From the NCBI RefSeq assembly GCF_900112815.1, contig NZ_FOND01000001.1, positions 30,806 to 94,805 of the forward strand: a DNA stretch of 64,000 bases, read 5' to 3'. The notes below the pieces were generated by a model. The model worked only from the letters and a program-made list of their open reading frames with translations, had not been told where the DNA came from and ran no database searches. Positions 1 through 64,000 of the stretch are shown here, piece by piece (position 1 is the first letter of the stretch; each line of letters begins with the position of its first letter). The position numbers and the translations under genes were made by a program. The stretch is from Blastococcus tunisiensis (GTDB taxonomy: Bacteria > Actinomycetota > Actinomycetes > Mycobacteriales > Geodermatophilaceae).

Positions 1-1
1 C

Positions 2-556
2 TACGACCCCGGCCGCCCGGTGCCGGCGCTCGTGCGCGAGCGGCTGCTCGAGCACGCGATCCGGGCCCCGTCGGCCGGGTTCAGCCAGGGGTGGGCGTTC
101 CTCGTGCTGGAGTCGGCCGACGAGCGCGACCGGTTCTGGGCCGCGACGACCGGTGGGGGTGCACCGGACGGCTGGCTCACCCGCATGAGCCGGGCTCCCC
201 TGCTGATCGTCCCGCTGGCGAACAAGGGCGCCTACCTGGACCGCTACGCCGAGCCGGACAAGGGCTGGACAGACCGGGACGAGTCCCGCTGGCCGGTGCC
301 CTACTGGGACGTCGACACCGGGATGGCGTCGCTGCTGATGCTGCTCACCGCGGTCGACGAGGGGCTGGGCGCCTGCTTCTTCGGGATCCCCGCGGACCGC
401 GTCGGCGCGTTCCGGGCCGCCTTCGGCGTCCCCGAGGCCTACCGGCCGGTCGGCTGCGTGTCGGTCGGCTACCCCGGGGACGGCGACCGCCGCTCCCCGT
501 CCCTGCGCCGTGGCCGGCGCCCCGTCGAGGAGGTCGTGCACCGTGGCAGCTGGTGA
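2..556 (+). CDS. nitroreductase family protein (5' end outside window)
   Basis: The frame is already open at base 2 and reads YDPGRPVPALVRERLLEHAIRAPS, which is the usual nitroreductase N-terminal region just after the R-x-YD motif, so the true start lies upstream of the window. The motif A-P-S-A-G-F-S-Q-G is the FMN-binding segment, and DTGMASLLMLLTAVDEGLGACFF matches the conserved helix of NfnB/BluB-like flavoproteins. These are cytoplasmic FMN enzymes reducing substrates with NAD(P)H; the substrate cannot be told. Its stop codon overlaps the next gene, a dehydrogenase, so the two are probably co-transcribed. Confidence 0.85.
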   Translation, partial: YDPGRPVPALVRERLLEHAIRAPSAGFSQGWAFLVLESADERDRFWAATTGGGAPDGWLTRMSRAPLLIVPLANKGAYLDRYAEPDKGWTDRDESRWPVPYWDVDTGMASLLMLLTAVDEGLGACFFGIPADRVGAFRAAFGVPEAYRPVGCVSVGYPGDGDRRSPSLRRGRRPVEEVVHRGSW

Positions 557-1304
557 GGGACGGGCGGTGCTGGTCACCGGGGGCTCCCGCGGCATCGGAC
601 GGGCCATCGCCCGGGCGTTCGCCGAGCGGGGCGACCGGGTGGCGGTGCACTGGGGCAGCTCCCGGGAGCGCGCCGAGCGGGTGCTGGCCGAGCTCCCCGG
701 CGAGGGGCACGTGCTGGTGCAGGCGGACCTGGCCGACGCCGGCGCGGTGGCGGGCATGGTCGACGAGGCGGCCGCGGCGCTCGGCGGCCTGGACGTGCTG
801 GTCAACAACGCCGGCGTGTTCACCGCGCACCCGCCGCTGGAGACGTCCTACGCCGACTGGCAGGCCGCCTGGTCGCAGACTCTCGCCGTCAACCTCGTGG
901 GTGCGGCCAACGCCACGTTCCGCGCCGTGCCGCACCTGATCGCGGCCGGGGGCGGCGCGGTGGTCAACGTGTCCAGCCGGGGCGCCTTCCGCGGCGAGCC
1001 GGTCAACCCCGCCTACGGGGCGTCCAAAGCGGGGCTGAACGCGTTCGCGCAATCGATGGCGCTGGCCCTCGCACCGCACGGGATCTCGGTCACCTGCGTG
1101 GCCCCGGGCTTCGTGCAGACCGAGATGGCCCGCGAGGTGCTCGACGGCCCGGGCGGGGACGCCGTCCGCGCCCAGTCACCGTTCGGCCGGGTCGCGGTAC
1201 CCGAGGAGGTGGCGTCGGCGGTGCTGTGGCTCGCCTCGCCGGAGGCACGGTTCTCCAACGGCACCGTCGTCGACGTCAACGGCGCCTCGTACCTGCGGAC
1301 CTGA
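543..1304 (+). CDS. short-chain dehydrogenase/reductase (SDR)
   Basis: Classical SDR oxidoreductase of 253 residues, soluble, using NAD(P)H. Visible motifs are the TGGSRGIG cofactor-binding loop near residue 12, NNAG near residue 92, the catalytic serine in VNVSS and YGASK holding the catalytic Tyr and Lys. The GTG at 543 is chosen as start because GAGGAGG at 527-533 sits 9 bases upstream and the preceding nitroreductase stop overlaps it; a longer frame from 510 has no such support. The fold resembles FabG, but the isolated context gives no reason to call fatty-acid synthesis. Substrate unknown. Confidence 0.88.
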   Translation: MAAGEGRAVLVTGGSRGIGRAIARAFAERGDRVAVHWGSSRERAERVLAELPGEGHVLVQADLADAGAVAGMVDEAAAALGGLDVLVNNAGVFTAHPPLETSYADWQAAWSQTLAVNLVGAANATFRAVPHLIAAGGGAVVNVSSRGAFRGEPVNPAYGASKAGLNAFAQSMALALAPHGISVTCVAPGFVQTEMAREVLDGPGGDAVRAQSPFGRVAVPEEVASAVLWLASPEARFSNGTVVDVNGASYLRT

Positions 1305-3635
1305 TCAGCCCAGCCGGGTGGTGGCGGCCACGTGGACGACGTCCGAGCTGTGCGACCCCGCCGCGTCCACCCCGGCGGGCCGTGGCTCGTGCCCGGGCAG
1401 GCCCGCCAGCCCGTCGCTGACCTCGACGACCCGCAGGGTCACCTCGCCGTCCCCCTCGATGCTGAACGACGCCGGCAGCCCGCCCTCGGGCGGCGCGTGG
1501 AACACGATCCACGCCCGGTCGCCCCCGAGCTCCCCGGCCGGCACGGGGCGGCCGCCGACGCGGGCCCCGGCGACGGTGCCACCGGCCACGCGCAGGTCGA
1601 GGACGAGCATCCGGACACCGGCGCGCTGCGGCGTGACGCGGACCGACAGCTCGCGGCGGGCGCCGACGGGCGAGTCGGCGACCGTCTCGACGACGGCGGC
1701 CGCGAGGTCGGCCGGCTCGGCCCGGCCGGACCACACGGGTCCGCCCAGGTAGGGGTACCGGGCGTCGAGCTCGGCCCGGGTGCCGACGAAGTCCACCGTG
1801 TAGGACCCCGGGGACTGCTCCGTGCTCACCCAGGAGGCCTGGCCGGTGTCCCGGTCGAGGACGTAGGCCAGCCGGCTGGGCACCGGGTGATCGGCGTCGA
1901 ACCGGTCCACGACCAGCCCGATCCCGGCGAAGGCGATGGCCGCCGCAAGTGCGGCCGCGGGCACCGCGGCGACCGACCAGGGCCGGTGGTCGTCCTCTCC
2001 CGGGAAGAGCAGGTCGAGCGCCGGCAGCAGCGCCACCAGCAGCAGCGCGGCGACCGCCGAGGGCGCCGCCGCCGCGCTCAGACCGAGGGCCGGGAAGAAG
2101 AGTGCGACGGTCGGCGCCAGGACCACGACGGCCACCGCGCCCCCGAGCAGCGCGGACAGCACGGTCAGTACCCGGGAACCGGAGGCCGAGGCGACCAGCC
2201 CGGTCAGGGCGCCGGCGAGCGCCGGCCACACCGCGAGGTAGGAACCACCGGGTGCGACGCCGGCGAGCACCGCACCGAGCACGGCCAGCCAGACGAGGGC
2301 GCCGGTGGCCAGCGCGGCCGACCCCACCCGCCGGCGCAGCAGCGCCAACCAGCACAGCACCACTCCGGCCAGCAGGGCGACGGTCGCCAGCCGGAACCAG
2401 CCGGGTCGCCACGGGTCCAGCAGCTGCCCGTACCCGGGGCGGACGGCGACCAGCAGCAGCCACAGCCCCTGGGCGGCCAGGAGCGCGAGGACCAGCGGCA
2501 CGACGGCCAGCACCGTCGCGACCGCCGTCCGGCCGAGGGAGCTGATGCCCCGGCGGTGCAGCACGAGGACGAGCAGGCCCACCGCGGCCAGGGCGGCCCC
2601 GGCGAGCGGACGGACCAGCGCGTCCGAGTAGTGGACCAGCTCCCCGAGCACCGGGAAGTAGGTGGCGTCGGCCGCGCCCGGCTCGGCCAGGGCGGAGAGG
2701 TCGCGGTCGCCCAGTTCGCGGGCGACGGCCAGGGCGTTGTCCCCCATGGCCTGCAGCGATCCCCGGTCCAGCCGCTCGGGCACGTCCTGCGGGCTGTGGT
2801 AGGCGGCCGCGCCGTCGACGAAGGCGGTGTTGAGCCCGGTGAAGTCCCCGTCGGCCAGGAACACGCTGAAGTCGGTGAAGTTGGGCAGCGCCCGGTAGAC
2901 CTCGACGGCGACGCTGCTGGCGACCGGGTGCGGCGCGGCCGCGGCGTAGGCCTGCGCCAGGGCGGCGTTGCCGGGCGAGGTCTCGAACATGATCGGCGGC
3001 CCGCCGGTCCCCCGGGCCTCGAGGTTCAGGACGACGCCGCCGGCCGAGCCGAGCGGGTGTGCCGCGGTGAACGCCTCCGCGCCGCAGGAGCAGGCCTCCT
3101 CGGCGTCGGTGAGCAGCACCACGACGTCGTTGCGCAGCGCCGGCTCGGCCGCCAGCGCGCGCACCGACTCGAGCACGGCGGCCACGCCGGCCGCGTCGTC
3201 GGCGGCCCCCGGGCCGGTCTCGACGGAGTCGTGGTGGGCGGTCAGGAAGAGCCGGCCGGTCGGATCGGTGCCGGGCAGCACGGCGACCACGTTGCGCACC
3301 CGCGCCATCCGGGTCTCCCCGGCGGCCGTGCGGGTCGCGCCGACGGCGTTCTGCACGCGGGTGTCCAGGCCCAGGCCGCGGAGGGTCTCGACCAGCCGGT
3401 CCACGACCCGTCCGGACTCCGCGCTGCCGACCACGTGCGGCTGCGCCGCGATCGCCTCGACGTGGCCGAAGGCGCGGGTGGCGCTGAAGTCCTGCGCCGG
3501 GGCGTCGGCGGGCGCGGGATCGGGCGGCCGCAGGCTCGCCACGCTCCAGGCCGCCAGGGCGAGCAGGACCAGCACGACGGCCAGCCCGGCGAGCCGGCTC
3601 GGCCGTCCGGCGTTCCGTGACCGGGTCGCTGACAC
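1305..3635 (-). CDS. membrane-anchored M28 family peptidase
   Basis: A 776-residue zinc exopeptidase-like protein. One N-terminal membrane helix (about residues 15-35) is followed by an M28 domain with AHHD (133-136), PGAADD (142-147) and DAEE (177-180), the expected zinc ligands and catalytic acid, plus a later YHSPQD histidine. About eight hydrophobic segments span roughly residues 335-575, and a C-terminal domain of about 190 residues follows. This layout resembles ERMP1/Fxna-type M28 proteins, so the catalytic domain should be extracytoplasmic. The gene ends directly against the convergent SDR stop. A TAGGGT box six bases before the GTG suggests leaderless transcription. Substrate unknown. 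Confidence 0.85.
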   Translation of the reverse strand: MSATRSRNAGRPSRLAGLAVVLVLLALAAWSVASLRPPDPAPADAPAQDFSATRAFGHVEAIAAQPHVVGSAESGRVVDRLVETLRGLGLDTRVQNAVGATRTAAGETRMARVRNVVAVLPGTDPTGRLFLTAHHDSVETGPGAADDAAGVAAVLESVRALAAEPALRNDVVVLLTDAEEACSCGAEAFTAAHPLGSAGGVVLNLEARGTGGPPIMFETSPGNAALAQAYAAAAPHPVASSVAVEVYRALPNFTDFSVFLADGDFTGLNTAFVDGAAAYHSPQDVPERLDRGSLQAMGDNALAVARELGDRDLSALAEPGAADATYFPVLGELVHYSDALVRPLAGAALAAVGLLVLVLHRRGISSLGRTAVATVLAVVPLVLALLAAQGLWLLLVAVRPGYGQLLDPWRPGWFRLATVALLAGVVLCWLALLRRRVGSAALATGALVWLAVLGAVLAGVAPGGSYLAVWPALAGALTGLVASASGSRVLTVLSALLGGAVAVVVLAPTVALFFPALGLSAAAAPSAVAALLLVALLPALDLLFPGEDDHRPWSVAAVPAAALAAAIAFAGIGLVVDRFDADHPVPSRLAYVLDRDTGQASWVSTEQSPGSYTVDFVGTRAELDARYPYLGGPVWSGRAEPADLAAAVVETVADSPVGARRELSVRVTPQRAGVRMLVLDLRVAGGTVAGARVGGRPVPAGELGGDRAWIVFHAPPEGGLPASFSIEGDGEVTLRVVEVSDGLAGLPGHEPRPAGVDAAGSHSSDVVHVAATTRLG

Positions 3636-3641
3636 GGCGTC

Positions 3642-3647
3642 ACCCTA
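3642..3647 (-). promoter_or_regulatory. -10 box of a leaderless promoter
   Basis: TAGGGT fits the actinobacterial TANNNT -10 pattern and is exactly six bases from the GTG start of the M28 peptidase at 3635. No Shine-Dalgarno sequence is visible. The same spacing recurs at two other genes in this window. Confidence 0.5.
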
Positions 3648-3675
3648 GGTGCGCGCGCGGCGCTCCCGGGTCAGG

Positions 3676-4314
3676 TCAGGCGAGTGTCCGCAGCCAGTTC
3701 GTGAGCAGCTGGGCCCCGGCGTCGCCGCTCTTCTCGGGGTGGAACTGCGTCGCCGAGAGCGCGCCGTTCTCCACGCCGGCGACGAACCGGTCGCCGTGCT
3801 CGGCCCAGGTCACCCGCGGCTTGGCCAGCGGCGTGGGCGGGCCGTCGGCGGCCAGCGGGAACTCGCGCACGCCGTAGGAGTGCACGAAGTAGAAGCGCTC
3901 GTCGGCCAGGCCGTCGAACAGCACGGTGTCCGCGGGGGTCTCGACGGTGTTCCAGCCCATGTGCGGGAGCACCGGCGCCTCGAGCTGCTCGACGACACCG
4001 GGCCACTCACCGCAGCCCTCGGCGTCGTGGCCGTGCTCGACGCCGCGGTCGAAGAGGATCTGCATGCCCACGCAGATGCCGAGGACCGGCCGGCCACCGG
4101 CCAGCCGGCGGCCGATCAGCCGGGGCCCGTCCACGGCCCGCAGACCGGTCATGCAGGCGGCGAACGCGCCCACCCCCGGGACGACGAGCCCGTCGGCGTC
4201 CAGGACCGCCTGCGGGTCGGCGGTCACCGTCACGTCCGCACCGACGCGGGCCAGCGCCCGCTCGGCCGACCGCAGGTTGCCCGACCCGTAGTCGAGGATC
4301 GTCACCTTCTTCAC
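3676..4314 (-). CDS. hisH: imidazole glycerol phosphate synthase, glutaminase subunit HisH
   Basis: HisH (212 residues) hydrolyses glutamine and passes ammonia to HisF for imidazole ring closure in histidine synthesis. It begins [14 protein letters not shown], typical for the family, so GTG at 4314 is chosen; another in-frame GTG lies nine bases upstream. The class I amidotransferase triad is present: Cys in [10 protein letters not shown], and His and Glu in QFHPEKSG. It is last of the local his genes and separated from hisB by two non-his genes. The usual next genes hisA/priA and hisF do not follow; an M28 peptidase does. Confidence 0.95.
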
Positions 4315-4331
4315 GCCTGCCACGCTACCGA

Positions 4332-5516
4332 TCAGCGCCTTGCATTCCCCCCGTGTTCCCCGGCGGCCACGTGGTCGACGCCACTCGCCGCTCGTCGACG
4401 GCCGCGACGGCGGCGGCCGGCAGGTTCCCGCGCGACCGTCCGGATCGCCTTCTCCACGCGCGCCCGGCCGTACTCGTTCGCCAGCGCGTAGAAGTACAGC
4501 GGTGGACCGGTGGCCGTCCACCGGTCCCGCCGCTCGGGCGCGAGGACGAATCGGAAGACGTCCTCGGGCACGAATCGGACGAAGCAGTGGCGGTCGTGTT
4601 CCCAGGCGTCCGGTGCCCCCCGGGACCAACGCTCTTCCAACTCGGTGCTGGTCAGGCTGTGCAGACGGGCGACGAACGTCGCCCCCCACTGGTGGGTGGC
4701 CGTGTCGAGGCAGAACGTCAGGAGCTTCAGTCCATACTCATCGTCGTCAAGCGACAGCTCTTCGCACAGTCCCCGCCGAGCGACGCCGTGGAAGCTTGGT
4801 TCCTGCCGACCGGCGGAGTCGATGCTGCGCGAGAGCGCCTCGTTCGCCGACGAGGACCACAGCGACCGGGCCGTCTGGACCCGGTCGCTACGACGACTGA
4901 TCAGCAACCGGTGGTCGGCGGTGACGACCGCGATGTTCACCCCGAAACTGCTGGACATGAACGGCTCGACCTTCAGGGGGTCGCCGCCGAGGTAGCGCTC
5001 CCGGAGCGTCTGGCCGTCCGCGCCCACGACGTCAAGTTCCTGGGTGGCCAGGAACGTGAAGAAGTCGGAATGTCTGAGCCGAACGAACACCTCGGGCGCC
5101 TCGTCGTCCGGGCGACGGCTGACGGAGAACCGGGCGATCGCGTAGCTGGGTCCGTTCCAGGCGGCAGGCAGTCCTTCGGCCCGACGATGCGCCTGCTCGA
5201 CGGCGATCTCCTCCCGCCGGGCGGCGACATCGGGCGGGAGGGTGACGAAGCTCGGTTCGACGATCACCGTGACCGATTCCTCGGCGATCTCCTGCACCCC
5301 GTCGCCCTCGATCACCAGATGTGACGTCTTCAAGGGCCCGAGCGAGAAGGTCTCCCGTGGGGCCGGCGGACGTGCCCGCCGCCCCCGCACCCGGACCTTG
5401 CGTCGGCCGCGGTAGAGGCCCTTCTTCAGCGTGTCCTCGAACAGCACGCTCAGTAGCAGTCCCACTGCGCCGCCGACAAGGAGGCCGGTCACCCCCGACG
5501 TGGCCCACTCCCCCAT
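4332..5516 (-). CDS. membrane-anchored protein with a degenerate NUDIX-like domain
   Basis: A 394-residue protein not assigned to a named family. An N-terminal hydrophobic helix (about residues 7-27) precedes a basic stretch, so the rest probably faces the cytoplasm. Residues about 190-300 resemble a NUDIX fold: a strand [20 protein letters not shown], a loop with [10 protein letters not shown], then [14 protein letters not shown], close to the RExxEE helix of the Nudix box, although the usual GG-x5-E beginning is missing. The C-terminus is arginine-rich. GGAGGCGACG precedes the ATG. Base composition looks less GC-rich than the neighbours, suggesting transfer. It splits the his operon and probably has its own promoter. 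Nucleotide binding is an inference. Confidence 0.6.
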
Positions 5517-5594
5517 CGTCGCCTCCTGCCTGCTCCCGACTCCTGTGGGTCACCCGCTGGAAGCGGATGGTGCCGGCGGGGGGCGGCGAGCAGC

Positions 5595-5600
5595 AGTATC
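5595..5600 (-). promoter_or_regulatory. possible -10 box of the NUDIX-like gene
   Basis: GATACT, preceded by TG, lies about 80 bases upstream of the start at 5516 in a 141-base gap. It is unusually AT-rich for this region and would allow transcription independent of the his promoter. No confident -35 box is visible. Confidence 0.3.
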
Positions 5601-5657
5601 ACCGGCAACGACACCGAACCGACGGTACGACCGCCGGGTGTCGGCCGCGGGAGCTAC

Positions 5658-5834
5658 TCAGACGAGGCGCAGGATGCCGGCCGCGCTGGCGATCAGGGCG
5701 GCGGCCAGCAGGACGACGGCGAGGGCGACCTGCGGACCGCCCCGGTCCGGGGAGTCCTCGTCGACCTGCCAGACGCTCCAGGCGCCGCCGAGCAGGAAAC
5801 CGCCGACGAGGAGCAGGACCAGACCGGCCGTCAC
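5658..5834 (-). CDS. small two-helix membrane protein
   Basis: A 58-residue frame starting at GTG 5834, three bases after the hisB stop. It begins MTAGLVLLLVGGFLLGGAW, has a short acidic loop (QVDEDSPDRG), then a second helix VALAVVLLAAALIASAAGIL. The pattern is a helical hairpin with both ends on one side of the membrane. The close spacing to hisB suggests translation with the his operon. No catalytic motif is visible and the function is unknown. Confidence 0.65.
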   Translation of the reverse strand: MTAGLVLLLVGGFLLGGAWSVWQVDEDSPDRGGPQVALAVVLLAAALIASAAGILRLV

Positions 5835-5837
5835 CGG

Positions 5838-6434
5838 TTACAGGGCACCCTTGGTGGAGGGCACGTCCGTCACCCTCGGGTCGATCGCGACCGCCTGGCG
5901 CAGCGCCCGGGCCAGCGCCTTGAACTGCCCCTCGACGATGTGGTGGGCGTCGCGGCCGGCGTAGAGCACCCGCACGTGCAGGCTGATCCGCGCGTTGAAG
6001 GCGAAGGACTCCAGCACGTGCTTGGTCAGGCTGGTCGGGTAGTCCGGCCCGATCATCGGCGTCATGTCCTCGGGCTCGGCGTGCACGAAGTACGGCCGGC
6101 CGGACAGGTCGACGGCGGCCTGGGCGAGCACCTCGTCCATGGGGATGGTCGCGTCGCCGTAGCGGGTGATGCCGCGCTTGTCGCCGAGCGCCTGCGCGAA
6201 CGCCTGCCCCAGGGCGATCGCGACGTCCTCCACCGTGTGGTGGGCGTCGATGTGCAGGTCGCCGTCGGCGCGCACGGTGAGGTCGATGCCGCTGTGCTTG
6301 GACAGCGCGGTGAGCATGTGGTCGTAGAACCCCACGCCCGTGCTGATCGAGCTGGTGCCGGTGCCGTCGAGGTCCAGCTCGACCACGAGCTTGGTCTCGT
6401 TGGTCTCGCGCTCCACGCGAGCGGTGCGGGTCAT
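5838..6434 (-). CDS. hisB: imidazoleglycerol-phosphate dehydratase
   Basis: HisB (198 residues) dehydrates imidazole glycerol phosphate to imidazole acetol phosphate. The manganese-binding motif [16 protein letters not shown] is present near residue 70, and a second histidine-rich segment, [19 protein letters not shown], near residue 165; both are hallmarks of the family. It is the stand-alone dehydratase without the phosphatase domain of the enterobacterial fusion, as usual in Actinobacteria. Start is ATG 6434, five bases after the hisC stop. Confidence 0.97.
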
Positions 6435-6439
6435 GGTGG

Positions 6440-7552
6440 TCAGTCTCCCTCAGGTCCGGGCTGGATCCGCGCGACCTCACCCAGCGCGGTGAGGAACGCC
6501 TCCGTCTCCTCCGCCGTGCCGGCCGTCACCCGCAGCCAGCCGGGCAGGCCGACGTCGCGGACGAGCACCCCGCGCTCGAGCAGCGCGCGCCAGACGGCCG
6601 GGGCGTCGGCGAACCGGCCGAACAGCACGAAGTTGGCGTCGCTGGGCACGCTGGTCAGGCCCATCCCGGGCAGGGCCGCGACGATCCGGTCGCGCTGTGC
6701 CTTCACCGCGTCGACGGTGGCCAGCAGCGCGTCGGTGTGCGCCAGGGCGGTGCGGGCGGCGGCCTGGGTGAGCGAGCTCAGGTGGTACGGGAGCCGCACC
6801 AGCTGGAGCGCGTCGACGACCGCCGGATCGGCGGCCAGGTATCCCAGGCGCAGACCCGCCATGCCGAAGGCCTTGCTCATGGTCCGGCTCACGATCAGCC
6901 GGGGGCGGCCGGGCAGCAGCGTGAGCGCCGACGGCGTCCCCGCCCGGGCGAACTCGGTGTACGCCTCGTCGACGACCAGGACGCCGGTGGTCGCCGCGTA
7001 CAGCTGCTCGATCGTCTCCAGGGCCACGGCGGTGCCGGTCGGGTTGTTCGGGCTGGTCACGAAGACGACGTCCGGCGCCGTCTCGCGGATCTGCTGCGCG
7101 GCCGCGGCGGTGTCGATGGTGAAGTCGGCGCGGCGGTGACCGTCCACCCAGGTCGTGCCGGTGCCGGCCGCCAGGATCGGGTGCATCGAGTACGACGGGG
7201 TGAAACCCAGCGCCGTCCGCCCCGCGCCACCGAAGGCCTGCAGCACCTGCTGGAGCACCTCGTTGGAGCCGTTCGCGGCCCACACCTGCTGCGGCGTGAC
7301 GGTCTCGCCGCTCGTGCGGGTGAGGTAGGCCGCCAGGTCCGCGCGCAGCGCGACCGCGTCCCGGTCGGGGTACCGGTTGAGCTCCAGCGCCGCACGGCCC
7401 AGGGCCGCGCCGAGGTCGGCGAGCAGGTCCGCCGGCAGCGGGTGCGGGTTCTCGTTGGTGTTGAGCCGGTGGGTGGCCGGCGGCTGCGGGGCGCCGTAGG
7501 GCGAGCGACCGCGCAGCTCCGGCCGCAGCGGGAGCTCCTCCAGGCTCGTCAC
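6440..7552 (-). CDS. hisC: histidinol-phosphate aminotransferase
   Basis: HisC (370 residues), a pyridoxal-phosphate aminotransferase converting imidazole acetol phosphate to histidinol phosphate. Landmarks are [12 protein letters not shown] near the N-terminus, VTSPNNPTG in the cofactor pocket, VVDEAYTEF, and [17 protein letters not shown] carrying the lysine that binds PLP. GTG at 7552 overlaps the hisD stop in a GTGA arrangement, so translation of the two is coupled; this decides the start although the frame is open further upstream. Confidence 0.96.
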
Positions 7553-8853
7553 CGGGGCTGCCGGATCCTGACCGCGGCCGCGTGGGCCGGCAGGTCCTCG
7601 GCGCCGGCGAGGGCGTCGATGTGCCCGGCCACCCCGGCGAGGGCCGCCTCGTCGTACTCCACGACGTGGATGCCGCGCAGGAAGGACTGCACCGACAGCC
7701 CGCTGGAGAAGCGGGCGCAGCCGCCGGTGGGCAGCACGTGGTTGGACCCGGCGCAGTAGTCGCCCAGCGAGACCGGGGACCAGGCGCCCACGAAGATCGC
7801 GCCGGCGTTGCGCACCCGGGCCGCGACCGCGGCGGCGTCCCGGGTCTGGATCTCCAGGTGCTCGGCGGCGTAGGCGTCGACGACCTGCAGCCCGACCTCG
7901 AGGTCGTCGACCAGCACGATGCCCGACTGGCTGCCGTCCAGCGCCGTGCTGATCCGGTCGGAGTGCTTGGTGGCCGCGACCTGCCCCGGCACGAGGGCGA
8001 GGACGGCCTCGGCCAGGGCCTCGCTCGGCGTGACCAGCACCGCGCCGGCGAGCGGGTCGTGCTCGGCCTGGCTGATCAGGTCCGCGGCCACGTGCGCGGG
8101 ATCCGCGGTGTCGTCGGCGAGGATCGCGACCTCGGTGGGCCCGGCCTCGGAGTCGATGCCGATCCGGCCGCGCAGCAGCCGCTTGGCCGCGGTGACGTAC
8201 ACGTTGCCGGGACCGGTGACCATGTCGACCGGCTCGCAGGAGCCGGCGCCGTAGCCGAAGACCGCCACGGCCTGCGCGCCGCCGACGGCGTACACCTCCG
8301 TGATGCCGAGCAGGGCGCAGGCGGCGAGGACACCGGGATCGGGCAGCCCGCCGTGGTCGCGCTGCGGAGGCGAGGCCACCGCGATCGACTCCACCCCCGC
8401 GATCTGCGCCGGGACGACGTTCATGACGACGCTGGACAGCAGCGGCGCCAGGCCGCCGGGCACGTAGAGACCGACCCGGCGCACGGGCACCCAGCGCTCG
8501 GTGACGGTCCCGCCGGGGACGACCTCGGTGGTGACGTCGGTGCGCCGCTGGTCGGCGTGCACCGCCCGGACCCGGGCGATCGCCTCCTCCAGCGCGGCGC
8601 GCAGCGCCTGGTCGCACTCGGCGAGCGCCCGGTCCAGCGCGGCCTGCGGCACGGCGAAGTCCTCGGCGTCCACCCCGTCGAGCCGCGCGGTGATCTCCCG
8701 CACCGCCTGGGCACCCCGGATGCGCACGTCCTCGCACAGCGGCCGGACCGTCGCCATGACCGAGTCGATGTCGGTGCCGGCCCGCGGCAGCAGGCCGGCG
8801 AGGTCACGGCGTCCCGGCAGCGCGGATCCGCGCAGGTCGATGCGGGCGAGCAC
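7549..8853 (-). CDS. hisD: histidinol dehydrogenase
   Basis: HisD (434 residues) carries out the last two oxidations from histidinol to histidine with NAD+ and zinc. Conserved stretches are [15 protein letters not shown], the signature [14 protein letters not shown], zinc-ligand region LISQAEHDP and [11 protein letters not shown] at 8853 is the start: GGAGG lies six bases upstream and the product begins VLARIDLRG as in relatives, although the frame is open to 8949. It is the first gene of the his operon here. A TACGCT box at 8886-8891 may be its -10 element. Confidence 0.97.
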
Positions 8854-8885
8854 GGCATGCCTCCGGAGGGATGGGGTGAGCCTCC

Positions 8886-8891
8886 AGCGTA
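8886..8891 (-). promoter_or_regulatory. candidate -10 box for the his operon
   Basis: TACGCT (TANNNT pattern) lies about 30 bases upstream of the hisD GTG, within the 82-base divergent gap shared with the LON-domain gene. No clear -35 box is visible. Confidence 0.35.
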
Positions 8892-8923
8892 GCCAGCACC
8901 GGCGGCCGGGTCTCCTCCGCCCG

Positions 8924-8929
8924 TACGGT
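8924..8929 (+). promoter_or_regulatory. -10 box of a leaderless promoter
   Basis: TACGGT is followed by exactly six bases and then the GTG of the LON-domain gene at 8936, the geometry expected when transcription starts at the start codon. The sequence GTACGGTGGG is also found before the MoxR gene at 53410. Confidence 0.5.
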
Positions 8930-8935
8930 GGGCCG

Positions 8936-9772
8936 GTGCGCGAACTCATCCCGCTGTTCCCGCTGGGGACGCCGCTGTTCCCCGGGATCGTGCTGCCGTT
9001 GCAGATCTTCGAGCCGCGCTACCGCCGGTTGATGCGTGACCTGCTGGCGCACCCCGAGCACGGCGACCGGCGCTTCTTCGGCGTCGTCGCCATCCGCCAG
9101 GGCTGGGAGGTCGAGCGGGTGGCGCCGGCCGAGGCGCTCTACGACATCGGCTGCACCGCACGGGTGCAGGCGGTGCGCCCTCAGGCCGACGGCGGCTTCC
9201 GGATCGTCACCGTGGGCGGCGAGCGGTTCCGGCTGCACGACGTGGTCGTCGCCGAGGACCCGCCCTACCTGCAGGCCGAGGTGGAGTGGCTGGCCGAGGA
9301 GGAGGCCGCCGAGGAGGCCGCGGGCGACACCGACGGCCTGATCGTCCCCGGGACGGCGGACACCGCGCCGCCGTGCGACGACGGACTGGACGAGGTCGTC
9401 GCCTCCGTGGCCCGCGGCTCCCTGGACGTGCTCACCCGAGGGGTCCGGCACCTGTTCACCCGCTACGTCGCCGAGGTGTCCGTCCTGGGCAGCGGCGACC
9501 CGGACGACGAACCGGGCGAGCCGATGCTGGATGCGGAGACGACCGTGCTGCTCGACGCAGTCAGCGACGATCCCGCCGCGCTGTCCTACCTGGTCGCCTC
9601 CGCGGCGCTGCTGACCACCGAGGACCGGCAGGCGCTGCTCGCGGAGTCCGCCACCCGCCGGCGCCTGGCCATGGAGTCCCGCCTGCTGCGGCGCGAGCTG
9701 ACGTTGCTGCAGGAGCTCGGGGCGGTGCCCGTGCCGCTCCAGCAGTTCGCCACCCCGATGACGGTCAACTGA
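8936..9772 (+). CDS. LON peptidase substrate-binding domain protein
   Basis: A 278-residue soluble protein made of the Lon N-terminal (LAN/PUA-like) domain without the AAA+ or protease domains. It starts [16 protein letters not shown] and continues [13 protein letters not shown], the family signature, then VARVQ- and GGERFRL-type strands and a helical C-terminal half ending [16 protein letters not shown]. In Actinobacteria these proteins are common and of unknown role, possibly recognising substrates. GTG 8936 is the only good start. Its 3' end overlaps the convergent gene by eight bases. Confidence 0.88.
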
Positions 9773-10442
9773 GCGCAGACCCCGCAGGGGCGGCCGGCTC
9801 GGGTTCGGTGCGGCCCAGGCCGTCGTCGGGCGCGTGGAGGACGGCCGCGACGTAGACGATCAGCGCGGTCACCGGCGCCAGCGCCAGCGCCGGCAGCGAG
9901 CCGAGCGTGAGCGAGGTGGTCACGACGGCGCCGACGTCGGCGAGCTCGGACTCCGTGGGCCCGGCGCCCAGCAGCTCGCCCACCTGCCAGGCCACGATGC
10001 CGGTGAGGGCCCCGCCCAGCGCGAGCGCGAGCACCATCGCCACCCCCCGGCGCCGGCGGAGGAACCAGGCCGCGGCGCCCGCCAGCAGCCCGGCACCGGC
10101 CAGGATCAGTGCCAGGACGGCGTCGTCGGCGACCAGCAGCTCCGGGGACGGCATCCCGACCGGGACCGGCCCGGTCGCGGTGATCCGGAAGTCCGCGCGT
10201 GGGGCCAGCGCCCACCACAGCAGACCGGCCGGCACACCGGCCAGCATCAGCGACAGCACGACGCCCGCCGCGCTGCCCAGGTCGGCCCGCAGCTCCGCGA
10301 CGCCCCGCCAGGCGGCCGGCGCCCGACGGACGCCCCGGGGCCGGCCGGCACCCGGCCCGGGTGCCGGGGTGCTGCCGGCCGGGGTGCCGGCGGACGGCAC
10401 GTCGGTGGGGGGCGCGGGGTGGGTCACCGCCCCAGTGAACAT
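9765..10442 (-). CDS. DUF2567-like membrane protein
   Basis: A 225-residue protein with a proline-rich cytoplasmic tail of about 55 residues and four hydrophobic helices (about residues 56-78, 107-128, 134-152 and 178-202). The layout and the phrase ADDAVLALILAGAGLLAGAAAWFLRRRR resemble mycobacterial DUF2567 proteins; function unknown. It lies 43 bases downstream of dnaE on the same strand. The start is uncertain: ATG 10442 is annotated, but a GTG at 10427 is preceded by TTCACT at a six-base distance, a possible leaderless start. Confidence 0.7.
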   Translation of the reverse strand: MFTGAVTHPAPPTDVPSAGTPAGSTPAPGPGAGRPRGVRRAPAAWRGVAELRADLGSAAGVVLSLMLAGVPAGLLWWALAPRADFRITATGPVPVGMPSPELLVADDAVLALILAGAGLLAGAAAWFLRRRRGVAMVLALALGGALTGIVAWQVGELLGAGPTESELADVGAVVTTSLTLGSLPALALAPVTALIVYVAAVLHAPDDGLGRTEPEPAAPAGSALS

Positions 10443-10485
10443 CGGCTTGCTGGCAGGCGCCTGGCCGGCGGCCGGTCCGGGCCGG

Positions 10486-13400
10486 TCACAGGATCGCCAC
10501 GCTGGTCGGGCCCAGCAGCGCCTTGATGTCCCCCATGAGGGCCGTGCTGGGGCGGACCCGCAGCCCCTGGTCGAGGCGGAGCACCGTCTCCCGGCTGCCG
10601 TTGATGAGCTTCAGCTGCACCTCGGTGGTGCCGGGGTGGCTGCCCAGCACCTCGCGCAGCCGCTCCACGACCGGCGGCGTGCACCGCCCCGCAGGCATCG
10701 AGACCAGCACCGGGCCGCGCGGGCCCTCGGTCAGCTCGGGGACGCTGACCTCGGAGGCGAACAGCGAGGGCTGGTCGTCGCGCCGGCTGATCCGGCCCTT
10801 GATGGCGACGATCTGGTCGCGGACGATCTTGTCCGACACCTGGGCCCACGTCTTGGGGAAGAACAGCACCTCGATGCCGGCCTCGAGGTCCTCCAGGGTG
10901 GCGATCGCCCACGGAGCGCCCTGCTTGTTGGTGCGCGGTCCCACGGCGGTGAGGATGCCGGCGATGGTGACGTTCGCGCCGTCCTCCACCCCCCCGGCGT
11001 TGATCTCGGCGATCGGGGTGTCGGCGTGGGTGGTGAGCACGTGTTCCACGCCGTGCAGCGGGTGGTCGGACACGTAGAGGCCGAGCATGTCCCGCTCGAA
11101 CACCAGCCGCTCGCTCTTCGACCAGTCGGCCGTCGGGATGGTGATGTCGAGGGCGCTGCCGAAGGGGTCGTCCTCGGCGGCCGCGCCGTCGCCGAAGCTG
11201 CCGAACAGGTCGAACTGGCCCTCGGCCTCCTTGCGCTTGAGCCCCATCGCGGAGTCGACGGCCTGGGCGTGGACGGCGACGATGCCCTGGCGGGAGTGGC
11301 CCAGGGAGTCGAAGGCGCCGGCCTTGGCCAGGGACTCGATGACCTTCTTGTTGCAGGCCACCGTGTCGATCTTGCGCATGAAGTCGGCGAAGTCCTTGAA
11401 CGGCCCCTTCGCCTCGCGGGCCCGGACGATGGAGTCGACGACGTTGGTCCCGACGTTGCGCACCGAGGCCATGCCGAAGCGGATGTCGGTGCCGACGGCG
11501 GTGAAATCCCACGAGGACTCGTTCACGTCGGGCGGGAGGACCTTGATGCCCATCCGGCGGCACTCGGCCAGGTAGATCGGGCGGCGGTCCTTGTCGTCGC
11601 CGACGCTGGTGAGCAGCCCGGCCATGTACTCGGCCGGGTAGTTGGCCTTGAGGTAGGCCGTCCAGTAGGAGATCAGCCCGTACGCCGCCGAGTGCGCCTT
11701 GTTGAACGCGTAGTCGGCGAAGGGGACGAGGATGTCCCAGAGCGTCTTGATCGCCGCGCCGGAGAAGCCGTTGGCCTTCATCCCGGCCTCGAACCCGACG
11801 AACTCCGCGTCCAGGACCGACTTCTTCTTCTTGCCCATCGCGCGGCGCAGCAGGTCGGCCTTGCCGAGGGAGTACCCGGCCACCTTCTGCGCGATCGCCA
11901 TGACCTGTTCCTGGTAGACGATCAGGCCGTACGTCTGGCCCAGGATCTCCTCGAGCGGCTCGGCGAGCTCCGGGTGGATCGGGGTGATCTCCTGCTGGCC
12001 GTTCTTGCGCAGCGCGTAGTTGGTGTGCGAGTTGGCGCCCATCGGGCCGGGCCGGTAGAGGGCGCCGACCGCGGAGATGTCCTCGAAGTTGTCCGGCCGC
12101 ATGAGGCGCAGGAGCGAGCGCATCGGGCCGCCGTCGAACTGGAAGACGCCGAGCGTGTCACCCCGGCCGAGGAGCTCGTAGGTGGCCTTGTCGGTGAGGT
12201 CCTTGCTGATGTCGTCCAGGTCGACCGGCTCTTTGCCGTTCAGCACGATGTTGCGCAGCGCGTCGTCGAGGACGGTGAGGTTGCGCAGGCCGAGGAAGTC
12301 CATCTTGAGCAGGCCGAGCGTCTCGCAGGTCGGGTAGTCGAACTGCGTGATGACGGCGCCGTCGGACTCCCGGCGCATGATCGGGATGCTGTCGATGAGC
12401 GGGTGCCGGCCGATGATCACGCCGGCGGCGTGCACGCCCCACTGCCGCTTCAGGCCCTCGAGCTTGCGGGCCTGGTCGACGACCTCGGCGGCGCCCGGGT
12501 CGGACTCGTACCGGGCCCGGAACTCCGTGGCCTCCTTGTACCGGGGGTGGGCCGGGTCGAAGATCCCCGACAGCGGGATGTCCTTGCCCATCACACCGGG
12601 TGGCATGAGCTTGGTCAGCTCGTCGCCGACCGAGTACGGGCGGTCGAGCACCCGTGCGGCGTCCTTGATCGCGGCCTTGGCCTTGATCGTCCCGTAGGTG
12701 ACGATCTGGCTGACCCGCTCCTCGCCGTACTTCTCCGACACGTAGCGGATGACCTCGCCCCGCCGGCGGTCGTCGAAGTCGATGTCGACGTCGGGCATGG
12801 AGACGCGCTCGGGGTTGAGGAACCGCTCGAAGATCAGCCCGTGCGCCAGCGGGTCGAGGTCGGTGATGCCCATCGCGTACGCGGCCAGCGACCCGGCGGC
12901 CGACCCGCGCCCGGGGCCCACCCGGATGCCGTTGTCCTTGGCCCAGTTGATGAAGTCGGCGACCACGAGGAAGTACCCCGGGAAGCCCATCTGGCAGATG
13001 ATCCCGACCTCGTAGTCGGCCTGCTTGCGCACGTGGTCGGGGATGCCGCCCGGCCAGCGCTTGTGCAGCCCGCGCTCGACCTCCTTGACGAACCAGGAGG
13101 TCTCGTCCTCCCCCGGCGGCAGCGGGAAGCGCGGCATGAGGTCGGCGCCCTCGGTGAAGGTCACCTCGCACTGCTCGGCGACCAGCAGCGTGTTGTCGCA
13201 CGCCTCGGGCATGTCGCTGAACAGCGCACGCATCTCGGCGGCGCTCTTGAGGTAGTAGCCGTCCCCGTTGAAGCGGAAGCGGTTGGTCTCGTTCAGCCGC
13301 GAGCCGGTCTGGATGCACAGCAGCGCGTCGTGCGCCTGCGCGTCCTCCTTGTGCGTGTAGTGCAGGTCGTTGGTGGCGAGCAGCGGGATGCCGAGGTCCG

Positions 13401-14046
13401 CGGCGATCGCCAGCAGGGCCGGCTTGGTCTGCTTCTCGATGGACAGGCCGTGGTCCATGATCTCGGCGTAGAAGTTCTCCTTGCCGAAGATGTCCTGGAA
13501 GTCCGCGGCCGCCTGCCGGGCGCGGTCCTCCTTGCCGGCCCGCAGCCACATGTTCACCTCGCCCGACGGGCAGCCGGTGGTGGCGATGAGGCCTTTCCCG
13601 TAGCGCTCCAGCAGGTCGCGGTCGAAGCGCGGCTTGCGGTACTGCCCCTCGAGGCTGGCCAGCGACGAGATGCGGAAGAGGTTGTGCATCCCCTCGGTCG
13701 TCCGGGCCAGCAGCGTCATGTGGGTGTAGGCGGCCTTGCCGCGGTTGTTCCCGCCGTCGCCCTCCTCGTCGAGGAGCTTGTCGCCGAAGTCGAACGGCGC
13801 GCGGTCGAAGCGGGACCCGGGCGTGTAGTAGCCCTCCATGCCGATGATCGGCTTCACCCCGGCCGCGACGGCCTGCTTGTAGAAGTCGTAGGCGCCGAAG
13901 ACGTTGCCGTGGTCGGTCATCGCCAGTGCCGGCATGCCCTGCGCCGCCGCGGCCGCGGTGACCTCGGGCAGCTTGGCCGCGCCGTCCAGCATCGAGTACT
14001 CGGTGTGGACGTGCAGGTGCGCGAACGAGTCGGACGAACTGCTCAC
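10486..14046 (-). CDS. dnaE: DNA polymerase III alpha subunit
   Basis: The replicative polymerase DnaE1 (1186 residues, usual length). An N-terminal PHP domain begins HLHVHTEYSMLDGA; the palm aspartates are in PDVDIDFDDRRRGEVIRYV; GRGSAAGSLAAYAMGITDLDP is strongly conserved; the helix-hairpin-helix and OB-fold regions follow, with VTIAGILTAV near residue 1040. The PHP residues that keep proofreading nuclease activity in actinobacterial DnaE1 seem largely intact, an inference from the clear motif. Start is GTG 14046. It is transcribed alone or with the small membrane protein downstream. Confidence 0.97.
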   Translation of the reverse strand: MSSSSDSFAHLHVHTEYSMLDGAAKLPEVTAAAAAQGMPALAMTDHGNVFGAYDFYKQAVAAGVKPIIGMEGYYTPGSRFDRAPFDFGDKLLDEEGDGGNNRGKAAYTHMTLLARTTEGMHNLFRISSLASLEGQYRKPRFDRDLLERYGKGLIATTGCPSGEVNMWLRAGKEDRARQAAADFQDIFGKENFYAEIMDHGLSIEKQTKPALLAIAADLGIPLLATNDLHYTHKEDAQAHDALLCIQTGSRLNETNRFRFNGDGYYLKSAAEMRALFSDMPEACDNTLLVAEQCEVTFTEGADLMPRFPLPPGEDETSWFVKEVERGLHKRWPGGIPDHVRKQADYEVGIICQMGFPGYFLVVADFINWAKDNGIRVGPGRGSAAGSLAAYAMGITDLDPLAHGLIFERFLNPERVSMPDVDIDFDDRRRGEVIRYVSEKYGEERVSQIVTYGTIKAKAAIKDAARVLDRPYSVGDELTKLMPPGVMGKDIPLSGIFDPAHPRYKEATEFRARYESDPGAAEVVDQARKLEGLKRQWGVHAAGVIIGRHPLIDSIPIMRRESDGAVITQFDYPTCETLGLLKMDFLGLRNLTVLDDALRNIVLNGKEPVDLDDISKDLTDKATYELLGRGDTLGVFQFDGGPMRSLLRLMRPDNFEDISAVGALYRPGPMGANSHTNYALRKNGQQEITPIHPELAEPLEEILGQTYGLIVYQEQVMAIAQKVAGYSLGKADLLRRAMGKKKKSVLDAEFVGFEAGMKANGFSGAAIKTLWDILVPFADYAFNKAHSAAYGLISYWTAYLKANYPAEYMAGLLTSVGDDKDRRPIYLAECRRMGIKVLPPDVNESSWDFTAVGTDIRFGMASVRNVGTNVVDSIVRAREAKGPFKDFADFMRKIDTVACNKKVIESLAKAGAFDSLGHSRQGIVAVHAQAVDSAMGLKRKEAEGQFDLFGSFGDGAAAEDDPFGSALDITIPTADWSKSERLVFERDMLGLYVSDHPLHGVEHVLTTHADTPIAEINAGGVEDGANVTIAGILTAVGPRTNKQGAPWAIATLEDLEAGIEVLFFPKTWAQVSDKIVRDQIVAIKGRISRRDDQPSLFASEVSVPELTEGPRGPVLVSMPAGRCTPPVVERLREVLGSHPGTTEVQLKLINGSRETVLRLDQGLRVRPSTALMGDIKALLGPTSVAIL

Positions 14047-14236
14047 GGCTGGTCGGTGCTCCTCAGTGGTCGTGCGTGCCCGCCGGGAGGTGCTCCGGCA
14101 GGCGACCGGTGGGGAAGACCGGTGGATACGGGTGCCTGCGTTCGGTGGTGCGGGGGCGGTGGGTCGATCCTCGCACTCCCGGAGGTCTACTCCGAGGGTC
14201 TGACAGGACGTGTCTTCTCACAGGCGGACCGCTCCG

Positions 14237-14686
14237 TCACGGCCGTCCGGCGTCCGCCGCGGTGCGGCGCATCGTGACGTGCGCGATACCCGCCTCCTCG
14301 TACTCGGCCCCCTCGGCCACGTACCCGGTGCGCTCGTAGAAGCCGCGCGCGGTCACCTGGGCGTGCAGCTCCGTGGTGTGCACGCCGCGCAGGGCGGCCT
14401 GTCGGTGCAGCTCGGCGAGGACGGCCGCGCCGTGCCCCCGCCCACGGGCCGCGGCGTCGGTCGCCATCCGGCCGATCGTGGCCGTGCCGTCGCCGCGCAG
14501 GAGCAGCCGGCCGGTGGCGGCCACCGCGCCCGCCTCGTCGCGGCTCAGCACGTGGACCGCCGTCGCGTCGGCGGCGTCCTGCTCGATCTCGGCCGGGACG
14601 CCCTGCTCCCCGACGAAGACGCGGGTGCGCAGGGCGGTCACCTCCGGCCACTCGGCGGGCGTCATCACGGTCGCCGACGGTGTCAT
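14237..14686 (-). CDS. GNAT family N-acetyltransferase
   Basis: A 149-residue single-domain acetyltransferase using acetyl-CoA. It carries LRTRVFVGEQGVPAEIE, TGRLLL, IGRMATDAAARGRGHGAAVL (the R-x-x-G-x-G/A pyrophosphate loop) and ARGFYERTGYV near the end. This arrangement is that of ElaA/YitI-like GNATs; the substrate is unknown. ATG 14686 overlaps the stop of the CPBP protease in an ATGA junction, so the pair is translationally coupled. Confidence 0.9.
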   Translation of the reverse strand: MTPSATVMTPAEWPEVTALRTRVFVGEQGVPAEIEQDAADATAVHVLSRDEAGAVAATGRLLLRGDGTATIGRMATDAAARGRGHGAAVLAELHRQAALRGVHTTELHAQVTARGFYERTGYVAEGAEYEEAGIAHVTMRRTAADAGRP

Positions 14687-15465
14687 CCCGGCCGCCCGGC
14701 GGGCAGTGCCGCGGCCGGCACCAGGAGGAAGCGCAGGTCGATCAGCGCGTGCAGCAGGACGGGCAGCAGCAGGGACCCGGTGTCCAGGTAGATCGCGGCC
14801 ATGATCCCGCCCAGCACGCCGGTGGTCACGATCCCGGCCGGGCCCTGGTAGGCGTGCGCCAGGCCGAAGGCGGCCGCCGCGACACCGACCAGGACGCCGG
14901 TCGGCAGCCCCCCGGACAGCGCGGCGACCACCGCGAGGAAGAACCCCCGGTACAGCCACTCCTCGCACACGCCGGCGGTGATCCCGACCAGCGTGAACAG
15001 CCGCCGTTCACCGGCCGTGCGCGGCAGCAGGGCGAGCGTCGCCTGACCGGGCGCCTCGGCGTGGCGGCCCTCTCCCGGCCGGTGGACCGGCCTGGCCGCC
15101 TCGAGCAGCGCCCCGCCGCGCAGCGCCCGCGTCGAGACGGCGACGAACAGGAGCACCAGCACGAGCAGCACGGTGGTCAGCGGGCCCGGCCACTCCGGCG
15201 GCAGGCGCAACCCCACCGCGGCCGCGTCCACGCCCGGGGACGAGAGCCACACCACCAGGACGAGCACGGCCAGGCCCCACTCGAGCACGAGCAGCCGGCC
15301 GTAGAAGGAGCGGCGGGCGCCGGGGTCGGTGCGCAGCCGCCCCTCGAACCGGCGGTGCAGCACGTTGCCGACCATCGGCTCGCCGATCACCAGGTAGCCC
15401 GCCACCACGACCGCCGCGAACGCCGCGGGGCCGAAGTCGGCGAGGGAGACCGGCAGGTCGCTCAC
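14683..15465 (-). CDS. CPBP family intramembrane metalloprotease
   Basis: A 260-residue membrane protein with about seven hydrophobic segments. The Abi/CPBP motifs are present: EEWLYRGFF (glutamates and Arg of motif 1) near residue 168, AFGLAHAYQG (motif 2 His) near residue 205 and LLHALIDL (motif 3) near residue 238. Relatives cleave CAAX-type prenylated proteins in eukaryotes; in bacteria roles include bacteriocin immunity and anti-sigma processing, which cannot be told apart here. GTG 15465 is seven bases after the pseudouridine synthase stop. Confidence 0.88.
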   Translation of the reverse strand: MSDLPVSLADFGPAAFAAVVVAGYLVIGEPMVGNVLHRRFEGRLRTDPGARRSFYGRLLVLEWGLAVLVLVVWLSSPGVDAAAVGLRLPPEWPGPLTTVLLVLVLLFVAVSTRALRGGALLEAARPVHRPGEGRHAEAPGQATLALLPRTAGERRLFTLVGITAGVCEEWLYRGFFLAVVAALSGGLPTGVLVGVAAAAFGLAHAYQGPAGIVTTGVLGGIMAAIYLDTGSLLLPVLLHALIDLRFLLVPAAALPAGRPG

Positions 15466-15472
15466 GCCGGGC

Positions 15473-16423
15473 TCAGGCCTCCGCGCGCAGCAGGGCCAGC
15501 GCGCCGGCGAGGTCGTCGGGGTACTCGCTGGTGAACTCGACGAAGCGGCCGTCGGCGGGGTGCGGGAGCCCCAGCCGCACCGCGTGCAGCCACTGGCGCT
15601 GCACGCCGAGGCGCGCGGCCAGCGTCGGGTCCGCGCCGTAGGTGGTGTCCCCCACGCAGGGATGGCGCAGCGCGGAGAAGTGCACCCGGATCTGGTGCGT
15701 GCGCCCCGTCTCCAGCCGGATGTCGACCAGGCTGGCGGCCGGGAACGCCTCCATCACCTCGTAGTGCGTCACCGAGGGGCGTCCGCCCTGCACCACCGCG
15801 AACCGCCAGTCGTGCCGGGGGTGCCGGTCGATGGGCGCGTCGATCGTGCCCCGCGACGGGTCTGGGTGCCCCTGCACCAGGGCGTGGTAGCCCTTCTCGA
15901 CGGTCCGCTCCTTGAACGCCGCCTTGAGGGCGGTGTAGGCGCGCTCGCTCTTGGCGACCACCATCACGCCGGTCGTCGCGGCGTCCAGCCGGTGCACCAC
16001 GCCCTGCCGTTCGGCGGCCCCGGAGGTGGAGATCCGGTAGCCGGCCGCCGCGAGGCCGCCGATGACGGTGGGCCCGTCCCAGCCCGGGCTGGGGTGGGCG
16101 GCGACGCCGACGGGTTTGTCGACCACCACCATGTCGTCGTCGTCGTGCAGGATCGTCATCCCGACGACCGGCCGGGGCGCGGCCGGCTCGCCCGGGGGCG
16201 GGGGCAGCTCGACCTCGAGCCAGCTGCCGCCGGTCAGCCGGTCGCCCTTGCCGCGGACGCGCCCGTCGACGACGACGTTCCCGGCGTCGGCCAGGTCGGC
16301 GGCCGCCGTCCTGGTCAGGCCGAAGAGCCGGGAGAGGGCCTGGTCGACCCGCTGCCCCTCCAGCCCGTCGGGCACCGGCAGCGCGCGCGTCGTTCCGGGT
16401 GCAGGGGTGCTCACGCTCCCCAT
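15473..16423 (-). CDS. RluA family 23S rRNA pseudouridine synthase
   Basis: About 316 residues. An N-terminal S4-like RNA-binding domain ([32 protein letters not shown]) is followed by the catalytic domain with [20 protein letters not shown], where HRLD holds the catalytic aspartate, and [13 protein letters not shown]. This is the RluD/YlyB group that modifies 23S rRNA. ATG 16423 is annotated; GTG 16414 also fits, with CACAAT seven bases upstream as a possible leaderless promoter. It is encoded just downstream of lspA, an arrangement common in bacteria. Confidence 0.93.
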
Positions 16424-16450
16424 TGTGACGCGCCCGCGGCCGGGCGCCGT

Positions 16451-17023
16451 TCAGGCGGCGTCGCGGGCCGGCGCCTGGTCCTTGCCCGTCGAGCCGTCGA
16501 ACTCGATCCCGCGCAGCGCCAGCAGGACGCCCAGGATGCCGCCGCACACGATCGCGGAGTCGGCGACGTTGAACACCGGGAAGACGCTGCCGTCGGGCCC
16601 GAACACCGAGAGGAAGTCGACCACTCCCCCGCGCAGGAATCCCGGGTCGCGGAACACGCGGTCGATCAGGTTCCCCAGCGCGCCCCCGAGGACCAGGCCG
16701 AGCGTCACCGCCCAGGCGGTGGAGAACAGCCGCCGCGCCGTCCGGACGATCACCACGGCCACGGCCGCGGCGACCAGGGAGAACACGACGGTGAAGCCCG
16801 CGGCGAAGGAGAAGGCCGCCCCGGTGTTGCGCAGGTTCGTCAGGTAGAGCACGCCGCCGAGCACCCGGATGTCCGCACCCGGCTCGATCGTGGCCACCAC
16901 GACCAGCTTGGTGGCCAGGTCGAGCACGAGGACTCCGGCGGCGAGCAGGAGCAGCAGCCGGGTCCGGGGCCGGCGTCGGGGTCCGCCGACAGGGGCCCCC
17001 GAGGGGTCGGGCTGGTCGCTCAG
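16451..17023 (-). CDS. lspA: lipoprotein signal peptidase, probably CTG start
   Basis: LspA (type II signal peptidase) cleaves prolipoproteins after lipid attachment. The catalytic aspartates are seen in GNLIDRVF and FNVADSAI. Starting at the first GTG (16927) would begin MLDLATKL and cut off most of the first membrane helix. In frame upstream the sequence reads LSDQPDPSGAPVGG, a basic linker, then LLLLLAAGVLVLDLATK, giving a full helix. CTG at 17023 has GAGGAG six bases upstream, an ideal ribosome site, and no ATG, GTG or TTG exists in frame. The 190-residue form has the usual four helices and length for Actinobacteria. A sequencing error of G to C is the alternative. Confidence 0.9.
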   Translation of the reverse strand: MSDQPDPSGAPVGGPRRRPRTRLLLLLAAGVLVLDLATKLVVVATIEPGADIRVLGGVLYLTNLRNTGAAFSFAAGFTVVFSLVAAAVAVVIVRTARRLFSTAWAVTLGLVLGGALGNLIDRVFRDPGFLRGGVVDFLSVFGPDGSVFPVFNVADSAIVCGGILGVLLALRGIEFDGSTGKDQAPARDAA

Positions 17024-17092
17024 GACGCGCTCCTCGGCTCGTCGGGAGACGGCGGCCCCGCGGCCGCCGTCCCCCGACGATAGCTGCCGCGG

Positions 17093-18373
17093 TCAGGCCG
17101 AGGCGGCCGTGGCACCGCCGGTCTGCTGGCTCGTCCCCGCCCGGCCCTGCGACTCCTCGAGCTGCTCGACCCGGTCCTGGCTCGCCAGCCGGGTGAGCTC
17201 GGCGCCGGCCTCGGCGTCGCGGGTGAGGTTGTCCCCCGACTCCGGGTCGAAGACGTGCACCTTCCGGCTGTCGAGCCAGAACTCCGCCTCGCGGCCCTCC
17301 CGGATCCGGCTGGTGGCGTCGATGGACACGATGGCCTGGGTGCGCAGCTCCTCGGAGTCCAGCTCCTTCGACAGCTCGCGCATCTGGCTCTGGATCGACT
17401 CGGGCGCCTCGTAGGGGATGTAGGCGTACTGCGAGTCGCCGAGCCACTCGGTGACGTCGACCCGGGCGCGGAACACCGAGCCCAGCGGCCGCTTGGCCTC
17501 GTCGACCAGCGACGCGTCCTCGAAGTACTCCGGCCGGATGCCGACGAGCAGCAGGTCGTGGCCGGCGACGGCCTCGGCCCGCTTCTCGTCGAGCTCGACG
17601 TCCCCGAAGGGGGTCTTCAGCCGGTTGCCCTCGGGGGTGGCCGGCAGGAAGTTCATCGGCGGGGAGCCGATGAAGCCCGCGACGAAGAGGTTGACCGGCT
17701 GCTCGTAGAGCTCCCGGGGGGAGGCGACCTGCTGGATCTTGCCCTTGCGCAGGACGCAGACCCGGTCCCCGAGCGTCATGGCCTCGGTCTGGTCGTGGGT
17801 GACGTAGACCGTGGTGATGCCCAGGCGGCGCTGCAGCCGGGAGATCTCGGTGCGCATCTGGCCGCGCAGCTTGGCGTCGAGGTTCGACAGCGGCTCGTCG
17901 AAGAGGAACGCCTCGGCCTGGCGGACGATGGCGCGCCCCATCGCGACGCGCTGGCGCTGGCCACCGGAGAGGTTGGCCGGCTTGCGCTCGAGGTGCTCCT
18001 TCAGCTCGAGCACGTCGGAGGCCTCGGTCACCCGGCGGCGCACCTCGTCGTCGGGCGTCTTGGACAGCCGCAACGGGAAGGCGATGTTCTCGTACACCGT
18101 CATGTGCGGGTAGAGCGCGTAGTTCTGGAACACCATCGACAGGTTGCGGTCACGCGGCGCGAGGTCGTTGACCCGCTTGCCGCCGATGACCATGTCCCCG
18201 CTGGTGATGTCCTCGAGGCCGACGATCATCCGGAGCAGGGTCGACTTCCCGCACCCGGACGGGCCGACGAGGATCATGAACTCGCCGTCGGCGATGTCGA
18301 GGCTGACGTCGTTCACCGCCGGGAAGCCGTCGCCGTACTTCTTGACGATGTTCTTCATGTCGATGGAGGCCAT
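17093..18373 (-). CDS. sugC: sugar ABC transporter ATP-binding protein, SugC/MsmK type
   Basis: A 426-residue ATPase energising the importer encoded upstream. Motifs: Walker A GPSGCGKST near residue 38, Q-loop in VFQNYALYPHM, signature LSGGQRQRVAMGRA, Walker B FLFDEPLSNLDAKLR and the switch histidine in VTHDQTEAMT. After about residue 235 comes the OB-type regulatory domain of the MalK/UgpC family, then an unusual acidic and glutamine-rich C-terminal tail of about 60 residues. It is last in an lpqY-sugA-sugB-sugC order matching the mycobacterial trehalose importer. Confidence 0.88.
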   Translation of the reverse strand: MASIDMKNIVKKYGDGFPAVNDVSLDIADGEFMILVGPSGCGKSTLLRMIVGLEDITSGDMVIGGKRVNDLAPRDRNLSMVFQNYALYPHMTVYENIAFPLRLSKTPDDEVRRRVTEASDVLELKEHLERKPANLSGGQRQRVAMGRAIVRQAEAFLFDEPLSNLDAKLRGQMRTEISRLQRRLGITTVYVTHDQTEAMTLGDRVCVLRKGKIQQVASPRELYEQPVNLFVAGFIGSPPMNFLPATPEGNRLKTPFGDVELDEKRAEAVAGHDLLLVGIRPEYFEDASLVDEAKRPLGSVFRARVDVTEWLGDSQYAYIPYEAPESIQSQMRELSKELDSEELRTQAIVSIDATSRIREGREAEFWLDSRKVHVFDPESGDNLTRDAEAGAELTRLASQDRVEQLEESQGRAGTSQQTGGATAASA

Positions 18374-18437
18374 CAGTGCTCGTCCCCTCGGTGGGATGTG
18401 GATCGGGAGGTCGGGATCGCGGCCGCGGTCATGGCGA

Positions 18438-19271
18438 TCAGCCCTTGACCGCGCCGTTGGTGAGGCCGGCGACGATGCGCCGCTGGAAGAGGAGCACCAG
18501 GACGACGACGGGGATCGTGACGATCACCGCGGCGGCCGAGATGGCGCCGGTCGGTTCCTCGAACTGGGAGGCGCCCGTGAACAGGCCCAGTGCCGCGGGC
18601 ACCGGGCGGGCCGCCTCCGTGGAGGTGAGCGAGATGCCGTAGATGAAGTCGTTCCAGGCGATGAAGAACGCGATGATCGCCGTGGTGAACACGCCCGGGG
18701 CCGCCAGCGGGACGATCACCCTGCGGAACGCCTGCCAGGTGGTGGCGCCGTCGACCTGCGCCGCCTGCTCCATCTCCCACGGGATCTCGCGGAAGAACGC
18801 CGACATCGTCCAGATCGAGATGGGCAGCGTCAACGACAGGTACGGGATGATCAGCCCGGGCCAGGTGTCGTACAGGCCGATGTTGCGCCACAGGTTGAAC
18901 AGCGGCGTCACGATCGAGATCACCGGGAAGATCGCCACCGCCAGGGCGGTGGACAGGATCAGCTTCTTGCCCGGGAAGTCCAGCCGGGCGATGGCGTAGG
19001 CGGCGAACATCGCCAGCAGGCAGGAGATCGCCGTGGCGATCAGGCAGATGCCGAAGGAGTTGCGCAACGCCGGCAGGAACAGGTCGCTGGCACCGCCGGT
19101 GAGGATGAGCTCGTAGTTCTGCCAGGTCACCTCCGAGGGCAGGAAGCTCTCGTTGGACAGGTCGCTGGGCGCCTTGAGGGAGACCGAGACGATCCAGGCG
19201 ATCGGGAACAGGCAGTAGACGATGATCAGTGCGCTGCCGACGCCCCAGAGGACTTTCTTCCGCGTGGACAT
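18438..19271 (-). CDS. sugB: sugar ABC transporter permease, SugB/MalG type
   Basis: A 277-residue inner-membrane permease with six helices. The cytoplasmic EAA loop reads EMEQAAQVDGATTWQAFRRVIVPLAAPG, which contacts the ATPase. The sequence begins MSTRKKVLWGVGSALIIVYCLFPIAW, the typical MalG opening. It lies three bases after sugA. With SugA it forms the transmembrane channel for sugar delivered by the LpqY-like lipoprotein. Confidence 0.88.
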   Translation of the reverse strand: MSTRKKVLWGVGSALIIVYCLFPIAWIVSVSLKAPSDLSNESFLPSEVTWQNYELILTGGASDLFLPALRNSFGICLIATAISCLLAMFAAYAIARLDFPGKKLILSTALAVAIFPVISIVTPLFNLWRNIGLYDTWPGLIIPYLSLTLPISIWTMSAFFREIPWEMEQAAQVDGATTWQAFRRVIVPLAAPGVFTTAIIAFFIAWNDFIYGISLTSTEAARPVPAALGLFTGASQFEEPTGAISAAAVIVTIPVVVLVLLFQRRIVAGLTNGAVKG

Positions 19272-19274
19272 GGA

Positions 19275-20234
19275 CTACTCCCCCCGAGCCTGGGACAGGT
19301 CGACCCTGAAAAGTTTGATGAAGGAGAAGGCGATCAGCACGACCGCGAGGAAGAGCAGCACCGACACCGCGGACCCCAGGCCGATCTCCAGCCGCGCGAT
19401 GGTCTGCCGGTAGGCCAGGAACGAGACCGACTCGGTGCCGTTCGCGCCGTTGGTCATGATGAAGATGCTGTCGAACACCCGGAACGCGTCGAGGGTGCGG
19501 AAGAGCAGCGCCACCATGATCGCCGCCTTCATGTTCGGGAGCGTCACCCGCCACATCCGCTGCCACCGGGTCGCGCCGTCGACCTTGGCCGCCTCCTGCA
19601 GCACCTCGGGCACCTGGGCCAGGCCGGCGAGCAGGAGCAGCGAGATGAACGGCGTGGTCTTCCAGATCTCGGCCAGGCAGATGACCAGCAGCGCCGTCCA
19701 GCGGTCACCGAACCAGTCGGTGTTCTCCGAGACGCCGGGCAGCCAGGCGAACCACGAGTTCACGAAGCCGGACTGGATGTCGAAGGCGAACTGCCAGGCG
19801 AACGCCGAGACGACGGTGATGACCGCGTACGGGATGAGGATCGCCGCGCGGAGGACCGGCCGCAGCGCCCGGAGCGCCTTGACCATCACCAGCGCGAGCG
19901 CGAAGCCCAGGACCAGCTCGACGGCGACCGTCACCACCGTGATGAAGGCGGTGACGCCGATCGACTGCCACCACAGCGAGTCGGTGAGGATCACCCAGTA
20001 GTTGCTCAGCCCGACGAACGAGCGGTTCTCCGGGTCGGTGAGCCGGAAGTCGAACAGCGACTCGTACGTGGCCTGCAGGATCGGGTAGGCGGTCACCAGC
20101 AGCATGACCAGGAACGCCGGCCCGGCCAGCAGCCAGCCGAGCTTGCGCTCGCTGCGGGCCCGGTCGCTGATGGCGGCCTTCGGCGCCGACTTCGGCTCGG
20201 TCTTCTTGGTCGGGGGGAGCGTCGTGGTACTCAC
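19275..20234 (-). CDS. sugA: sugar ABC transporter permease, SugA/MalF type
   Basis: A 319-residue permease with six helices and a charged N-terminal tail of about 30 residues. The EAA loop reads LQEAAKVDGATRWQRMWRVTLPNMKAA. It starts at GTG 20234, which overlaps the solute-binding protein stop in a GTGA junction, so the subunits are translationally coupled. Confidence 0.88.
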   Translation of the reverse strand: MSTTTLPPTKKTEPKSAPKAAISDRARSERKLGWLLAGPAFLVMLLVTAYPILQATYESLFDFRLTDPENRSFVGLSNYWVILTDSLWWQSIGVTAFITVVTVAVELVLGFALALVMVKALRALRPVLRAAILIPYAVITVVSAFAWQFAFDIQSGFVNSWFAWLPGVSENTDWFGDRWTALLVICLAEIWKTTPFISLLLLAGLAQVPEVLQEAAKVDGATRWQRMWRVTLPNMKAAIMVALLFRTLDAFRVFDSIFIMTNGANGTESVSFLAYRQTIARLEIGLGSAVSVLLFLAVVLIAFSFIKLFRVDLSQARGE

Positions 20235-21544
20235 AGCAGGTCCTCCTTCGCCAGCACCGCGTTGATCAGCTCGCTGGCCTGCTCACCGGTCTCCCCCGGG
20301 TCGACGGCCGACGGCGGGTGGTAGCTGCGCTGGATCCCGACCGAGATCTCGTTGTAGTACGGCGTCTGCGGCCGCGGCGCGGCCAGCTCCAGCGATTCCC
20401 GGATCACCGGGGCCATCGGGAAGGCCTCGAGCACCTCGGGGTCGTCGTACACCGCGGTGGACGACGCCGGGTTGCCGTTGGTCACGAAGTAGTAGGCCTG
20501 GTTCTCGTCGGAGACGATGCACTCGGCCGCCTCGTAGGCGAGCTCGGGGCTCTCGCTGAAGGCGCTGACCCCGAGGTTGATCCCGCCGTAGGGCGGGGCG
20601 GCCGGCTCGTCCTCGTCCACCCGGGGGTAGATCGTCGCGGCGTAGTCCTCCGGCACCGACGGGTCGAGGGTCCCGGCCTCCGCCGCCCCCAGCGCGCGGG
20701 GGTAGACGAACGGGTAGTTGACCTGGAAGCCGCCGTTCTCGCTCTCGAAGCCGGTGGCGGTGGAGTCCTCGTTCGACGTCGAGAAGGCGGCGCCGGCCGC
20801 GTCGGACTCCGCGACCATCTGCATGACCTCCGCCGCACGCACCGCCGCGTCCGAGGTGAGCCCCAGCTCGATCTGCGCCGGGTCCTCCGGCGATGGGTCG
20901 GTGATGATCTCGCCGCCGGCGGACTCGATGAGGGCGTTGAACCACACGGTGAGCGACTCGGCGCGGGTGCCCTGGGCGCCGACGAGCGTGCCGGTCTCCT
21001 CGGCCGCCTGGACGATCTGCTCCCACGTCACGGGCTCGGACATGTCCAGCCCGGCGGCCTCGGCCACCGACTCCCGGTACCAGAGCACCTGGGTGTTCGC
21101 CCAGAACGGGACGGCGACCAGCTCGTCGTCCCAGGTGGACCCCTCGACCGCGCTGTCCACGACGTCCTCGGTGACCGCCTCGGCCACGTCCTCCGGCACC
21201 GGGGCCAGGAAGCCTGCCTGCGCGAACTCCGGGATGAACGGCGGGTCCAGGCTCATCAGGTCGATGGAGTTGTCGTTGGCCGCGAGCCGGCGGATCAGCT
21301 GCTCGCGCTGCGAGGCGGCGTCGCGCGGCAGCAGCGCCGTCTCGATCGTGTAGCGCCCACCGGCGGCCTCCGTGCACCGGTCGGCGATCTCCGCCTGCCC
21401 ACCCGCGTCGGGGTTGATGTACCAGGTGAGCGTGGAGGCGCCTCCGCCATCGCTGCCGCACGCGGCGAGCGTGCCGGCGGTGACGAGGAGAGCGGCCGCG
21501 CCGGCCACACCTCGTCGGGACCTCCCCCGCGCCGCCGGTCGCAT
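20231..21544 (-). CDS. lpqY: LpqY-like sugar-binding lipoprotein of an ABC importer
   Basis: A 437-residue extracellular solute-binding lipoprotein. From ATG 21544 the protein has a basic start, a hydrophobic stretch and the lipobox LAAC, cleaved by LspA and lipidated at Cys. The following part (RCTEAAGGRYTIETALLPRD, then AANDNSIDLMSLD) follows the pattern of mycobacterial LpqY, the trehalose-binding subunit, and the gene order agrees. GAGGG about ten bases upstream supports this start over one 48 bases earlier. Trehalose as substrate is therefore likely but inferred from family and order. Confidence 0.85.
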   Translation of the reverse strand: MRPAARGRSRRGVAGAAALLVTAGTLAACGSDGGGASTLTWYINPDAGGQAEIADRCTEAAGGRYTIETALLPRDAASQREQLIRRLAANDNSIDLMSLDPPFIPEFAQAGFLAPVPEDVAEAVTEDVVDSAVEGSTWDDELVAVPFWANTQVLWYRESVAEAAGLDMSEPVTWEQIVQAAEETGTLVGAQGTRAESLTVWFNALIESAGGEIITDPSPEDPAQIELGLTSDAAVRAAEVMQMVAESDAAGAAFSTSNEDSTATGFESENGGFQVNYPFVYPRALGAAEAGTLDPSVPEDYAATIYPRVDEDEPAAPPYGGINLGVSAFSESPELAYEAAECIVSDENQAYYFVTNGNPASSTAVYDDPEVLEAFPMAPVIRESLELAAPRPQTPYYNEISVGIQRSYHPPSAVDPGETGEQASELINAVLAKEDLL

Positions 21545-21633
21545 CGTTTTCGCCCTCGTCCCGGGCGCTTCCTTGCCAGCCGCGTAGGGCACTGCGCATC
21601 GCCTCCGTTGGCGCGTCTGCGACGGTTGATCAC

Positions 21634-21697
21634 CGAGGTCCTCGGAGCGTGGTGCAGGTCACCAGGGGTGTCAATTCGAACCGTTACGGTGCCGTGA
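21634..21697 (-). promoter_or_regulatory. lpqY-sugABC promoter with inverted repeat
   Basis: On the minus strand a perfect -35 hexamer TTGACA is seen at about 21670, preceded directly by ACCGTAACGGTTCGAA, which contains the dyad ACCGT-A-ACGGT. A weak -10 candidate, CACGCT, lies 17 bases downstream. The dyad touching the -35 box is a likely regulator site. GTAACGGTT also occurs in the other sugar-importer promoter at 29869-29877. Confidence 0.5.
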
Positions 21698-22969
21698 TCA
21701 GGTCGTCGGTTCCTGCCTCGGGACCCCTCTCCCGGCGCCCGGCGTCAGTTCCGCCGCGACCGACGGGGTGGTGACCTCCTTGGGCGTCCGCGGCAGGACG
21801 TGGGCGATGTAGGACGTCGTCGCCTCCGCCGTCCCGACGTCGCGCTGGGCCTGCTCCGACAGGAACCACCGGTGCTCGAGCACCTCGTGGAACACCTCCG
21901 CCGGCGCCAGCCGGCCGGCCAGCTCGCGCGGGACCGCGTCCACCACCGGCTGGTACACCTCGACCAGCCAGCGGTGGGCGGCGAACGCGTCGGTCACCGG
22001 GTGCCCCTCGGTCTGCTCCAGGTGGGCGCGGTAGGCGACGATGTCGTTGAGCAGCCGCCGGGCCTGCCGCTCCTGCACCTCCAGGCCGGTCAGCCGCAGC
22101 AGCTCCCGGCGGTGCTGACCGGGCTCGGCGACCCGCGTCTCCACCCGCAGCTTCGCGCCCTCCGGCGAGGTGATCAGCTCGACCTCGCCGACGTCGAAGC
22201 CGAGGTCGTTGAGCCGCCGCAGCCGCTCGGTGATCCGCCACTGCTGCTCCTCGACCCCGAACACCTGCTCGGCGGTCACCTCCTCCCACAGCGCCTCGTA
22301 GCGCCCGGGCAGGCCCGCGGCGACCTCGATCGGGTCGATGCCCTCGGGCAGGAGGCCACCGAACTGCAGGTCCAGCAGCTCCGCACCCACCCGCTCCCGG
22401 GCCAGGTCGACGTCGTAGGCGCGCTGGCCGGGCGACAGCGCGGGGTAGCGCTCCGCGGTCTCGGCGTCGACCAGGTAGGCCGCCAGCGCCCCGGCGTCCG
22501 GCCGGAACAGCGTGTTGGACAGCGAGCAGTCACCCCAGAAGATGCCGGCCAGGTGCAGCCGGACCAGCAGCTCCACCATCGTGTCGAGGAGCCGCTCGGC
22601 GGAGTGCTCGGCCCGCGGGCTGGAGAACAGCCACCGGTAGGACATCGAGTACTCGAGGTACCGGGTCACCAGGATCGCCTCCTGGTCGTCCGGCCGGTCG
22701 ACGCAGATCCCCAGCACGGAGACCGTCGGCAGGCCCTCCTCCTCGAACCGGCCCAGCAGGGCGTACTCGTGGCGGGCCAGGCGCTCGGTGATCTCCTTGA
22801 GGGCGAAGACCTGCCCGCCGGTGGCCACGAACCGCACCACGTGCCGCGAGATGCCCCGCTGGGGCACCTCGAGCAGCAGCTCCGGGTCCCACTCGGCCAG
22901 CGGACGCTCCCAGGGCAGGCTCAGCAGGCCCGTCGCCTCGGCGGCGGGGGGCCTGAACAGGAACCGCAT
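21698..22969 (-). CDS. DUF4032 protein with kinase-like N-terminal domain
   Basis: About 423 residues. The N-terminal half resembles lipopolysaccharide (WaaP/Kdo-type) kinases: GQVFALKEI with the ATP-binding lysine, GIFWGDCSLSNTLF as the catalytic loop (Asp and Asn) and YLVDAETAE as the metal-binding aspartate. The C-terminal half is the DUF4032 region common in Actinobacteria. No signal peptide, so probably cytoplasmic. ATG 22969 is chosen because GGGAG lies seven bases upstream; a GTG at 23008 lacks a well-placed site. Substrate unknown; whether it is an active kinase is not shown. Confidence 0.82.
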   Translation of the reverse strand: MRFLFRPPAAEATGLLSLPWERPLAEWDPELLLEVPQRGISRHVVRFVATGGQVFALKEITERLARHEYALLGRFEEEGLPTVSVLGICVDRPDDQEAILVTRYLEYSMSYRWLFSSPRAEHSAERLLDTMVELLVRLHLAGIFWGDCSLSNTLFRPDAGALAAYLVDAETAERYPALSPGQRAYDVDLARERVGAELLDLQFGGLLPEGIDPIEVAAGLPGRYEALWEEVTAEQVFGVEEQQWRITERLRRLNDLGFDVGEVELITSPEGAKLRVETRVAEPGQHRRELLRLTGLEVQERQARRLLNDIVAYRAHLEQTEGHPVTDAFAAHRWLVEVYQPVVDAVPRELAGRLAPAEVFHEVLEHRWFLSEQAQRDVGTAEATTSYIAHVLPRTPKEVTTPSVAAELTPGAGRGVPRQEPTT

Positions 22970-23054
22970 GTCCGCGCTCCCACCCGTGAAGGTCGCCGTC
23001 GCGCTCACGATGCCACGGCGGCGTCCCTCCTGCTGGGCCCGCCGCCCGCGCGGC

Positions 23055-23176
23055 GACGTCCTGGAACGGCCACCCTCCAGGGGCCCGCGCCGAGCCTGGT
23101 GACGTCCTGGAACGGCCACACTTCAGGGGCCCCCGCCGAGCGCGCGAGGCGTGGGGGGAAGGGTGGTCCTTCGTCA
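23055..23176 (-). repeat. stop-codon-linked palindromic element, copy 1 (double right arm)
   Basis: Reading the minus strand, the element begins at the antiporter stop codon: TGACGAAGGACCACCCTTCC, a GC-rich loop, then a right arm GGCCCCTGAAGTGTGGCC and CGTTCC. The right arm is duplicated: a 41-base unit occurs at 23101-23141 and again at 23055-23095 with 38 of 41 bases identical. The arms can pair into a long hairpin and may act as a terminator or protect the mRNA 3' end. Related copies lie at 33404 and 37084. Confidence 0.7.
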
Positions 23177-24685
23177 GTCCAGCCCGGTGGCCCGGCCGTC
23201 CTCGCCGCGCCAGCTGGCCAGCCGCCCGGCCCGGCTGACCGCCCGCAGCCGCCGCTCGGCCTCCGGCCTCGACCGCCGGGCCGAGACCAGCAGCGCCTGG
23301 TCGCCGCGCATCAGCCGGGTCGTCTCGTCGGGGACGAACGCGCGGCCCTCCCGCACGATCAGCACCACCGCCGCGTCCTCGGGCAGCCGCAGCTCGGGCA
23401 GGTACACCCCGTGCAGCCGGGAGCCGGCCGGCACGGTCAGCTGCATCAGGTCGGCGTCGAGCTCCTCCAGCGGAGCCGACTCCACGTCCACGTCCCTCGG
23501 CGTGACCGGTGCGGCGATCCGGAGCCGCCGGGCCACCCACGGCAGCGACCAGCCCTGCACCAGGGTGAAGACGACGACCAGCACGAACACCGTGTCGAAG
23601 ATGTTCTCCGCGCCCGGCACGCCCGCGGTGAGGGGGAAGGTCGCCAGGACGATGGGGACGGCGCCGCGCAGCCCCGCCCAGGAGACGAAGGCTTGCTGCG
23701 CCCACGGCCAGCGGAAGGCGGCCAGGCTGACCACGACCGAGACCGGCCGCGCCACCAGCAGCAGGGCCCCGCCGACCACCAGGGCCGGCCCCAGGGCGTC
23801 GAGCAACCGGGAGGGCGAGGCCAGCAGACCCAGGAGCACGAAGAGGCCGATCTGGGCCAGCGACGCCATGCCCTCCGCGAAGCCGATGCTGGCCGAGCGG
23901 TGCGGCAGGGCGGCGTTGCCGAGCACCACGCCGGCGAGGTAGACCGCGACGATGCCCGAGGTGGCCGCCAGGGTGGCGACGGAGAAGGCCAGCACGCACA
24001 GCGCGAGCATCGCCAGCGGGTAGAAGCCCGCGAGGGGCAGCGCGGACCGGCGGAGCAGCTCGGCGCCGCCCAGGCCGATCGCGACGCCCAGCACCGCGCC
24101 GCCGACCAGCTGGCCGACGACCTGCAGGACCACCAGCCACCAGACCGCGGCGTCGGAGTCGGTCAGGTAGGCGGCGAGCGTCGTGACGAGCAGGATGGCC
24201 GGGGCGTCGTTGAGCCCGCTCTCGGCCTCGAGGGCGGCGGCGAGCCGGCGCGGCAGCGGGAGCCGGCGCAGGGCCGCGAACACCGCCGCCGCGTCGGTGG
24301 AGCCGATCACCGCGGCCAGGAGGAGGGCGAAGCCCCAGGTGGCACCGAGCAGCCAGACGGTGACCGCGGCCGTGATCCCCACGCTCACGGCCACCCCGAC
24401 GGTGGCCAGGGTCAGCCCCGGGCCGATGGCGCGACGGACGTCGGTCCAGCGGGTGGTCAGACCACCCTCGGCGAGGATGATCACCAGGGCGGCCACGCCG
24501 AGGTTCTGGGTGAGCTCGGCGTCGTCGAAGTTCACCCCCAGCCCGGCCTCCCCGATCGCCAGGCCGATGCCGAGGTAGATCAGCAGGCTCGGCAACCCGA
24601 GCCGGTCGGCCAGCCGCAGGGCGACGGCGGCGACGAGCACGACGACGGCGCCGGCCGCCATGGCCACGGTGACCGTGGTGTTCAC
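23174..24685 (-). CDS. potassium/proton antiporter, CPA family with TrkA-C domain
   Basis: A 503-residue antiporter of the NhaP2/CvrA type. About 12 membrane helices occupy residues 5-395, with the ion-path motif ALEAESGLNDAPAILL (paired acidic residues) and SWAGLRGAVPIVLATFP. Residues about 405-480 form a cytoplasmic TrkA-C (RCK C) domain typical of regulated K+/H+ exchange. Start is GTG 24685. It diverges from ileS. Confidence 0.88.
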   Translation of the reverse strand: MNTTVTVAMAAGAVVVLVAAVALRLADRLGLPSLLIYLGIGLAIGEAGLGVNFDDAELTQNLGVAALVIILAEGGLTTRWTDVRRAIGPGLTLATVGVAVSVGITAAVTVWLLGATWGFALLLAAVIGSTDAAAVFAALRRLPLPRRLAAALEAESGLNDAPAILLVTTLAAYLTDSDAAVWWLVVLQVVGQLVGGAVLGVAIGLGGAELLRRSALPLAGFYPLAMLALCVLAFSVATLAATSGIVAVYLAGVVLGNAALPHRSASIGFAEGMASLAQIGLFVLLGLLASPSRLLDALGPALVVGGALLLVARPVSVVVSLAAFRWPWAQQAFVSWAGLRGAVPIVLATFPLTAGVPGAENIFDTVFVLVVVFTLVQGWSLPWVARRLRIAAPVTPRDVDVESAPLEELDADLMQLTVPAGSRLHGVYLPELRLPEDAAVVLIVREGRAFVPDETTRLMRGDQALLVSARRSRPEAERRLRAVSRAGRLASWRGEDGRATGLD

Positions 24686-24789
24686 CGGGCGCCGTCCATG
24701 GGGCCAGTCTCCCGTACGGGAAGACGCCCACCGCCGCCGCTGCGGACGTGCCCCGCAACCCGTTTGGCGGGTCGGGGAGAATGGGCGCC

Positions 24790-27700
24790 GTGAGTTCTCC
24801 TTCCCCCGCCGGTCCCTTCGCCGCGCTGCCCCCGCAGGTCGACCTCCCGGCCATGGAGCAGCAGATCCTGCGGCGCTGGGAGGACGACAAGGTCTTCGCC
24901 CGATCGCTGGAGGCCACCGCCGGCCGGCCGCAGTGGGTCTTCTACGAGGGCCCGCCCACGGCGAACGGCCGGCCGGGGACGCACCACATCGAGGCCCGGG
25001 CGTTCAAGGACGTCTTCCCCCGGTTCAAGACGATGCAGGGCTTCTCCGTCCCCCGCCGCGCCGGGTGGGACTGCCACGGCCTGCCGGTCGAGATCGCCGT
25101 CGAGCAGGAGCTCGGCTTCGCCGGCAAGCCCGACATCGAGCGCTACGGGATCGCCGAGTTCAACGCCCGGTGCCGGGAGTCGGTCGAGCGGCACGTGGAC
25201 TCGTTCTCCGAGCTGACCCGGCGGATGGGCTACTGGGTCGACATGTCCACGGCCTACTGGACGATGGACCCCGCCTACATCGAGAGCGTCTGGTGGTCGC
25301 TCAAGCAGATCTTCGACAAGGGGCTGCTGGTCGAGGACCACCGGGTGGCGCCCTACTGCCCGCGCTGCGGCACCGGGCTGAGCGACCACGAGGTCGCCCA
25401 GGGGTACGAGACCCTCACCGACCCCTCGGTCTACGTCCGGCTGCCGATCACCACCGGCGAGTGGGCGGGGAAGGCCGACCTGCTCGTCTGGACGACGACG
25501 CCGTGGACGCTGCCGTCCAACACCGCCGTCGCCGTCCACCCGGACGTGACCTACGTCGTGGCGCGCGTGCCCGGCGACGGTCCGACCGCCGGCACGTTCG
25601 TCGTCGCCGAGCCGCTGCTGACCGCGGTGCTCGGTGAGGACGTCGAGGTGCTCGCCCGCACCACCGGGCGGGACTGGGAGTACGTGCACTACCAGCGGCC
25701 CTTCGAGCTGGTCGCCTTCCCCGAGGCCGACCTGCCCGAGCAGGGGTCGCACTTCGTCGTCCTCGCCGACTACGTGACCACCGAGGACGGCACGGGGCTG
25801 GTGCACCAGTCCCCCGCGTTCGGCGCCGAGGACCTCGCCGTCTGCCGGGGCTACGGGCTGCCGGTGGTGAACCCGATCGACCCGAGCGGGCACTTCCTCG
25901 CCGAGGTGCCCCTGGTCGGTGGGCACTTCTTCAAGGCCGCGGACGCCGCGCTGGTCGAGGACCTGAAGAACTGCGGCGTGCTGTTCCGGGAGCTGCGCTA
26001 CGAGCACAGCTATCCGCACTGCTGGCGCTGCCACACGCCGCTGATGTACTACGCGCAGCCGTCCTGGTACATCCGGACCAGCCAGATCAAGGACCAGCTG
26101 CTCGCCGAGAACGAGAAGACGAACTGGTACCCCGAGAGCATCAAGAACGGCCGCTACGGCGACTGGCTGACCAACAACGTCGACTGGGCGCTCTCCCGCG
26201 ACAGGTACTGGGGCACGCCGCTGCCGATCTGGCGCAACGACGCCGACCCGGGCCGGATGGTCGCCGTCGGCTCACTGGCCGAGCTGTCGGAGCTGACCGG
26301 CCGGGACCTCTCCGACCTGGACCCGCACCGGCCGTTCATCGACGAGGTCACCTTCACCCTCCCCGGTGAGGAGGGCACGTTCCGCCGGGTCCGGCAGGTC
26401 ATCGACGCCTGGTACGACTCCGGGTCGATGCCGTTCGCGCAGTGGGGCGCACCGCACCGGAACCGGGCCGAGTTCGAGGCGTCCTACCCCGCGCAGTTCA
26501 TCGCCGAGGCCATCGACCAGACCCGCGGCTGGTTCTACACGCTGATGGCCGTGGGCACGCTGGTGTTCGAGCGGAGCTCCTACGAGAACGTGCTGTGCCT
26601 CGGCCACATCCTGGCCGAGGACGGCCGCAAGATGAGCAAGCACCTGGGCAACATCCTCGAGCCCATCCCGCTGATGGACCGGCACGGCGCCGATGCCGTC
26701 CGCTGGTTCATGCTCGCCGGCGGCTCGCCGTGGTCGGCCCGCCGGGTCGGCCACGAGACGCTGTCCGAGGTCGTCCGCAAGGTGCTCCTGACCTACTGGA
26801 ACACCGCCAGCTTCTTCACCCTGTACGCCGAGGCCAACAGCTGGGACCCGGCGGCCGCTCCCCCGCCCCCGAGGGCCGATCGACCGCTGCTGGACCGGTG
26901 GGCGCTGGCCGAGCTCGCCGCGGTGACCGACGGGGTCACCGCGGCGCTGGAGGACTTCGACACCCAGGGCGCCGGCCGGCTGATCGCCCGGTTCGTCGAC
27001 GACCTGTCCAACTGGTACGTGCGCCGCTCCCGGCGCCGGTTCTGGGACGGCGACCCGGCCGCGCTGGGCACGCTGCACGAGGTGCTCGACGGGCTCACCC
27101 GGCTCATGGCCCCGTTCACGCCGTTCGTCACCGAGGAGGTCTGGGCCCGCGCGGTGCTCCCGGGCCTGGGCGGCCGCGGCGACGGCGCGGCCGCACCGGA
27201 CTCGGTGCACCTGGCCGCGTGGCCGGCGGTCGACGAGGGGGCCCGCGACGACGCGCTGGTGGCGCAGGTGGACCTCGTCCGCCGCCTCGTGGAGCTGGGC
27301 CGGTCGGCCCGGACGTCGGCGAAGGTGCGCACCCGTCAGCCGCTGGGCCGGGCGATCGTGGCAGCGCCGGGCTGGTCCGCCCTCCCCCGTGACCTGGTGG
27401 CGGAGGTGGCCGACGAGCTCAACGTCGTCGACGTGGCCGAGCTGCAGGCCGCGGAGGGCGGCCTGGTCGACGTCAGCCTGAAGGTGGACTTCCGCGCCGT
27501 GGGCCGGCGGCTGGGCAAGCAGGTGCAGGCCGTGGCACGGGCCGTGGCCGCCGCCGACGCCGCGGAGCTCACCGCCGCCTACCGCGCCGGCACGGCGACC
27601 GTCGAGGTGGACGGCGCGACGGTCCCGCTCGAGGACGGCGATCTCGTCGTCACCGAGACGCCCCGGGAAGGCTGGACGGTGGCCAGCGGGAACGGGCTGA

Positions 27701-27990
27701 CGGTGGCGCTGGACCTGACGCTCACCCCGGAGCTCGAGCGGGCAGGGCTGGTCCGCGAGGTCGTCCGCCTGGTGCAGGAGGCCCGCAAGTCCAGCGGCCT
27801 GGACGTCAGCGACCGGATCGAGCTGTGGTGGACCGCCGACGGTCCGATGGCCGCTGCCCTCCGCGAGCACGGGGAGCAGCTCGACCGGGAGGTGCTCGCC
27901 TCCGCCAGCCACGCCGGGACGCCCGGCGAGGGGTCGGGGTTCGACGGACCGGAGGGGCTGCGCTTCTGGATCGCCCGGGCCAGCGGCTGA
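24790..27990 (+). CDS. ileS: isoleucyl-tRNA synthetase
   Basis: IleRS charges tRNA-Ile with isoleucine. About 1066 residues. The class I signature is GTHHIEARAFKDV (a HIGH variant), and the second is DGRKMSKHLGNILEP. The editing CP1 domain holds TTTPWTLPSNTAVAV. Two CxxC pairs, YCPRC and CWRCH, lie in the insertion. Length and motif style fit the eukaryote-like IleRS type found in mycobacteria, which is associated with mupirocin tolerance; that placement is an inference. GTG 24790 is chosen because GGGGAG lies ten bases upstream; an ATG at 24781 is only one base from that site. Confidence 0.95.
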   Translation: MSSPSPAGPFAALPPQVDLPAMEQQILRRWEDDKVFARSLEATAGRPQWVFYEGPPTANGRPGTHHIEARAFKDVFPRFKTMQGFSVPRRAGWDCHGLPVEIAVEQELGFAGKPDIERYGIAEFNARCRESVERHVDSFSELTRRMGYWVDMSTAYWTMDPAYIESVWWSLKQIFDKGLLVEDHRVAPYCPRCGTGLSDHEVAQGYETLTDPSVYVRLPITTGEWAGKADLLVWTTTPWTLPSNTAVAVHPDVTYVVARVPGDGPTAGTFVVAEPLLTAVLGEDVEVLARTTGRDWEYVHYQRPFELVAFPEADLPEQGSHFVVLADYVTTEDGTGLVHQSPAFGAEDLAVCRGYGLPVVNPIDPSGHFLAEVPLVGGHFFKAADAALVEDLKNCGVLFRELRYEHSYPHCWRCHTPLMYYAQPSWYIRTSQIKDQLLAENEKTNWYPESIKNGRYGDWLTNNVDWALSRDRYWGTPLPIWRNDADPGRMVAVGSLAELSELTGRDLSDLDPHRPFIDEVTFTLPGEEGTFRRVRQVIDAWYDSGSMPFAQWGAPHRNRAEFEASYPAQFIAEAIDQTRGWFYTLMAVGTLVFERSSYENVLCLGHILAEDGRKMSKHLGNILEPIPLMDRHGADAVRWFMLAGGSPWSARRVGHETLSEVVRKVLLTYWNTASFFTLYAEANSWDPAAAPPPPRADRPLLDRWALAELAAVTDGVTAALEDFDTQGAGRLIARFVDDLSNWYVRRSRRRFWDGDPAALGTLHEVLDGLTRLMAPFTPFVTEEVWARAVLPGLGGRGDGAAAPDSVHLAAWPAVDEGARDDALVAQVDLVRRLVELGRSARTSAKVRTRQPLGRAIVAAPGWSALPRDLVAEVADELNVVDVAELQAAEGGLVDVSLKVDFRAVGRRLGKQVQAVARAVAAADAAELTAAYRAGTATVEVDGATVPLEDGDLVVTETPREGWTVASGNGLTVALDLTLTPELERAGLVREVVRLVQEARKSSGLDVSDRIELWWTADGPMAAALREHGEQLDREVLASASHAGTPGEGSGFDGPEGLRFWIARASG

Positions 27991-27994
27991 GGCG

Positions 27995-28567
27995 TCAGTT
28001 CCCCGGGGCCGCCCGCCGCTCCCTCGCCCGCTGGGCCAGGTTCCGGTCGGGGGCGCAGTCCGCGCACGGGGTGAACCCGTCGGTGCGGGCCTCGTCGATC
28101 GGGACCGGGATCGTCTCCCGTCCGGCGAGGTGCCGGCACCCGGGGAGGTGGTACCGCGGGTGCTCGTCGACCACGAGCACCTCGTCGGTCAGGTCGACGA
28201 CCAGCAGCAGGTCGGTGACCTCGACCTCCTCGACCGCGGGCTCGCCGCTCTCCTCCACGGGGGCCGCCGCCGCGGTGGCCCCGGTCGCGACCGCGGGGCC
28301 GCCGGCGTCGGCACCGCCAGGCGGGGGCTCCACCGGGGCCGCGGGGCCGGCGGAGGCCGCCGGTGCGGCGGCCGACGCCGCGGGTGACCCCTGCGTGGTG
28401 GCGCCCCGGGAGGCCGCGCTGATCGACCGCCAGGCCAGGAAGAGCAGGACCGCCGCGATGACGCACACCGCGACGCAGCCCCAGTAGAAGGCGGTCGTCC
28501 CGGTCAGGATGCCGCCGACGAAGAGCCCGAGCCCGACGAGCACCAGGAGCCCGGCCGAGATGATCAC
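27995..28567 (-). CDS. two-helix membrane protein with Ada-like metal-binding motif
   Basis: A 190-residue protein: two N-terminal helices (about residues 3-23 and 28-46), a long Ala/Pro-rich linker (about 50-110), then a small domain. Its last part reads YHLPGCRHLAG, then EARTDGFTPCADCAPD. The spacing H-x4-C, x..GF-x-PC-x2-C resembles the zinc-binding Ada/MTTN-like fold used in several small envelope proteins. The function is unknown. It ends four bases from the convergent ileS stop. Confidence 0.65.
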   Translation of the reverse strand: MIISAGLLVLVGLGLFVGGILTGTTAFYWGCVAVCVIAAVLLFLAWRSISAASRGATTQGSPAASAAAPAASAGPAAPVEPPPGGADAGGPAVATGATAAAAPVEESGEPAVEEVEVTDLLLVVDLTDEVLVVDEHPRYHLPGCRHLAGRETIPVPIDEARTDGFTPCADCAPDRNLAQRARERRAAPGN

Positions 28568-28610
28568 AGGCGAACTCTAGGCGCCGACCGCGCCGGTTGC
28601 GCGGCGCAGG

Positions 28611-29723
<1,113 letters not shown>

Positions 29724-29870
29724 GGTTCCTTCCTGCACCGGTGACGGTCGGCCCACTGTGGCACGCGGCACGGGCGCCGAACCAGGGTCGGAGGGCGCCG
29801 GGGACTCTCCCGGGCCCCAACCGTGACCCGCCTGTGACCTGCGGCTTCACCCGGGGGTGACGCCTTGGTA

Positions 29871-29886
29871 ACGGTTGCGGAACCGT
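29871..29886. promoter_or_regulatory. inverted repeat, candidate sugar-regulator operator
   Basis: ACGGTTGCGGAACCGT has six-base perfect arms around a four-base centre. It sits just upstream of a plausible -35 box in the 282-base divergent gap between the AglK- and AglE-like genes, so it could control both directions. No regulator gene is adjacent. Confidence 0.5.
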
Positions 29887-29889
29887 CCC

Positions 29890-29917
29890 GTGACCGAGCC
29901 CGCTCCGACGCTATGGT
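29890..29917 (+). promoter_or_regulatory. candidate promoter for the aglEFG-like operon
   Basis: -35 GTGACC at 29890-29895 and -10 TATGGT at 29912-29917 with 16 bases between. It leaves a leader of about 85 bases before the ATG at 30006. Confidence 0.45.
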
Positions 29918-30005
29918 CCCCCGGCGGGCATCCCGGCCGGCGCGGCCGACCGTGCCCGCGGAGAGCCAGCGATGCGGCGACGACGCCGCAGAGGAAGGGA
30001 AGCTC

Positions 30006-31385
30006 ATGACCATGCGTGCGAGAGGCCGGCGTTCGGCCCTGGCCGGCGGCCTGGGTGTGGCACTGCTGCTCACCGGCTGCGGCGCCGACGAGATCGACGG
30101 CGGCGACAGCGGGGGTGGCGGCGCCGAGGCCGCCGAGTTCGAGCTCGACTGCGCGCCCTACGAGGAGTTCGGCGACCTCGAGGGCGAGACGGTCAACGTC
30201 TACACCTCGATCACCGACCCCGAGGACCAGCCGCACATCGACTCCTACGTGCCCTTCGAGGAGTGCACGGGGGTCGACGTCCAGTACGAGGGCTCCCGCG
30301 AGTTCGAGGCGCAGCTGGTCGTGCGCGTCCAGAGCGGCAACGCGCCGGACATCGCGTTCATCCCGCAGCCCGGTCTGCTCGGCACGCTCGTCGAGACCGG
30401 CGCCGTCGTCCCCGCCCCGGAGCAGGTCGAGGCGAACGTCGACGAGTACTGGGAGGAGAGCTGGAAGGAGTACGGCAGCGTCGACGGCACCTTCTACGCC
30501 GCCCCGCTGGGCGCGAACGCCAAGTCCTTCGTCTGGTACTCCCCGTCGATGTTCGACGAGGCCGGCTACGAGATCCCCGAGACGTGGGACGACATGATCG
30601 CCCTCTCCGAGGAGATCGCGGGCACCGGCGCCAAGCCGTGGTGCGCCGGCATCGGCTCCGGCGAGGCCACCGGCTGGCCGGCGACGGACTGGCTGGAGGA
30701 CGTGCTCCTGCGCACCGCCGGCCCGGAGGTCTACGACCAGTGGGTCAACCACGAGATCCCGTTCAACGACCCGCGCGTGGTGGAGGCCCTGAACACCGCC
30801 GGCGAGATCCTCAAGAACCCCGAGTTCGTCAACGGCGGACTCGGCGAGGTGCAGTCCATCGCGTCCACGGAGTTCGGTGACGCGGGGCTGCCGATCCTCG
30901 ACGGCAGCTGCTGGATGCACCGCCAGGCCTCCTTCTACCAGGCCAACTGGCCGGAGGGCACCGAGGTCGGCCCGGACGGTGACGTCTTCGCGTTCCCGCT
31001 GCCGCCCATCGGGGACGAGGGTGCCCCGCCGGTCCTCGGTGGTGGTGAGTTCACCGCCGCGTTCAGCGAGGAGCCGGCCGTCCAGGCGTTCCAGACCTTC
31101 CTGTCCTCCCCGGAGTGGGCCAACATCAAGGCCCAGACCTCCGGGCCGGGCTGGGTCAGCGCCAACACCGGGCTGGACCCGGAGAACCTGGAGTCCCCGA
31201 TCGACCAGCTGGCCGCGGAGATGTTCCAGGACCCCGACGCGGTGTTCCGGTTCGACGGCTCGGACCTGATGCCCGGCGAGATCGGTGCCGGGGCGCTGTG
31301 GTCGGAGCTGACCAGCTGGATCGCCAACGACAAGTCCAGCGAGGCCGTGCTGACCGACGTCGAGAACGCCTGGCCGGCGTCCTGA
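30006..31385 (+). CDS. aglE: sugar ABC transporter substrate-binding lipoprotein, AglE type
   Basis: A 459-residue lipoprotein. From ATG 30006 (GAGGAAGGGA just upstream) the signal reads ALAGGLGVALLLTGC, with a lipobox LTGC, then a glycine-rich acidic linker. The mature protein is a bacterial solute-binding fold with VNVYTSITDPEDQ and NAPDIAFIPQPG, matching the alpha-glucoside-binding AglE family. Mature sequence is strongly acidic. With the two permeases following in the same direction it forms an importer for alpha-glucosides (trehalose, sucrose, maltose class); the exact sugar is inferred, not seen. Confidence 0.82.
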   Translation: MTMRARGRRSALAGGLGVALLLTGCGADEIDGGDSGGGGAEAAEFELDCAPYEEFGDLEGETVNVYTSITDPEDQPHIDSYVPFEECTGVDVQYEGSREFEAQLVVRVQSGNAPDIAFIPQPGLLGTLVETGAVVPAPEQVEANVDEYWEESWKEYGSVDGTFYAAPLGANAKSFVWYSPSMFDEAGYEIPETWDDMIALSEEIAGTGAKPWCAGIGSGEATGWPATDWLEDVLLRTAGPEVYDQWVNHEIPFNDPRVVEALNTAGEILKNPEFVNGGLGEVQSIASTEFGDAGLPILDGSCWMHRQASFYQANWPEGTEVGPDGDVFAFPLPPIGDEGAPPVLGGGEFTAAFSEEPAVQAFQTFLSSPEWANIKAQTSGPGWVSANTGLDPENLESPIDQLAAEMFQDPDAVFRFDGSDLMPGEIGAGALWSELTSWIANDKSSEAVLTDVENAWPAS

Positions 31386-31496
31386 TCCGGACGGTCCCGC
31401 GGCCGGCCGGCTGACGGGACCGCTGCACCCACGGGAGCCGGGGGATCGCCACCGCGATCCCCCGGCCTCCCCCGGTCGAGGAGAGAGCGCAGCGCG

Positions 31497-32486
31497 ATGC
31501 AGTGGTTCCTGGAGGCCAACTCCGTCGGGCACAAGATCGCCCTGATGGTGTTCGCCATCCTGCTGTTCGCCGTCGTGATGGGCGGCATCCTTCTCGCGGT
31601 GGACCGGCCGAAGCGGGTGCCGACCTGGGTGGTCGTGGCCGGCTTCCTCGGTCCCACCCTCGCCCTGCTGCTGCTCGGCCTGGTCTACCCCGCCCTCGAG
31701 ACGGTGCGCGGCTCGTTCTACGACCGCAGGGGCGAGGAGTTCATCGGCTTCGACAACTACGTCACGGTCTTCACCGAGGACGGCTTCCAGACCGTGCTGC
31801 GCAACACCGTCCTCTGGGTCGTGCTGGTGCCCGTGATCACCACCGCCCTGGGACTGGTCTACGCCTACCTGGTCGACCGCACCAGGTTCGAGTCGCTGGC
31901 CAAGGCGCTGGTCTTCCTGCCCATGGCGATCTCCATGGTCGGCGCCGGCGTCATCTGGCGCTTCGTCTACGAGTTCCGCCCCGACCAGCCGGGGGTCAAC
32001 CAGATCGGGCTGCTCAACCAGGCGCTCGTCCTGTTCGGGATCGAACCGCAGCAGTTCCTGATCGACGCACCGAGCAACACCTTCTACCTGATCGTGGTGA
32101 TGATCTGGATCCAGGCCGGGTTCGCCATGACCGTCCTCTCGGCGGCGATCAAGGCCATCCCCGACGACGTCGTGGAGGCCGCCCGGCTCGACGGCGTGAG
32201 CGGTGTGCAGATGTTCCGCTACGTCACCGTGCCCAGCATCCGGCCGGCACTGGTGGTCGTCCTGACCACGGTCGCGATCGTCACGCTCAAGGTCTTCGAC
32301 ATCGTGCGCACGATGACGGGCGGGAACTTCGCCACCAGCGTCGTGGCCAACGAGTTCTACACGCAGGCGTTCCGGCAGTTCAACTTCGGCCTCGGCGCCG
32401 CCCTCGCCGTCCTGCTGTTCATCCTCGTCATCCCGATCATCGCCTACAACGTCCGCCAGCTGCGCCTCTCGGAGGAGATCCGATGA
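31497..32486 (+). CDS. aglF: sugar ABC transporter permease, AglF type
   Basis: A 329-residue permease with an extra pair of N-terminal helices (about residues 14-36 and 44-66), the feature that marks AglF-like permeases against ordinary MalF. The EAA loop reads VVEAARLDGVSGVQMFRYVTVPSIRPA. GAGGAGAGA precedes ATG 31497. It follows the binding protein after 111 bases and overlaps the next permease by an ATGA junction. Confidence 0.87.
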   Translation: MQWFLEANSVGHKIALMVFAILLFAVVMGGILLAVDRPKRVPTWVVVAGFLGPTLALLLLGLVYPALETVRGSFYDRRGEEFIGFDNYVTVFTEDGFQTVLRNTVLWVVLVPVITTALGLVYAYLVDRTRFESLAKALVFLPMAISMVGAGVIWRFVYEFRPDQPGVNQIGLLNQALVLFGIEPQQFLIDAPSNTFYLIVVMIWIQAGFAMTVLSAAIKAIPDDVVEAARLDGVSGVQMFRYVTVPSIRPALVVVLTTVAIVTLKVFDIVRTMTGGNFATSVVANEFYTQAFRQFNFGLGAALAVLLFILVIPIIAYNVRQLRLSEEIR

Positions 32487-33406
32487 CCACGACGACGCCG
32501 GTCATGGCGCCGGTGCCGCCGGGGGACCGCGAGACCGGCCGCCCGCGACGGCGAGCGGCGAGGGCGAGGCGCCGGCTGAGCTCCCCGGCCGCCTCGACGA
32601 TCGCCGTCGTCATCGCCGTCCTCTGGACGGTCCCGACCTTCGGGCTGCTGATCACCTCGCTGCGCCCCGAGCTCGACATCCGCCGGTCGGGCTGGTGGAC
32701 GTTCTTCACCGACCCCGAGTTCACCCTCGACAACTACAACCAGGTGCTCTACGGCGGCGGCACGGACTTCTCGACCCTGTTCGTGAACTCCCTCGTCATC
32801 ACGCTGCCGTCCGTGGTCATCCCGATCACCCTGGCCCTGCTGGCGGCCTACGCCTTCGCCTGGATCAAGTTCCGGGGCCGCAACGTCCTGTTCGTGGCCG
32901 TGTTCGCCCTGCAGGTGGTGCCGATCCAGGTCACCCTGATCCCGCTGCTCACGCTGTACGTCGACGGCGGGCTGGCCGGCTCCTTCTGGACCATCTGGCT
33001 GTCGCACTCGATCTTCGCCCTGCCGCTGGCGATCTTCCTGCTGCACAACTTCATGAAGGACATCCCCGCCTCGCTGGTCGAGGCGGCCCGGATGGACGGC
33101 GCCGGGCACGTGCGGGTCTTCTTCCAGGTGCTGCTGCCGCTGCTCACCCCCGCCATCGCCGCCTTCGGGGTCTTCCAGTTCCTGTGGGTGTGGAACGACC
33201 TGCTGGTCGCCCTCACCTTCGCCGGCGGGGCGCCGGACGTCGTCCCGCTGACCGTGCGGCTGGCCGAAATGGTGGGCACGCGGGGCTCGGACTGGTACCT
33301 GCTCGCCGCGGGGGCGTTCGTGGCCATGGTGGTGCCGCTGGTCGTGTTCCTGGCGCTGCAGCGCTACTTCGTCCGCGGCCTGCTGGCCGGCAGCGTCAAG
33401 GGCTGA
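32483..33406 (+). CDS. aglG: sugar ABC transporter permease, AglG/MalG type
   Basis: A 307-residue permease with an Arg-rich N-terminal tail of about 35 residues and six helices. The EAA loop reads LVEAARMDGAGHVRVFFQVLLPLLTPA. Ribosome site GGAGGAG lies within the end of the preceding gene, and ATG 32483 overlaps its stop. The stop codon of this gene begins a palindromic element, and a strong terminator follows. Confidence 0.88.
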   Translation: MTTTTPVMAPVPPGDRETGRPRRRAARARRRLSSPAASTIAVVIAVLWTVPTFGLLITSLRPELDIRRSGWWTFFTDPEFTLDNYNQVLYGGGTDFSTLFVNSLVITLPSVVIPITLALLAAYAFAWIKFRGRNVLFVAVFALQVVPIQVTLIPLLTLYVDGGLAGSFWTIWLSHSIFALPLAIFLLHNFMKDIPASLVEAARMDGAGHVRVFFQVLLPLLTPAIAAFGVFQFLWVWNDLLVALTFAGGAPDVVPLTVRLAEMVGTRGSDWYLLAAGAFVAMVVPLVVFLALQRYFVRGLLAGSVKG

Positions 33407-33470
33407 CGGAGGACCCCGTCCTCCCCACCCCTCGCACGCTCGGGGCGGGACCGGGACGGGCGGCTCCAGC
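33404..33470 (+). repeat. stop-codon-linked palindromic element, copy 2
   Basis: Starts at the permease stop: TGACGGAGGACCCCGTCC, then CCCCACCCCTCGCACGCTCG, then GGGACGGGCGGCTCC. It aligns with copy 1 in order and spacing (TGACGAAGGACC; CCCCACGCCTCGCGCGCTCG; GTGGCCGTTCC), so the loop as well as the arms is conserved. Confidence 0.65.
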
Positions 33471-33515
33471 ACGAGCAGGGCCCCCGGACCGAGTCGGTCC
33501 GGGGGCCCTGCTCGT
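33471..33515. terminator. perfect 20-bp hairpin between convergent genes
   Basis: Arms 33471-33490 and 33496-33515 are exact reverse complements around a five-base loop (GAGTC). No T-run follows on either side. Placed between the AglG-type permease gene and wag31, it probably ends transcription in both directions. Confidence 0.8.
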
Positions 33516-33526
33516 CCGGGTGCGGT

Positions 33527-34249
33527 CTACGCGGGGGCGTGCTGGTTCTGCCGGTTCGCCGCGGCCGGCTCGGCGGACCCGCGGCTGTCCAGGTCGCGCA
33601 GGTGCGACTCGAGGTAGGACCGCAGCCGGGTGCGGTACTCGCGCTCGAAGGTCCGCAGCTCCTCGATCTTGCGCTCGAGGCTGCTGCGCTTCTCCTCCAG
33701 CGAGCCCATCGCCTCGACGTGGCGCCGCTCGGCGTCCTGGTCGAGCGCGGCGGCCTTGGCCCGCGCCTCGCGCTCCATGGTCTCGGCCCGCGTCCGGGCC
33801 TCGCCGACCATGGTCTCGGCACGGTGCTTGGCCTCGGCGACCATCTGCTCGCTCTTGGTGCGGGCGTCCGACATCAGCCGCTCGCTGTTGGTCTTGGCGC
33901 CGGTGAGCATCTGCTCCGCCTGGGCCTTGGCCTCGTTGACGTAGCGGTCGGCGGTCTCGGTGGCCAGGGCCAGCATCCGGGACGCGCGGGCGCTGTCGTC
34001 CTCACGCGGCTGCTGCACGGGCGGCGGCGGCGGGGCGGTCACCGGGGCCGGCGGGGCGGCCGGGGCCTCCTCCGCGCGGCCGGCGCGGCTCACACCGGCC
34101 CGCAGCTCGTTGTTCTCCTCGATCAGGCGGGCGAGCTCGGCTTCCACGACGTCGAGGAAGGCGTCGACCTCGTCCTCGTCGTAGCCCCGCTTGCCGATGG
34201 GCGGCTTCTTGAAGACGACGTTGTGCACGTCGGCAGGCGTGAGTGGCAT
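33527..34249 (-). CDS. wag31: DivIVA/Wag31 polar growth protein
   Basis: A 240-residue cytoplasmic scaffold that marks negatively curved membrane and directs polar cell wall growth. The DivIVA N-terminal domain is clear: [36 protein letters not shown], followed by a Pro-rich linker (about residues 70-90) and a long coiled coil rich in Ala, Glu and Arg (about 95-225). ATG 34249 has AAGGTG six bases upstream; a GTG nine bases earlier is less likely. It is the last gene of the dcw-linked block, as in mycobacteria. Confidence 0.95.
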
Positions 34250-34340
34250 CGGGGTCACCTTCGGTCGGACGGCGGGATCGGGAACCGACGAGCGGCCTGC
34301 GTGGCCCGCTCCGTGGTCCCGACCCCGGAGGATTCAACGG

Positions 34341-34628
34341 TCACGCGAGCTGCAACGTGATGTTCCGGAGGATCAGCACGGCGATCAACAGCACCATAAA
34401 CCCGAGGTCCAGTCGGATGGACCCCAGGTTCAGCGGCGGGATGACCTTGCGCACCGCCTTCAGCGGCGGGTCGGTCGTGGTGTACACGACCTCGAGCCCC
34501 GCGGCGACCAGACCGGTGGGACGCCAGCTGCGCGCCAGCACCATCACCCAGTCGACGACGAACCGCGCGAAGAGCAGGACGAGGAAGACGAGCAGCACCG
34601 ACGAGACGATCTGCCAGAAGAGAGCCAC
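34341..34628 (-). CDS. YggT family membrane protein
   Basis: A 95-residue protein with helices at about residues 5-30 and 72-93. The central signature is TDPPLKAVRKVIPPLNLGSIRLDLGF, typical of YggT (Ycf19) proteins, which are found beside sepF and divIVA in many Gram-positive bacteria and linked to division or osmotic stress. GTG 34628 is preceded by GAGG at a short distance. Confidence 0.9.
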   Translation of the reverse strand: MALFWQIVSSVLLVFLVLLFARFVVDWVMVLARSWRPTGLVAAGLEVVYTTTDPPLKAVRKVIPPLNLGSIRLDLGFMVLLIAVLILRNITLQLA

Positions 34629-34711
34629 GGTCCTCGTTCGTTCGGGGCACCTCGCGTGCCGTGTCCACGGTCGCGCGGGTTCGGGTGTGCGCGCCCCACT
34701 ATGGCATGGCC

Positions 34712-35476
34712 TCAGGACTGGTTGAAGAAGCCACCCTCGCGGATCCGCGCCTTGTCCTCGGCCGTCACGTCGACGTTCTGCGGACTGAGCAGGAACACCT
34801 TCGCCGTGACGCGCTCGATGCTACCGCGCAGCCCGAAGGAGAGCCCCGCTGCGAAGTCCACGAGCCGCTTGGCGTCGGCGTCGTCCATCTCGGTGAGGTT
34901 CATGATGACCGGCATGCCGTCGCGGAAGCGCTCGCCGATGGTGCGCGCCTCGTTGTAGGTCCGCGGGTGCAGCGTGGTGATCCGGTAGGGCTGCGGGGTC
35001 GGCGCCGGCGCCGGCTCGGCCACGACGGCGACCGGCTCGCGGACGGCGAGCTTGGCCGCGGTGGCACCCACCGGGCCGCTGCCCATGGCGGAACCGCCGG
35101 CCATGGCGGAGCCGCCGGCCATGGCGGACCCGCCGCCGGCCATCGCGGACCCGCCCGGGGAGCCGGCGCGGGACGGACCGGCCGCGGCGCCGGCCGGGGC
35201 CAGTCCGATCGGGCGCACCGCGCGGTCGCGGCGCGGCGTGAGCGGCTGGGGCTCCCGCGCGGCCGGGACCTCCTCGGGCAGCTCGTCGACGTAGCCGGTG
35301 GCGTACTCGTCGTCGTCGTAGCCGTCGTCGTAGCGCGCGTCGGCGTAGCGGCCGCCGTAGCGCCGGTCGTGCTCCGGGTGCTCGGACTGACGGGCGTCGT
35401 ACCGGCCGTAGCCGCGCGGGTCGTCGTCCTCGACGAGCCCCAGGTAGATACCCATCCTCCGCATGGCTCCAGCCAT
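34712..35476 (-). CDS. sepF: cell division protein SepF
   Basis: SepF (254 residues) anchors FtsZ to the membrane. The N-terminal amphipathic membrane-targeting helix is [19 protein letters not shown], then a disordered Tyr/Asp/Arg-rich linker and a Gly-Ser-Ala-Met repeat (GGSAM units around residues 112-135), then the conserved domain starting [21 protein letters not shown] and including [27 protein letters not shown] 35476 has GGGGGAGG upstream. The FtsZ encoded nearby carries the matching C-terminal tail DIPEFLKG. Confidence 0.95.
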
Positions 35477-35501
35477 CGGACCTCCCCCTCTGCTGGCGTC
35501 C

Positions 35502-36305
35502 TCAGCGTCGCTTCTGAGTGCGATCGGCCGGGCCCGCGGGGTGCTCCCGAGGACCGGGTGACCGGTGTGACTCGTGTGGCTGGTGAGTTCTGATCTCGTC
35601 GCAGGGTAGGGGGCGGTCGCCGAAGATCGCGGTTCCGACACGCACCAGCGTGGCGCCGGCCGCGACCGCCGCCTCCAGGTCCCCGCTCATGCCGGCCGAC
35701 AGGTCGACGGCCTCGGGGTGGTCGGCCCGCACCCGGTCGGCCAGGGCCGCGAGGCGGTCGAACGCCGCCCGCGGCTCCTCCCCCCGGGGGGCGACGGCCA
35801 TGAGGCCGCGCAGCCGCAGGCCGGGAGCGCCGGCCAGGAGATCGGCCAGGGCGGGCACGTCGTCCGGCCGGGCACCGCCGCGCGCCGCCGCTTCCCCCGC
35901 CTCACCGCCGAGGTCGACCTGGACGAACGCCTCGACGGGCGCCAGCCCCCGCTCTCCCCGCTCCTGCCCCACCCGGTCCAGGACGCCGGCCAGCGACGCC
36001 CGGTCCACCGAGTGCACGACGGCGCCGAGCCGGGCGACGGCGGCGGCCTTGTTGCGCTGGAGCTGCCCGACGAAGTGCCAGCGCACCGGCACGCCGGTGA
36101 GCTCGGCCGCCTTCTCCAGGAGCTCCTGCGCGCGGTTCTCGCCGAAGTCCAGCTGCCCGAGGGCGGACAGGGCGCGCACGTCGGCCGCCGGCCAGGTCTT
36201 GCTGACGGCGAGCAGGTGCACCGCGGAGGGGTCGCGGCCGGCCGCTCGGGCGGCGGCGACGACACGGGCCCGGACCGCCCGCAGGTTCTCCTCGAGTCCG
36301 GCCAT
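35502..36305 (-). CDS. YggS family pyridoxal-phosphate homeostasis protein
   Basis: A 267-residue PLP-binding TIM-barrel protein that buffers free PLP. The PLP lysine lies in [14 protein letters not shown] near residue 35, and [13 protein letters not shown] and [12 protein letters not shown] are signatures. It normally sits between pgeF and sepF, as here, 18 bases after pgeF. The C-terminal 25 residues (rich in His, Pro, Arg) are not conserved. Confidence 0.93.
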
Positions 36306-36323
36306 GCCGCCGATCCTCCCTGC

Positions 36324-37055
36324 TCAGCCGAGCCAGACGAGGCCGGCCTGCCGGCCGGTGACGCCGTCGCGCCGGTGGGAGAACAGCTGCGGGTCCTCCA
36401 CCGTGCAGCGCGGGTCCTGGACCACCTCGGGGATCCCGGCGCGGCGGAGGATCTCCTCGACGCCGGCCCGCAGGTCCAGTCCGGCGGTCCCGGCGCGGGT
36501 GCGCACCGCGGACGAGGGCGCGACGCGGGCCACGTCCGCCTGCATGGCCGCGGGCACCTCGTAGCACGCCCCGCACACCGCGGGGCCCAGCAGCGCGCTC
36601 ACGTGCCGCGCACGGGCCCCCAGGCTCGCCATGGCCGACAGCGCCGCGGGCAGCACGCCCGTGCGGACCCCCTCCCGGCCCGCGTGCACCGCGGCCACCA
36701 CGCCGGCCTCGGGGTCGGCGAGCAGCACCGGGACGCAGTCGGCGACGAGGACGCACAGCACCAGGCCGGGGGTGGCCGAGACGAGGGCATCGGTGCCGGC
36801 CACCGGACCCTCCTGCGGACGGTCGACCACCGCGACGCCGGTGCCGTGCACCTGCGACATCCACACCAGCCGGTCCCGGGGCACCGACAGCTCGCGGGCC
36901 ACGCGGTCGCGGTTGGCGGCGACGTCGGCCGGGTCGTCGCCGACGTGCTCCCCGAGGTTGAAGGAGTCGTAGGGCGGACGCGACCGGCCGCCCCGCCGAT
37001 CGGTCACGACCCTGCGGGGTCGGACGGTCGACGGAGCGGCCGGGTTCGTCAGCAT
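36324..37055 (-). CDS. pgeF: YfiH/PgeF-type multicopper-like purine nucleosidase/peptidoglycan editing factor
   Basis: A 243-residue protein of the former laccase-domain family DUF152. The zinc ligands are visible: His in MSQVHGTGVAVVD, Cys in LVADCVPVLLAD and His in VAAVHAGREG. Relatives act as purine nucleoside phosphorylase/adenosine deaminase or prevent wrong amino acids in peptidoglycan. It is directly downstream of ftsZ, the usual actinobacterial order. Activity cannot be told from sequence. Confidence 0.9.
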   Translation of the reverse strand: MLTNPAAPSTVRPRRVVTDRRGGRSRPPYDSFNLGEHVGDDPADVAANRDRVARELSVPRDRLVWMSQVHGTGVAVVDRPQEGPVAGTDALVSATPGLVLCVLVADCVPVLLADPEAGVVAAVHAGREGVRTGVLPAALSAMASLGARARHVSALLGPAVCGACYEVPAAMQADVARVAPSSAVRTRAGTAGLDLRAGVEEILRRAGIPEVVQDPRCTVEDPQLFSHRRDGVTGRQAGLVWLG

Positions 37056-37083
37056 CGGAACGTGAGCCTACGAGGTGACGCTA

Positions 37084-37150
37084 TGGAACGGCCCCCCGTT
37101 CAGGGTCCCGGCCTGAGCTTGCGAAGGCCGGAGGGAACGGGGGTCCTTCA
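37084..37150 (-). repeat. stop-codon-linked palindromic element, copy 3
   Basis: On the minus strand it begins at the ftsZ stop: TGAAGGACCCCCGTTCCC, then CCGGCC, a loop of about 12 bases, GGCCGG, then CTGAACGGGGGGCCGTTCC. Arms CCCCCGTTC and GAACGGGGG pair exactly, with an inner CCGGCC/GGCCGG pair. It is a likely terminator between ftsZ and pgeF, and related to the elements at 23055 and 33404. Confidence 0.7.
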
Positions 37151-38455
37151 GCCCTTGAGGAACTCCGGGATGTCCAGCTCCTCCTCGAAGTCCTCGTTGG
37201 ACAGCGGGCGCCGTCCGGCGACCGGGCCCGGGATCGGCGGCAGCGGCGGCACGGTGATGCCGCCGCCCGGTGCCGGGGCCGGGCGGGAGGACGCCGCCGG
37301 CGCGGGCGCCGGTGCCGCACCGTTGGCCGGGGCCGCGGGCGCCGCCTGGTTCCCCTGCGGGACCACGCGCCGCTCCCCCGCCGGCTGGTTGGCCGCCGGG
37401 GTCATCGGCCGCCGGTACGGCGGCAGGCCGGCCGGGGCGGCCGCGGCCGTCCCCGTGGGTGCGCCACCGACGACCGACGCGGCTCCGGCGTCCTTGCGGG
37501 CACTCGGGCGGCCGCTGTCGAAGCCGGCGGCGATGACCGTCACCCGGACCTCGTCACCGAGGGCGTCGTCGATCACGGCGCCGAAGATGATGTTGGCGTC
37601 GGCGTGCGCGGCGTCCGAGACCAGCGAGGCGGCCTCGTTGATCTCGAACAGCCCCAGGTCCGAACCACCGGAGATCGACAGGAGGACGCCGTGGGCGCCT
37701 TCCATCGAGGCCTCCAGCAGCGGGCTGGCGATGGCCTGCTCGGCGGCCAGCAGCGCCCGGTTGTCGCCCCGCGCGCTGCCGATGCCCATCAGTGCCGACC
37801 CGGCACCCGACATCACCGACTTCACGTCGGCGAAGTCCAGGTTGATCAGGCCGGGCGTGGTGATCAGGTCGGTGATGCCCTGGACGCCGGACAGCAGCAC
37901 CTGGTCGGCGGTGCGGAAGGCGTCCATCACGCTCACGTTGCGATCGCCCAGCTGCAGCAGCCGGTCGTTCGGGATCACGATGAGCGTGTCGCACTCGTTG
38001 CGCAGCTCCTCGATGCCCGACTCGGCCTGCACCGCGCGCCGCTTCCCCTCGAAGGCGAACGGCCGGGTGACCACACCGATGGTGAGGGCACCCAGCTTGC
38101 GCGCGATGGACGCCACGACGGGCGCGCCACCGGTGCCGGTGCCGCCGCCCTCGCCCGCGGTCACGAAGACCATGTCGGCCCCCTTGAGGACCTCCTCGAT
38201 CTCCTCGCGGTGGTCCTCGGCCGCCTGCCGGCCCACGTCGGGCTGGGCGCCGGCGCCCAGGCCCCGCGTGAGCTCGCGGCCGACGTCGAGCTTGACGTCG
38301 GCGTCGCTCATCAGCAGCGCCTGCGCGTCGGTGTTGATCGCGATGAACTCGACCCCCTTGAGGCCGACCTCGATCATGCGATTGACCGCGTTCACCCCGC
38401 CGCCGCCGATGCCGACGACCTTGATGACCGCTAGATAGTTGTGCGGAGGTGTCAT
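37148..38455 (-). CDS. ftsZ: cell division protein FtsZ
   Basis: Tubulin-like GTPase, 435 residues, forming the Z ring. It starts [20 protein letters not shown]; the tubulin signature [15 protein letters not shown] binds GTP, and the T7 loop [11 protein letters not shown] completes the active site. A Pro/Ala-rich linker (about residues 320-415) leads to the C-terminal peptide DIPEFLKG, which binds SepF. GGGGAG is seven bases upstream of the ATG. It has its own promoter in the 379-base gap and ends in a palindromic element. Confidence 0.98.
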
Positions 38456-38834
38456 GCGGCGCTCCCCAACTGGACCCTCATCCTCAAGTTCAGCCTTACA
38501 GTTATGTCAACTCGGTCGACGGGGATGAAGTTAGGTGGGCCCGGAGAGGCCCTACAAGCACCCTCTCCGGGTCGGCGTGTCGGTGGCGCTGTTTCGCACC
38601 GAACTCGACCGACCCGTTGGTCACATGAGCACCACTGGCTGTGACGACCCGCGCCGCGAACGTCTCATCCCGGGGTGCAGACCCTGTGAGCTTCCTGGGA
38701 CGGGAACCCGGAAAAGAGATACCGCGTGTCGGGCGTGTCGCGGTCCGCGGCGTGTCGGGCAGCCGGCCTCGTGGCAGCGGTGCGGAGGCGCGGGGACACC
38801 GTCCGCGACCGAGGGCAGCGCCGCCCCGCCACCG
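38456..38834 (-). promoter_or_regulatory. ftsZ upstream region (379 bases without a gene)
   Basis: No gene is seen here. Minus-strand TTGACA followed by the AT-rich ATAACTGTAAGG lies about 60 bases before the ftsZ start and is the likely promoter, though the exact -10 is unclear. Nearer to the upstream gene, GCGTGTCGG occurs at 38575, 38724 and 38750 with a near-copy at 38733; three of these fall within 35 bases. Confidence 0.5.
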
Positions 38835-39470
38835 TCAGGTGCGCGGCACCCGGCCCATGAGGAAGAACTCCTCGTTCGGCGGGATCGCCGCCCAGTGGGC
38901 CAGCCGGTTGGAGAGCGCGAACAGGGACACGATCGCCCCGACGTCCCACACGTCGTCGTCGGTCAGGCCGTGCTCCCGGAGCCGGTCGAGGTCGCCGGCG
39001 GTGACCTCGGCCGGGGCGACGGCCAGCCGGATCGCCACCTCGAGGACCGCCTGCATGCGGGGCGGGAGCGGGGCCTTGCGCCAGTCGACGGCGACCTGGT
39101 CGGCCAGGTGGGGGTCCCGGGCGCGGATCCGCACGATCGCCCCGTGCGCGACCACGCAGTACAGGCAGTCGTTGGCCGCGCTGGTGGCCACCACGACGAT
39201 CTCGCGGTCGGCCTTCGACAGCCCCGGCGTCTCCTTGTCCATCAGCGCGTCGTGCAGCGCGAAGAAGGCCTCCGCCTCCGCCGGGCGCCAGGACAACGCG
39301 GCGAAGACGTTCGGCAGGAACCCCGACCGCTCCTCCACGGCGGCGAACCGCTCGCGGAGCCCGGGCGGCAGGTCCTCCCTCGCCGGGACGGGGAACCTGC
39401 TGACGGCCGTCGCGGGCGACGGCGGGGACTGCGGAGCGGCGGGACGCGCGGTATCGGTCACGCCCGACAT
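38835..39470 (-). CDS. AhpD-like carboxymuconolactone decarboxylase family protein
   Basis: A 211-residue peroxidase-related protein of the AhpD/CMD fold. The redox motif is ANDCLYCVVAHGA, i.e. C-x2-C-x3-H, near residue 105, with a conserved Glu in DREIVVVATSA before it. Relatives reduce peroxides or recycle peroxiredoxin partners. The last part (HWAAIPPNEEFFLMGR) matches the uncharacterised peroxidase-related subfamily. It lies between ftsQ and ftsZ, 13 bases after ftsQ, where no gene is usual. ATG 39470 lacks a strong ribosome site; the frame is open further upstream inside ftsQ. Confidence 0.85.
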   Translation of the reverse strand: MSGVTDTARPAAPQSPPSPATAVSRFPVPAREDLPPGLRERFAAVEERSGFLPNVFAALSWRPAEAEAFFALHDALMDKETPGLSKADREIVVVATSAANDCLYCVVAHGAIVRIRARDPHLADQVAVDWRKAPLPPRMQAVLEVAIRLAVAPAEVTAGDLDRLREHGLTDDDVWDVGAIVSLFALSNRLAHWAAIPPNEEFFLMGRVPRT

Positions 39471-39483
39471 GCTGCGCCGGTCG

Positions 39484-40437
39484 TCAGCGGAGCACCACCG
39501 CGTCGGGGGTGCTGACGTCGATCGTCCCGGCCGGTTCGAGCGCGCCGTCGTCGATCTGGTCGAGCAGGCCGACCAGGGCGGCGGACTTCGCCCGCGAGTC
39601 CGCGGCATCCCCCCAGAGCACGAGGGTGCCGTCGGTGAGCGTCAGCGAGATGTCGTCGGGCGAGGCCGCGGCCGCCTGCGCGACATCCGCGCGGAGCGCC
39701 GCGGGCAGCGAGCCCACCGCCGCGACGCCGGCCAGCGTCGCCGGGTCCTCCGGCCCGGGCGAGGCGACCTCCAGCGGCACCACGCCCTCGGGGGGGCTCC
39801 CGGTCACCAGGTCGAAGAGCACGCCGTCGGCATCCACCAGCGATCGGCGGCCCGGTTCGCCGACGACGGCGACCGGGACCCGCTCCGCCACGGTGATGAC
39901 GACGCTGTCCGGCCAGTTCCGGGTGACCTGCACGTGGTCGACCTGCGGCAGTCGCGCCACCCGGGCCTCGGCGGCGTCGACGTCGACGCGCAGCAGCGGC
40001 GTCCCGTCGCCGATGCCGGCGGCCTCCTGGACCTGGTCGGCCGGCAGCGTGACCAGCCCGTCCACGCGCACGTCCCGCACGGCCAGCACGGGCCCGGCCA
40101 GCAGCAGCCAGGCCAGGGCGCCGACGGTCACCAGCACGGCGAGTGCCTGCAGGACGCGGCGCCCGCGCGGCGGGGGCCGCCCGCGCCGGCGCGAGAGCGG
40201 GGTGACCGCCGCCGGGGCGCGACGGGTGCTCCCCGCGCGGGTGTCACCCTGCCGCTTGTTCTGCTGCCGCTTCTCCTGCCGCGTGCCGCCCGGCCGCGTG
40301 CCCTCCTGCCGCTCGGGCCCCCGGCGCTCCCGGCCGGAGCGGTCCCGTCCCACCGGGGAGTGCCGGTCACCGGACCGGCTCCCCCGCTTCCGGGACGGCC
40401 CGCCGCGATCCCGCGTCGTCGTCCCCGAACGGCTCAC
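39484..40437 (-). CDS. ftsQ: cell division protein FtsQ
   Basis: A 317-residue bitopic membrane protein. A very basic cytoplasmic tail of about 95 residues precedes one helix (VLQALAVLVTVGALAWLLLAG), then the POTRA domain starting VRDVRVDGLVTLPADQVQEAAGI and the FtsQ domain with VTRNWPDSVVITVAERVPVAVV. It links early and late division proteins with FtsL and others. GTG 40437 overlaps the murC stop. Confidence 0.94.
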   Translation of the reverse strand: MSRSGTTTRDRGGPSRKRGSRSGDRHSPVGRDRSGRERRGPERQEGTRPGGTRQEKRQQNKRQGDTRAGSTRRAPAAVTPLSRRRGRPPPRGRRVLQALAVLVTVGALAWLLLAGPVLAVRDVRVDGLVTLPADQVQEAAGIGDGTPLLRVDVDAAEARVARLPQVDHVQVTRNWPDSVVITVAERVPVAVVGEPGRRSLVDADGVLFDLVTGSPPEGVVPLEVASPGPEDPATLAGVAAVGSLPAALRADVAQAAAASPDDISLTLTDGTLVLWGDAADSRAKSAALVGLLDQIDDGALEPAGTIDVSTPDAVVLR

Positions 40438-41918
40438 CGCTGGAGGCCCGCCGGGACGCCGTCACCCGGGGAGGGGTCACCCGTGGAGGGGTCGCCCGGG
40501 GAGCCGCCCGCCAGCGCCTTCAGCACCTCCGGTCCGACCATCGACACGTCACCGGCGCCCATGGTGACGACGAGGTCCCCCGGCCGCGCCCGGGCGGCGA
40601 GCGCCGGGGCCGCGGCGGACCAGGACGGTTCGAAGTGCACCCGGTCCGGCGGCAGCGGGACGGCGTCGGCGACCATGGCCCCGGTGACACCGGGGACCGG
40701 GTCCTCCCGCGCGCCGTACACGTCCATGACGACCACGTCGTCGGCCAGGCCCAGCGCCTGCCCGAAGCCCTCGGCGAACTCCTGCGTGCGGCTGTAGAGG
40801 TGCGGCTGGAAGGCGACGACCAGCCGCCCGTCCCGGGCGACCGCCCGGGCTGCCTTCAGCTGCGCGGTCACCTCGGTCGGGTGGTGGGCGTAGTCGTCGT
40901 ACACCCGCACCCCGCCGACGACGCCCTTGAGCTCGAACCGCCGGTGCACGCCGCCGAACCGGCCGAGGCCCTCGATCAGCTCGGCAGCGGGAAGGCCCAG
41001 CTCGAGGCCCGCGAGGAGCGCGGCGGCGCTGTTGAGCGCCATGTGCTCCCCCGGCACCTGGATCTGCACCCGGCCCAGCTCGGCCCCGTCCAGCGTCGCG
41101 GTGTAGCTCGTGGCGTCGGGTCCCACGGCCAGGCCGGTGAGCCGCAGGTCGGCGTCGGGGCCCGTTCCGTACGTGCGCAGCCGCGCCGGGGCCTCCACCG
41201 TGCGCAGCCGGGCGGCGCCCGGGTCGTCGGCGCAGAGGACGACGAAGCCCGCGGGGTCCACGGTCTGCAGGAACCTGTCGAACGCCGCCTCGACGGCCGC
41301 GAGGTCGCCGTAGTTGTCCAGGTGGTCGGCCTCGACGTTGGTCACGATGGCACCGAAGGGGGCCAGCAGCAGGAAGGACCGGTCGCTCTCGTCGGCCTCG
41401 GCGACGAACACGTCGCCCTGCCCCGCGTGCGCGTTGCTGCCCGACTCGTTGAGGTCCCCGCCGATGGCGAAGGAGGGGTCGACACCGCACGCCTGGACGG
41501 CCACGGTCAGCATCGACGTCGTCGACGTCTTCCCGTGCGTCCCCGCCACGGCCACGCTGCGCCGACCGGCCATGACGCTGGCCAGGGCGACCGCGCGCGG
41601 CAGGACCCGCAGCCCGCGCCGGCGGGCGCCGGCCAGCTCGGGGTTGTCGGGGCGGATGGCGGTGGACACCACCACCGTGTCGGCCCCGGCCAGGTTCGCC
41701 TCGTCGTGCCCGACGGCGATCCGGGCCCCGAGGGCGCGCAGGGCCAGCAGCGTGGGCGTGTCGCGCCGGTCGCTGCCGGAGACAGCGACACCGCGGGCGA
41801 GCAGGATCCGGGCGATGCCGCTCATGCCGGCGCCGCCGATGCCGACGAAGTGCACGGCGCCCAGCTTCTCCGGCGCCGGCACCGGATCGGTCCATGCCGC
41901 GACGTCCGCGGCGCTCAT
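40434..41918 (-). CDS. murC: UDP-N-acetylmuramate-L-alanine ligase
   Basis: MurC (494 residues) adds L-alanine to UDP-MurNAc, the first peptide step of peptidoglycan. N-terminal [19 protein letters not shown] binds the UDP part, [16 protein letters not shown] is the ATP loop and [15 protein letters not shown] is the family-specific C-terminal motif. A Gly/Asp/Pro-rich tail of about 25 residues is extra. It overlaps murG by an ATGA junction. Confidence 0.97.
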
Positions 41919-43027
41919 CGCGACGTCCCCGCCCGTGCGGCGACGTCGAGCACGATCCCGGCCAGCCGGTCGTCGGCGTCGGGGATCCCGGCGGCGGCCG
42001 CGTGGCGGGCGTACCCGGCGAGCGCGTCGGGATCGGTCAGCAGCGGCACCAGGTGGTCGGTGATCCAGCCGGCGTCGAGGTCGGCGTCCTCCACCAGCAG
42101 CCCGCCTCCGGCCTCGACGACCGGCAGGGCGTTGCGCCGCTGCTCGCCGTTGCCGATCGGCAGCGGCACGAAGGCCGCGGGCAGCCCGACGGCGGAGAGC
42201 TCGGCGACGGTCACCGCACCGGACCGGCAGAGGGCGAGGTCGGCGGCGGCGTAGGCGAGGTCCATGCGTTCCAGGTAGTCGACGAGCACGTACGGGGCAC
42301 TACCCGCAGGGCGTGCCGGGACAGTCACGTGTGTGTTCTTGGGCCCGCGGGCGTGCAGCACCTGGACGCCGGCCGCCGTGAGGGTGTCGGCCGCGGCGAC
42401 CGCCGCGCGGTTCAGCGTCTGCGCACCCTGGGAGCCGCCGAAGACCAGGAGCGTGGGCCGGTCGGCGTCCAGACCGAACTCCCCCCGTGCCTCCACGCGG
42501 CGGGACGCCCGGTCCAGCGAGCCGATCGCGGTGCGCAGCGGCATCCCCACGTGCTCCCCGCGGTGCAGCGGGGTGCCGGGGGCGGTCACGGCCACGCGAG
42601 CGGCCAGCCGGGCGCCGATGCGGTTGGCCAGACCCGGCAGCGCGTTCTGCTCGTGCACCACGATCGGTATGCCCGCCCGCCGGGCCGCCAGGTAGGCCGG
42701 CAGCGCGACGTAGCCGCCGAAGCCGACCACGACGTCGGCGGACACCTCGTGCAGCACTGCGCGGGTGGCGGCCACCGCCCGGCGGACGCGGTCCGGCACG
42801 CGCAGCAGGTCCGCGGTCGGCTTCCGCGGCAGCGGCACCGGCGGGATCAGTCTCAGGTCGTAGCCGCGGGCGGGGACCAGCCGCGTCTCCATGCCGCGCT
42901 CGGTGCCCAGGCAGGTGATCCGCAGGTCCGGGTCCCGGCGTCGGATCGCGTCGCCCAGGGCCAGCATCGGCTCGATGTGCCCGGCGGTGCCTCCACCGGC
43001 GAGGACGACGCTCAGAGGGCGCCTCAT
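41915..43027 (-). CDS. murG: UDP-GlcNAc transferase MurG (lipid II synthesis)
   Basis: MurG (370 residues) adds GlcNAc to lipid I on the inner face of the membrane. It begins [24 protein letters not shown] with the G-loop, has [12 protein letters not shown] and the C-terminal [24 protein letters not shown] sugar-nucleotide site. ATG 43027 overlaps the ftsW stop in an ATGA junction, which decides the start although the frame continues upstream. Confidence 0.97.
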
Positions 43028-44586
43028 CGAGGGCTCCCGGGCCGCCTCGACGCCCCGGGAGGCGGCGTCTGCCGGGGTGCGTTCCCGGTCCCGTCGGGTC
43101 CCCGCTCGCGGGTCGGGACCGACCGGCCCCGGCGCTCCCGGGTGCCCAGCTCGCGGTCCGGGCGGACGGACCGCGGCGGATCCCTCCGCGGCGGACCGGA
43201 CCGCGGATGCAGGACGGTGCGTCCCCCGCCGGCCACCGTCGGGGCGGGCTGCCGGTCCTCCGGCCGCCGGCGGGGGCGGACGGGGTCCACGGCGGCTGCG
43301 GGCACCGGTAGCAGGAACCGGGCCAGCCGGGAACGGGACTGCTGGCGCTGGGCCTCGATGGCGGCCGGCTCGGCGCGGGCGAAGCGGGCCAGCAGGCCCA
43401 CGATGAAGAGGGTCAGCACCAGCGACGTCCCGCCGGCCGAGATCAGCGGGAGCTGCACGCCGGTGACCGGCAGGAGGCCCACCACGTACCCCATGTTCAT
43501 CGCCGCCTGGCCGACCAGCCAGACGGTGATGGCGACGCTGGCGAGCTGGACGAACCGGTCGGCCGACCGGCGGGCGATCCGGAAACCGGCCCACGCCAGG
43601 ACGCCGTAGAGCGTGACCACCACGAGGCAGCCCAGGAAGCCGAGCTCCTCGCCGATGATCGCGAAGATGTAGTCGGACTCCGCGTGCGGCAGCAGGTTCC
43701 ACTTCATCGCGCTGTTGCCCAGGCCGACCCCCCAGAAGCCGCCGGTGGCCAGGGCGTACATGCCCCGGATCGCCTGGAAACCGCCGTCGGTGGGGTCGGC
43801 GAACGGGTCGAGGAACGCGGTGATGCGGGCCATCCGGTAGGGCGCCAGCGTGATCATCCCGGCGAGCAGGGCCGCCCCGGCCAGCACGAACCAGCCGAAC
43901 CAGCGCAGCGGCATCCCACCGCCCCAGAGCAGCCCGACCAGCACCAGTCCGAGGCTGACGACGGCCCCGAAGTCCGGCTCGGCGATGAGCAGCAGCGAGA
44001 GGATGCCGAACACGGGGAGCACGGGGACCAGCAGCGACGTCGTCGTCAGGTAGCGCTCCCGCAGGGCGAGCACGTGCGCACCCCAGAGAGCGAAGACCAG
44101 CTTGGCCAGCTCGGAGGGCTGGAAGTAGGTGAAGCCGAGGTCGATCCACTGCCTCGCACCGTTGAGCTTCACCCCGATGCCGGGGACGAGCACGGCCAGG
44201 AGCAGGACCACGGCGGCGATCAGCGCGATCGGCGACCAGCGCCGGAGGAAGCCGACCGGCATGCGCAGCGCGGCGAACATGGCGACGAGCCCGACGCAGG
44301 CCAGCGCGACCTGCTTGACGCCCGGCGCCCAGGCCGGCTCGTCGGCCAGCGCGGCCTCGATCGCCGAGGCGGAGAAGACCATCACCAGGCCGATGGCCAG
44401 CAGCAGGCCGGCCGATCCGAGGACCAGGTGCGAGCTGGTCATCGGCCCGTCGAGCCAGGCGGGGCCCCGGAAGCGGGGCGGGGACGCGGGCCGGGCGGGC
44501 GTGGCGCGCTCGCGGGCGGCCCGTTCCCGGCCGCGCTCGGCACCCGCCGGGGACGGCCGGCTGCCGGGCCGGGTGCTGGCGGTCAT
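43024..44586 (-). CDS. ftsW: SEDS peptidoglycan polymerase FtsW
   Basis: FtsW (520 residues) polymerises lipid II at the septum with its partner PBP FtsI. About ten helices lie between residues 50 and 410; conserved parts are [24 protein letters not shown], the AEPDFGAV segment with the key aspartate, and [13 protein letters not shown]. Both tails are long, basic and Pro/Arg-rich, the C-terminal one about 120 residues. ATG 44586 is chosen; GTG 44613 is possible. It is preceded not by murD, as usual, but by about 200 noncoding bases. Confidence 0.95.
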
Positions 44587-44789
44587 CGCCGCCCGCCCGA
44601 CCCGTCCGCCCACATGGCCCCATCGTCGCTGCTGGCCGCCCCGTCCCGGTCGATCCGCGGCGCGTGTCGCGGGAGGAGGGCAGATCCCCGGCGGTGCCGT
44701 GATCGGACGGTCACCGGATCACCGCTCGCTCCCGCGGGCCGCTCCGCTCCTCGCTCGTCCCTCGCTGCGATGCTCACGCCCCTGTCCGC
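44587..44789 (-). other. noncoding gap where murD normally lies
   Basis: 203 bases between mraY and ftsW. A GTG frame of 64 codons exists on the minus strand but is Arg/Gly/Ala-rich without family features. The minus strand carries GAGCGAGGAGCGGAGCGG-type purine-rich sequence near 44740-44770, like dispersed GAGCG repeats of Actinobacteria. No murD remnant is recognisable. Confidence 0.7.
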
Positions 44790-45869
44790 TCACAGTCCGA
44801 CGAAGTTCAGCCAGTCGGCGTAGAACAGACCGATCCCGAACGCCACGGACATCGCCGTCACCAGCCAGAACCGCACGATGACGGTGTTCTCCGTCCACCC
44901 GGCGAGCTCGAAGTGGTGGTGCAGCGGCGCCATCCGGAACACCCGCCGCCGGGTGGCCCGGAAGAAGGCCACCTGGATCACCACCGACAGCGTGACGGCG
45001 ACGAACAGCCCGCCCAGCACCACGAGGAGCAGCTCCGTGCGGGTCACGATCGCCAGCCCGGACAGCAGTCCGCCGAGCGCCAGCGACCCGGTGTCGCCCA
45101 TGAAGATCCGCGCCGGGCTGGTGTTCCACCAGAGGAAGCCGAGGCAGGCGCCCAGCCCCGCGGCGGCGACCAGGGTGACGTCCAGCGGGTCGCGGACGAC
45201 GTAGCAGCCGTCGATGGCCTCGCTGGCGCAGTCGTGGGTGAACTGCCAGAAGGAGATGAAGACGTAGGAGGCGAACACCATCGCCGAGGCGCCCGCGGCC
45301 AGCCCGTCCAGCCCGTCGGTGAGGTTCACCGCGTTGGAGAACCCGGCGATGAACAGGTACGCCAGGATCACGAAGCCCACCGCACCGAGGGCGAACGGGG
45401 CGATGTCCCGGACGTAGGAGACGACGGTGGAGGCCGGCGTGATGCCGTCGCCGTTGGGGAAGTTGATGGCGAGCACGGCGAAGGCGACACCGACGACGAG
45501 CTGGCCCACGAGCTTGGCGGTCTTGTTCAGCCCCAGGCTGCGCCGGTGCCGGATCTTGAGGTAGTCGTCGAGGAAGCCGACCGTGCCCATCCCCACCATC
45601 AGGAACAGCAGCATCAGCCCGCTGGCCGTGAAGCCCCAGTTCTCCTGGTCGGCGAGGAAGAGGTGCGCGACGAAGTAGCCACCGACGGTCGCCCCGACGA
45701 TGACGGTGCCGCCCATCGTGGGCGTGCCCTTCTTGGACAGGTGGCTCTCGGGGCCGTCGTCGCGGATCTCCTGGCCCAGGCCCTGCCGGCGGAAGGCGCG
45801 GATGGCCAGCGGCGTGAGCAGGATCGAGATGATCAGGCTGAACCCGGCCGCGATCAGCACCGACCTCAT
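44790..45869 (-). CDS. mraY: phospho-MurNAc-pentapeptide transferase MraY
   Basis: MraY (359 residues) transfers phospho-MurNAc-pentapeptide to undecaprenyl phosphate, making lipid I. Ten helices; GTPTMGGTVIV, FLDDYLKIRHRRSLGL with the Mg-binding aspartates, NLTDGLDGLAAG, and APLHHHFELAGW (the HHH motif) are all present. It overlaps the murF stop by four bases. Confidence 0.97.
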   Translation of the reverse strand: MRSVLIAAGFSLIISILLTPLAIRAFRRQGLGQEIRDDGPESHLSKKGTPTMGGTVIVGATVGGYFVAHLFLADQENWGFTASGLMLLFLMVGMGTVGFLDDYLKIRHRRSLGLNKTAKLVGQLVVGVAFAVLAINFPNGDGITPASTVVSYVRDIAPFALGAVGFVILAYLFIAGFSNAVNLTDGLDGLAAGASAMVFASYVFISFWQFTHDCASEAIDGCYVVRDPLDVTLVAAAGLGACLGFLWWNTSPARIFMGDTGSLALGGLLSGLAIVTRTELLLVVLGGLFVAVTLSVVIQVAFFRATRRRVFRMAPLHHHFELAGWTENTVIVRFWLVTAMSVAFGIGLFYADWLNFVGL

Positions 45870-47260
45870 GCGCCGCCCCCACCGGTCAGGAGGTCGGCGG
45901 CGAGCAGCTCCAGCCCGTAGGCGCGGCTGGCCTTCACCAGGACGACGTCACCTGGACGGAGCACCCCCGAGAGCAGCTCGCGGGCAGCGGCCCGGTCCGG
46001 CACGTGCACCGACTCCTCTCCTGTACGGCGGCCGGCGGCTGCCGCACCCGCCGCTATGCCTACCGCATCGGGCCCCACGGCAACGACCAGGTCGGCCCCG
46101 GCGGCGGCCGCGTCCCGTCCCAGCCGCTCGTGCTCGGCCGCCGCGCCGGGTCCGAGCTCCGCCATGCCGCCGAGGACGGCGATCCGGCGGTCGCCCGGCA
46201 GGCCGGCGAGCGCGGCGAGCGCGGCGCGCATGGACTCGGGGTTGGCGTTGTAGGCGTCGTTGACGACGACCACGCCGTCCGGCCGCCGGTCCACCTCCAT
46301 CCGCCAGCGGCTGCGTGCGGTCGCCCCGGACAGCGCCGTGGCGACGTCGGCCGGGGCCATCCCGGCGGCCACGGCGGCGGCCGCGGCGGCCAGCGCGTTG
46401 TCCACCTGGTGCTCACCGGCCACCTGCAGGGCCACCGGGTGCTCCTCCCCCGCCGCCACCAGGGTGAAGCGGGGTCGGGCGGCGTCGTCGAGGGCGACGT
46501 CGGTGGCCCGGACGTCGGCGCCGGCACCCCGGCCGGTCGTGACCACGCGGGCGCGGGTGCGTGGCGCCATGCCGAGCACCCTCGGGTCGTCGGCGTTCAG
46601 CACCGCGGTACCGGACTCGGGCAGGGCCTCGACGAGCTCGCCCTTGGCCCGCGCGGTCCCCTCGGGGCTGCCGAACTCCCCCAGGTGCGCCGACCCCACG
46701 TTGAGCACCACCCCGATCTGCGGCGGCGCGATCGCGCACAGCCGGGCGATGTGCCCGGGGCCGCGGGCCCCCATCTCGAGGACCAGGAACCGGGTCGACC
46801 CGTCGGCGTCGAGGACGGTGAGCGGCAGCCCGATGTCGTTGTTGTACGAGCCCGGCGGGCTCACCGTCGAGCCGGCCGCGGCGAGCACCTGGCCCAGCAG
46901 GTCCTTGGTCGAGGTCTTCCCCGACGAGCCGGTCAGCCCCAGCGTCCGCAGCCCCCCGGCGGTCAGCCGGGCGTGGACACCGGCCGCCAGCCGGCCCAGT
47001 GCCGCCACCGGGTCGTCGACCACGACCGTGGGGAGGGCGTCGGCGGGACGGGCGGCGAGCGCGGCCACGGCACCGGCCGCCGCCGCGGCCGGGAGGAAGT
47101 CGTGGCCGTCGACCCGCTCGCCGGGCACCGCCACGAAGAGGTCCCCGCGCGCCACGAGCCGGGAGTCCAGGGTCACCTTCCCGGTCACGCGGGCGTCGTC
47201 GGCGCCGGCGACCCGGCCGCCGGCGAGCTCGGCCACCTCGGCCAGCGACAACGGGATCAT
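45866..47260 (-). CDS. murF: UDP-MurNAc-tripeptide-D-Ala-D-Ala ligase
   Basis: MurF (464 residues) adds D-Ala-D-Ala. It has LGLTGSSGKTSTKDLLGQVL as the ATP loop, LEMGARGPGHIARLC, the ARSRWRMEV segment and VVNDAYNANPESMRAAL, the MurF signature. It overlaps murE and mraY by four bases on either side. Confidence 0.97.
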   Translation of the reverse strand: MIPLSLAEVAELAGGRVAGADDARVTGKVTLDSRLVARGDLFVAVPGERVDGHDFLPAAAAAGAVAALAARPADALPTVVVDDPVAALGRLAAGVHARLTAGGLRTLGLTGSSGKTSTKDLLGQVLAAAGSTVSPPGSYNNDIGLPLTVLDADGSTRFLVLEMGARGPGHIARLCAIAPPQIGVVLNVGSAHLGEFGSPEGTARAKGELVEALPESGTAVLNADDPRVLGMAPRTRARVVTTGRGAGADVRATDVALDDAARPRFTLVAAGEEHPVALQVAGEHQVDNALAAAAAAVAAGMAPADVATALSGATARSRWRMEVDRRPDGVVVVNDAYNANPESMRAALAALAGLPGDRRIAVLGGMAELGPGAAAEHERLGRDAAAAGADLVVAVGPDAVGIAAGAAAAGRRTGEESVHVPDRAAARELLSGVLRPGDVVLVKASRAYGLELLAADLLTGGGGA

Positions 47261-48831
47261 GCGGTGGTCCCGAGCGCCGCGAGCACCTCGTGCAGCACCT
47301 CGCGGTCGTCGAAGGGGTGCACCGTGCCGGCCACCTCCTGGCCGGTCTCGTGCCCCTTGCCGGCCACGAGGAGGGTGTCCCCGGGGCGGGCCAGCGCGAC
47401 GGCCGCGGCCAGTGCGTCGCGGCGGCCGGCGACCTCGTGGACCTCCGCCCGGCGGTCCACGGGCACGTCCTCCACGCCGGCGAGCATCGCGGCCCGGATC
47501 CGCGCCGGGTCCTCCGAACGCGGGTTGTCGTCGGTGACCACGAGGACGTCGCTGCCGGCCGCGGCGGCGGCGCCCATCGCCGGCCGCTTGCCGGGATCGC
47601 GGTCGCCCCCGCAGCCGAGCACGGTGATCAGCCGGCCGTCCGTGGAGGCCCGCAGCGCGGCGAGCGCGGTCCCCACCGCGTCCGGTGTGTGCGCGTAGTC
47701 GACGACGGCGACGAACGGCTGACCCGCGTCGACGGGCTCCATGCGGCCCGGGACCACCGTCGCGGCGATCCCCGCCAGCGCGGTCTCGACCGGCACGCCG
47801 ACCGCGTCGAGGAGGGCGGCCGCCAGGACGGCGTTGGCCACGTTGAACCGGCCGGGCAGCCGCAGGCGCGCCGGCCAGGTGCGCCCGCCGGGCCCGGTGA
47901 GGGTGAAGGTGGAGCCGGCGTCGGCGGTGGCCAGCACGTCGGAGGCGGACCAGTCGGCAGGGCCCTCGATCGACACCGTGCCGGCGTCGGGCCGGATCGC
48001 CGCGAGCCGGCGCCCCGCCTCGTCGTCGACGGTGACCACGTCCCGGCCGGCCCGCCCGTCGAAGAGCAACGCCTTGGCCCGGAAGTACTCCTCGAGGTCG
48101 CCGTGGAAGTCCAGGTGGTCACGCCCGAGATTGGTGAAGCCGGCGGCGGCGAAGCGCACCCCGCCGACCCGGCCGAGCACCAGGGCGTGGCTGGAGACCT
48201 CCATGACGACCGCCGACACCCCGGAGCCGGCCATCGTGGCGAGCAGGGCGTGCAGGGCCGGGGCCTCGGGAGTGGTCCGGACGCTCGGGACGTCGGTCAC
48301 GGTCGGGGAGCCGTCGGCGGCCCGGCCCCGGGTCCGCGTCTGCACGGTGCCGATCAGCCCGGTGGCCAGGCCGGCCTCGGCCAGGCCCGCCTCGACCAGG
48401 TACGCGGTCGTCGTCTTGCCGTTCGTCCCGGTGATGCCGATGACCGCCAGCTGCGAGCTCGGACCGCCGTAGACCCGGTCGGCGACCTGCCCCAGGGCGC
48501 CCCGGGGGTCGTCCACGACGCAGACCGGCAGGCCGGTGTCGCGGGCGTCGGCGAGCCCGGCCGGGTCGGTGACGACGGCGACGGCCCCCCGCCCGGCAGC
48601 GTCGGCGGCGAAGCGGGCGCCGTGCGTGCGCGCGCCGGGCAGCGCCGCGTAGAGGTCACCGGGGCGCACCTCGGTCGACGCGAGCGTCACGCCGGTCACC
48701 GCGGGCGCCGCGCCGGCATCCCCGGCGGCGGGCGCGCCGAGGAGATCGGCCAGGTCGGCCAGTGTCAGGGCGGCGGCCGGCGGCCGGCCCCCCGCTGGCC
48801 GGGGCGCCGACCCGGCGTCGGTCGGGGTCAC
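47257..48831 (-). CDS. murE: UDP-MurNAc-L-Ala-D-Glu:meso-DAP ligase
   Basis: MurE (524 residues) adds the third amino acid. ATP loop GITGTNGKTTTAYL, carbamylated lysine region, and VVTDDNPRSEDPARI; the DNPR motif marks meso-diaminopimelate rather than lysine specificity, so the wall peptide is probably meso-DAP. GTG 48831 with GGAG upstream is chosen as start over a frame open to 48870. The first 30 residues are Pro/Ala-rich and not conserved. Confidence 0.96.
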   Translation of the reverse strand: MTPTDAGSAPRPAGGRPPAAALTLADLADLLGAPAAGDAGAAPAVTGVTLASTEVRPGDLYAALPGARTHGARFAADAAGRGAVAVVTDPAGLADARDTGLPVCVVDDPRGALGQVADRVYGGPSSQLAVIGITGTNGKTTTAYLVEAGLAEAGLATGLIGTVQTRTRGRAADGSPTVTDVPSVRTTPEAPALHALLATMAGSGVSAVVMEVSSHALVLGRVGGVRFAAAGFTNLGRDHLDFHGDLEEYFRAKALLFDGRAGRDVVTVDDEAGRRLAAIRPDAGTVSIEGPADWSASDVLATADAGSTFTLTGPGGRTWPARLRLPGRFNVANAVLAAALLDAVGVPVETALAGIAATVVPGRMEPVDAGQPFVAVVDYAHTPDAVGTALAALRASTDGRLITVLGCGGDRDPGKRPAMGAAAAAGSDVLVVTDDNPRSEDPARIRAAMLAGVEDVPVDRRAEVHEVAGRRDALAAAVALARPGDTLLVAGKGHETGQEVAGTVHPFDDREVLHEVLAALGTTA

Positions 48832-48936
48832 GGGGCTCCAATCTACCGGCGGGCGACGACCGACCCGCACAGCTCGCCGGACCGTCGTCGACGGTCGGCC
48901 TCCGGCGCCGACGCGCCGGGTCCGGTCGGGGTGGGG

Positions 48937-50793
48937 TCAGGGTGTGCCCGTGAGCGCGAAGTCGGGACGGGCCGTCCCGGACGGGACGATGCCGTCGGCG
49001 GTCAGGGCGAACCGCAGGATGTCGGCGAACACGGGCGCGGCGACCTGCCCGCCCTCGGCGGCGCTCGTGGGCCGCTCGAGGTCGACGGCCACCACGTACT
49101 GGGGGTCGTCGGCCGGGGCGAACCCGACGAATGTGGTGACGTACCCGCCGCCGGCGTAGCAGTTGCACTCGGGGTTGGCCCGCTGCGCGGTGCCGGTCTT
49201 CCCCGCGACCCGGAAGCCCTCGATCTGGCCGAGGGGTGCGGTGCCGCCGGGTCCGACGACGGCCTCGAGCATGTAGGCCATCCGCTCCGCGGTGGACTCG
49301 CTGACCACCCGCGCGCCCTCGGGGGCCGGCACGTCGGTGACCCGTCCGTCGGGGCCGGTGAGGGAGTCGACGATCCGCGGCGGCAGCCGCACCCCGCCGT
49401 TGGCGATCGCCTGGTAGACCGAGGCCATCTGCAGCGTCGTCACCGACACGCCCTGGCCGATCGCGATGTTGGCCGCCCGGATGCCGCTCCACTCGTCGGA
49501 GTCCTGCAGGATGCCGGCGCTCTCGCCGGGCAGCTCGATGCCGGTCGCCGCCCCGATGCCGAAGGCCCGCAGGTAGTCCTCGAGCTTCTGGTCCCCCACC
49601 TCGCGGGCGAGCATGATCGTGCCGACGTTGCTGGACTTGGCGAGGATGCCGGTGACCGTCCAGTCGACCGGCTCGTGGTCGTGCGCGTCGGTGACGACCC
49701 GGTCCCCGGCCTGGATGTGCCCGTCGACGGACAGCACCGTGTCCGGGTCGGCCACGCCCTCCTCGAGGGCGGCCGCGAGGGTCACGGCCTTCATGACCGA
49801 GCCCGGTTCGAACACGCTGGACACGATCGGGTTGCCGAGCAGGTCGGGGTCGGTCGTCGAGTAGCTCCCGGGGTCGTAGCCGGGGCAGGAGCCCATGGCG
49901 ACCACCTCGCCGGTGGCCACCTCCAGCACCACTGCGGACGCCCTCGTGGTGGCGCCGTCGGCGCAGGCCTCCCCGAGGCGCTGCTCGGTGACGAACTGCA
50001 GGTCCTGGTCGACCGTGAGGGTCACCGAGTCCCCGTCGGTCGCCGGCGTGGACTCGTCGATGCCCGACGGGATGGGGTTGCCCCCGCTGCCGACCTCGAC
50101 CCGGCGGGTGCCCGGGGTGCCGGCCAGCTCCTCCTGGAAGGTCTGCTCGATCCCGGCCAGTCCCTCGCCGTCCCGGCCGACGAACCCGGTCACCTGGCCG
50201 CCGACGCTCCCGGCCGGGTACAGGCGGAGCGGGTCGTCCTCGAAGAGCACGCCCGGCAGGTCGAGCGCGTCGATGGCATCCGTCGTCTCCGGCGGGACCT
50301 GGGTGGCCAGGACGACGTACCGGCCGTCCGCCGACAGCTTCTCGGTCAGCTCGGGCACCGGCACGCCCAGCAGCGTGGTGAGGGCCAGCGCGGTCCGCTC
50401 GGGGTCGGTGACGACCTGGGGGTCGGCCACCACCTTGGACGCGTCGACGGAGTATGCGAACGGATCGCCGTCGCGGTCGAGCACGGCACCGCGCAGGGCC
50501 GCGACCGGGTAGGTCTGCATCCGGTCCGCCGCGGCGGCGCTGGCGTAGGCGGCGCCGTCGACGCCCTGGAGGATGGCCAGCTTGCCGACGACGAGCACCA
50601 GCAGGGTGATCATGAAGGCCAGCCCCCACTGGTTGCGCACCCCCCGCTGGCTCACCGACAGCCCCACGCCGCTGCGCCGGCTGCCGGGCGCTCGGCGGGA
50701 CGTGAAGGGGCCCGGCCGGCCGGTCGACCGGGGCGCGCCCCCGGGGCGCTCGGGTCGGCCCGCGCCACCGGTGCGGCGGCCGGAGTTCGGCAC
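48937..50793 (-). CDS. ftsI: septal transpeptidase FtsI (class B PBP)
   Basis: A 618-residue penicillin-binding protein cross-linking septal peptidoglycan. A basic tail of about 50 residues, one helix (about residues 57-75), the PBP dimer domain, then the transpeptidase domain with SVMK (active serine) in EPGSVMKAVTLAAALEEG, SSN in KSSNVGTIMLA and KTG in VAGKTGTAQ. A Cys pair (ECNCYAGG) after KTG is notable. GTG 50793 lies three bases after the FtsL-like stop. Confidence 0.96.
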   Translation of the reverse strand: MPNSGRRTGGAGRPERPGGAPRSTGRPGPFTSRRAPGSRRSGVGLSVSQRGVRNQWGLAFMITLLVLVVGKLAILQGVDGAAYASAAAADRMQTYPVAALRGAVLDRDGDPFAYSVDASKVVADPQVVTDPERTALALTTLLGVPVPELTEKLSADGRYVVLATQVPPETTDAIDALDLPGVLFEDDPLRLYPAGSVGGQVTGFVGRDGEGLAGIEQTFQEELAGTPGTRRVEVGSGGNPIPSGIDESTPATDGDSVTLTVDQDLQFVTEQRLGEACADGATTRASAVVLEVATGEVVAMGSCPGYDPGSYSTTDPDLLGNPIVSSVFEPGSVMKAVTLAAALEEGVADPDTVLSVDGHIQAGDRVVTDAHDHEPVDWTVTGILAKSSNVGTIMLAREVGDQKLEDYLRAFGIGAATGIELPGESAGILQDSDEWSGIRAANIAIGQGVSVTTLQMASVYQAIANGGVRLPPRIVDSLTGPDGRVTDVPAPEGARVVSESTAERMAYMLEAVVGPGGTAPLGQIEGFRVAGKTGTAQRANPECNCYAGGGYVTTFVGFAPADDPQYVVAVDLERPTSAAEGGQVAAPVFADILRFALTADGIVPSGTARPDFALTGTP

Positions 50794-50796
50794 GGG

Positions 50797-51279
50797 TCAG
50801 TCCCCGGCCGGGGCCGGGGCCGGGGCGGGGGCCGGTGCGGGGGTGCCGCGCAGCACGGCCCCGCCGTCGGGGTCGATCACGAGGTAGCCGGCCGGTCCGG
50901 CCGGGACCAGGCCCGCCGCGACGGCGCCCGCCGCGATCTCGGCCGGCGTCTCCCCGCTGACCACCTGCTGCTCGAGCCGCTGCACCTCCTGGGCGCGGGC
51001 GGCGTTGTCCGCCCGCAGCTGGGTCGCCTTCAGCGAGTCGACGGCGATGGCGGTGTTGAGGACCAGCAGGCCGAGCGTGGTGCCGACGAGCATCGCCACC
51101 ACGAGCAGCACGAACGGCGCCCGGGGGTGCCGGAGCGCGCGGGGGGCGCGGCGCCGGGCCCGCGCCGGCGGGACGCCGGGGACGAGGGTGAGGTTCGGGC
51201 GGGCGGCGGCCCGGGGGGTGGCGCGCGGTGCGGTGCGCGGGGACGCGACGCCCTGGACTCGGGCGGTGGCGCGGGTCAT
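50797..51279 (-). CDS. ftsL: FtsL-like septum formation protein
   Basis: A 160-residue bitopic protein: basic cytoplasmic tail of about 52 residues, one helix ([24 protein letters not shown]), then a short coiled coil ([26 protein letters not shown]) and an Ala/Pro-rich tail. Sequence conservation of FtsL is low; the call rests on topology, size and place between rsmH and ftsI. ATG 51279 overlaps the rsmH stop. Confidence 0.85.
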
Positions 51280-52268
51280 GCGGCCCTCCGGATGCGTTCG
51301 GCGGCCCGGACGCGCGCGGACGCGGCCCGGGGGTTGACGGCGAGCTCGTCGGCCGAGGCCGATTCACCGCCACGGGTCAGCAGGCGCAGGACCGGGCCGA
51401 GCTCGGGCACCGGCAGCGGGAACTCCGGCGGGGTCCGGTCGAGCGCGCCGGCGGCGAGGGTCTGCTTGACGATGCGGTCCTCGAGGGAGTGGAAGGTGAT
51501 CACCACGACGCGACCGCCCACGGCGAGCGCGTCGACGGCGGCCGGCAGGGCCCGCTCGAGCACCCCCAGCTCGTCGTTGACCTCGATGCGCAGGGCCTGG
51601 AACGTCCGCTTCGCCGGGTGCCCCCCGGTCCGGCGCGTGGCGGCCGGGATCGACGCGCGCACCAGCTCGGCGAGCCGGGCGGTGCCGGTGAACGGTTCGC
51701 GGTCGCGCTCGCGGTCGATGGCCGCCGCGATGCGGGAGGCGAAGCGCTCCTCGCCGTAGACCCGGAGGACGCGCGCCAGCTCCTTCGGCGAGTAGGTGTT
51801 GACGACGTCGGCGGCGGTGCGCGGAGCCTCCGGGTCCATCCGCATGTCCAGCGGGGCGTCCGCGGAGTAGCTGAAGCCGCGGTCGGGACGGTCGAGCTGG
51901 AGCGAGGAGACGCCGAGGTCGAACAGCACCCCCTGGACCTCGTCGATGCCGAGCCGGGTGAGCACGTCGGGCAGCTCGTCGAAGACGGCGGGCACGACCG
52001 TGGCGCGGTCGGCGTGGCCGGCGGCCGCGATCCGCCGGGTGGCCTCGGCCCGTGCCTCGGGGTCGCGGTCCAGGCCGACGAGCCGCAGGCCGGGGTGGGC
52101 GTCGAGCATCGCGAGCGAGTGGCCGGCCAGGCCCAGGGTGGCGTCGACCAGTACGGCCCCCTCGGCGGAGCAGGCGGGGGCGAGCAGCTCGGTGACCCGT
52201 TCCAGCAGGACGGGCACGTGCACGGCCGGGCGCGCGGGGTCGGGCGCCGCAGCATCCGTGCTGCTCAT
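51276..52268 (-). CDS. rsmH: 16S rRNA m4C1402 methyltransferase RsmH
   Basis: RsmH/MraW (330 residues) methylates N4 of C1402 in 16S rRNA with S-adenosylmethionine. [13 protein letters not shown] opens the domain, [16 protein letters not shown] is the cofactor motif (the usual G-x-G-GH is here L-G-L-A-GH), then [19 protein letters not shown] and [18 protein letters not shown] 52268 has GGCAGGA upstream; the frame stays open further upstream in GC-rich noncoding DNA. Confidence 0.96.
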
Positions 52269-52705
52269 CGTTCCTGCCTCTCGAACGGTCCGGGGGTGGC
52301 TGCCCGGATGGTGCCGCGCGCACCGGCCCGGGGGTGGGACGCAGCGGTTCCGGTGGAGCTGGGTGGGGCGGAGGGGCTCTGGTGGGGCCGGGTGGGGATC
52401 GTGGGGCCGGGTGGGGATCGTGGGGCTGGACGGGGATCGTGGCGGGGCGTTCCCCGGGTCCGGGTGGGAGCCCGCCCCCCGCGGGAGCCGCCTGGCGTCG
52501 GGGAAGAGCGCCAGGTGACGTCCCGCGGGGGCGGGGACGGTCCGCCCACCCGCGGGCGGGAGCGCTGGGAGGACGAGGGACCGAGCCGCGGGGAAGGCGG
52601 CTGGGGCCCGGGCGGTCGAGCCGCGGGGAAGGCGGCTCGAACGGTGGTGTCCTCGACAGGTCCGGTTCGCAGGCGTCGCACCAGGAGATGCGGGCAGTCC
52701 CGGGA
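52269..52705 (-). other. 437-base mraZ-rsmH spacer with tandem and hairpin repeats
   Basis: No gene is supported here, though frames remain open by GC bias. It holds G-run tandem repeats (52381-52447) and two exact 20-base direct repeats (52583-52602 and 52618-52637, starting GAGCCGCGGGGAAGG), each able to fold into a GAGCCGC/GCGGCTC hairpin. An rsmH promoter may lie in the last 100 bases before 52268 but no clear boxes are seen. Confidence 0.6.
52381..52447 (+). repeat. 19-bp G-rich tandem repeat
   Basis: The unit GGTGGGGATCGTGGGGCCG occurs at 52391, with close copies at 52410 and 52429, preceded by a half copy. Runs of four G about every 5-8 bases on the plus strand could form G-quadruplexes. 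Confidence 0.75.
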
Positions 52706-53140
52706 TCACGACAAGGTCGGCATCCCCTCGCTCTCCAGGTCGGCGTAGGCCGCCTCCAGCTCGGCCACGTAGGCCTCCCAGTTGGCGGCGTCCCAGATCT
52801 CGAAGCGGGTGTCCACGCCGACGATGACGACGTCGCGGTCCAGCCCGGCGTACTCGCGGAGGCTCGCGGGGATGGTGATGCGGCCGGTCTTGTCCGGCTC
52901 GATCTCGACCATCGACCCGAAGCTCATGCGGGCGGCCATGCGCGCCCGTGCGGTGTCGGAGGGGGCCATGGCGGCCATCGCGGCGCTCTGCTCGGCGACC
53001 CGCGCCATCGTCAGGCCGTAGACGCAGCGCTCCTGGCCCTTCTTGATCACCATGCCGCCGGCCACCTGCTCGCGGAAGCGGACGGGGAGGGCGAGCCGGC
53101 CCTTCTCGTCGAGACGCAGGGGGTAGCTGCCGACGAACAC
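52706..53140 (-). CDS. mraZ: transcriptional regulator MraZ
   Basis: MraZ (144 residues) is a DNA-binding regulator of the dcw operon made of two SpoVT/AbrB-like halves. Each half shows its motif: [17 protein letters not shown] and [24 protein letters not shown] 53140 is chosen as start: AGGGGG lies upstream and the product starts [11 protein letters not shown] as in the family. Three target-like repeats upstream suggest it regulates itself. Confidence 0.96.
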
Positions 53141-53216
53141 CGGATCACCCCCTGCATCTGTCCTCCACTGGCTCCGCAGCGACCCCTGAACAGTCCCTGC
53201 CTCCCCACCAGGCGAC

Positions 53217-53248
53217 ACAGTAACCCACTGGCCCCCACTGGACACCAC
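53217..53248 (-). promoter_or_regulatory. MraZ-binding repeats and mraZ promoter
   Basis: On the minus strand GTGGT, GTGGG and GTGGG (53248-53244, 53238-53234, 53228-53224) are spaced by exactly five bases, matching the TGGGN-N5 direct repeats known as MraZ targets in Escherichia coli. TACTGT at 53222-53217 directly after them fits a -10 box, so bound MraZ would cover the -35 region. Confidence 0.65.
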
Positions 53249-53397
53249 TCGACGCCGTGTCGTGACCCGGCCGCTCCACCCCCGCCCCGACGGGCCTGGC
53301 ACCCCGCGACGGCGCTGGTCAGGGCTGCGGCACGGCCCCCGGGTGGGCCGCGGTGGGGAGCGGGGGCGACCTCCGGTCGGGATCCGGCACGGACACG

Positions 53398-53403
53398 TAC
53401 GGT
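53398..53403 (+). promoter_or_regulatory. -10 box of a leaderless promoter
   Basis: TACGGT followed by six bases and the GTG of the MoxR gene. The same GTACGGTGGG string and distance occur before the gene at 8936. Confidence 0.5.
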
Positions 53404-53409
53404 GGGGAC

Positions 53410-54393
53410 GTGACGGAGGCGACACGCACCGCCGACGAAGCGGCCGGCCCGTCGGTCGACGTCGCCGCGGTGGGGGCCGGTATCGCGGCCAACATCGGGC
53501 GCGTGGTCCAGGGCAAGGACGACGTGGTGCGGCTGGCGATGGTCGTGCTGCTCGCCGAGGGCCACCTGCTGATCGAGGACGTGCCCGGGGTCGGCAAGAC
53601 CACGCTGGCCAAGGCGCTGGCCGCCTCCGTGGACGCCACCGTGCGGCGGATCCAGTTCACCCCCGACCTGCTGCCCAGCGACGTCACGGGCGTGGCCGTC
53701 TACGACCAGGAGTCCCGCGCGTTCGAGTTCAAGCCCGGCGCGGTGTTCGCCAATCTCGTCGTCGCCGACGAGATCAACCGCGCCTCCCCCAAGACCCAGT
53801 CCGCGCTGCTCGAGTGCATGGAGGAGCGCCAGGTGACCGTGGACGGCGTCAGCTACGAGCTGGCCCGGCCGTTCATGGTGATGGCGACGCAGAACCCGCT
53901 GGAGATGGAGGGGACCTACCCGCTCCCGGAGGCCCAGCGCGACCGCTTCACCGCGCGGGTCTCGATGGGGTATCCCGGCCGGGAGGCCGAGCTGGCGATG
54001 CTCGACGGGCGGTCGACCACCGACCCGCTCGCCGCCCTCTCCCCCGTCGCCGATGCCGCCGCCGTGCGCGACCTGGTCCGGGCCGTGGGCACGCTGCACG
54101 TGTCCGACGCCGTCCGGCGCTACGTCGTCGGGCTGGTGGAGGCCTCGCGCCGGTCACCCCACCTCCGGCTGGGCGCCTCGCCGCGGGCAGGGCTCCAGCT
54201 CCTGCGGGCCGCCCGCGCCTCGGCGGCGCTGTCCGGGCGCGACCACGTGCTGCCCGACGACGTCCAGCTGCTGGCCGCCCCGGTGCTGGCGCACCGGCTG
54301 CTCCTGACCGCCGACGCCGCACTCGGCCGGCGCAGCCCCGAGCAGGTCGTCGCGGAACTGCTCTCCACCGTCCCGGTCCCCCGCGGGCGCTGA
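53410..54393 (+). CDS. MoxR family AAA+ ATPase
   Basis: A 327-residue chaperone-like ATPase. Walker A EDVPGVGKTTLAKALA, Walker B VVADEINRASPKTQSALLE, sensor 1 VMATQNPLEMEGTYPLPEAQRDRF. MoxR ATPases act with the DUF58 and transglutaminase proteins encoded directly downstream, probably remodelling protein complexes at the envelope. GTG 53410 is chosen for the leaderless geometry; the longer frame from 53353 would include the promoter. Confidence 0.93.
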   Translation: MTEATRTADEAAGPSVDVAAVGAGIAANIGRVVQGKDDVVRLAMVVLLAEGHLLIEDVPGVGKTTLAKALAASVDATVRRIQFTPDLLPSDVTGVAVYDQESRAFEFKPGAVFANLVVADEINRASPKTQSALLECMEERQVTVDGVSYELARPFMVMATQNPLEMEGTYPLPEAQRDRFTARVSMGYPGREAELAMLDGRSTTDPLAALSPVADAAAVRDLVRAVGTLHVSDAVRRYVVGLVEASRRSPHLRLGASPRAGLQLLRAARASAALSGRDHVLPDDVQLLAAPVLAHRLLLTADAALGRRSPEQVVAELLSTVPVPRGR

Positions 54394-54399
54394 ACCGCC

Positions 54400-55782
54400 G
54401 TGCCCACACCGGCTGGCCGGGCGCTCTCGTCCCTGACCGTCCGCGGGCGCTGCGTGGTCGCGGCGGGCGGAACACTGCTGCTGGTGGGTGCGCTGCTCGG
54501 CGAGCGGCCGCTGGTGCAGCTGGCGGTGTTCGCCCTCGCCCTCCCGCTGCTGTCGGCGGTCGCCGTGCTGCGGCAGCGGTTCCGGATCAGCGCCCGCCGC
54601 ACCGTCACCCCGCCGCGCGTCCCGCGCGGCGGGTCGGCGGAGGTGTCGCTGGAACTGACCAACACCGACACCAGGACCGGCGGTCTGTGGGTGCTGACCG
54701 AGCAGGTGCCCGCCGGCCTCGGCGCCTCCCCGGGCTTCGTCGTCGAGCGGCTGGCCCCGGGCGGGCGCACGGCACTGACCTACCGGGTGCACGGTTCGCG
54801 GCGGGGCCGGCACGTGCTCGGCCCGCTGCGGCTCCGCCTGGTCGACCCGTTCGGCCTGGTCGAGCGCAGCGCGGTCGGCGCCGACAGCGCCCCGCTGCTC
54901 GTCGTCCCCCGGGTGCGTCCGCTGGGGGCCGGCGGCCCGGCCGGTGTCCAGAGCGGCGGCGGCGACGGCACCCGTCGCACGCTCGCCGTGCACGGCGAGG
55001 ACGACGTGAGCGTCCGGGAGTACCGCCAGGGCGACGACCTCCGGAAGGTGCACTGGCGCGCGACCGCACGGACCGGTGACCTCATGGTCCGGCTCGAGGA
55101 ACGGCCGTGGCGGGCACAGGGGACCCTGCTCGTCGACACCCGTGCCCGCGCGCACCTGATCGCACCGCGCGTCCGGGCGGACCGGGCCGGTGGCGTGGTC
55201 CCCGGCCCCGCCGGTGACGACTCCCCGCCGGCGGACAGCCTGGAGTGGGTCGTGGAGGCCGCCGCCAGCATCGGCGCGGAGCTGGCCCGCAGGGGCGCCG
55301 TGCTCCGCGCCGTCACCGACACCGGTGAGCTGCTGCCGCCGTCCGGGCGCGGGCAGCTCACCACCGAGGATCTCCTCGCCCGGCTGGCGGCCACCGGCCC
55401 GTCCCGGTTGCCGGGGCTGGCCGGGGGCGTGGAGCAGCTGTGCCGGGCCGCCGGCGACGGGCCGGTCGTCTGCCTGCTCGGCGCGGTCGGCCCGGACGAC
55501 GTGGTGGAGCTGATCCGCGGCCGGTCCGGCCCGACCACCGATCTGGCCGTCCTGACCGACATCGAGAGCTGGGCGGCACCGGCGCCGGGCCGTGGACGCC
55601 GGCTGTCGGATGCCTCCCGTGGCGCCCTGACCGCACAGCGGGAGGACGCCGCCGCACTGCTGCGGGCCGCCGGCTGGCGGGTCGCCGTGGCGCGGGCCGA
55701 CACGACCGTCGGTCAGGTGTGGGCCGAGCTGGGCGCGCCGCGGCCGGCGGGGACGCCGGGCCGGCAGGGGGCCCCGGCATGA
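54400..55782 (+). CDS. DUF58 domain protein (MoxR-associated)
   Basis: A 460-residue membrane protein: two adjacent helices (about residues 17-55), an extracytoplasmic-like beta region, then the DUF58 signature DVSVREYRQGDDLRKVHWRATARTGDLMVRLEE near residue 205, related to von Willebrand A domains. It lies six bases after the MoxR gene and overlaps the transglutaminase gene by an ATGA junction. Function of the system is not known; the trio is standard in Actinobacteria. Confidence 0.9.
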   Translation: MPTPAGRALSSLTVRGRCVVAAGGTLLLVGALLGERPLVQLAVFALALPLLSAVAVLRQRFRISARRTVTPPRVPRGGSAEVSLELTNTDTRTGGLWVLTEQVPAGLGASPGFVVERLAPGGRTALTYRVHGSRRGRHVLGPLRLRLVDPFGLVERSAVGADSAPLLVVPRVRPLGAGGPAGVQSGGGDGTRRTLAVHGEDDVSVREYRQGDDLRKVHWRATARTGDLMVRLEERPWRAQGTLLVDTRARAHLIAPRVRADRAGGVVPGPAGDDSPPADSLEWVVEAAASIGAELARRGAVLRAVTDTGELLPPSGRGQLTTEDLLARLAATGPSRLPGLAGGVEQLCRAAGDGPVVCLLGAVGPDDVVELIRGRSGPTTDLAVLTDIESWAAPAPGRGRRLSDASRGALTAQREDAAALLRAAGWRVAVARADTTVGQVWAELGAPRPAGTPGRQGAPA

Positions 55783-58148
55783 CCGGACAGGACGTCCGGC
55801 CGGCGGTCGCCGCGGCGGTGGCCACGTTCCTGGGTGCCCTGGCGCTCGCGCCGGTCTACACCTCGGCGGCCTGGCTGGATCCGGTGCTGATCGTCGTCCT
55901 CACCGTCCTGGCCGGTGGCCTGCTCGCGCGCGCCGCCGGCGCGCGGACGTGGGCCGCGGTCCGGCCGGGACGGGTTCCGCCGGCCCGGGTCGCGGCGCTC
56001 GGGGTGGCCCTCGTCCCCCTGGCCCAGCTGCTGCTGCTCCTGGCGGTGCTCACCACGCTGTTCGCCCCCGCCGAGGCGATCGCCGGGATCGTCCCGACGG
56101 CGGCCAGCCTGGAGCAGCTGGCCGCGGTGTTCGCCGACGGCTCGGCCGAGCTGCAGGAGCAGGCCACCCCGGCCCTGCCCCTGACCGGCCTGCTCTCGCT
56201 GACCGCCCTCTTCGTCGGGCTGATCGCCGTCCTCGTGGACCTGGTGACGGTCGCGGGGCGGCAGGCCACCCTCGCCGGGCTCGGCCTGCTCGTGCTGTTC
56301 TGCGTGCCGGTGGCGACGGTCACCGGCGGCATCGGGTTCCTGGCACTCGCCGCTCCGGCGGCCGGCCTGGCCCTGCTCATGTGGACCGATCAGCGGAGCC
56401 GGCTGGCCGCGGCCGGCCGGCGGAGGCGGGACAGCGCGGGCACCGGTGTCCGGACGGCCGTCCGGACCGGGCTCGCGGCACTGGCCGCCGGCGTGGTGCT
56501 CGGGGCCTTCGTCCCCACCCTGCCGGAGGGCTCCCTGGCCACCGGCCTCGGCGGCGGGTCCGGGGGCGCCACCGGCACGGCCATCGACCCGGTGGCCGCC
56601 ATGCAGGGCCAGCTGACCCTGCCCGAGCCGATCGACCTGCTGCGGGTGGATGCCTCGGTGGCCGATCCCGGCTACCTGCGCGCCGTCGCCATCGACGAGT
56701 ACGACAACGAGGCCGGCTGGTCGCTGAGCAACCTCAGCGGCGAGGAGTCCATCGCCGGGGACGGCCCGCTGGCGCCGCTGCCCGTCCGGCAGTCGACCCG
56801 GGCGGTCACCGCGACGGTCGACGTCCTCGAGCACGACGACCGGTTCCTGCCCACGCTGTTCTCACCCCAGTCGGTCCGCCTGGACGGCGGCGACGAGGCG
56901 GCGGCCGACGGATGGCGGTTCGATCCGGGAACCGGGACCGTCTACGGCCGCGAGGTCACCAGCGGGGGCCTGCGCTACGCGGTGACCGCCAGCGAGCCAC
57001 GGCCGACGCCCGCCCAGCTGTCCGAGGCCCCCCAGCTGAGCCCCGACGACCCGGTGCAGCAGCTGTTCACCGCCCTCCCGCTGCTGGATCCGCGGGTCAC
57101 CGACGTGGTCGCCGGGGTGACCGCGGGGGCGAGCACCCCCTACGAGCGGGTGCGCAGCATCCTGGAGTTCCTGACCGACCGGGGCAACGGGTTCGTCTAC
57201 AGCCTGTCCACCGCACCGGGGACCACCGGCGACGACCTGGTGGACTTCCTGCGCCTGCGCCGCGGCTACTGCGAGCAGTACGCCGGCGCGATGGCGGTCA
57301 TGGTGCGGGCGGCGGGGGTGCCGGCCCGGGTGGCGCTGGGGTACACGCCCGGCACCGAGCAGGCGGACGGCAGCCGGTTGATCACCAGCGATGACGCCCA
57401 CGCCTGGGTGGAGGTGTACTTCGCCGACCTGGGCTGGGTGCCCTTCGACCCGACGCCCATCGCCCGCGACCGCGCGGTCGAGCTGCCGTGGGCACCCCGC
57501 GCCGGCGAGGAGGACGGGCCCGACGACCGGGCGGCGGCACCCGTTCCGACCGCGCCCGCCCAGCCCCTGCCCTCCGCTCCCCTGGACCGTGCCGGGGGTG
57601 GGATGCCCGGGACCCAGCAGGGCGGGACGGGAGACGGCACGCCGTGGCCGCTGGCGGGCGCGCTCGCCGCCGTCGTGCTCGCCGGTGCCCTCGCGGCCGC
57701 GCCGGCCGCGATCCGCGCCGTCCAGCGCCGCCGCCGGGTGGCGGCCGGGACGGCCGGCGCCCTGTGGGACGAGCTGACCGCGACCGCGCTGGACGCCGGA
57801 CTGCGGCTGCACCCGGCCTGGACCCCGCGGCGGGCCGCCCGCGAGCTCGGCGCGGTCCTCGACCGGACCGGGACACCCGGTGCGGGCGGCGAGGCCGTGC
57901 TGCGGCTGGCCATGGCGGAGGAGTCCGCCAGCTACGGGCCGGCCGCCCAGCAGGAGGCGCCCCCCGCGCTGACCGACGCGCTGCACACCGCCCGGCACGG
58001 ACTGCTCGCGGTCCTGCCCCTCGGCGCCCGGGTGCGCGCCCGGCTCTGGCCGGCGTCCCTGGTCAGCGGCGCCGGGAGCCGGCTGGCCGTCGCGACGGCA
58101 CGACGGCTGCCCCGCCGGCTACGGCGCGGGTCGGCCCGCCCCGCCTGA
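55779..58148 (+). CDS. TgpA-like membrane transglutaminase
   Basis: A 789-residue protein: seven or so helices in residues 5-240 (DUF3488), then an extracytoplasmic transglutaminase core with Cys in RRGYCEQYAGAMAVMVRAAGVPARVALGYT, His in SDDAHAWVEVYF and Asp in WVPFDPTP, the full Cys-His-Asp triad. One more helix near residue 630 and a cytoplasmic DUF4129-like tail follow. It probably modifies or cleaves envelope proteins together with the DUF58 and MoxR partners; substrate unknown. Confidence 0.92.
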   Translation: MTGQDVRPAVAAAVATFLGALALAPVYTSAAWLDPVLIVVLTVLAGGLLARAAGARTWAAVRPGRVPPARVAALGVALVPLAQLLLLLAVLTTLFAPAEAIAGIVPTAASLEQLAAVFADGSAELQEQATPALPLTGLLSLTALFVGLIAVLVDLVTVAGRQATLAGLGLLVLFCVPVATVTGGIGFLALAAPAAGLALLMWTDQRSRLAAAGRRRRDSAGTGVRTAVRTGLAALAAGVVLGAFVPTLPEGSLATGLGGGSGGATGTAIDPVAAMQGQLTLPEPIDLLRVDASVADPGYLRAVAIDEYDNEAGWSLSNLSGEESIAGDGPLAPLPVRQSTRAVTATVDVLEHDDRFLPTLFSPQSVRLDGGDEAAADGWRFDPGTGTVYGREVTSGGLRYAVTASEPRPTPAQLSEAPQLSPDDPVQQLFTALPLLDPRVTDVVAGVTAGASTPYERVRSILEFLTDRGNGFVYSLSTAPGTTGDDLVDFLRLRRGYCEQYAGAMAVMVRAAGVPARVALGYTPGTEQADGSRLITSDDAHAWVEVYFADLGWVPFDPTPIARDRAVELPWAPRAGEEDGPDDRAAAPVPTAPAQPLPSAPLDRAGGGMPGTQQGGTGDGTPWPLAGALAAVVLAGALAAAPAAIRAVQRRRRVAAGTAGALWDELTATALDAGLRLHPAWTPRRAARELGAVLDRTGTPGAGGEAVLRLAMAEESASYGPAAQQEAPPALTDALHTARHGLLAVLPLGARVRARLWPASLVSGAGSRLAVATARRLPRRLRRGSARPA

Positions 58149-58221
58149 GCAGCACCCGCCCCGGCACATCCGAGCAGCACCCGCCCCGCCCCGCCCGAGC
58201 AGCACCCGCCGCGGCACGCCG
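58147..58221 (+). repeat. 25-bp tandem repeat, three copies, overlapping a stop codon
   Basis: GAGCAGCACCCGCC recurs at 58147, 58172 and 58197 with an exact period of 25 bases; the remaining 11 bases vary. The first copy begins within the transglutaminase TGA stop. Confidence 0.8.
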
Positions 58222-58256
58222 GGAGCCGCCGTCCGGACGGACGGCGGCTCCCGGCG
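58217..58256. terminator. 18-bp perfect hairpin between convergent genes
   Basis: Arms 58217-58234 and 58239-58256 are exact reverse complements around GGAC. It lies between the transglutaminase gene and the DUF3040 gene, suited to bidirectional termination. No T-run follows. Confidence 0.8.
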
Positions 58257-58270
58257 CAGGCGGCGGGGGG

Positions 58271-58681
58271 CTACTGGTCGTAGCGGCGGCGGAAGCGCTC
58301 CTCGAGGCGGCTCTTCAGCGGCTGGCGCCCGGGGCGGCTGCCGCGGCCGGCGCGGGCGGCCCCGGCCGGGCCGCGGTCGCCCGCCGGCGCACTGCCGGCC
58401 TCGACCACGCCGGTCGCGGCCTTGTAGTGCAGGACGGCGAGGGCGGCGCCGGCGAACATCACCAGCGACCCGACGGCGCCGATGGGGACGGACTGGGCGA
58501 CGGCGCCGCCGACCAGGCCGGCGAGGCCGACGATCACCAGGAGGGCGCCTATCTGCAGCCTCCGGCGCGCCTTCTGCCGGCGATCGCCGGTACGCACAGA
58601 CGAGGCGAACTTGGGATCGTCATCGACGAGGGCGCGCTCGATCTGCTCCAGCAGACGCTGCTCGTGTTCGGAGAGCGGCAC
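58271..58681 (-). CDS. DUF3040 membrane protein
   Basis: A 136-residue protein starting MPLSEHEQRLLEQIERALVDDDPKFASSV, the DUF3040 hallmark, then a basic segment, two helices (about residues 43-62 and 68-86) and a basic tail. Function unknown; in Actinobacteria it is often near the dcw cluster and dinB. GGAGG precedes GTG 58681. Confidence 0.9.
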   Translation of the reverse strand: MPLSEHEQRLLEQIERALVDDDPKFASSVRTGDRRQKARRRLQIGALLVIVGLAGLVGGAVAQSVPIGAVGSLVMFAGAALAVLHYKAATGVVEAGSAPAGDRGPAGAARAGRGSRPGRQPLKSRLEERFRRRYDQ

Positions 58682-58807
58682 GTCGACCTCCAGGTGGGCG
58701 GAGCCAAAGCCGTCGGTGGCTCCCGCCGACGGTGACTTCGAGGATACGAGGCCTTTGCAGGCTGCGAAAGGCGACCACGCGGCGACCCGTCCTCGATCGT
58801 CGCTCGA

Positions 58808-60142
58808 TCACTCCTCCGGGTAGGGAACGACCGGGGTGCCGTCCCGGTTCCTGGCTCGCTGACCAGCGGTTTCGTGCCGCCCGACCTCCCGCTGCCCACC
58901 CTGCCCCTGCCCACCCTGCCGCTGCGCACCCTGCCCCTGCCCACCCGGCCGCCCCGACCGGTGGAGGAGCGTCGCCGGCCGGACCGCGCCGGCACCGAAC
59001 CGGCGGGCCGCGCGGTCCGCGGCCAGCTCGGCCTCCCGGCGGCCGTGCTCCCGGGCGCCGAGCTCGAGCTGCTGCGGCGCGGAGCCGGCCTCGACCAGCC
59101 GCTCGGCGCGGACGCCGACCAGCCGGATGCGGGCCCGCTCCAGCCCGAGCGCGTCGTAGAGCGCGCGCGCGGTGTCGTAGAGCTCCTGCCCGACGTCGGT
59201 GGGGACGTCGAGGGTGCGGCTGCGGGTGATCGTGGCGAAGTCGGCGAACCGGACCTTGATGCTCACCGTGCGGGCCAGCCAGCCGCCGGCGCGCAACCGG
59301 CCCGCCGTCCGCTCGGCCAGCAGCAGCAGCTCGCGGTGGATCACCGCGGGGTCGTCGACGTCGGTGCCGAAGGTCTCCTCGTGCCCGGTGGACTTCTCGG
59401 GCTCGTTCGGGACCACCCGGCGCGGATCGCGCCCCCAGGCCAGTTCGTGCAGGTGCCCGCCCGCGGCCGCCCCCACCGCCCGCTGGAGGGTCCTCGCCGG
59501 CACGTGCGCGAGGTCGCCGACGGTGCGCAGCCCGAGCCGGAGCAGCTGCTCCTCGGTCTTCGGGCCCACCCCCCAGAGGGCGCCGACCGGCAGCGGGTGC
59601 AGGAAGTCCATGACCTCCGCCGGGCGGACGACCAGCAGCCCGTCGGGCTTGGACCGGGTGGAGGCGAGCTTGGCGACGAACTTGGTGCCGGCCACCCCCA
59701 CCGAGCAGGTGATCCCCTGCTCGTCGAAGACCCGGGCCCGGATGTACTCGCCGATCTCGGCGGCGTCCCCCAGCCGGCGTCCCGCGCCGGAGACGTCGAG
59801 GAACGCCTCGTCCAGCGAGAGCGGCTCGACCAGCGGGGTGATCGAGCGGAACAGCGCCATCACCGACCGCGAGACCTCGCCGTAGAGCGCCATGTCCCCC
59901 GGCAGCACCGTCGCCGTCGGGCACAGCCGCAGCGCCCGGGCGGTCGGCATGGCCGCGTGCACCCCGTACCGGCGGGCCTCGTAGGTCGCCGACGTGACCA
60001 CGCCCCGGTTGCCCGCCCCGCCCACGATCACCGGCGTCCCGGCCAGCTCCGGCCGCCGGCGCACCTCGACGCTGGCGAAGAACGCGTCCATGTCGACGTG
60101 CAGGACGGTGCACCCCTGCGCGCGACCGCCCCCTCCCCGCAC
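58808..60142 (-). CDS. dinB: DNA polymerase IV (Y-family)
   Basis: A 444-residue translesion polymerase. VLHVDMDAFFASVEVRR holds the first metal ligand and the steric gate region, EPLSLDEAFLDVS the catalytic Asp-Glu pair; the helix-hairpin-helix (LWGVGPKTEEQLLRLGL) and little-finger domains follow. The last 60 residues are low complexity with QGQGGQ-type repeats and no clear clamp-binding motif. A consensus LexA site 31 bases upstream indicates SOS control. Confidence 0.95.
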   Translation of the reverse strand: MRGGGGRAQGCTVLHVDMDAFFASVEVRRRPELAGTPVIVGGAGNRGVVTSATYEARRYGVHAAMPTARALRLCPTATVLPGDMALYGEVSRSVMALFRSITPLVEPLSLDEAFLDVSGAGRRLGDAAEIGEYIRARVFDEQGITCSVGVAGTKFVAKLASTRSKPDGLLVVRPAEVMDFLHPLPVGALWGVGPKTEEQLLRLGLRTVGDLAHVPARTLQRAVGAAAGGHLHELAWGRDPRRVVPNEPEKSTGHEETFGTDVDDPAVIHRELLLLAERTAGRLRAGGWLARTVSIKVRFADFATITRSRTLDVPTDVGQELYDTARALYDALGLERARIRLVGVRAERLVEAGSAPQQLELGAREHGRREAELAADRAARRFGAGAVRPATLLHRSGRPGGQGQGAQRQGGQGQGGQREVGRHETAGQRARNRDGTPVVPYPEE

Positions 60143-60159
60143 TCCGGCACCTCTCCATG

Positions 60160-60203
60160 CGTCGACCCCGTCGTCGAACAGGTGTTCGACGACGGGGTCG
60201 ACG
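60160..60203. promoter_or_regulatory. LexA (SOS) box at the centre of a 44-base palindrome
   Basis: The box TCGAACAGGTGTTCGA (60174-60189) matches the actinobacterial LexA consensus TCGAAC-N4-GTTCGA. Around it the arms continue as an exact inverted repeat of 21 bases each with a two-base centre. It lies between dinB and the stop of the membrane protein gene upstream, so it may also serve as that gene's terminator. Confidence 0.85.
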
Positions 60204-60222
60204 ATAGCGGATTCCGGTCAGG

Positions 60223-60873
60223 TCAGGCGGCGACCCGCTGGCGCTCGGCGTCCGTGCGGCTGGGCCACATCTTCGCCCCGAGGACGCCGCCGATCGAGGC
60301 CGCCACGATGCCCAGACCCAGGCCCAGGGCGGCCCAGCTGGCACTGGAGGTGGCCACGTCGGCCGCCTGGCCGGCCGCGACATCGGGCAGGTTCGCCTGC
60401 TGGATACTGGTCACGTCGGTCACGACGCCCGCCAGCGAACCGAGCAGGGCCCCGCCGCCGAACAGCGTCAGGAACACGATCGAGACCACCGACAGCGCCC
60501 ACACCAGGATGCCGTGCAGCAGTCCGTCGCTGAACCCGCGCCACACCGCGCTGGCCCCGGCGGTGAGGCCACCGAGGAACAGCGCGATCAGCCCGTTGAT
60601 CCCGCTGAACCAGTCCGCGTTGTTGCCCGTGTCCCCCGGGCCGACGTCCCACCAGCCCAGGGCCAGCGTGGCGACCTGGAGCAGGAGGAAGGTCGGGACG
60701 GCGACGATCAGCCCGGCCCACACCGGACCCCAGCGGACCCGGTCCCGCCGGGGTGGCACCTGGACCGCCGGTGCGACCGCGGTCGCCCCGTCGGCCGGCC
60801 GCTCGTGGACCACCTCCTCGTGGGCGACGTTGTCCTCGAGCGTGGTGTCGGTACGCGTACGGCTCTCGGTCAT
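60223..60873 (-). CDS. membrane protein of unknown function
   Basis: A 216-residue protein with a hydrophilic N-terminal part (MTESRTRTDTTLEDNVAHEE, about 45 residues) and four hydrophobic segments (about residues 49-72, 90-108, 118-145 and 175-198). VRWGPVWAGLIVAVPTFLLLQ resembles the conserved opening of YrzE-like/TIGR04086-like proteins, weak evidence only. GGGAGG lies nine bases before ATG 60873. Confidence 0.7.
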   Translation of the reverse strand: MTESRTRTDTTLEDNVAHEEVVHERPADGATAVAPAVQVPPRRDRVRWGPVWAGLIVAVPTFLLLQVATLALGWWDVGPGDTGNNADWFSGINGLIALFLGGLTAGASAVWRGFSDGLLHGILVWALSVVSIVFLTLFGGGALLGSLAGVVTDVTSIQQANLPDVAAGQAADVATSSASWAALGLGLGIVAASIGGVLGAKMWPSRTDAERQRVAA

Positions 60874-61037
60874 GAGATCGATTCCTCCCGTGCGTCGGGC
60901 GTTCTTCCGGCTGCGCAGGGACGTGGTCTCACCGCCTGCACGGGGAGGGATTCCCCTGTCGTCCGCGGGCACCCCCGATGCCGGTCGGCCGTGACCTGAT
61001 CGTCATGTGCGTCGACCTGCCGCGGGCACCGCCTGAC

Positions 61038-61078
61038 GGGAAACCCACTGGTGGGAGGGCGGGAAACCCTGGTGGGAG
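61038..61078. repeat. direct repeat upstream of the DGGA-peptide gene
   Basis: GGGAAACCC at 61038-61046 and 61061-61069, each followed by TGGTGGGAG after a short gap, with a 23-base period. It lies about 100 bases before the peptide start, a position suited to a regulator or promoter element. Confidence 0.5.
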
Positions 61079-61164
61079 CGGAGGTGTCAGACGAGGATGG
61101 GAGAGGTAAGCAGCGACGGGAGGCTGCCGACCGGCAGTCCCGCACCGACCTGGACGGAGACGCC

Positions 61165-61401
61165 ATGGCTCTCGACGACGACGACATGACCAGCACGGAG
61201 GGTCCGGCCGACGGCGGCGCCTCCGGAACGCCGGGCACGCACGACGGTGGCGCGGACGGTGGCGCCGACGGCGGCGCGCACGGCCCGGCCGACGGCGGTG
61301 CCGACGGCGGTGCCGACGGCGGTGCCGACGGCGGCGCGGACGGCGGTGCCGACGGTGGCGCGGACGGCGGTGCCGATGGCGGCGCGGACGGTTCGGCCTG
61401 A
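61165..61401 (+). CDS. short protein of DGGA tetrapeptide repeats
   Basis: A 78-residue protein not assigned to a known family. Residues 1-26 (MALDDDDMTSTEGPADGGAS and following) are acidic; residues 27-78 are thirteen four-residue units: DGGA three times, HGPA, DGGA eight times, and DGSA. It has no Cys, no aromatic residue, no signal peptide and a strong negative charge. ATG 61165 has GGAG five bases upstream; a GTG at 61084 is an alternative. It lies just before a JmjC-type dioxygenase gene. It could be a modification substrate or a calcium-binding or spacer-type protein; this is inference. The 12-bp DNA repeat could also be unstable. Confidence 0.55.
   Translation: MALDDDDMTSTEGPADGGASGTPGTHDGGADGGADGGAHGPADGGADGGADGGADGGADGGADGGADGGADGGADGSA
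61247..61396 (+). repeat. 12-bp tandem repeat coding for DGGA
   Basis: Units of the type GACGGCGGTGCC, with third-position variants, run in frame through the peptide gene. Variation is mostly synonymous, so the amino acid pattern seems to be kept rather than the DNA. Confidence 0.8.
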
Positions 61402-61419
61402 CCGAGATCCCGACCACCC

Positions 61420-61453
61420 AGGGCCGGGCGGAGCATGAGCTCCGCCCGGCCCT
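61420..61453 (+). terminator. 15-bp perfect hairpin between peptide and dioxygenase genes
   Basis: Arms 61420-61434 and 61439-61453 pair exactly around ATGA. It begins 19 bases after the peptide stop and ends 16 bases before the next start. It may act as partial terminator, keeping peptide expression above enzyme expression, or hide the ribosome site of the next gene. Confidence 0.7.
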
Positions 61454-61469
61454 GCGGCGGTGCACGAAC

Positions 61470-62675
61470 ATGGACCCCGAGGTCTTCGCGGACCGGTACT
61501 GGGCCCGCAGGCCGCTGCTGACCCGCGCTCAGGACACCGGCGGCTCCTTCGCCGACCTGCTCGACCTGTCCGCCGTCGACGAGCTGCTCTCCCGCCGCGG
61601 GCTGCGCACGCCCTTCCTGCGCATCGCCAAGGACGGCACCGTGGTGGACGCGAAGCGGTTCACCACGTCCGGCGGCGCCGGGGCCGAGATCGGCGATCAG
61701 GTGTCCTCCGACGCGGTGCTCCGGCTGTTCGCCGACGGCAGCACCGTCGTGCTGCAGGGTCTGCACCGGCTCTGGCCGCCGCTGATCGAGTTCGCCGACC
61801 AGCTGGCCGCCGACCTGGGGCATCCCACCCAGGTGAACGCCTACGTCACCCCGCCGTCCTCGCGCGGGTTCAGCCCGCACTACGACGTGCACGACGTCTT
61901 CGTCCTGCAGGTGGCCGGAGAGAAGCACTGGACGATCCACGAGCCGGTGCTGCGCGATCCGCTCCGGACGCAGCCCTGGAACGACCGGGCCGACGAGGTG
62001 GCCGCCGCCGCCGATCGGGAGCCGGTCGTCGACGCCGTGCTGCGGCCCGGCGACGCCCTCTACCTCCCGCGCGGCTACCTGCACTCGGCGACGGCGCTGG
62101 GCGAGATCAGCGCGCACCTGACCATCGGGGTCCACTCCGTGACCCGCTGGTCGGCGGCGGAGTCCGCCCTGGACCTGCTCCGAACCCTCGCCGCCGAGGA
62201 CGAGCGGCTGCGGACCTCCCTGCCCCTCGGTCTCGACCTGAGCCGCCCCGACTCCGTCCGGGACGAGGTCGCCACGGTGATCGCCGGCCTGCAGGACTGG
62301 CTGGGCCGGGTCGACCCCACCGACGTGGCCGACCGCCTGCGCGCCGGCACCTGGGCACAGGTGCGTCCCGAGCCGGTGGCGCCGCTGGCGCAGTCCGCGG
62401 CGGCCGCCGCACTCGGCCCCGGAACGGTGCTGCGGCTGCGCCGCCGACTGCGGTGCAGCCTGCGGGACGCCCCCGACGGCCGGCTGACCCTGCTGGCGGG
62501 ACGGCGCTCGCTGTCCTTCCCGGCCTCGGTGCGGGATGCACTGGCCGCGCTCCTGGACGCCGGCGAACTCAAGGTCGGGGACCTGCCCGGCCTCGAGCCC
62601 GGCGACCGGCTGACCCTCGCGCGACGGCTGGTGACCGAGGCGATCGCCACCGTCCCCGATCCCGGCCCGGCGTGA
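61470..62675 (+). CDS. JmjC/cupin-fold Fe(II)/2-oxoglutarate protein hydroxylase-like
   Basis: A 401-residue protein of the cupin-4/ROXA-like family, whose known members hydroxylate side chains in proteins. Iron ligands are visible as HYD (His137, Asp139) in FSPHYDVHDVFVLQV and His205 in LPRGYLHSA; GEKHWTIHEP supplies conserved lysine and histidine. The C-terminal 150 residues are helical and may include a winged-helix part. ATG 61470 has a weak ribosome site and the frame is open upstream to CTG 61398 over the peptide stop, so the start is uncertain. It overlaps the next gene by a GTGA junction. Confidence 0.85.
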   Translation: MDPEVFADRYWARRPLLTRAQDTGGSFADLLDLSAVDELLSRRGLRTPFLRIAKDGTVVDAKRFTTSGGAGAEIGDQVSSDAVLRLFADGSTVVLQGLHRLWPPLIEFADQLAADLGHPTQVNAYVTPPSSRGFSPHYDVHDVFVLQVAGEKHWTIHEPVLRDPLRTQPWNDRADEVAAAADREPVVDAVLRPGDALYLPRGYLHSATALGEISAHLTIGVHSVTRWSAAESALDLLRTLAAEDERLRTSLPLGLDLSRPDSVRDEVATVIAGLQDWLGRVDPTDVADRLRAGTWAQVRPEPVAPLAQSAAAAALGPGTVLRLRRRLRCSLRDAPDGRLTLLAGRRSLSFPASVRDALAALLDAGELKVGDLPGLEPGDRLTLARRLVTEAIATVPDPGPA

Positions 62676-63634
62676 CCGACGGCTCCCCCCGGGACCCCGA
62701 CGACTTCTGCCGCACGCAGGTGCCGGCCCGGCCCGCGGGGCGGCTGGACGACGCCCGCTGCTCGGTGCAGGCGCTGCTCCGCGGCGACTCCCCCATGGCC
62801 ACCGCCGCCCCCGCGCAGCGCTGGCTGCTCATCGAGCAGCCGGGCCCGTGGGGCCGCGACGCCCTGACCGAGTCGCGCTTCGACGCCGCGGTCGCCCCCG
62901 ACCTGGCCCGCCGTTCCCGCGCCGAAGGAGTGCGGCTGCTGCTCGTCCGGCGTCCCGGCGACCGGCTGGCCGACTCCGGGCACCGTTGGGCCTATGGCGA
63001 CAGCCGCCCGGGACGCGAGGGGCTGTGGTGGTCGGTGCGGTCGTCGGACGCCGACCTGCTCACCGCCCCCTGGGACGGATCGGTCGGCGAACCGGCGCCG
63101 GGCCCGACGTACCTGGTGTGCACGCACGGCGGGCACGACGCGTGCTGCGCCCTGCGCGGACGGCCGCTGGCCCGTGCCCTGCCGGCCCCGGCGGACGTCT
63201 GGGAGTGCAGCCACCTGGGCGGGGACCGGTTCGCGGCCAACGTGCTGGTGCTGCCGCACGGCTTCTACTACGGGCAGGTGCCCGGGGACGGGGCCGAGCT
63301 GGTCGCCGCCCACAGCCGCGGAAGGGTGGCGCTGCCCTGGCTGCGGGGGCGTGCCGGCGTCCCCATCCCGGGCCAGGCCGCCCAGCACTTCGCCCGCGGC
63401 GAGCTGGGGCTGCTCGACGTCGACGCGCTGCCGGTCGTGGCGGTCACGCAGCACACACCGGCCGGTGCGTCGGTCGAGCGGTGGACGGTGACCCTCGCGG
63501 GGCCGGACGGCGACGTGGTGACCAGCGTCGAGAGCCGGCCCTCCGCGGTGGCCGCCCCGCTGACCTGCCACGCCACGCACCCGGCGCACTCGCGGACCTG
63601 GCACGTGGCGTTCGCGGCCGCCGACGCCCCGTGA
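62672..63634 (+). CDS. sucrase/ferredoxin-like family protein
   Basis: A 320-residue protein of the sucraseferredoxin-like family (thioredoxin-like ferredoxin fold). The cluster motif is CTHGGHDACCALRGRPLARAL near residue 150, with ECSHLGGDRFAANVLVLPHG after it; Cys and His residues could bind a [2Fe-2S] cluster. An extra early Cys (DDARCSVQAL) is present. GTG 62672 overlaps the dioxygenase stop, so both are translationally coupled. It may supply electrons to the iron enzyme; that is inference. Confidence 0.83.
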   Translation: MTDGSPRDPDDFCRTQVPARPAGRLDDARCSVQALLRGDSPMATAAPAQRWLLIEQPGPWGRDALTESRFDAAVAPDLARRSRAEGVRLLLVRRPGDRLADSGHRWAYGDSRPGREGLWWSVRSSDADLLTAPWDGSVGEPAPGPTYLVCTHGGHDACCALRGRPLARALPAPADVWECSHLGGDRFAANVLVLPHGFYYGQVPGDGAELVAAHSRGRVALPWLRGRAGVPIPGQAAQHFARGELGLLDVDALPVVAVTQHTPAGASVERWTVTLAGPDGDVVTSVESRPSAVAAPLTCHATHPAHSRTWHVAFAAADAP

Positions 63635-63654
63635 CCGCCGGACGCCGGGTCAGA

Positions 63655-64000
63655 CGGTATGACCCGACCGATCCCGTGGGGAGCGGTTGCGGGTCGGGGC
63701 CTTCCACACCAGAAACGTGGGTTACCGGGGAGGAGCCCCTGCCCGGCCTATCCGACATGTGTGGGAGGCCCCGATGGGTGTGGAGCGTACGAGCGTCGGG
63801 CTGGACGTGCACGCACGATCGGTGTCCGCGGCGGCGATCGACGGCGTCACGGGCGAGTTGATCAAGAAGCGGCTGGTACCCACGACCGACACCGTGATCG
63901 AGTGGGTGCGTGGCCTGCCGGGTCCGGCGGCGGTCACCTACGAGGCCGGGCCGACCGGGTTCGGGCTGGCCCGGGCACTGGCCACCGCGGGGATCCGCTG
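63655..64000 (+). mobile_element. IS110-type insertion sequence, left part only
   Basis: The transposase N-terminus runs to the window edge and the element continues beyond. Its left boundary cannot be placed; it lies somewhere in the 139 bases after the ferredoxin-like gene. IS110-family elements carry a noncoding left end that, in the IS621 group, is transcribed as a bridge RNA; 63660-63773 is the place to look. Confidence 0.6.
63774..64000 (+). CDS. IS110 family transposase (3' end outside window)
   Basis: The first 75 codons of a DEDD-type transposase. The opening ERTSVGLDVHARSVSAAAID holds the first catalytic aspartate of the RuvC-like domain, and VTYEAGPTGFGLARAL is the family's Glu-containing second motif. 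GGGAGG lies five bases before ATG 63774. The rest, including the Tnp_20 domain with the catalytic serine, is outside the window. Confidence 0.85.
   Translation, partial: MGVERTSVGLDVHARSVSAAAIDGVTGELIKKRLVPTTDTVIEWVRGLPGPAAVTYEAGPTGFGLARALATAGIR

Follow-up and report, generated by a model that had tools for sequence, protein, structure and literature searches.

FIH is a JmjC enzyme that oxidises repeated Asn/Asp motifs of ankyrin repeats. Its action on aspartyl residues is mentioned in the available text of PMC9994133, which also reports that Ser421 of NO66 and Ser257 of MINA53 contact the substrate His. The ribosomal oxygenases have an architecture of JmjC, dimerisation and winged-helix domains (PMC6006756, available part). 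JmjC enzymes act on peptides as well: BipG hydroxylates an ornithine of a RiPP precursor (accessible text of PMC12707348). Bacterial homologs of PF08007 proteins in RiPP-like contexts, and PF08007 proteins with RRE-like folds, are reported in the accessible part of PMC12710340, which also cites a 2025 JACS study on macrocyclization by 2OG oxygenases in RiPPs. Beta-hydroxy-Asp is placed on precursors by SmaO of a graspetide cluster (PMC13097080) and by PesHI of the nitrilobacillins (PMC13060819), and the portions of these two sources that were available mention no Asp-repeat core.

Here we analysed a stretch of 64,000 nucleotides from Blastococcus tunisiensis (the window), in which a gene for a repetitive, Asp-rich peptide precedes a gene of the PF08007 family. 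We consider it reasonably probable, judging from sequence and gene order, that the two form part of a RiPP-like operon, with the 78-residue peptide as precursor and the cupin as the predicted modifying 2OG/Fe(II) oxygenase, probably beta-hydroxylating the Asp residues of the repeats. The features of the locus are as follows.

61154..61159, + strand: Shine–Dalgarno-like ACGGAG, seen in the sequence 5′ of the peptide gene
61165..61401, + strand: precursor-like peptide gene, 78 aa, ATG at 61165 and TGA at 61399–61401
61242..61391, + strand: 12-bp tandem array coding DGGA units (Tandem Repeats Finder, period 12, 12.5 copies)
61398..61401, + strand: CTGA overlap of the peptide stop TGA and the probable CTG start of the cupin, the CTG being in frame with the cupin
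61398..62675, + strand: JmjC/cupin 2OG-Fe(II) oxygenase (PF08007); ATG-based model 61470–62675
61420..61453, + strand: conserved stem-loop within the cupin frame, towards its 5′ end, from folding and covariation
62672..63634, + strand: Suc_Fer-like (PF06999) protein with a GTG start, from a profile match

The repeat peptide and its predicted oxygenase

The window peptide runs from an acidic leader, MALDDDDMTSTEG, into an Asp-Gly-Gly-Ala core of 12 DGGA units closed by a DGSA unit, which makes 13 units and 52 residues, exactly as the original prediction had read this acidic protein. The prediction was also right that the repeat varies mainly synonymously, as all 14 variant bases among the 12 DGGA units lie at third codon positions and none at first or second ones. 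Given that repeats evolve by slippage, repetition alone is weak evidence. The peptide is 58 to 130 aa long among 73 Geodermatophilaceae members, and GGAG-type motifs lie 5′ of many peptide starts among the relatives. Read by eye, the peptide lists have the conserved leader and more variable core of a RiPP precursor: the leaders MALDDDDMTS, SLNDDDISTT, TLRDEDITTT and ALTDDDILTT precede DGGA, DADQGDS, DPAG or DADTTD cores, with a shorter or unlike leader in some lineages (e.g., L138 and L212). None of the four window proteins has a family in NCBIfam, and seven peptides yielded a single irrelevant match there (E 2.7; 7.7 bits where the cut-off is 150). One mycobacterial-type peptide, used as the query of a protein search, returned 84 relatives, the named sources being Mycobacterium, Mycolicibacterium, Rhodococcus, Dietzia, Leifsonia and soil metagenome, and every product name given among them is hypothetical protein.

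The cupin matches the PF08007 JmjC_2 profile at 1.1e-27, and the iron ligands H137-x-D139...H205 (numbered from ATG 61470) are intact, which bears out the earlier assignment of a cupin/JmjC iron enzyme with HxD...H ligands. Among 230 homologs, H137 and H205 are conserved in 230 and D139 in 229. K152, likewise present in 230/230, aligns with a lysine of NO66 that we take to bind 2OG. The predicted structure (pLDDT 90.2) has the NO66 fold, and the model matches along the whole chain the JmjC, dimerisation and winged-helix architecture of NO66, MINA53 and YcfD; its C-terminal part is modelled as strands 339–343, 349–353 and 356–360, helix 362–374, short strand 376–378 and helix 387–399. Position 220, which aligns with the substrate-contact serine of NO66 and MINA53 (in a NO66 numbering that we partly assume), is Gly in 225 of the 230 homologs, suggesting that the family lacks this feature of the histidyl hydroxylases.

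Asp is the residue common to the core types, several of which have no His (L191, L198 and L219), and for this reason we infer that Asp is the residue modified. It is unlikely, though worth weighing, that the cupin modifies the peptide otherwise, by hydroxylating the recurring His or by forming cross-links, dehydro- or cleaved residues. Such chemistry would fit the closest solved enzymes, which hydroxylate His (NO66, MINA53) or Arg (YcfD) and none of them Asp, and would find a target in the HDGGADG that recurs in many cores; His is nevertheless absent from the window's 12 DGGA units as well as from the three core types just named, and the serine that contacts the substrate His in NO66 and MINA53 (PMC9994133, available text) is replaced by the Gly at position 220.

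Pairing of the peptide and oxygenase genes

A cupin scan of named genomes gave 115 relatives, of which the best 80 were taken. The titles of 78 of these name Geodermatophilaceae or its genera, and the other two, titled Bacillus (L005) and Frankiales bacterium (L074), are close in sequence. A DGGA-type ORF lies directly upstream of the cupin in 78 of the 78 loci with readable upstream sequence, the contigs of the remaining two (L062 and L074) ending before any; 73 of the 78 peptides are complete with a start, and the gap between the end of the peptide and the start of the cupin profile match is 17 to 190 nt. In a neighbourhood comparison of five named window genes, the chromosomal place was stable: of the 68 loci whose upstream flank is full, 67 have dinB in the flank.

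Outside Geodermatophilaceae, 130 cupin places scoring above 200 bits were listed and 110 were fetched and read; those left out were nine relatives from f16 plus eleven further places, including at least four partial ones. By a fixed composition criterion, which 6 of 136 window ORFs of at least 250 aa also pass (these ORFs not all being genes), all of the 110 loci have, upstream of the cupin, an ORF rich in Asp and small residues whose end is no more than 330 nt away. This criterion was used instead of a narrow leader regular expression, which matched 49 of the 110. A script rule together with hand-set labels recognised an Asp-repeat gene upstream in 108/110 loci, 98 of DxGA type and 10 with other Asp repeats, the upstream ORF of L204 and L209 being Asp-rich only, without clear repeats. 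The 10 other-repeat peptides share the same kind of leader, e.g., TLRDEDITTSPTATAPGGDADQGDS... and ALTDDDILTT...DADTTDGG. Peptide and cupin are 28 to 171 nt apart in the distant families.

Forty lower-scoring cupins (109 to 211 bits), picked as negative controls from part of the lower-scoring rows, had a short Asp-containing peptide upstream in 30 cases by eye, none being seen by eye in the other 10, and 15 of the 40 passed the fixed criterion within 600 nt. As these are precursor-like peptides, the distant cupins are used as evidence and no longer as controls. The type MDPIEVEVEDLAEVTSRDITAGGDSDGTDSSSDFI and its like (...TSRDITAGGDSDGTDSSSDFI) occurs at 17 of the 40 loci, MAQEQSGTQAPDSGLLLEVEKIPTAVDRGKANGAAADNDGNDG and its like (...ADNDGND(G)) at six, DADGTDGD-like repeats at five, and DNDPSD or DPDPSD at two.

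Mapped onto a 158-enzyme tree, the peptide type requires 9 changes for 10 groups, which is the minimum, while shuffled labels required a mean of 50.6 and never as few in 200 trials. The tree is a quick one with several unsure long branches, and it represents Geodermatophilaceae by eight verified rows only. Three of the smaller groups each form one branch (starred support of 100 for 17 rows, 99 for 6 rows and 99 for 5 rows); L204 and L209 sit inside the DxGA group, which therefore needs two changes. A short precursor gene beside its modifying enzyme, with the two kept together, is a trait of RiPP systems, and the pairing and the tree display it here. The original prediction had named in advance what would speak against it, among other things cupin and ferredoxin-like genes widespread without a repeat gene upstream, and the loci of both samples do not refute it on this point. 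Taken together, the gene pairing, the intact catalytic residues and a peptide type that tracks the enzyme phylogeny suggest that its proposal of the peptide as substrate is the best reading.

Some databases label the cupin a ribosomal oxygenase. It is quite improbable that it truly acts on a ribosomal protein, with the peptide as an independent acidic protein that operon structure holds next to it. The peptide gene adjoins the cupin gene across many families, its type switches with the enzyme clade, and the substrate-contact serine is not kept. The cupin is also patchy: within the order 119 of 200 genomes have it, and in a draw across the class 121 of 394, by a profile search at E ≤ 1e-20 that includes distant relatives; the window's genome has one such cupin. 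Raw, uncurated matches to the pattern [HQDE]DGGADG were found in 149 of 200 genomes and to the leader pattern in 112 of 200, including genomes without the cupin (e.g., G003 and G006; G004 and G043).

The gene junctions and the Suc_Fer-like protein

The base before the peptide stop is C in all 73 complete peptides (GCC TGA in 72, GTC TGA in one), GCC making up 58% of the remaining Ala codons of the peptide genes, and, counted from the peptide stop, the cupin frame is offset by 2 mod 3 at 69 of 73 loci. The codon at the position of ATG 61470 is ATG, GTG or TTG in 14 of 73 family loci only, and the cupin frame is open 5′ of it with a conserved RPALRRC; ATG 61470 is thus probably not the true start. 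The likely start is CTG 61398, which would couple the peptide and cupin genes, and we regard this assignment as uncertain because in the first 21 nt after CTG third codon positions do not vary more than the others (mean entropy 0.97, 0.93 and 0.73 at codon positions 1, 2 and 3). The four loci that are out of frame comprise three from Klenkia, each with an ordinary start codon of its own, and L050, which lacks one; another GTG is available in 12 of the 69 in-frame loci. A programmed −1 frameshift fusing peptide and cupin, which the frames would permit, is disfavoured, as no slippery heptamer was seen and outgroup cupins, L182 to L185 among them, have M directly before LSRC.

The hairpin that the original prediction placed after the peptide is present and strongly folded, but it is not simply intergenic, since the cupin frame runs through it. 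The 87-nt stretch after the peptide stop folds at −54.1 kcal/mol (z = −6.9), with none of 200 shuffles as good. In an alignment of 37 of 70 sequences (the window and 36 of the 69 in-frame loci, leaving out L028, where the stretch has been lost, and the longer forms from Modestobacter), the consensus has 16 pairs, 4 with compensatory changes, and one pair is altered on both sides in 16 of the 37 rows. A covarying stem-loop and the CTGA overlap are what one would expect if the upstream ORF were, with the stem-loop, mainly a translational or RNA regulatory leader for the cupin whose protein product has no role, yet the purely synonymous differences between the window's repeat units and the recurrence of leader and core residues in distant families at varied spacing make this very improbable.

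The third gene was correctly recognised as sucrase/ferredoxin-like and as overlapping the cupin by GTGA: its GTG start at 62672 meets the cupin stop at 62673–62675, and with 62.1 bits against a PF06999 cut-off of 34.9 the protein belongs to that family. C30, C150, H152, H155, C158, C159, H181 and C299 are its conserved Cys/His residues, and all but C30 are found in 78/78 family relatives and in 79 to 82 of 83 others; a set of this kind would be able to hold a cluster. No PDB relative was found by sequence, and the predicted structure (pLDDT 57) was set aside. The gene is present at 78 of 80 Geodermatophilaceae loci in one search, the two misses having less than 200 nt left downstream, and at 79 of 80 in a second.

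Outside the family, 83 of the 110 fetched loci have the Suc_Fer gene, in every case on the same strand as the cupin, and 27 show none in the 1.1 to 1.5 kb or more examined downstream. Seven whole genomes of f16 (probably Micromonosporaceae) had no Suc_Fer match anywhere at 1e-10, and five of them carry peptide and cupin (L125, L126, L147, L150 and L164); three f8 and f4 genomes searched alongside gave one match each. The label f8 would stand for Mycobacteriaceae, since relatives of its sequences are named Mycobacterium and Mycolicibacterium. 2OG oxygenases normally require no reductase. Given the loci and f16 genomes without the gene, the earlier idea that the third protein feeds electrons to the cupin is weakened, and gene content indicates that Suc_Fer is a frequent accessory rather than a required electron source.

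Proposed pathway and relation to known systems

We propose that the leader (MALDDDDMTS and its variants) would dock on the enzyme, perhaps on the C-terminal winged-helix domain, that the flexible core would feed through the active site, and that many Asp residues would be oxidised there. The product would be a poly(hydroxy-Asp) chain that binds Fe(III), Ca or other metal ions, the metal-binding role being a guess from the chemistry. A weak CTG start, together with the stem-loop that follows the precursor gene, could keep substrate well in excess of enzyme, and Suc_Fer may be an accessory for redox or iron supply that is dispensable in some lineages.

Thus the enzyme, often annotated in databases as a ribosome modifier, is probably the maker of an undescribed modified-peptide family. 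More tentatively, we put forward a class that extends across the actinobacteria, from Geodermatophilaceae to mycobacteria and through many families, in which one JmjC enzyme of ribosomal-oxygenase fold may produce a metal-binding poly(beta-hydroxyaspartate) polymer, many proteins named L16 Arg81 hydroxylase or NO66 may be peptide modifiers, and the substrate peptide may have been swapped repeatedly (DGGA, DADQGDS, DADTTD, DSDGTDSSSDFI, DNDGND, DNDPSD). If this is true, a large oxygenase family is partly mis-named (6443 of 7996 scored proteins reach 1e-20, the best 120 of which were inspected), and its real substrates are already located as small upstream ORFs, called hypothetical protein where they are named. 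The system would then be among the simplest oxygenase-based peptide systems, making a genetically programmed repeat polymer whose length differs between genomes, and a testbed for how enzymes of the ribosomal-oxygenase fold acquire substrates.

JmjC enzymes in RiPP-like contexts are already in print. The peptide family itself (DGGADG, HDGGADG and TSRDITAG types) was not found in the literature covered, most subscription journals lying outside its scope. BipG and PbsQ of the biphenomycin RiPPs resemble the cupin in being JmjC-type 2OG hydroxylases that act on a ribosomal precursor (PMC12707348; PMC12257519, both in their available parts). Biphenomycin is made by a multi-enzyme cluster with an MNIO, a B12-radical SAM enzyme, an arginase and a protease (PMC12257519, available text), whereas here the cupin is the only obvious modifying enzyme within the fetched stretches. 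SmaO and PesHI resemble the proposed system in the beta-hydroxy-Asp of their precursors, although PesHI is an MNIO and unrelated to the window's cupin. FIH acting on ankyrin repeats is a parallel in that a JmjC enzyme oxidises Asp/Asn motifs that recur along its substrate. NO66 (RIOX1), MINA53 (RIOX2) and YcfD have the same architecture and kept iron ligands; the window family differs from NO66 and MINA53 in its Gly for the substrate-contact Ser, and from all three in that its gene is paired with a gene for an Asp-rich peptide.

Flanks of the peptide–cupin operon

Three features adjoin the peptide, cupin and Suc_Fer-like genes in the window.
60223-60972, - strand: divergently transcribed gene for a hydrophobic, membrane-like protein of 249 residues
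61037-61078: 21-bp direct repeat, 1.9 copies, about 90 bp 5' of the peptide gene
63774-64000: ORF truncated by the window end, with 75 residues visible, beginning MGVERTSVGLDVHARSVSAAAIDG

The 249-residue protein had no Pfam match. As just 11 of the 80 related loci (L001-L080, the best 80 of 115 cupin relatives) have a counterpart nearby, it probably lies outside the peptide/cupin system. The direct repeat could represent a regulatory site. The truncated ORF appears to encode the N-terminus of an IS110-type transposase; its 75 visible residues matched no Pfam family. The ORF had no tblastn match at any of the 80 related loci and was therefore probably inserted next to the operon recently.

The cupin/Suc_Fer junction

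Among the same 80 family loci, the last four bases of the cupin gene were GTGA in 55, ATGA in 12, CTGA in 12 and GTAG in one. CTG may thus act as a start codon at this second junction too, as is probable at the peptide/cupin junction.

Peptides upstream of distant cupins

Two clades among the distant, lower-scoring cupin loci carry a peptide upstream of the cupin profile match.
L242-L251 and L253-L259: core-bearing peptide, 35 to 40 residues, ending 168 to 294 nt upstream of the match
L224-L228 and L233: peptide, 40 to 43 residues, C-terminal ADNDGND(G), ending about 100 nt upstream of the match

In the latter clade the cupins are preceded by the ADNDGND(G) peptide, and a Suc_Fer gene is also present in these loci. 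In the former, such a peptide was found upstream in 17 out of 17 members, with an EVEVEDL-type leader and a C-terminal DGTDSSSDFI or DGTDGSSDFI (DGSDGSSDFI in one); these peptides look like a RiPP family of their own.
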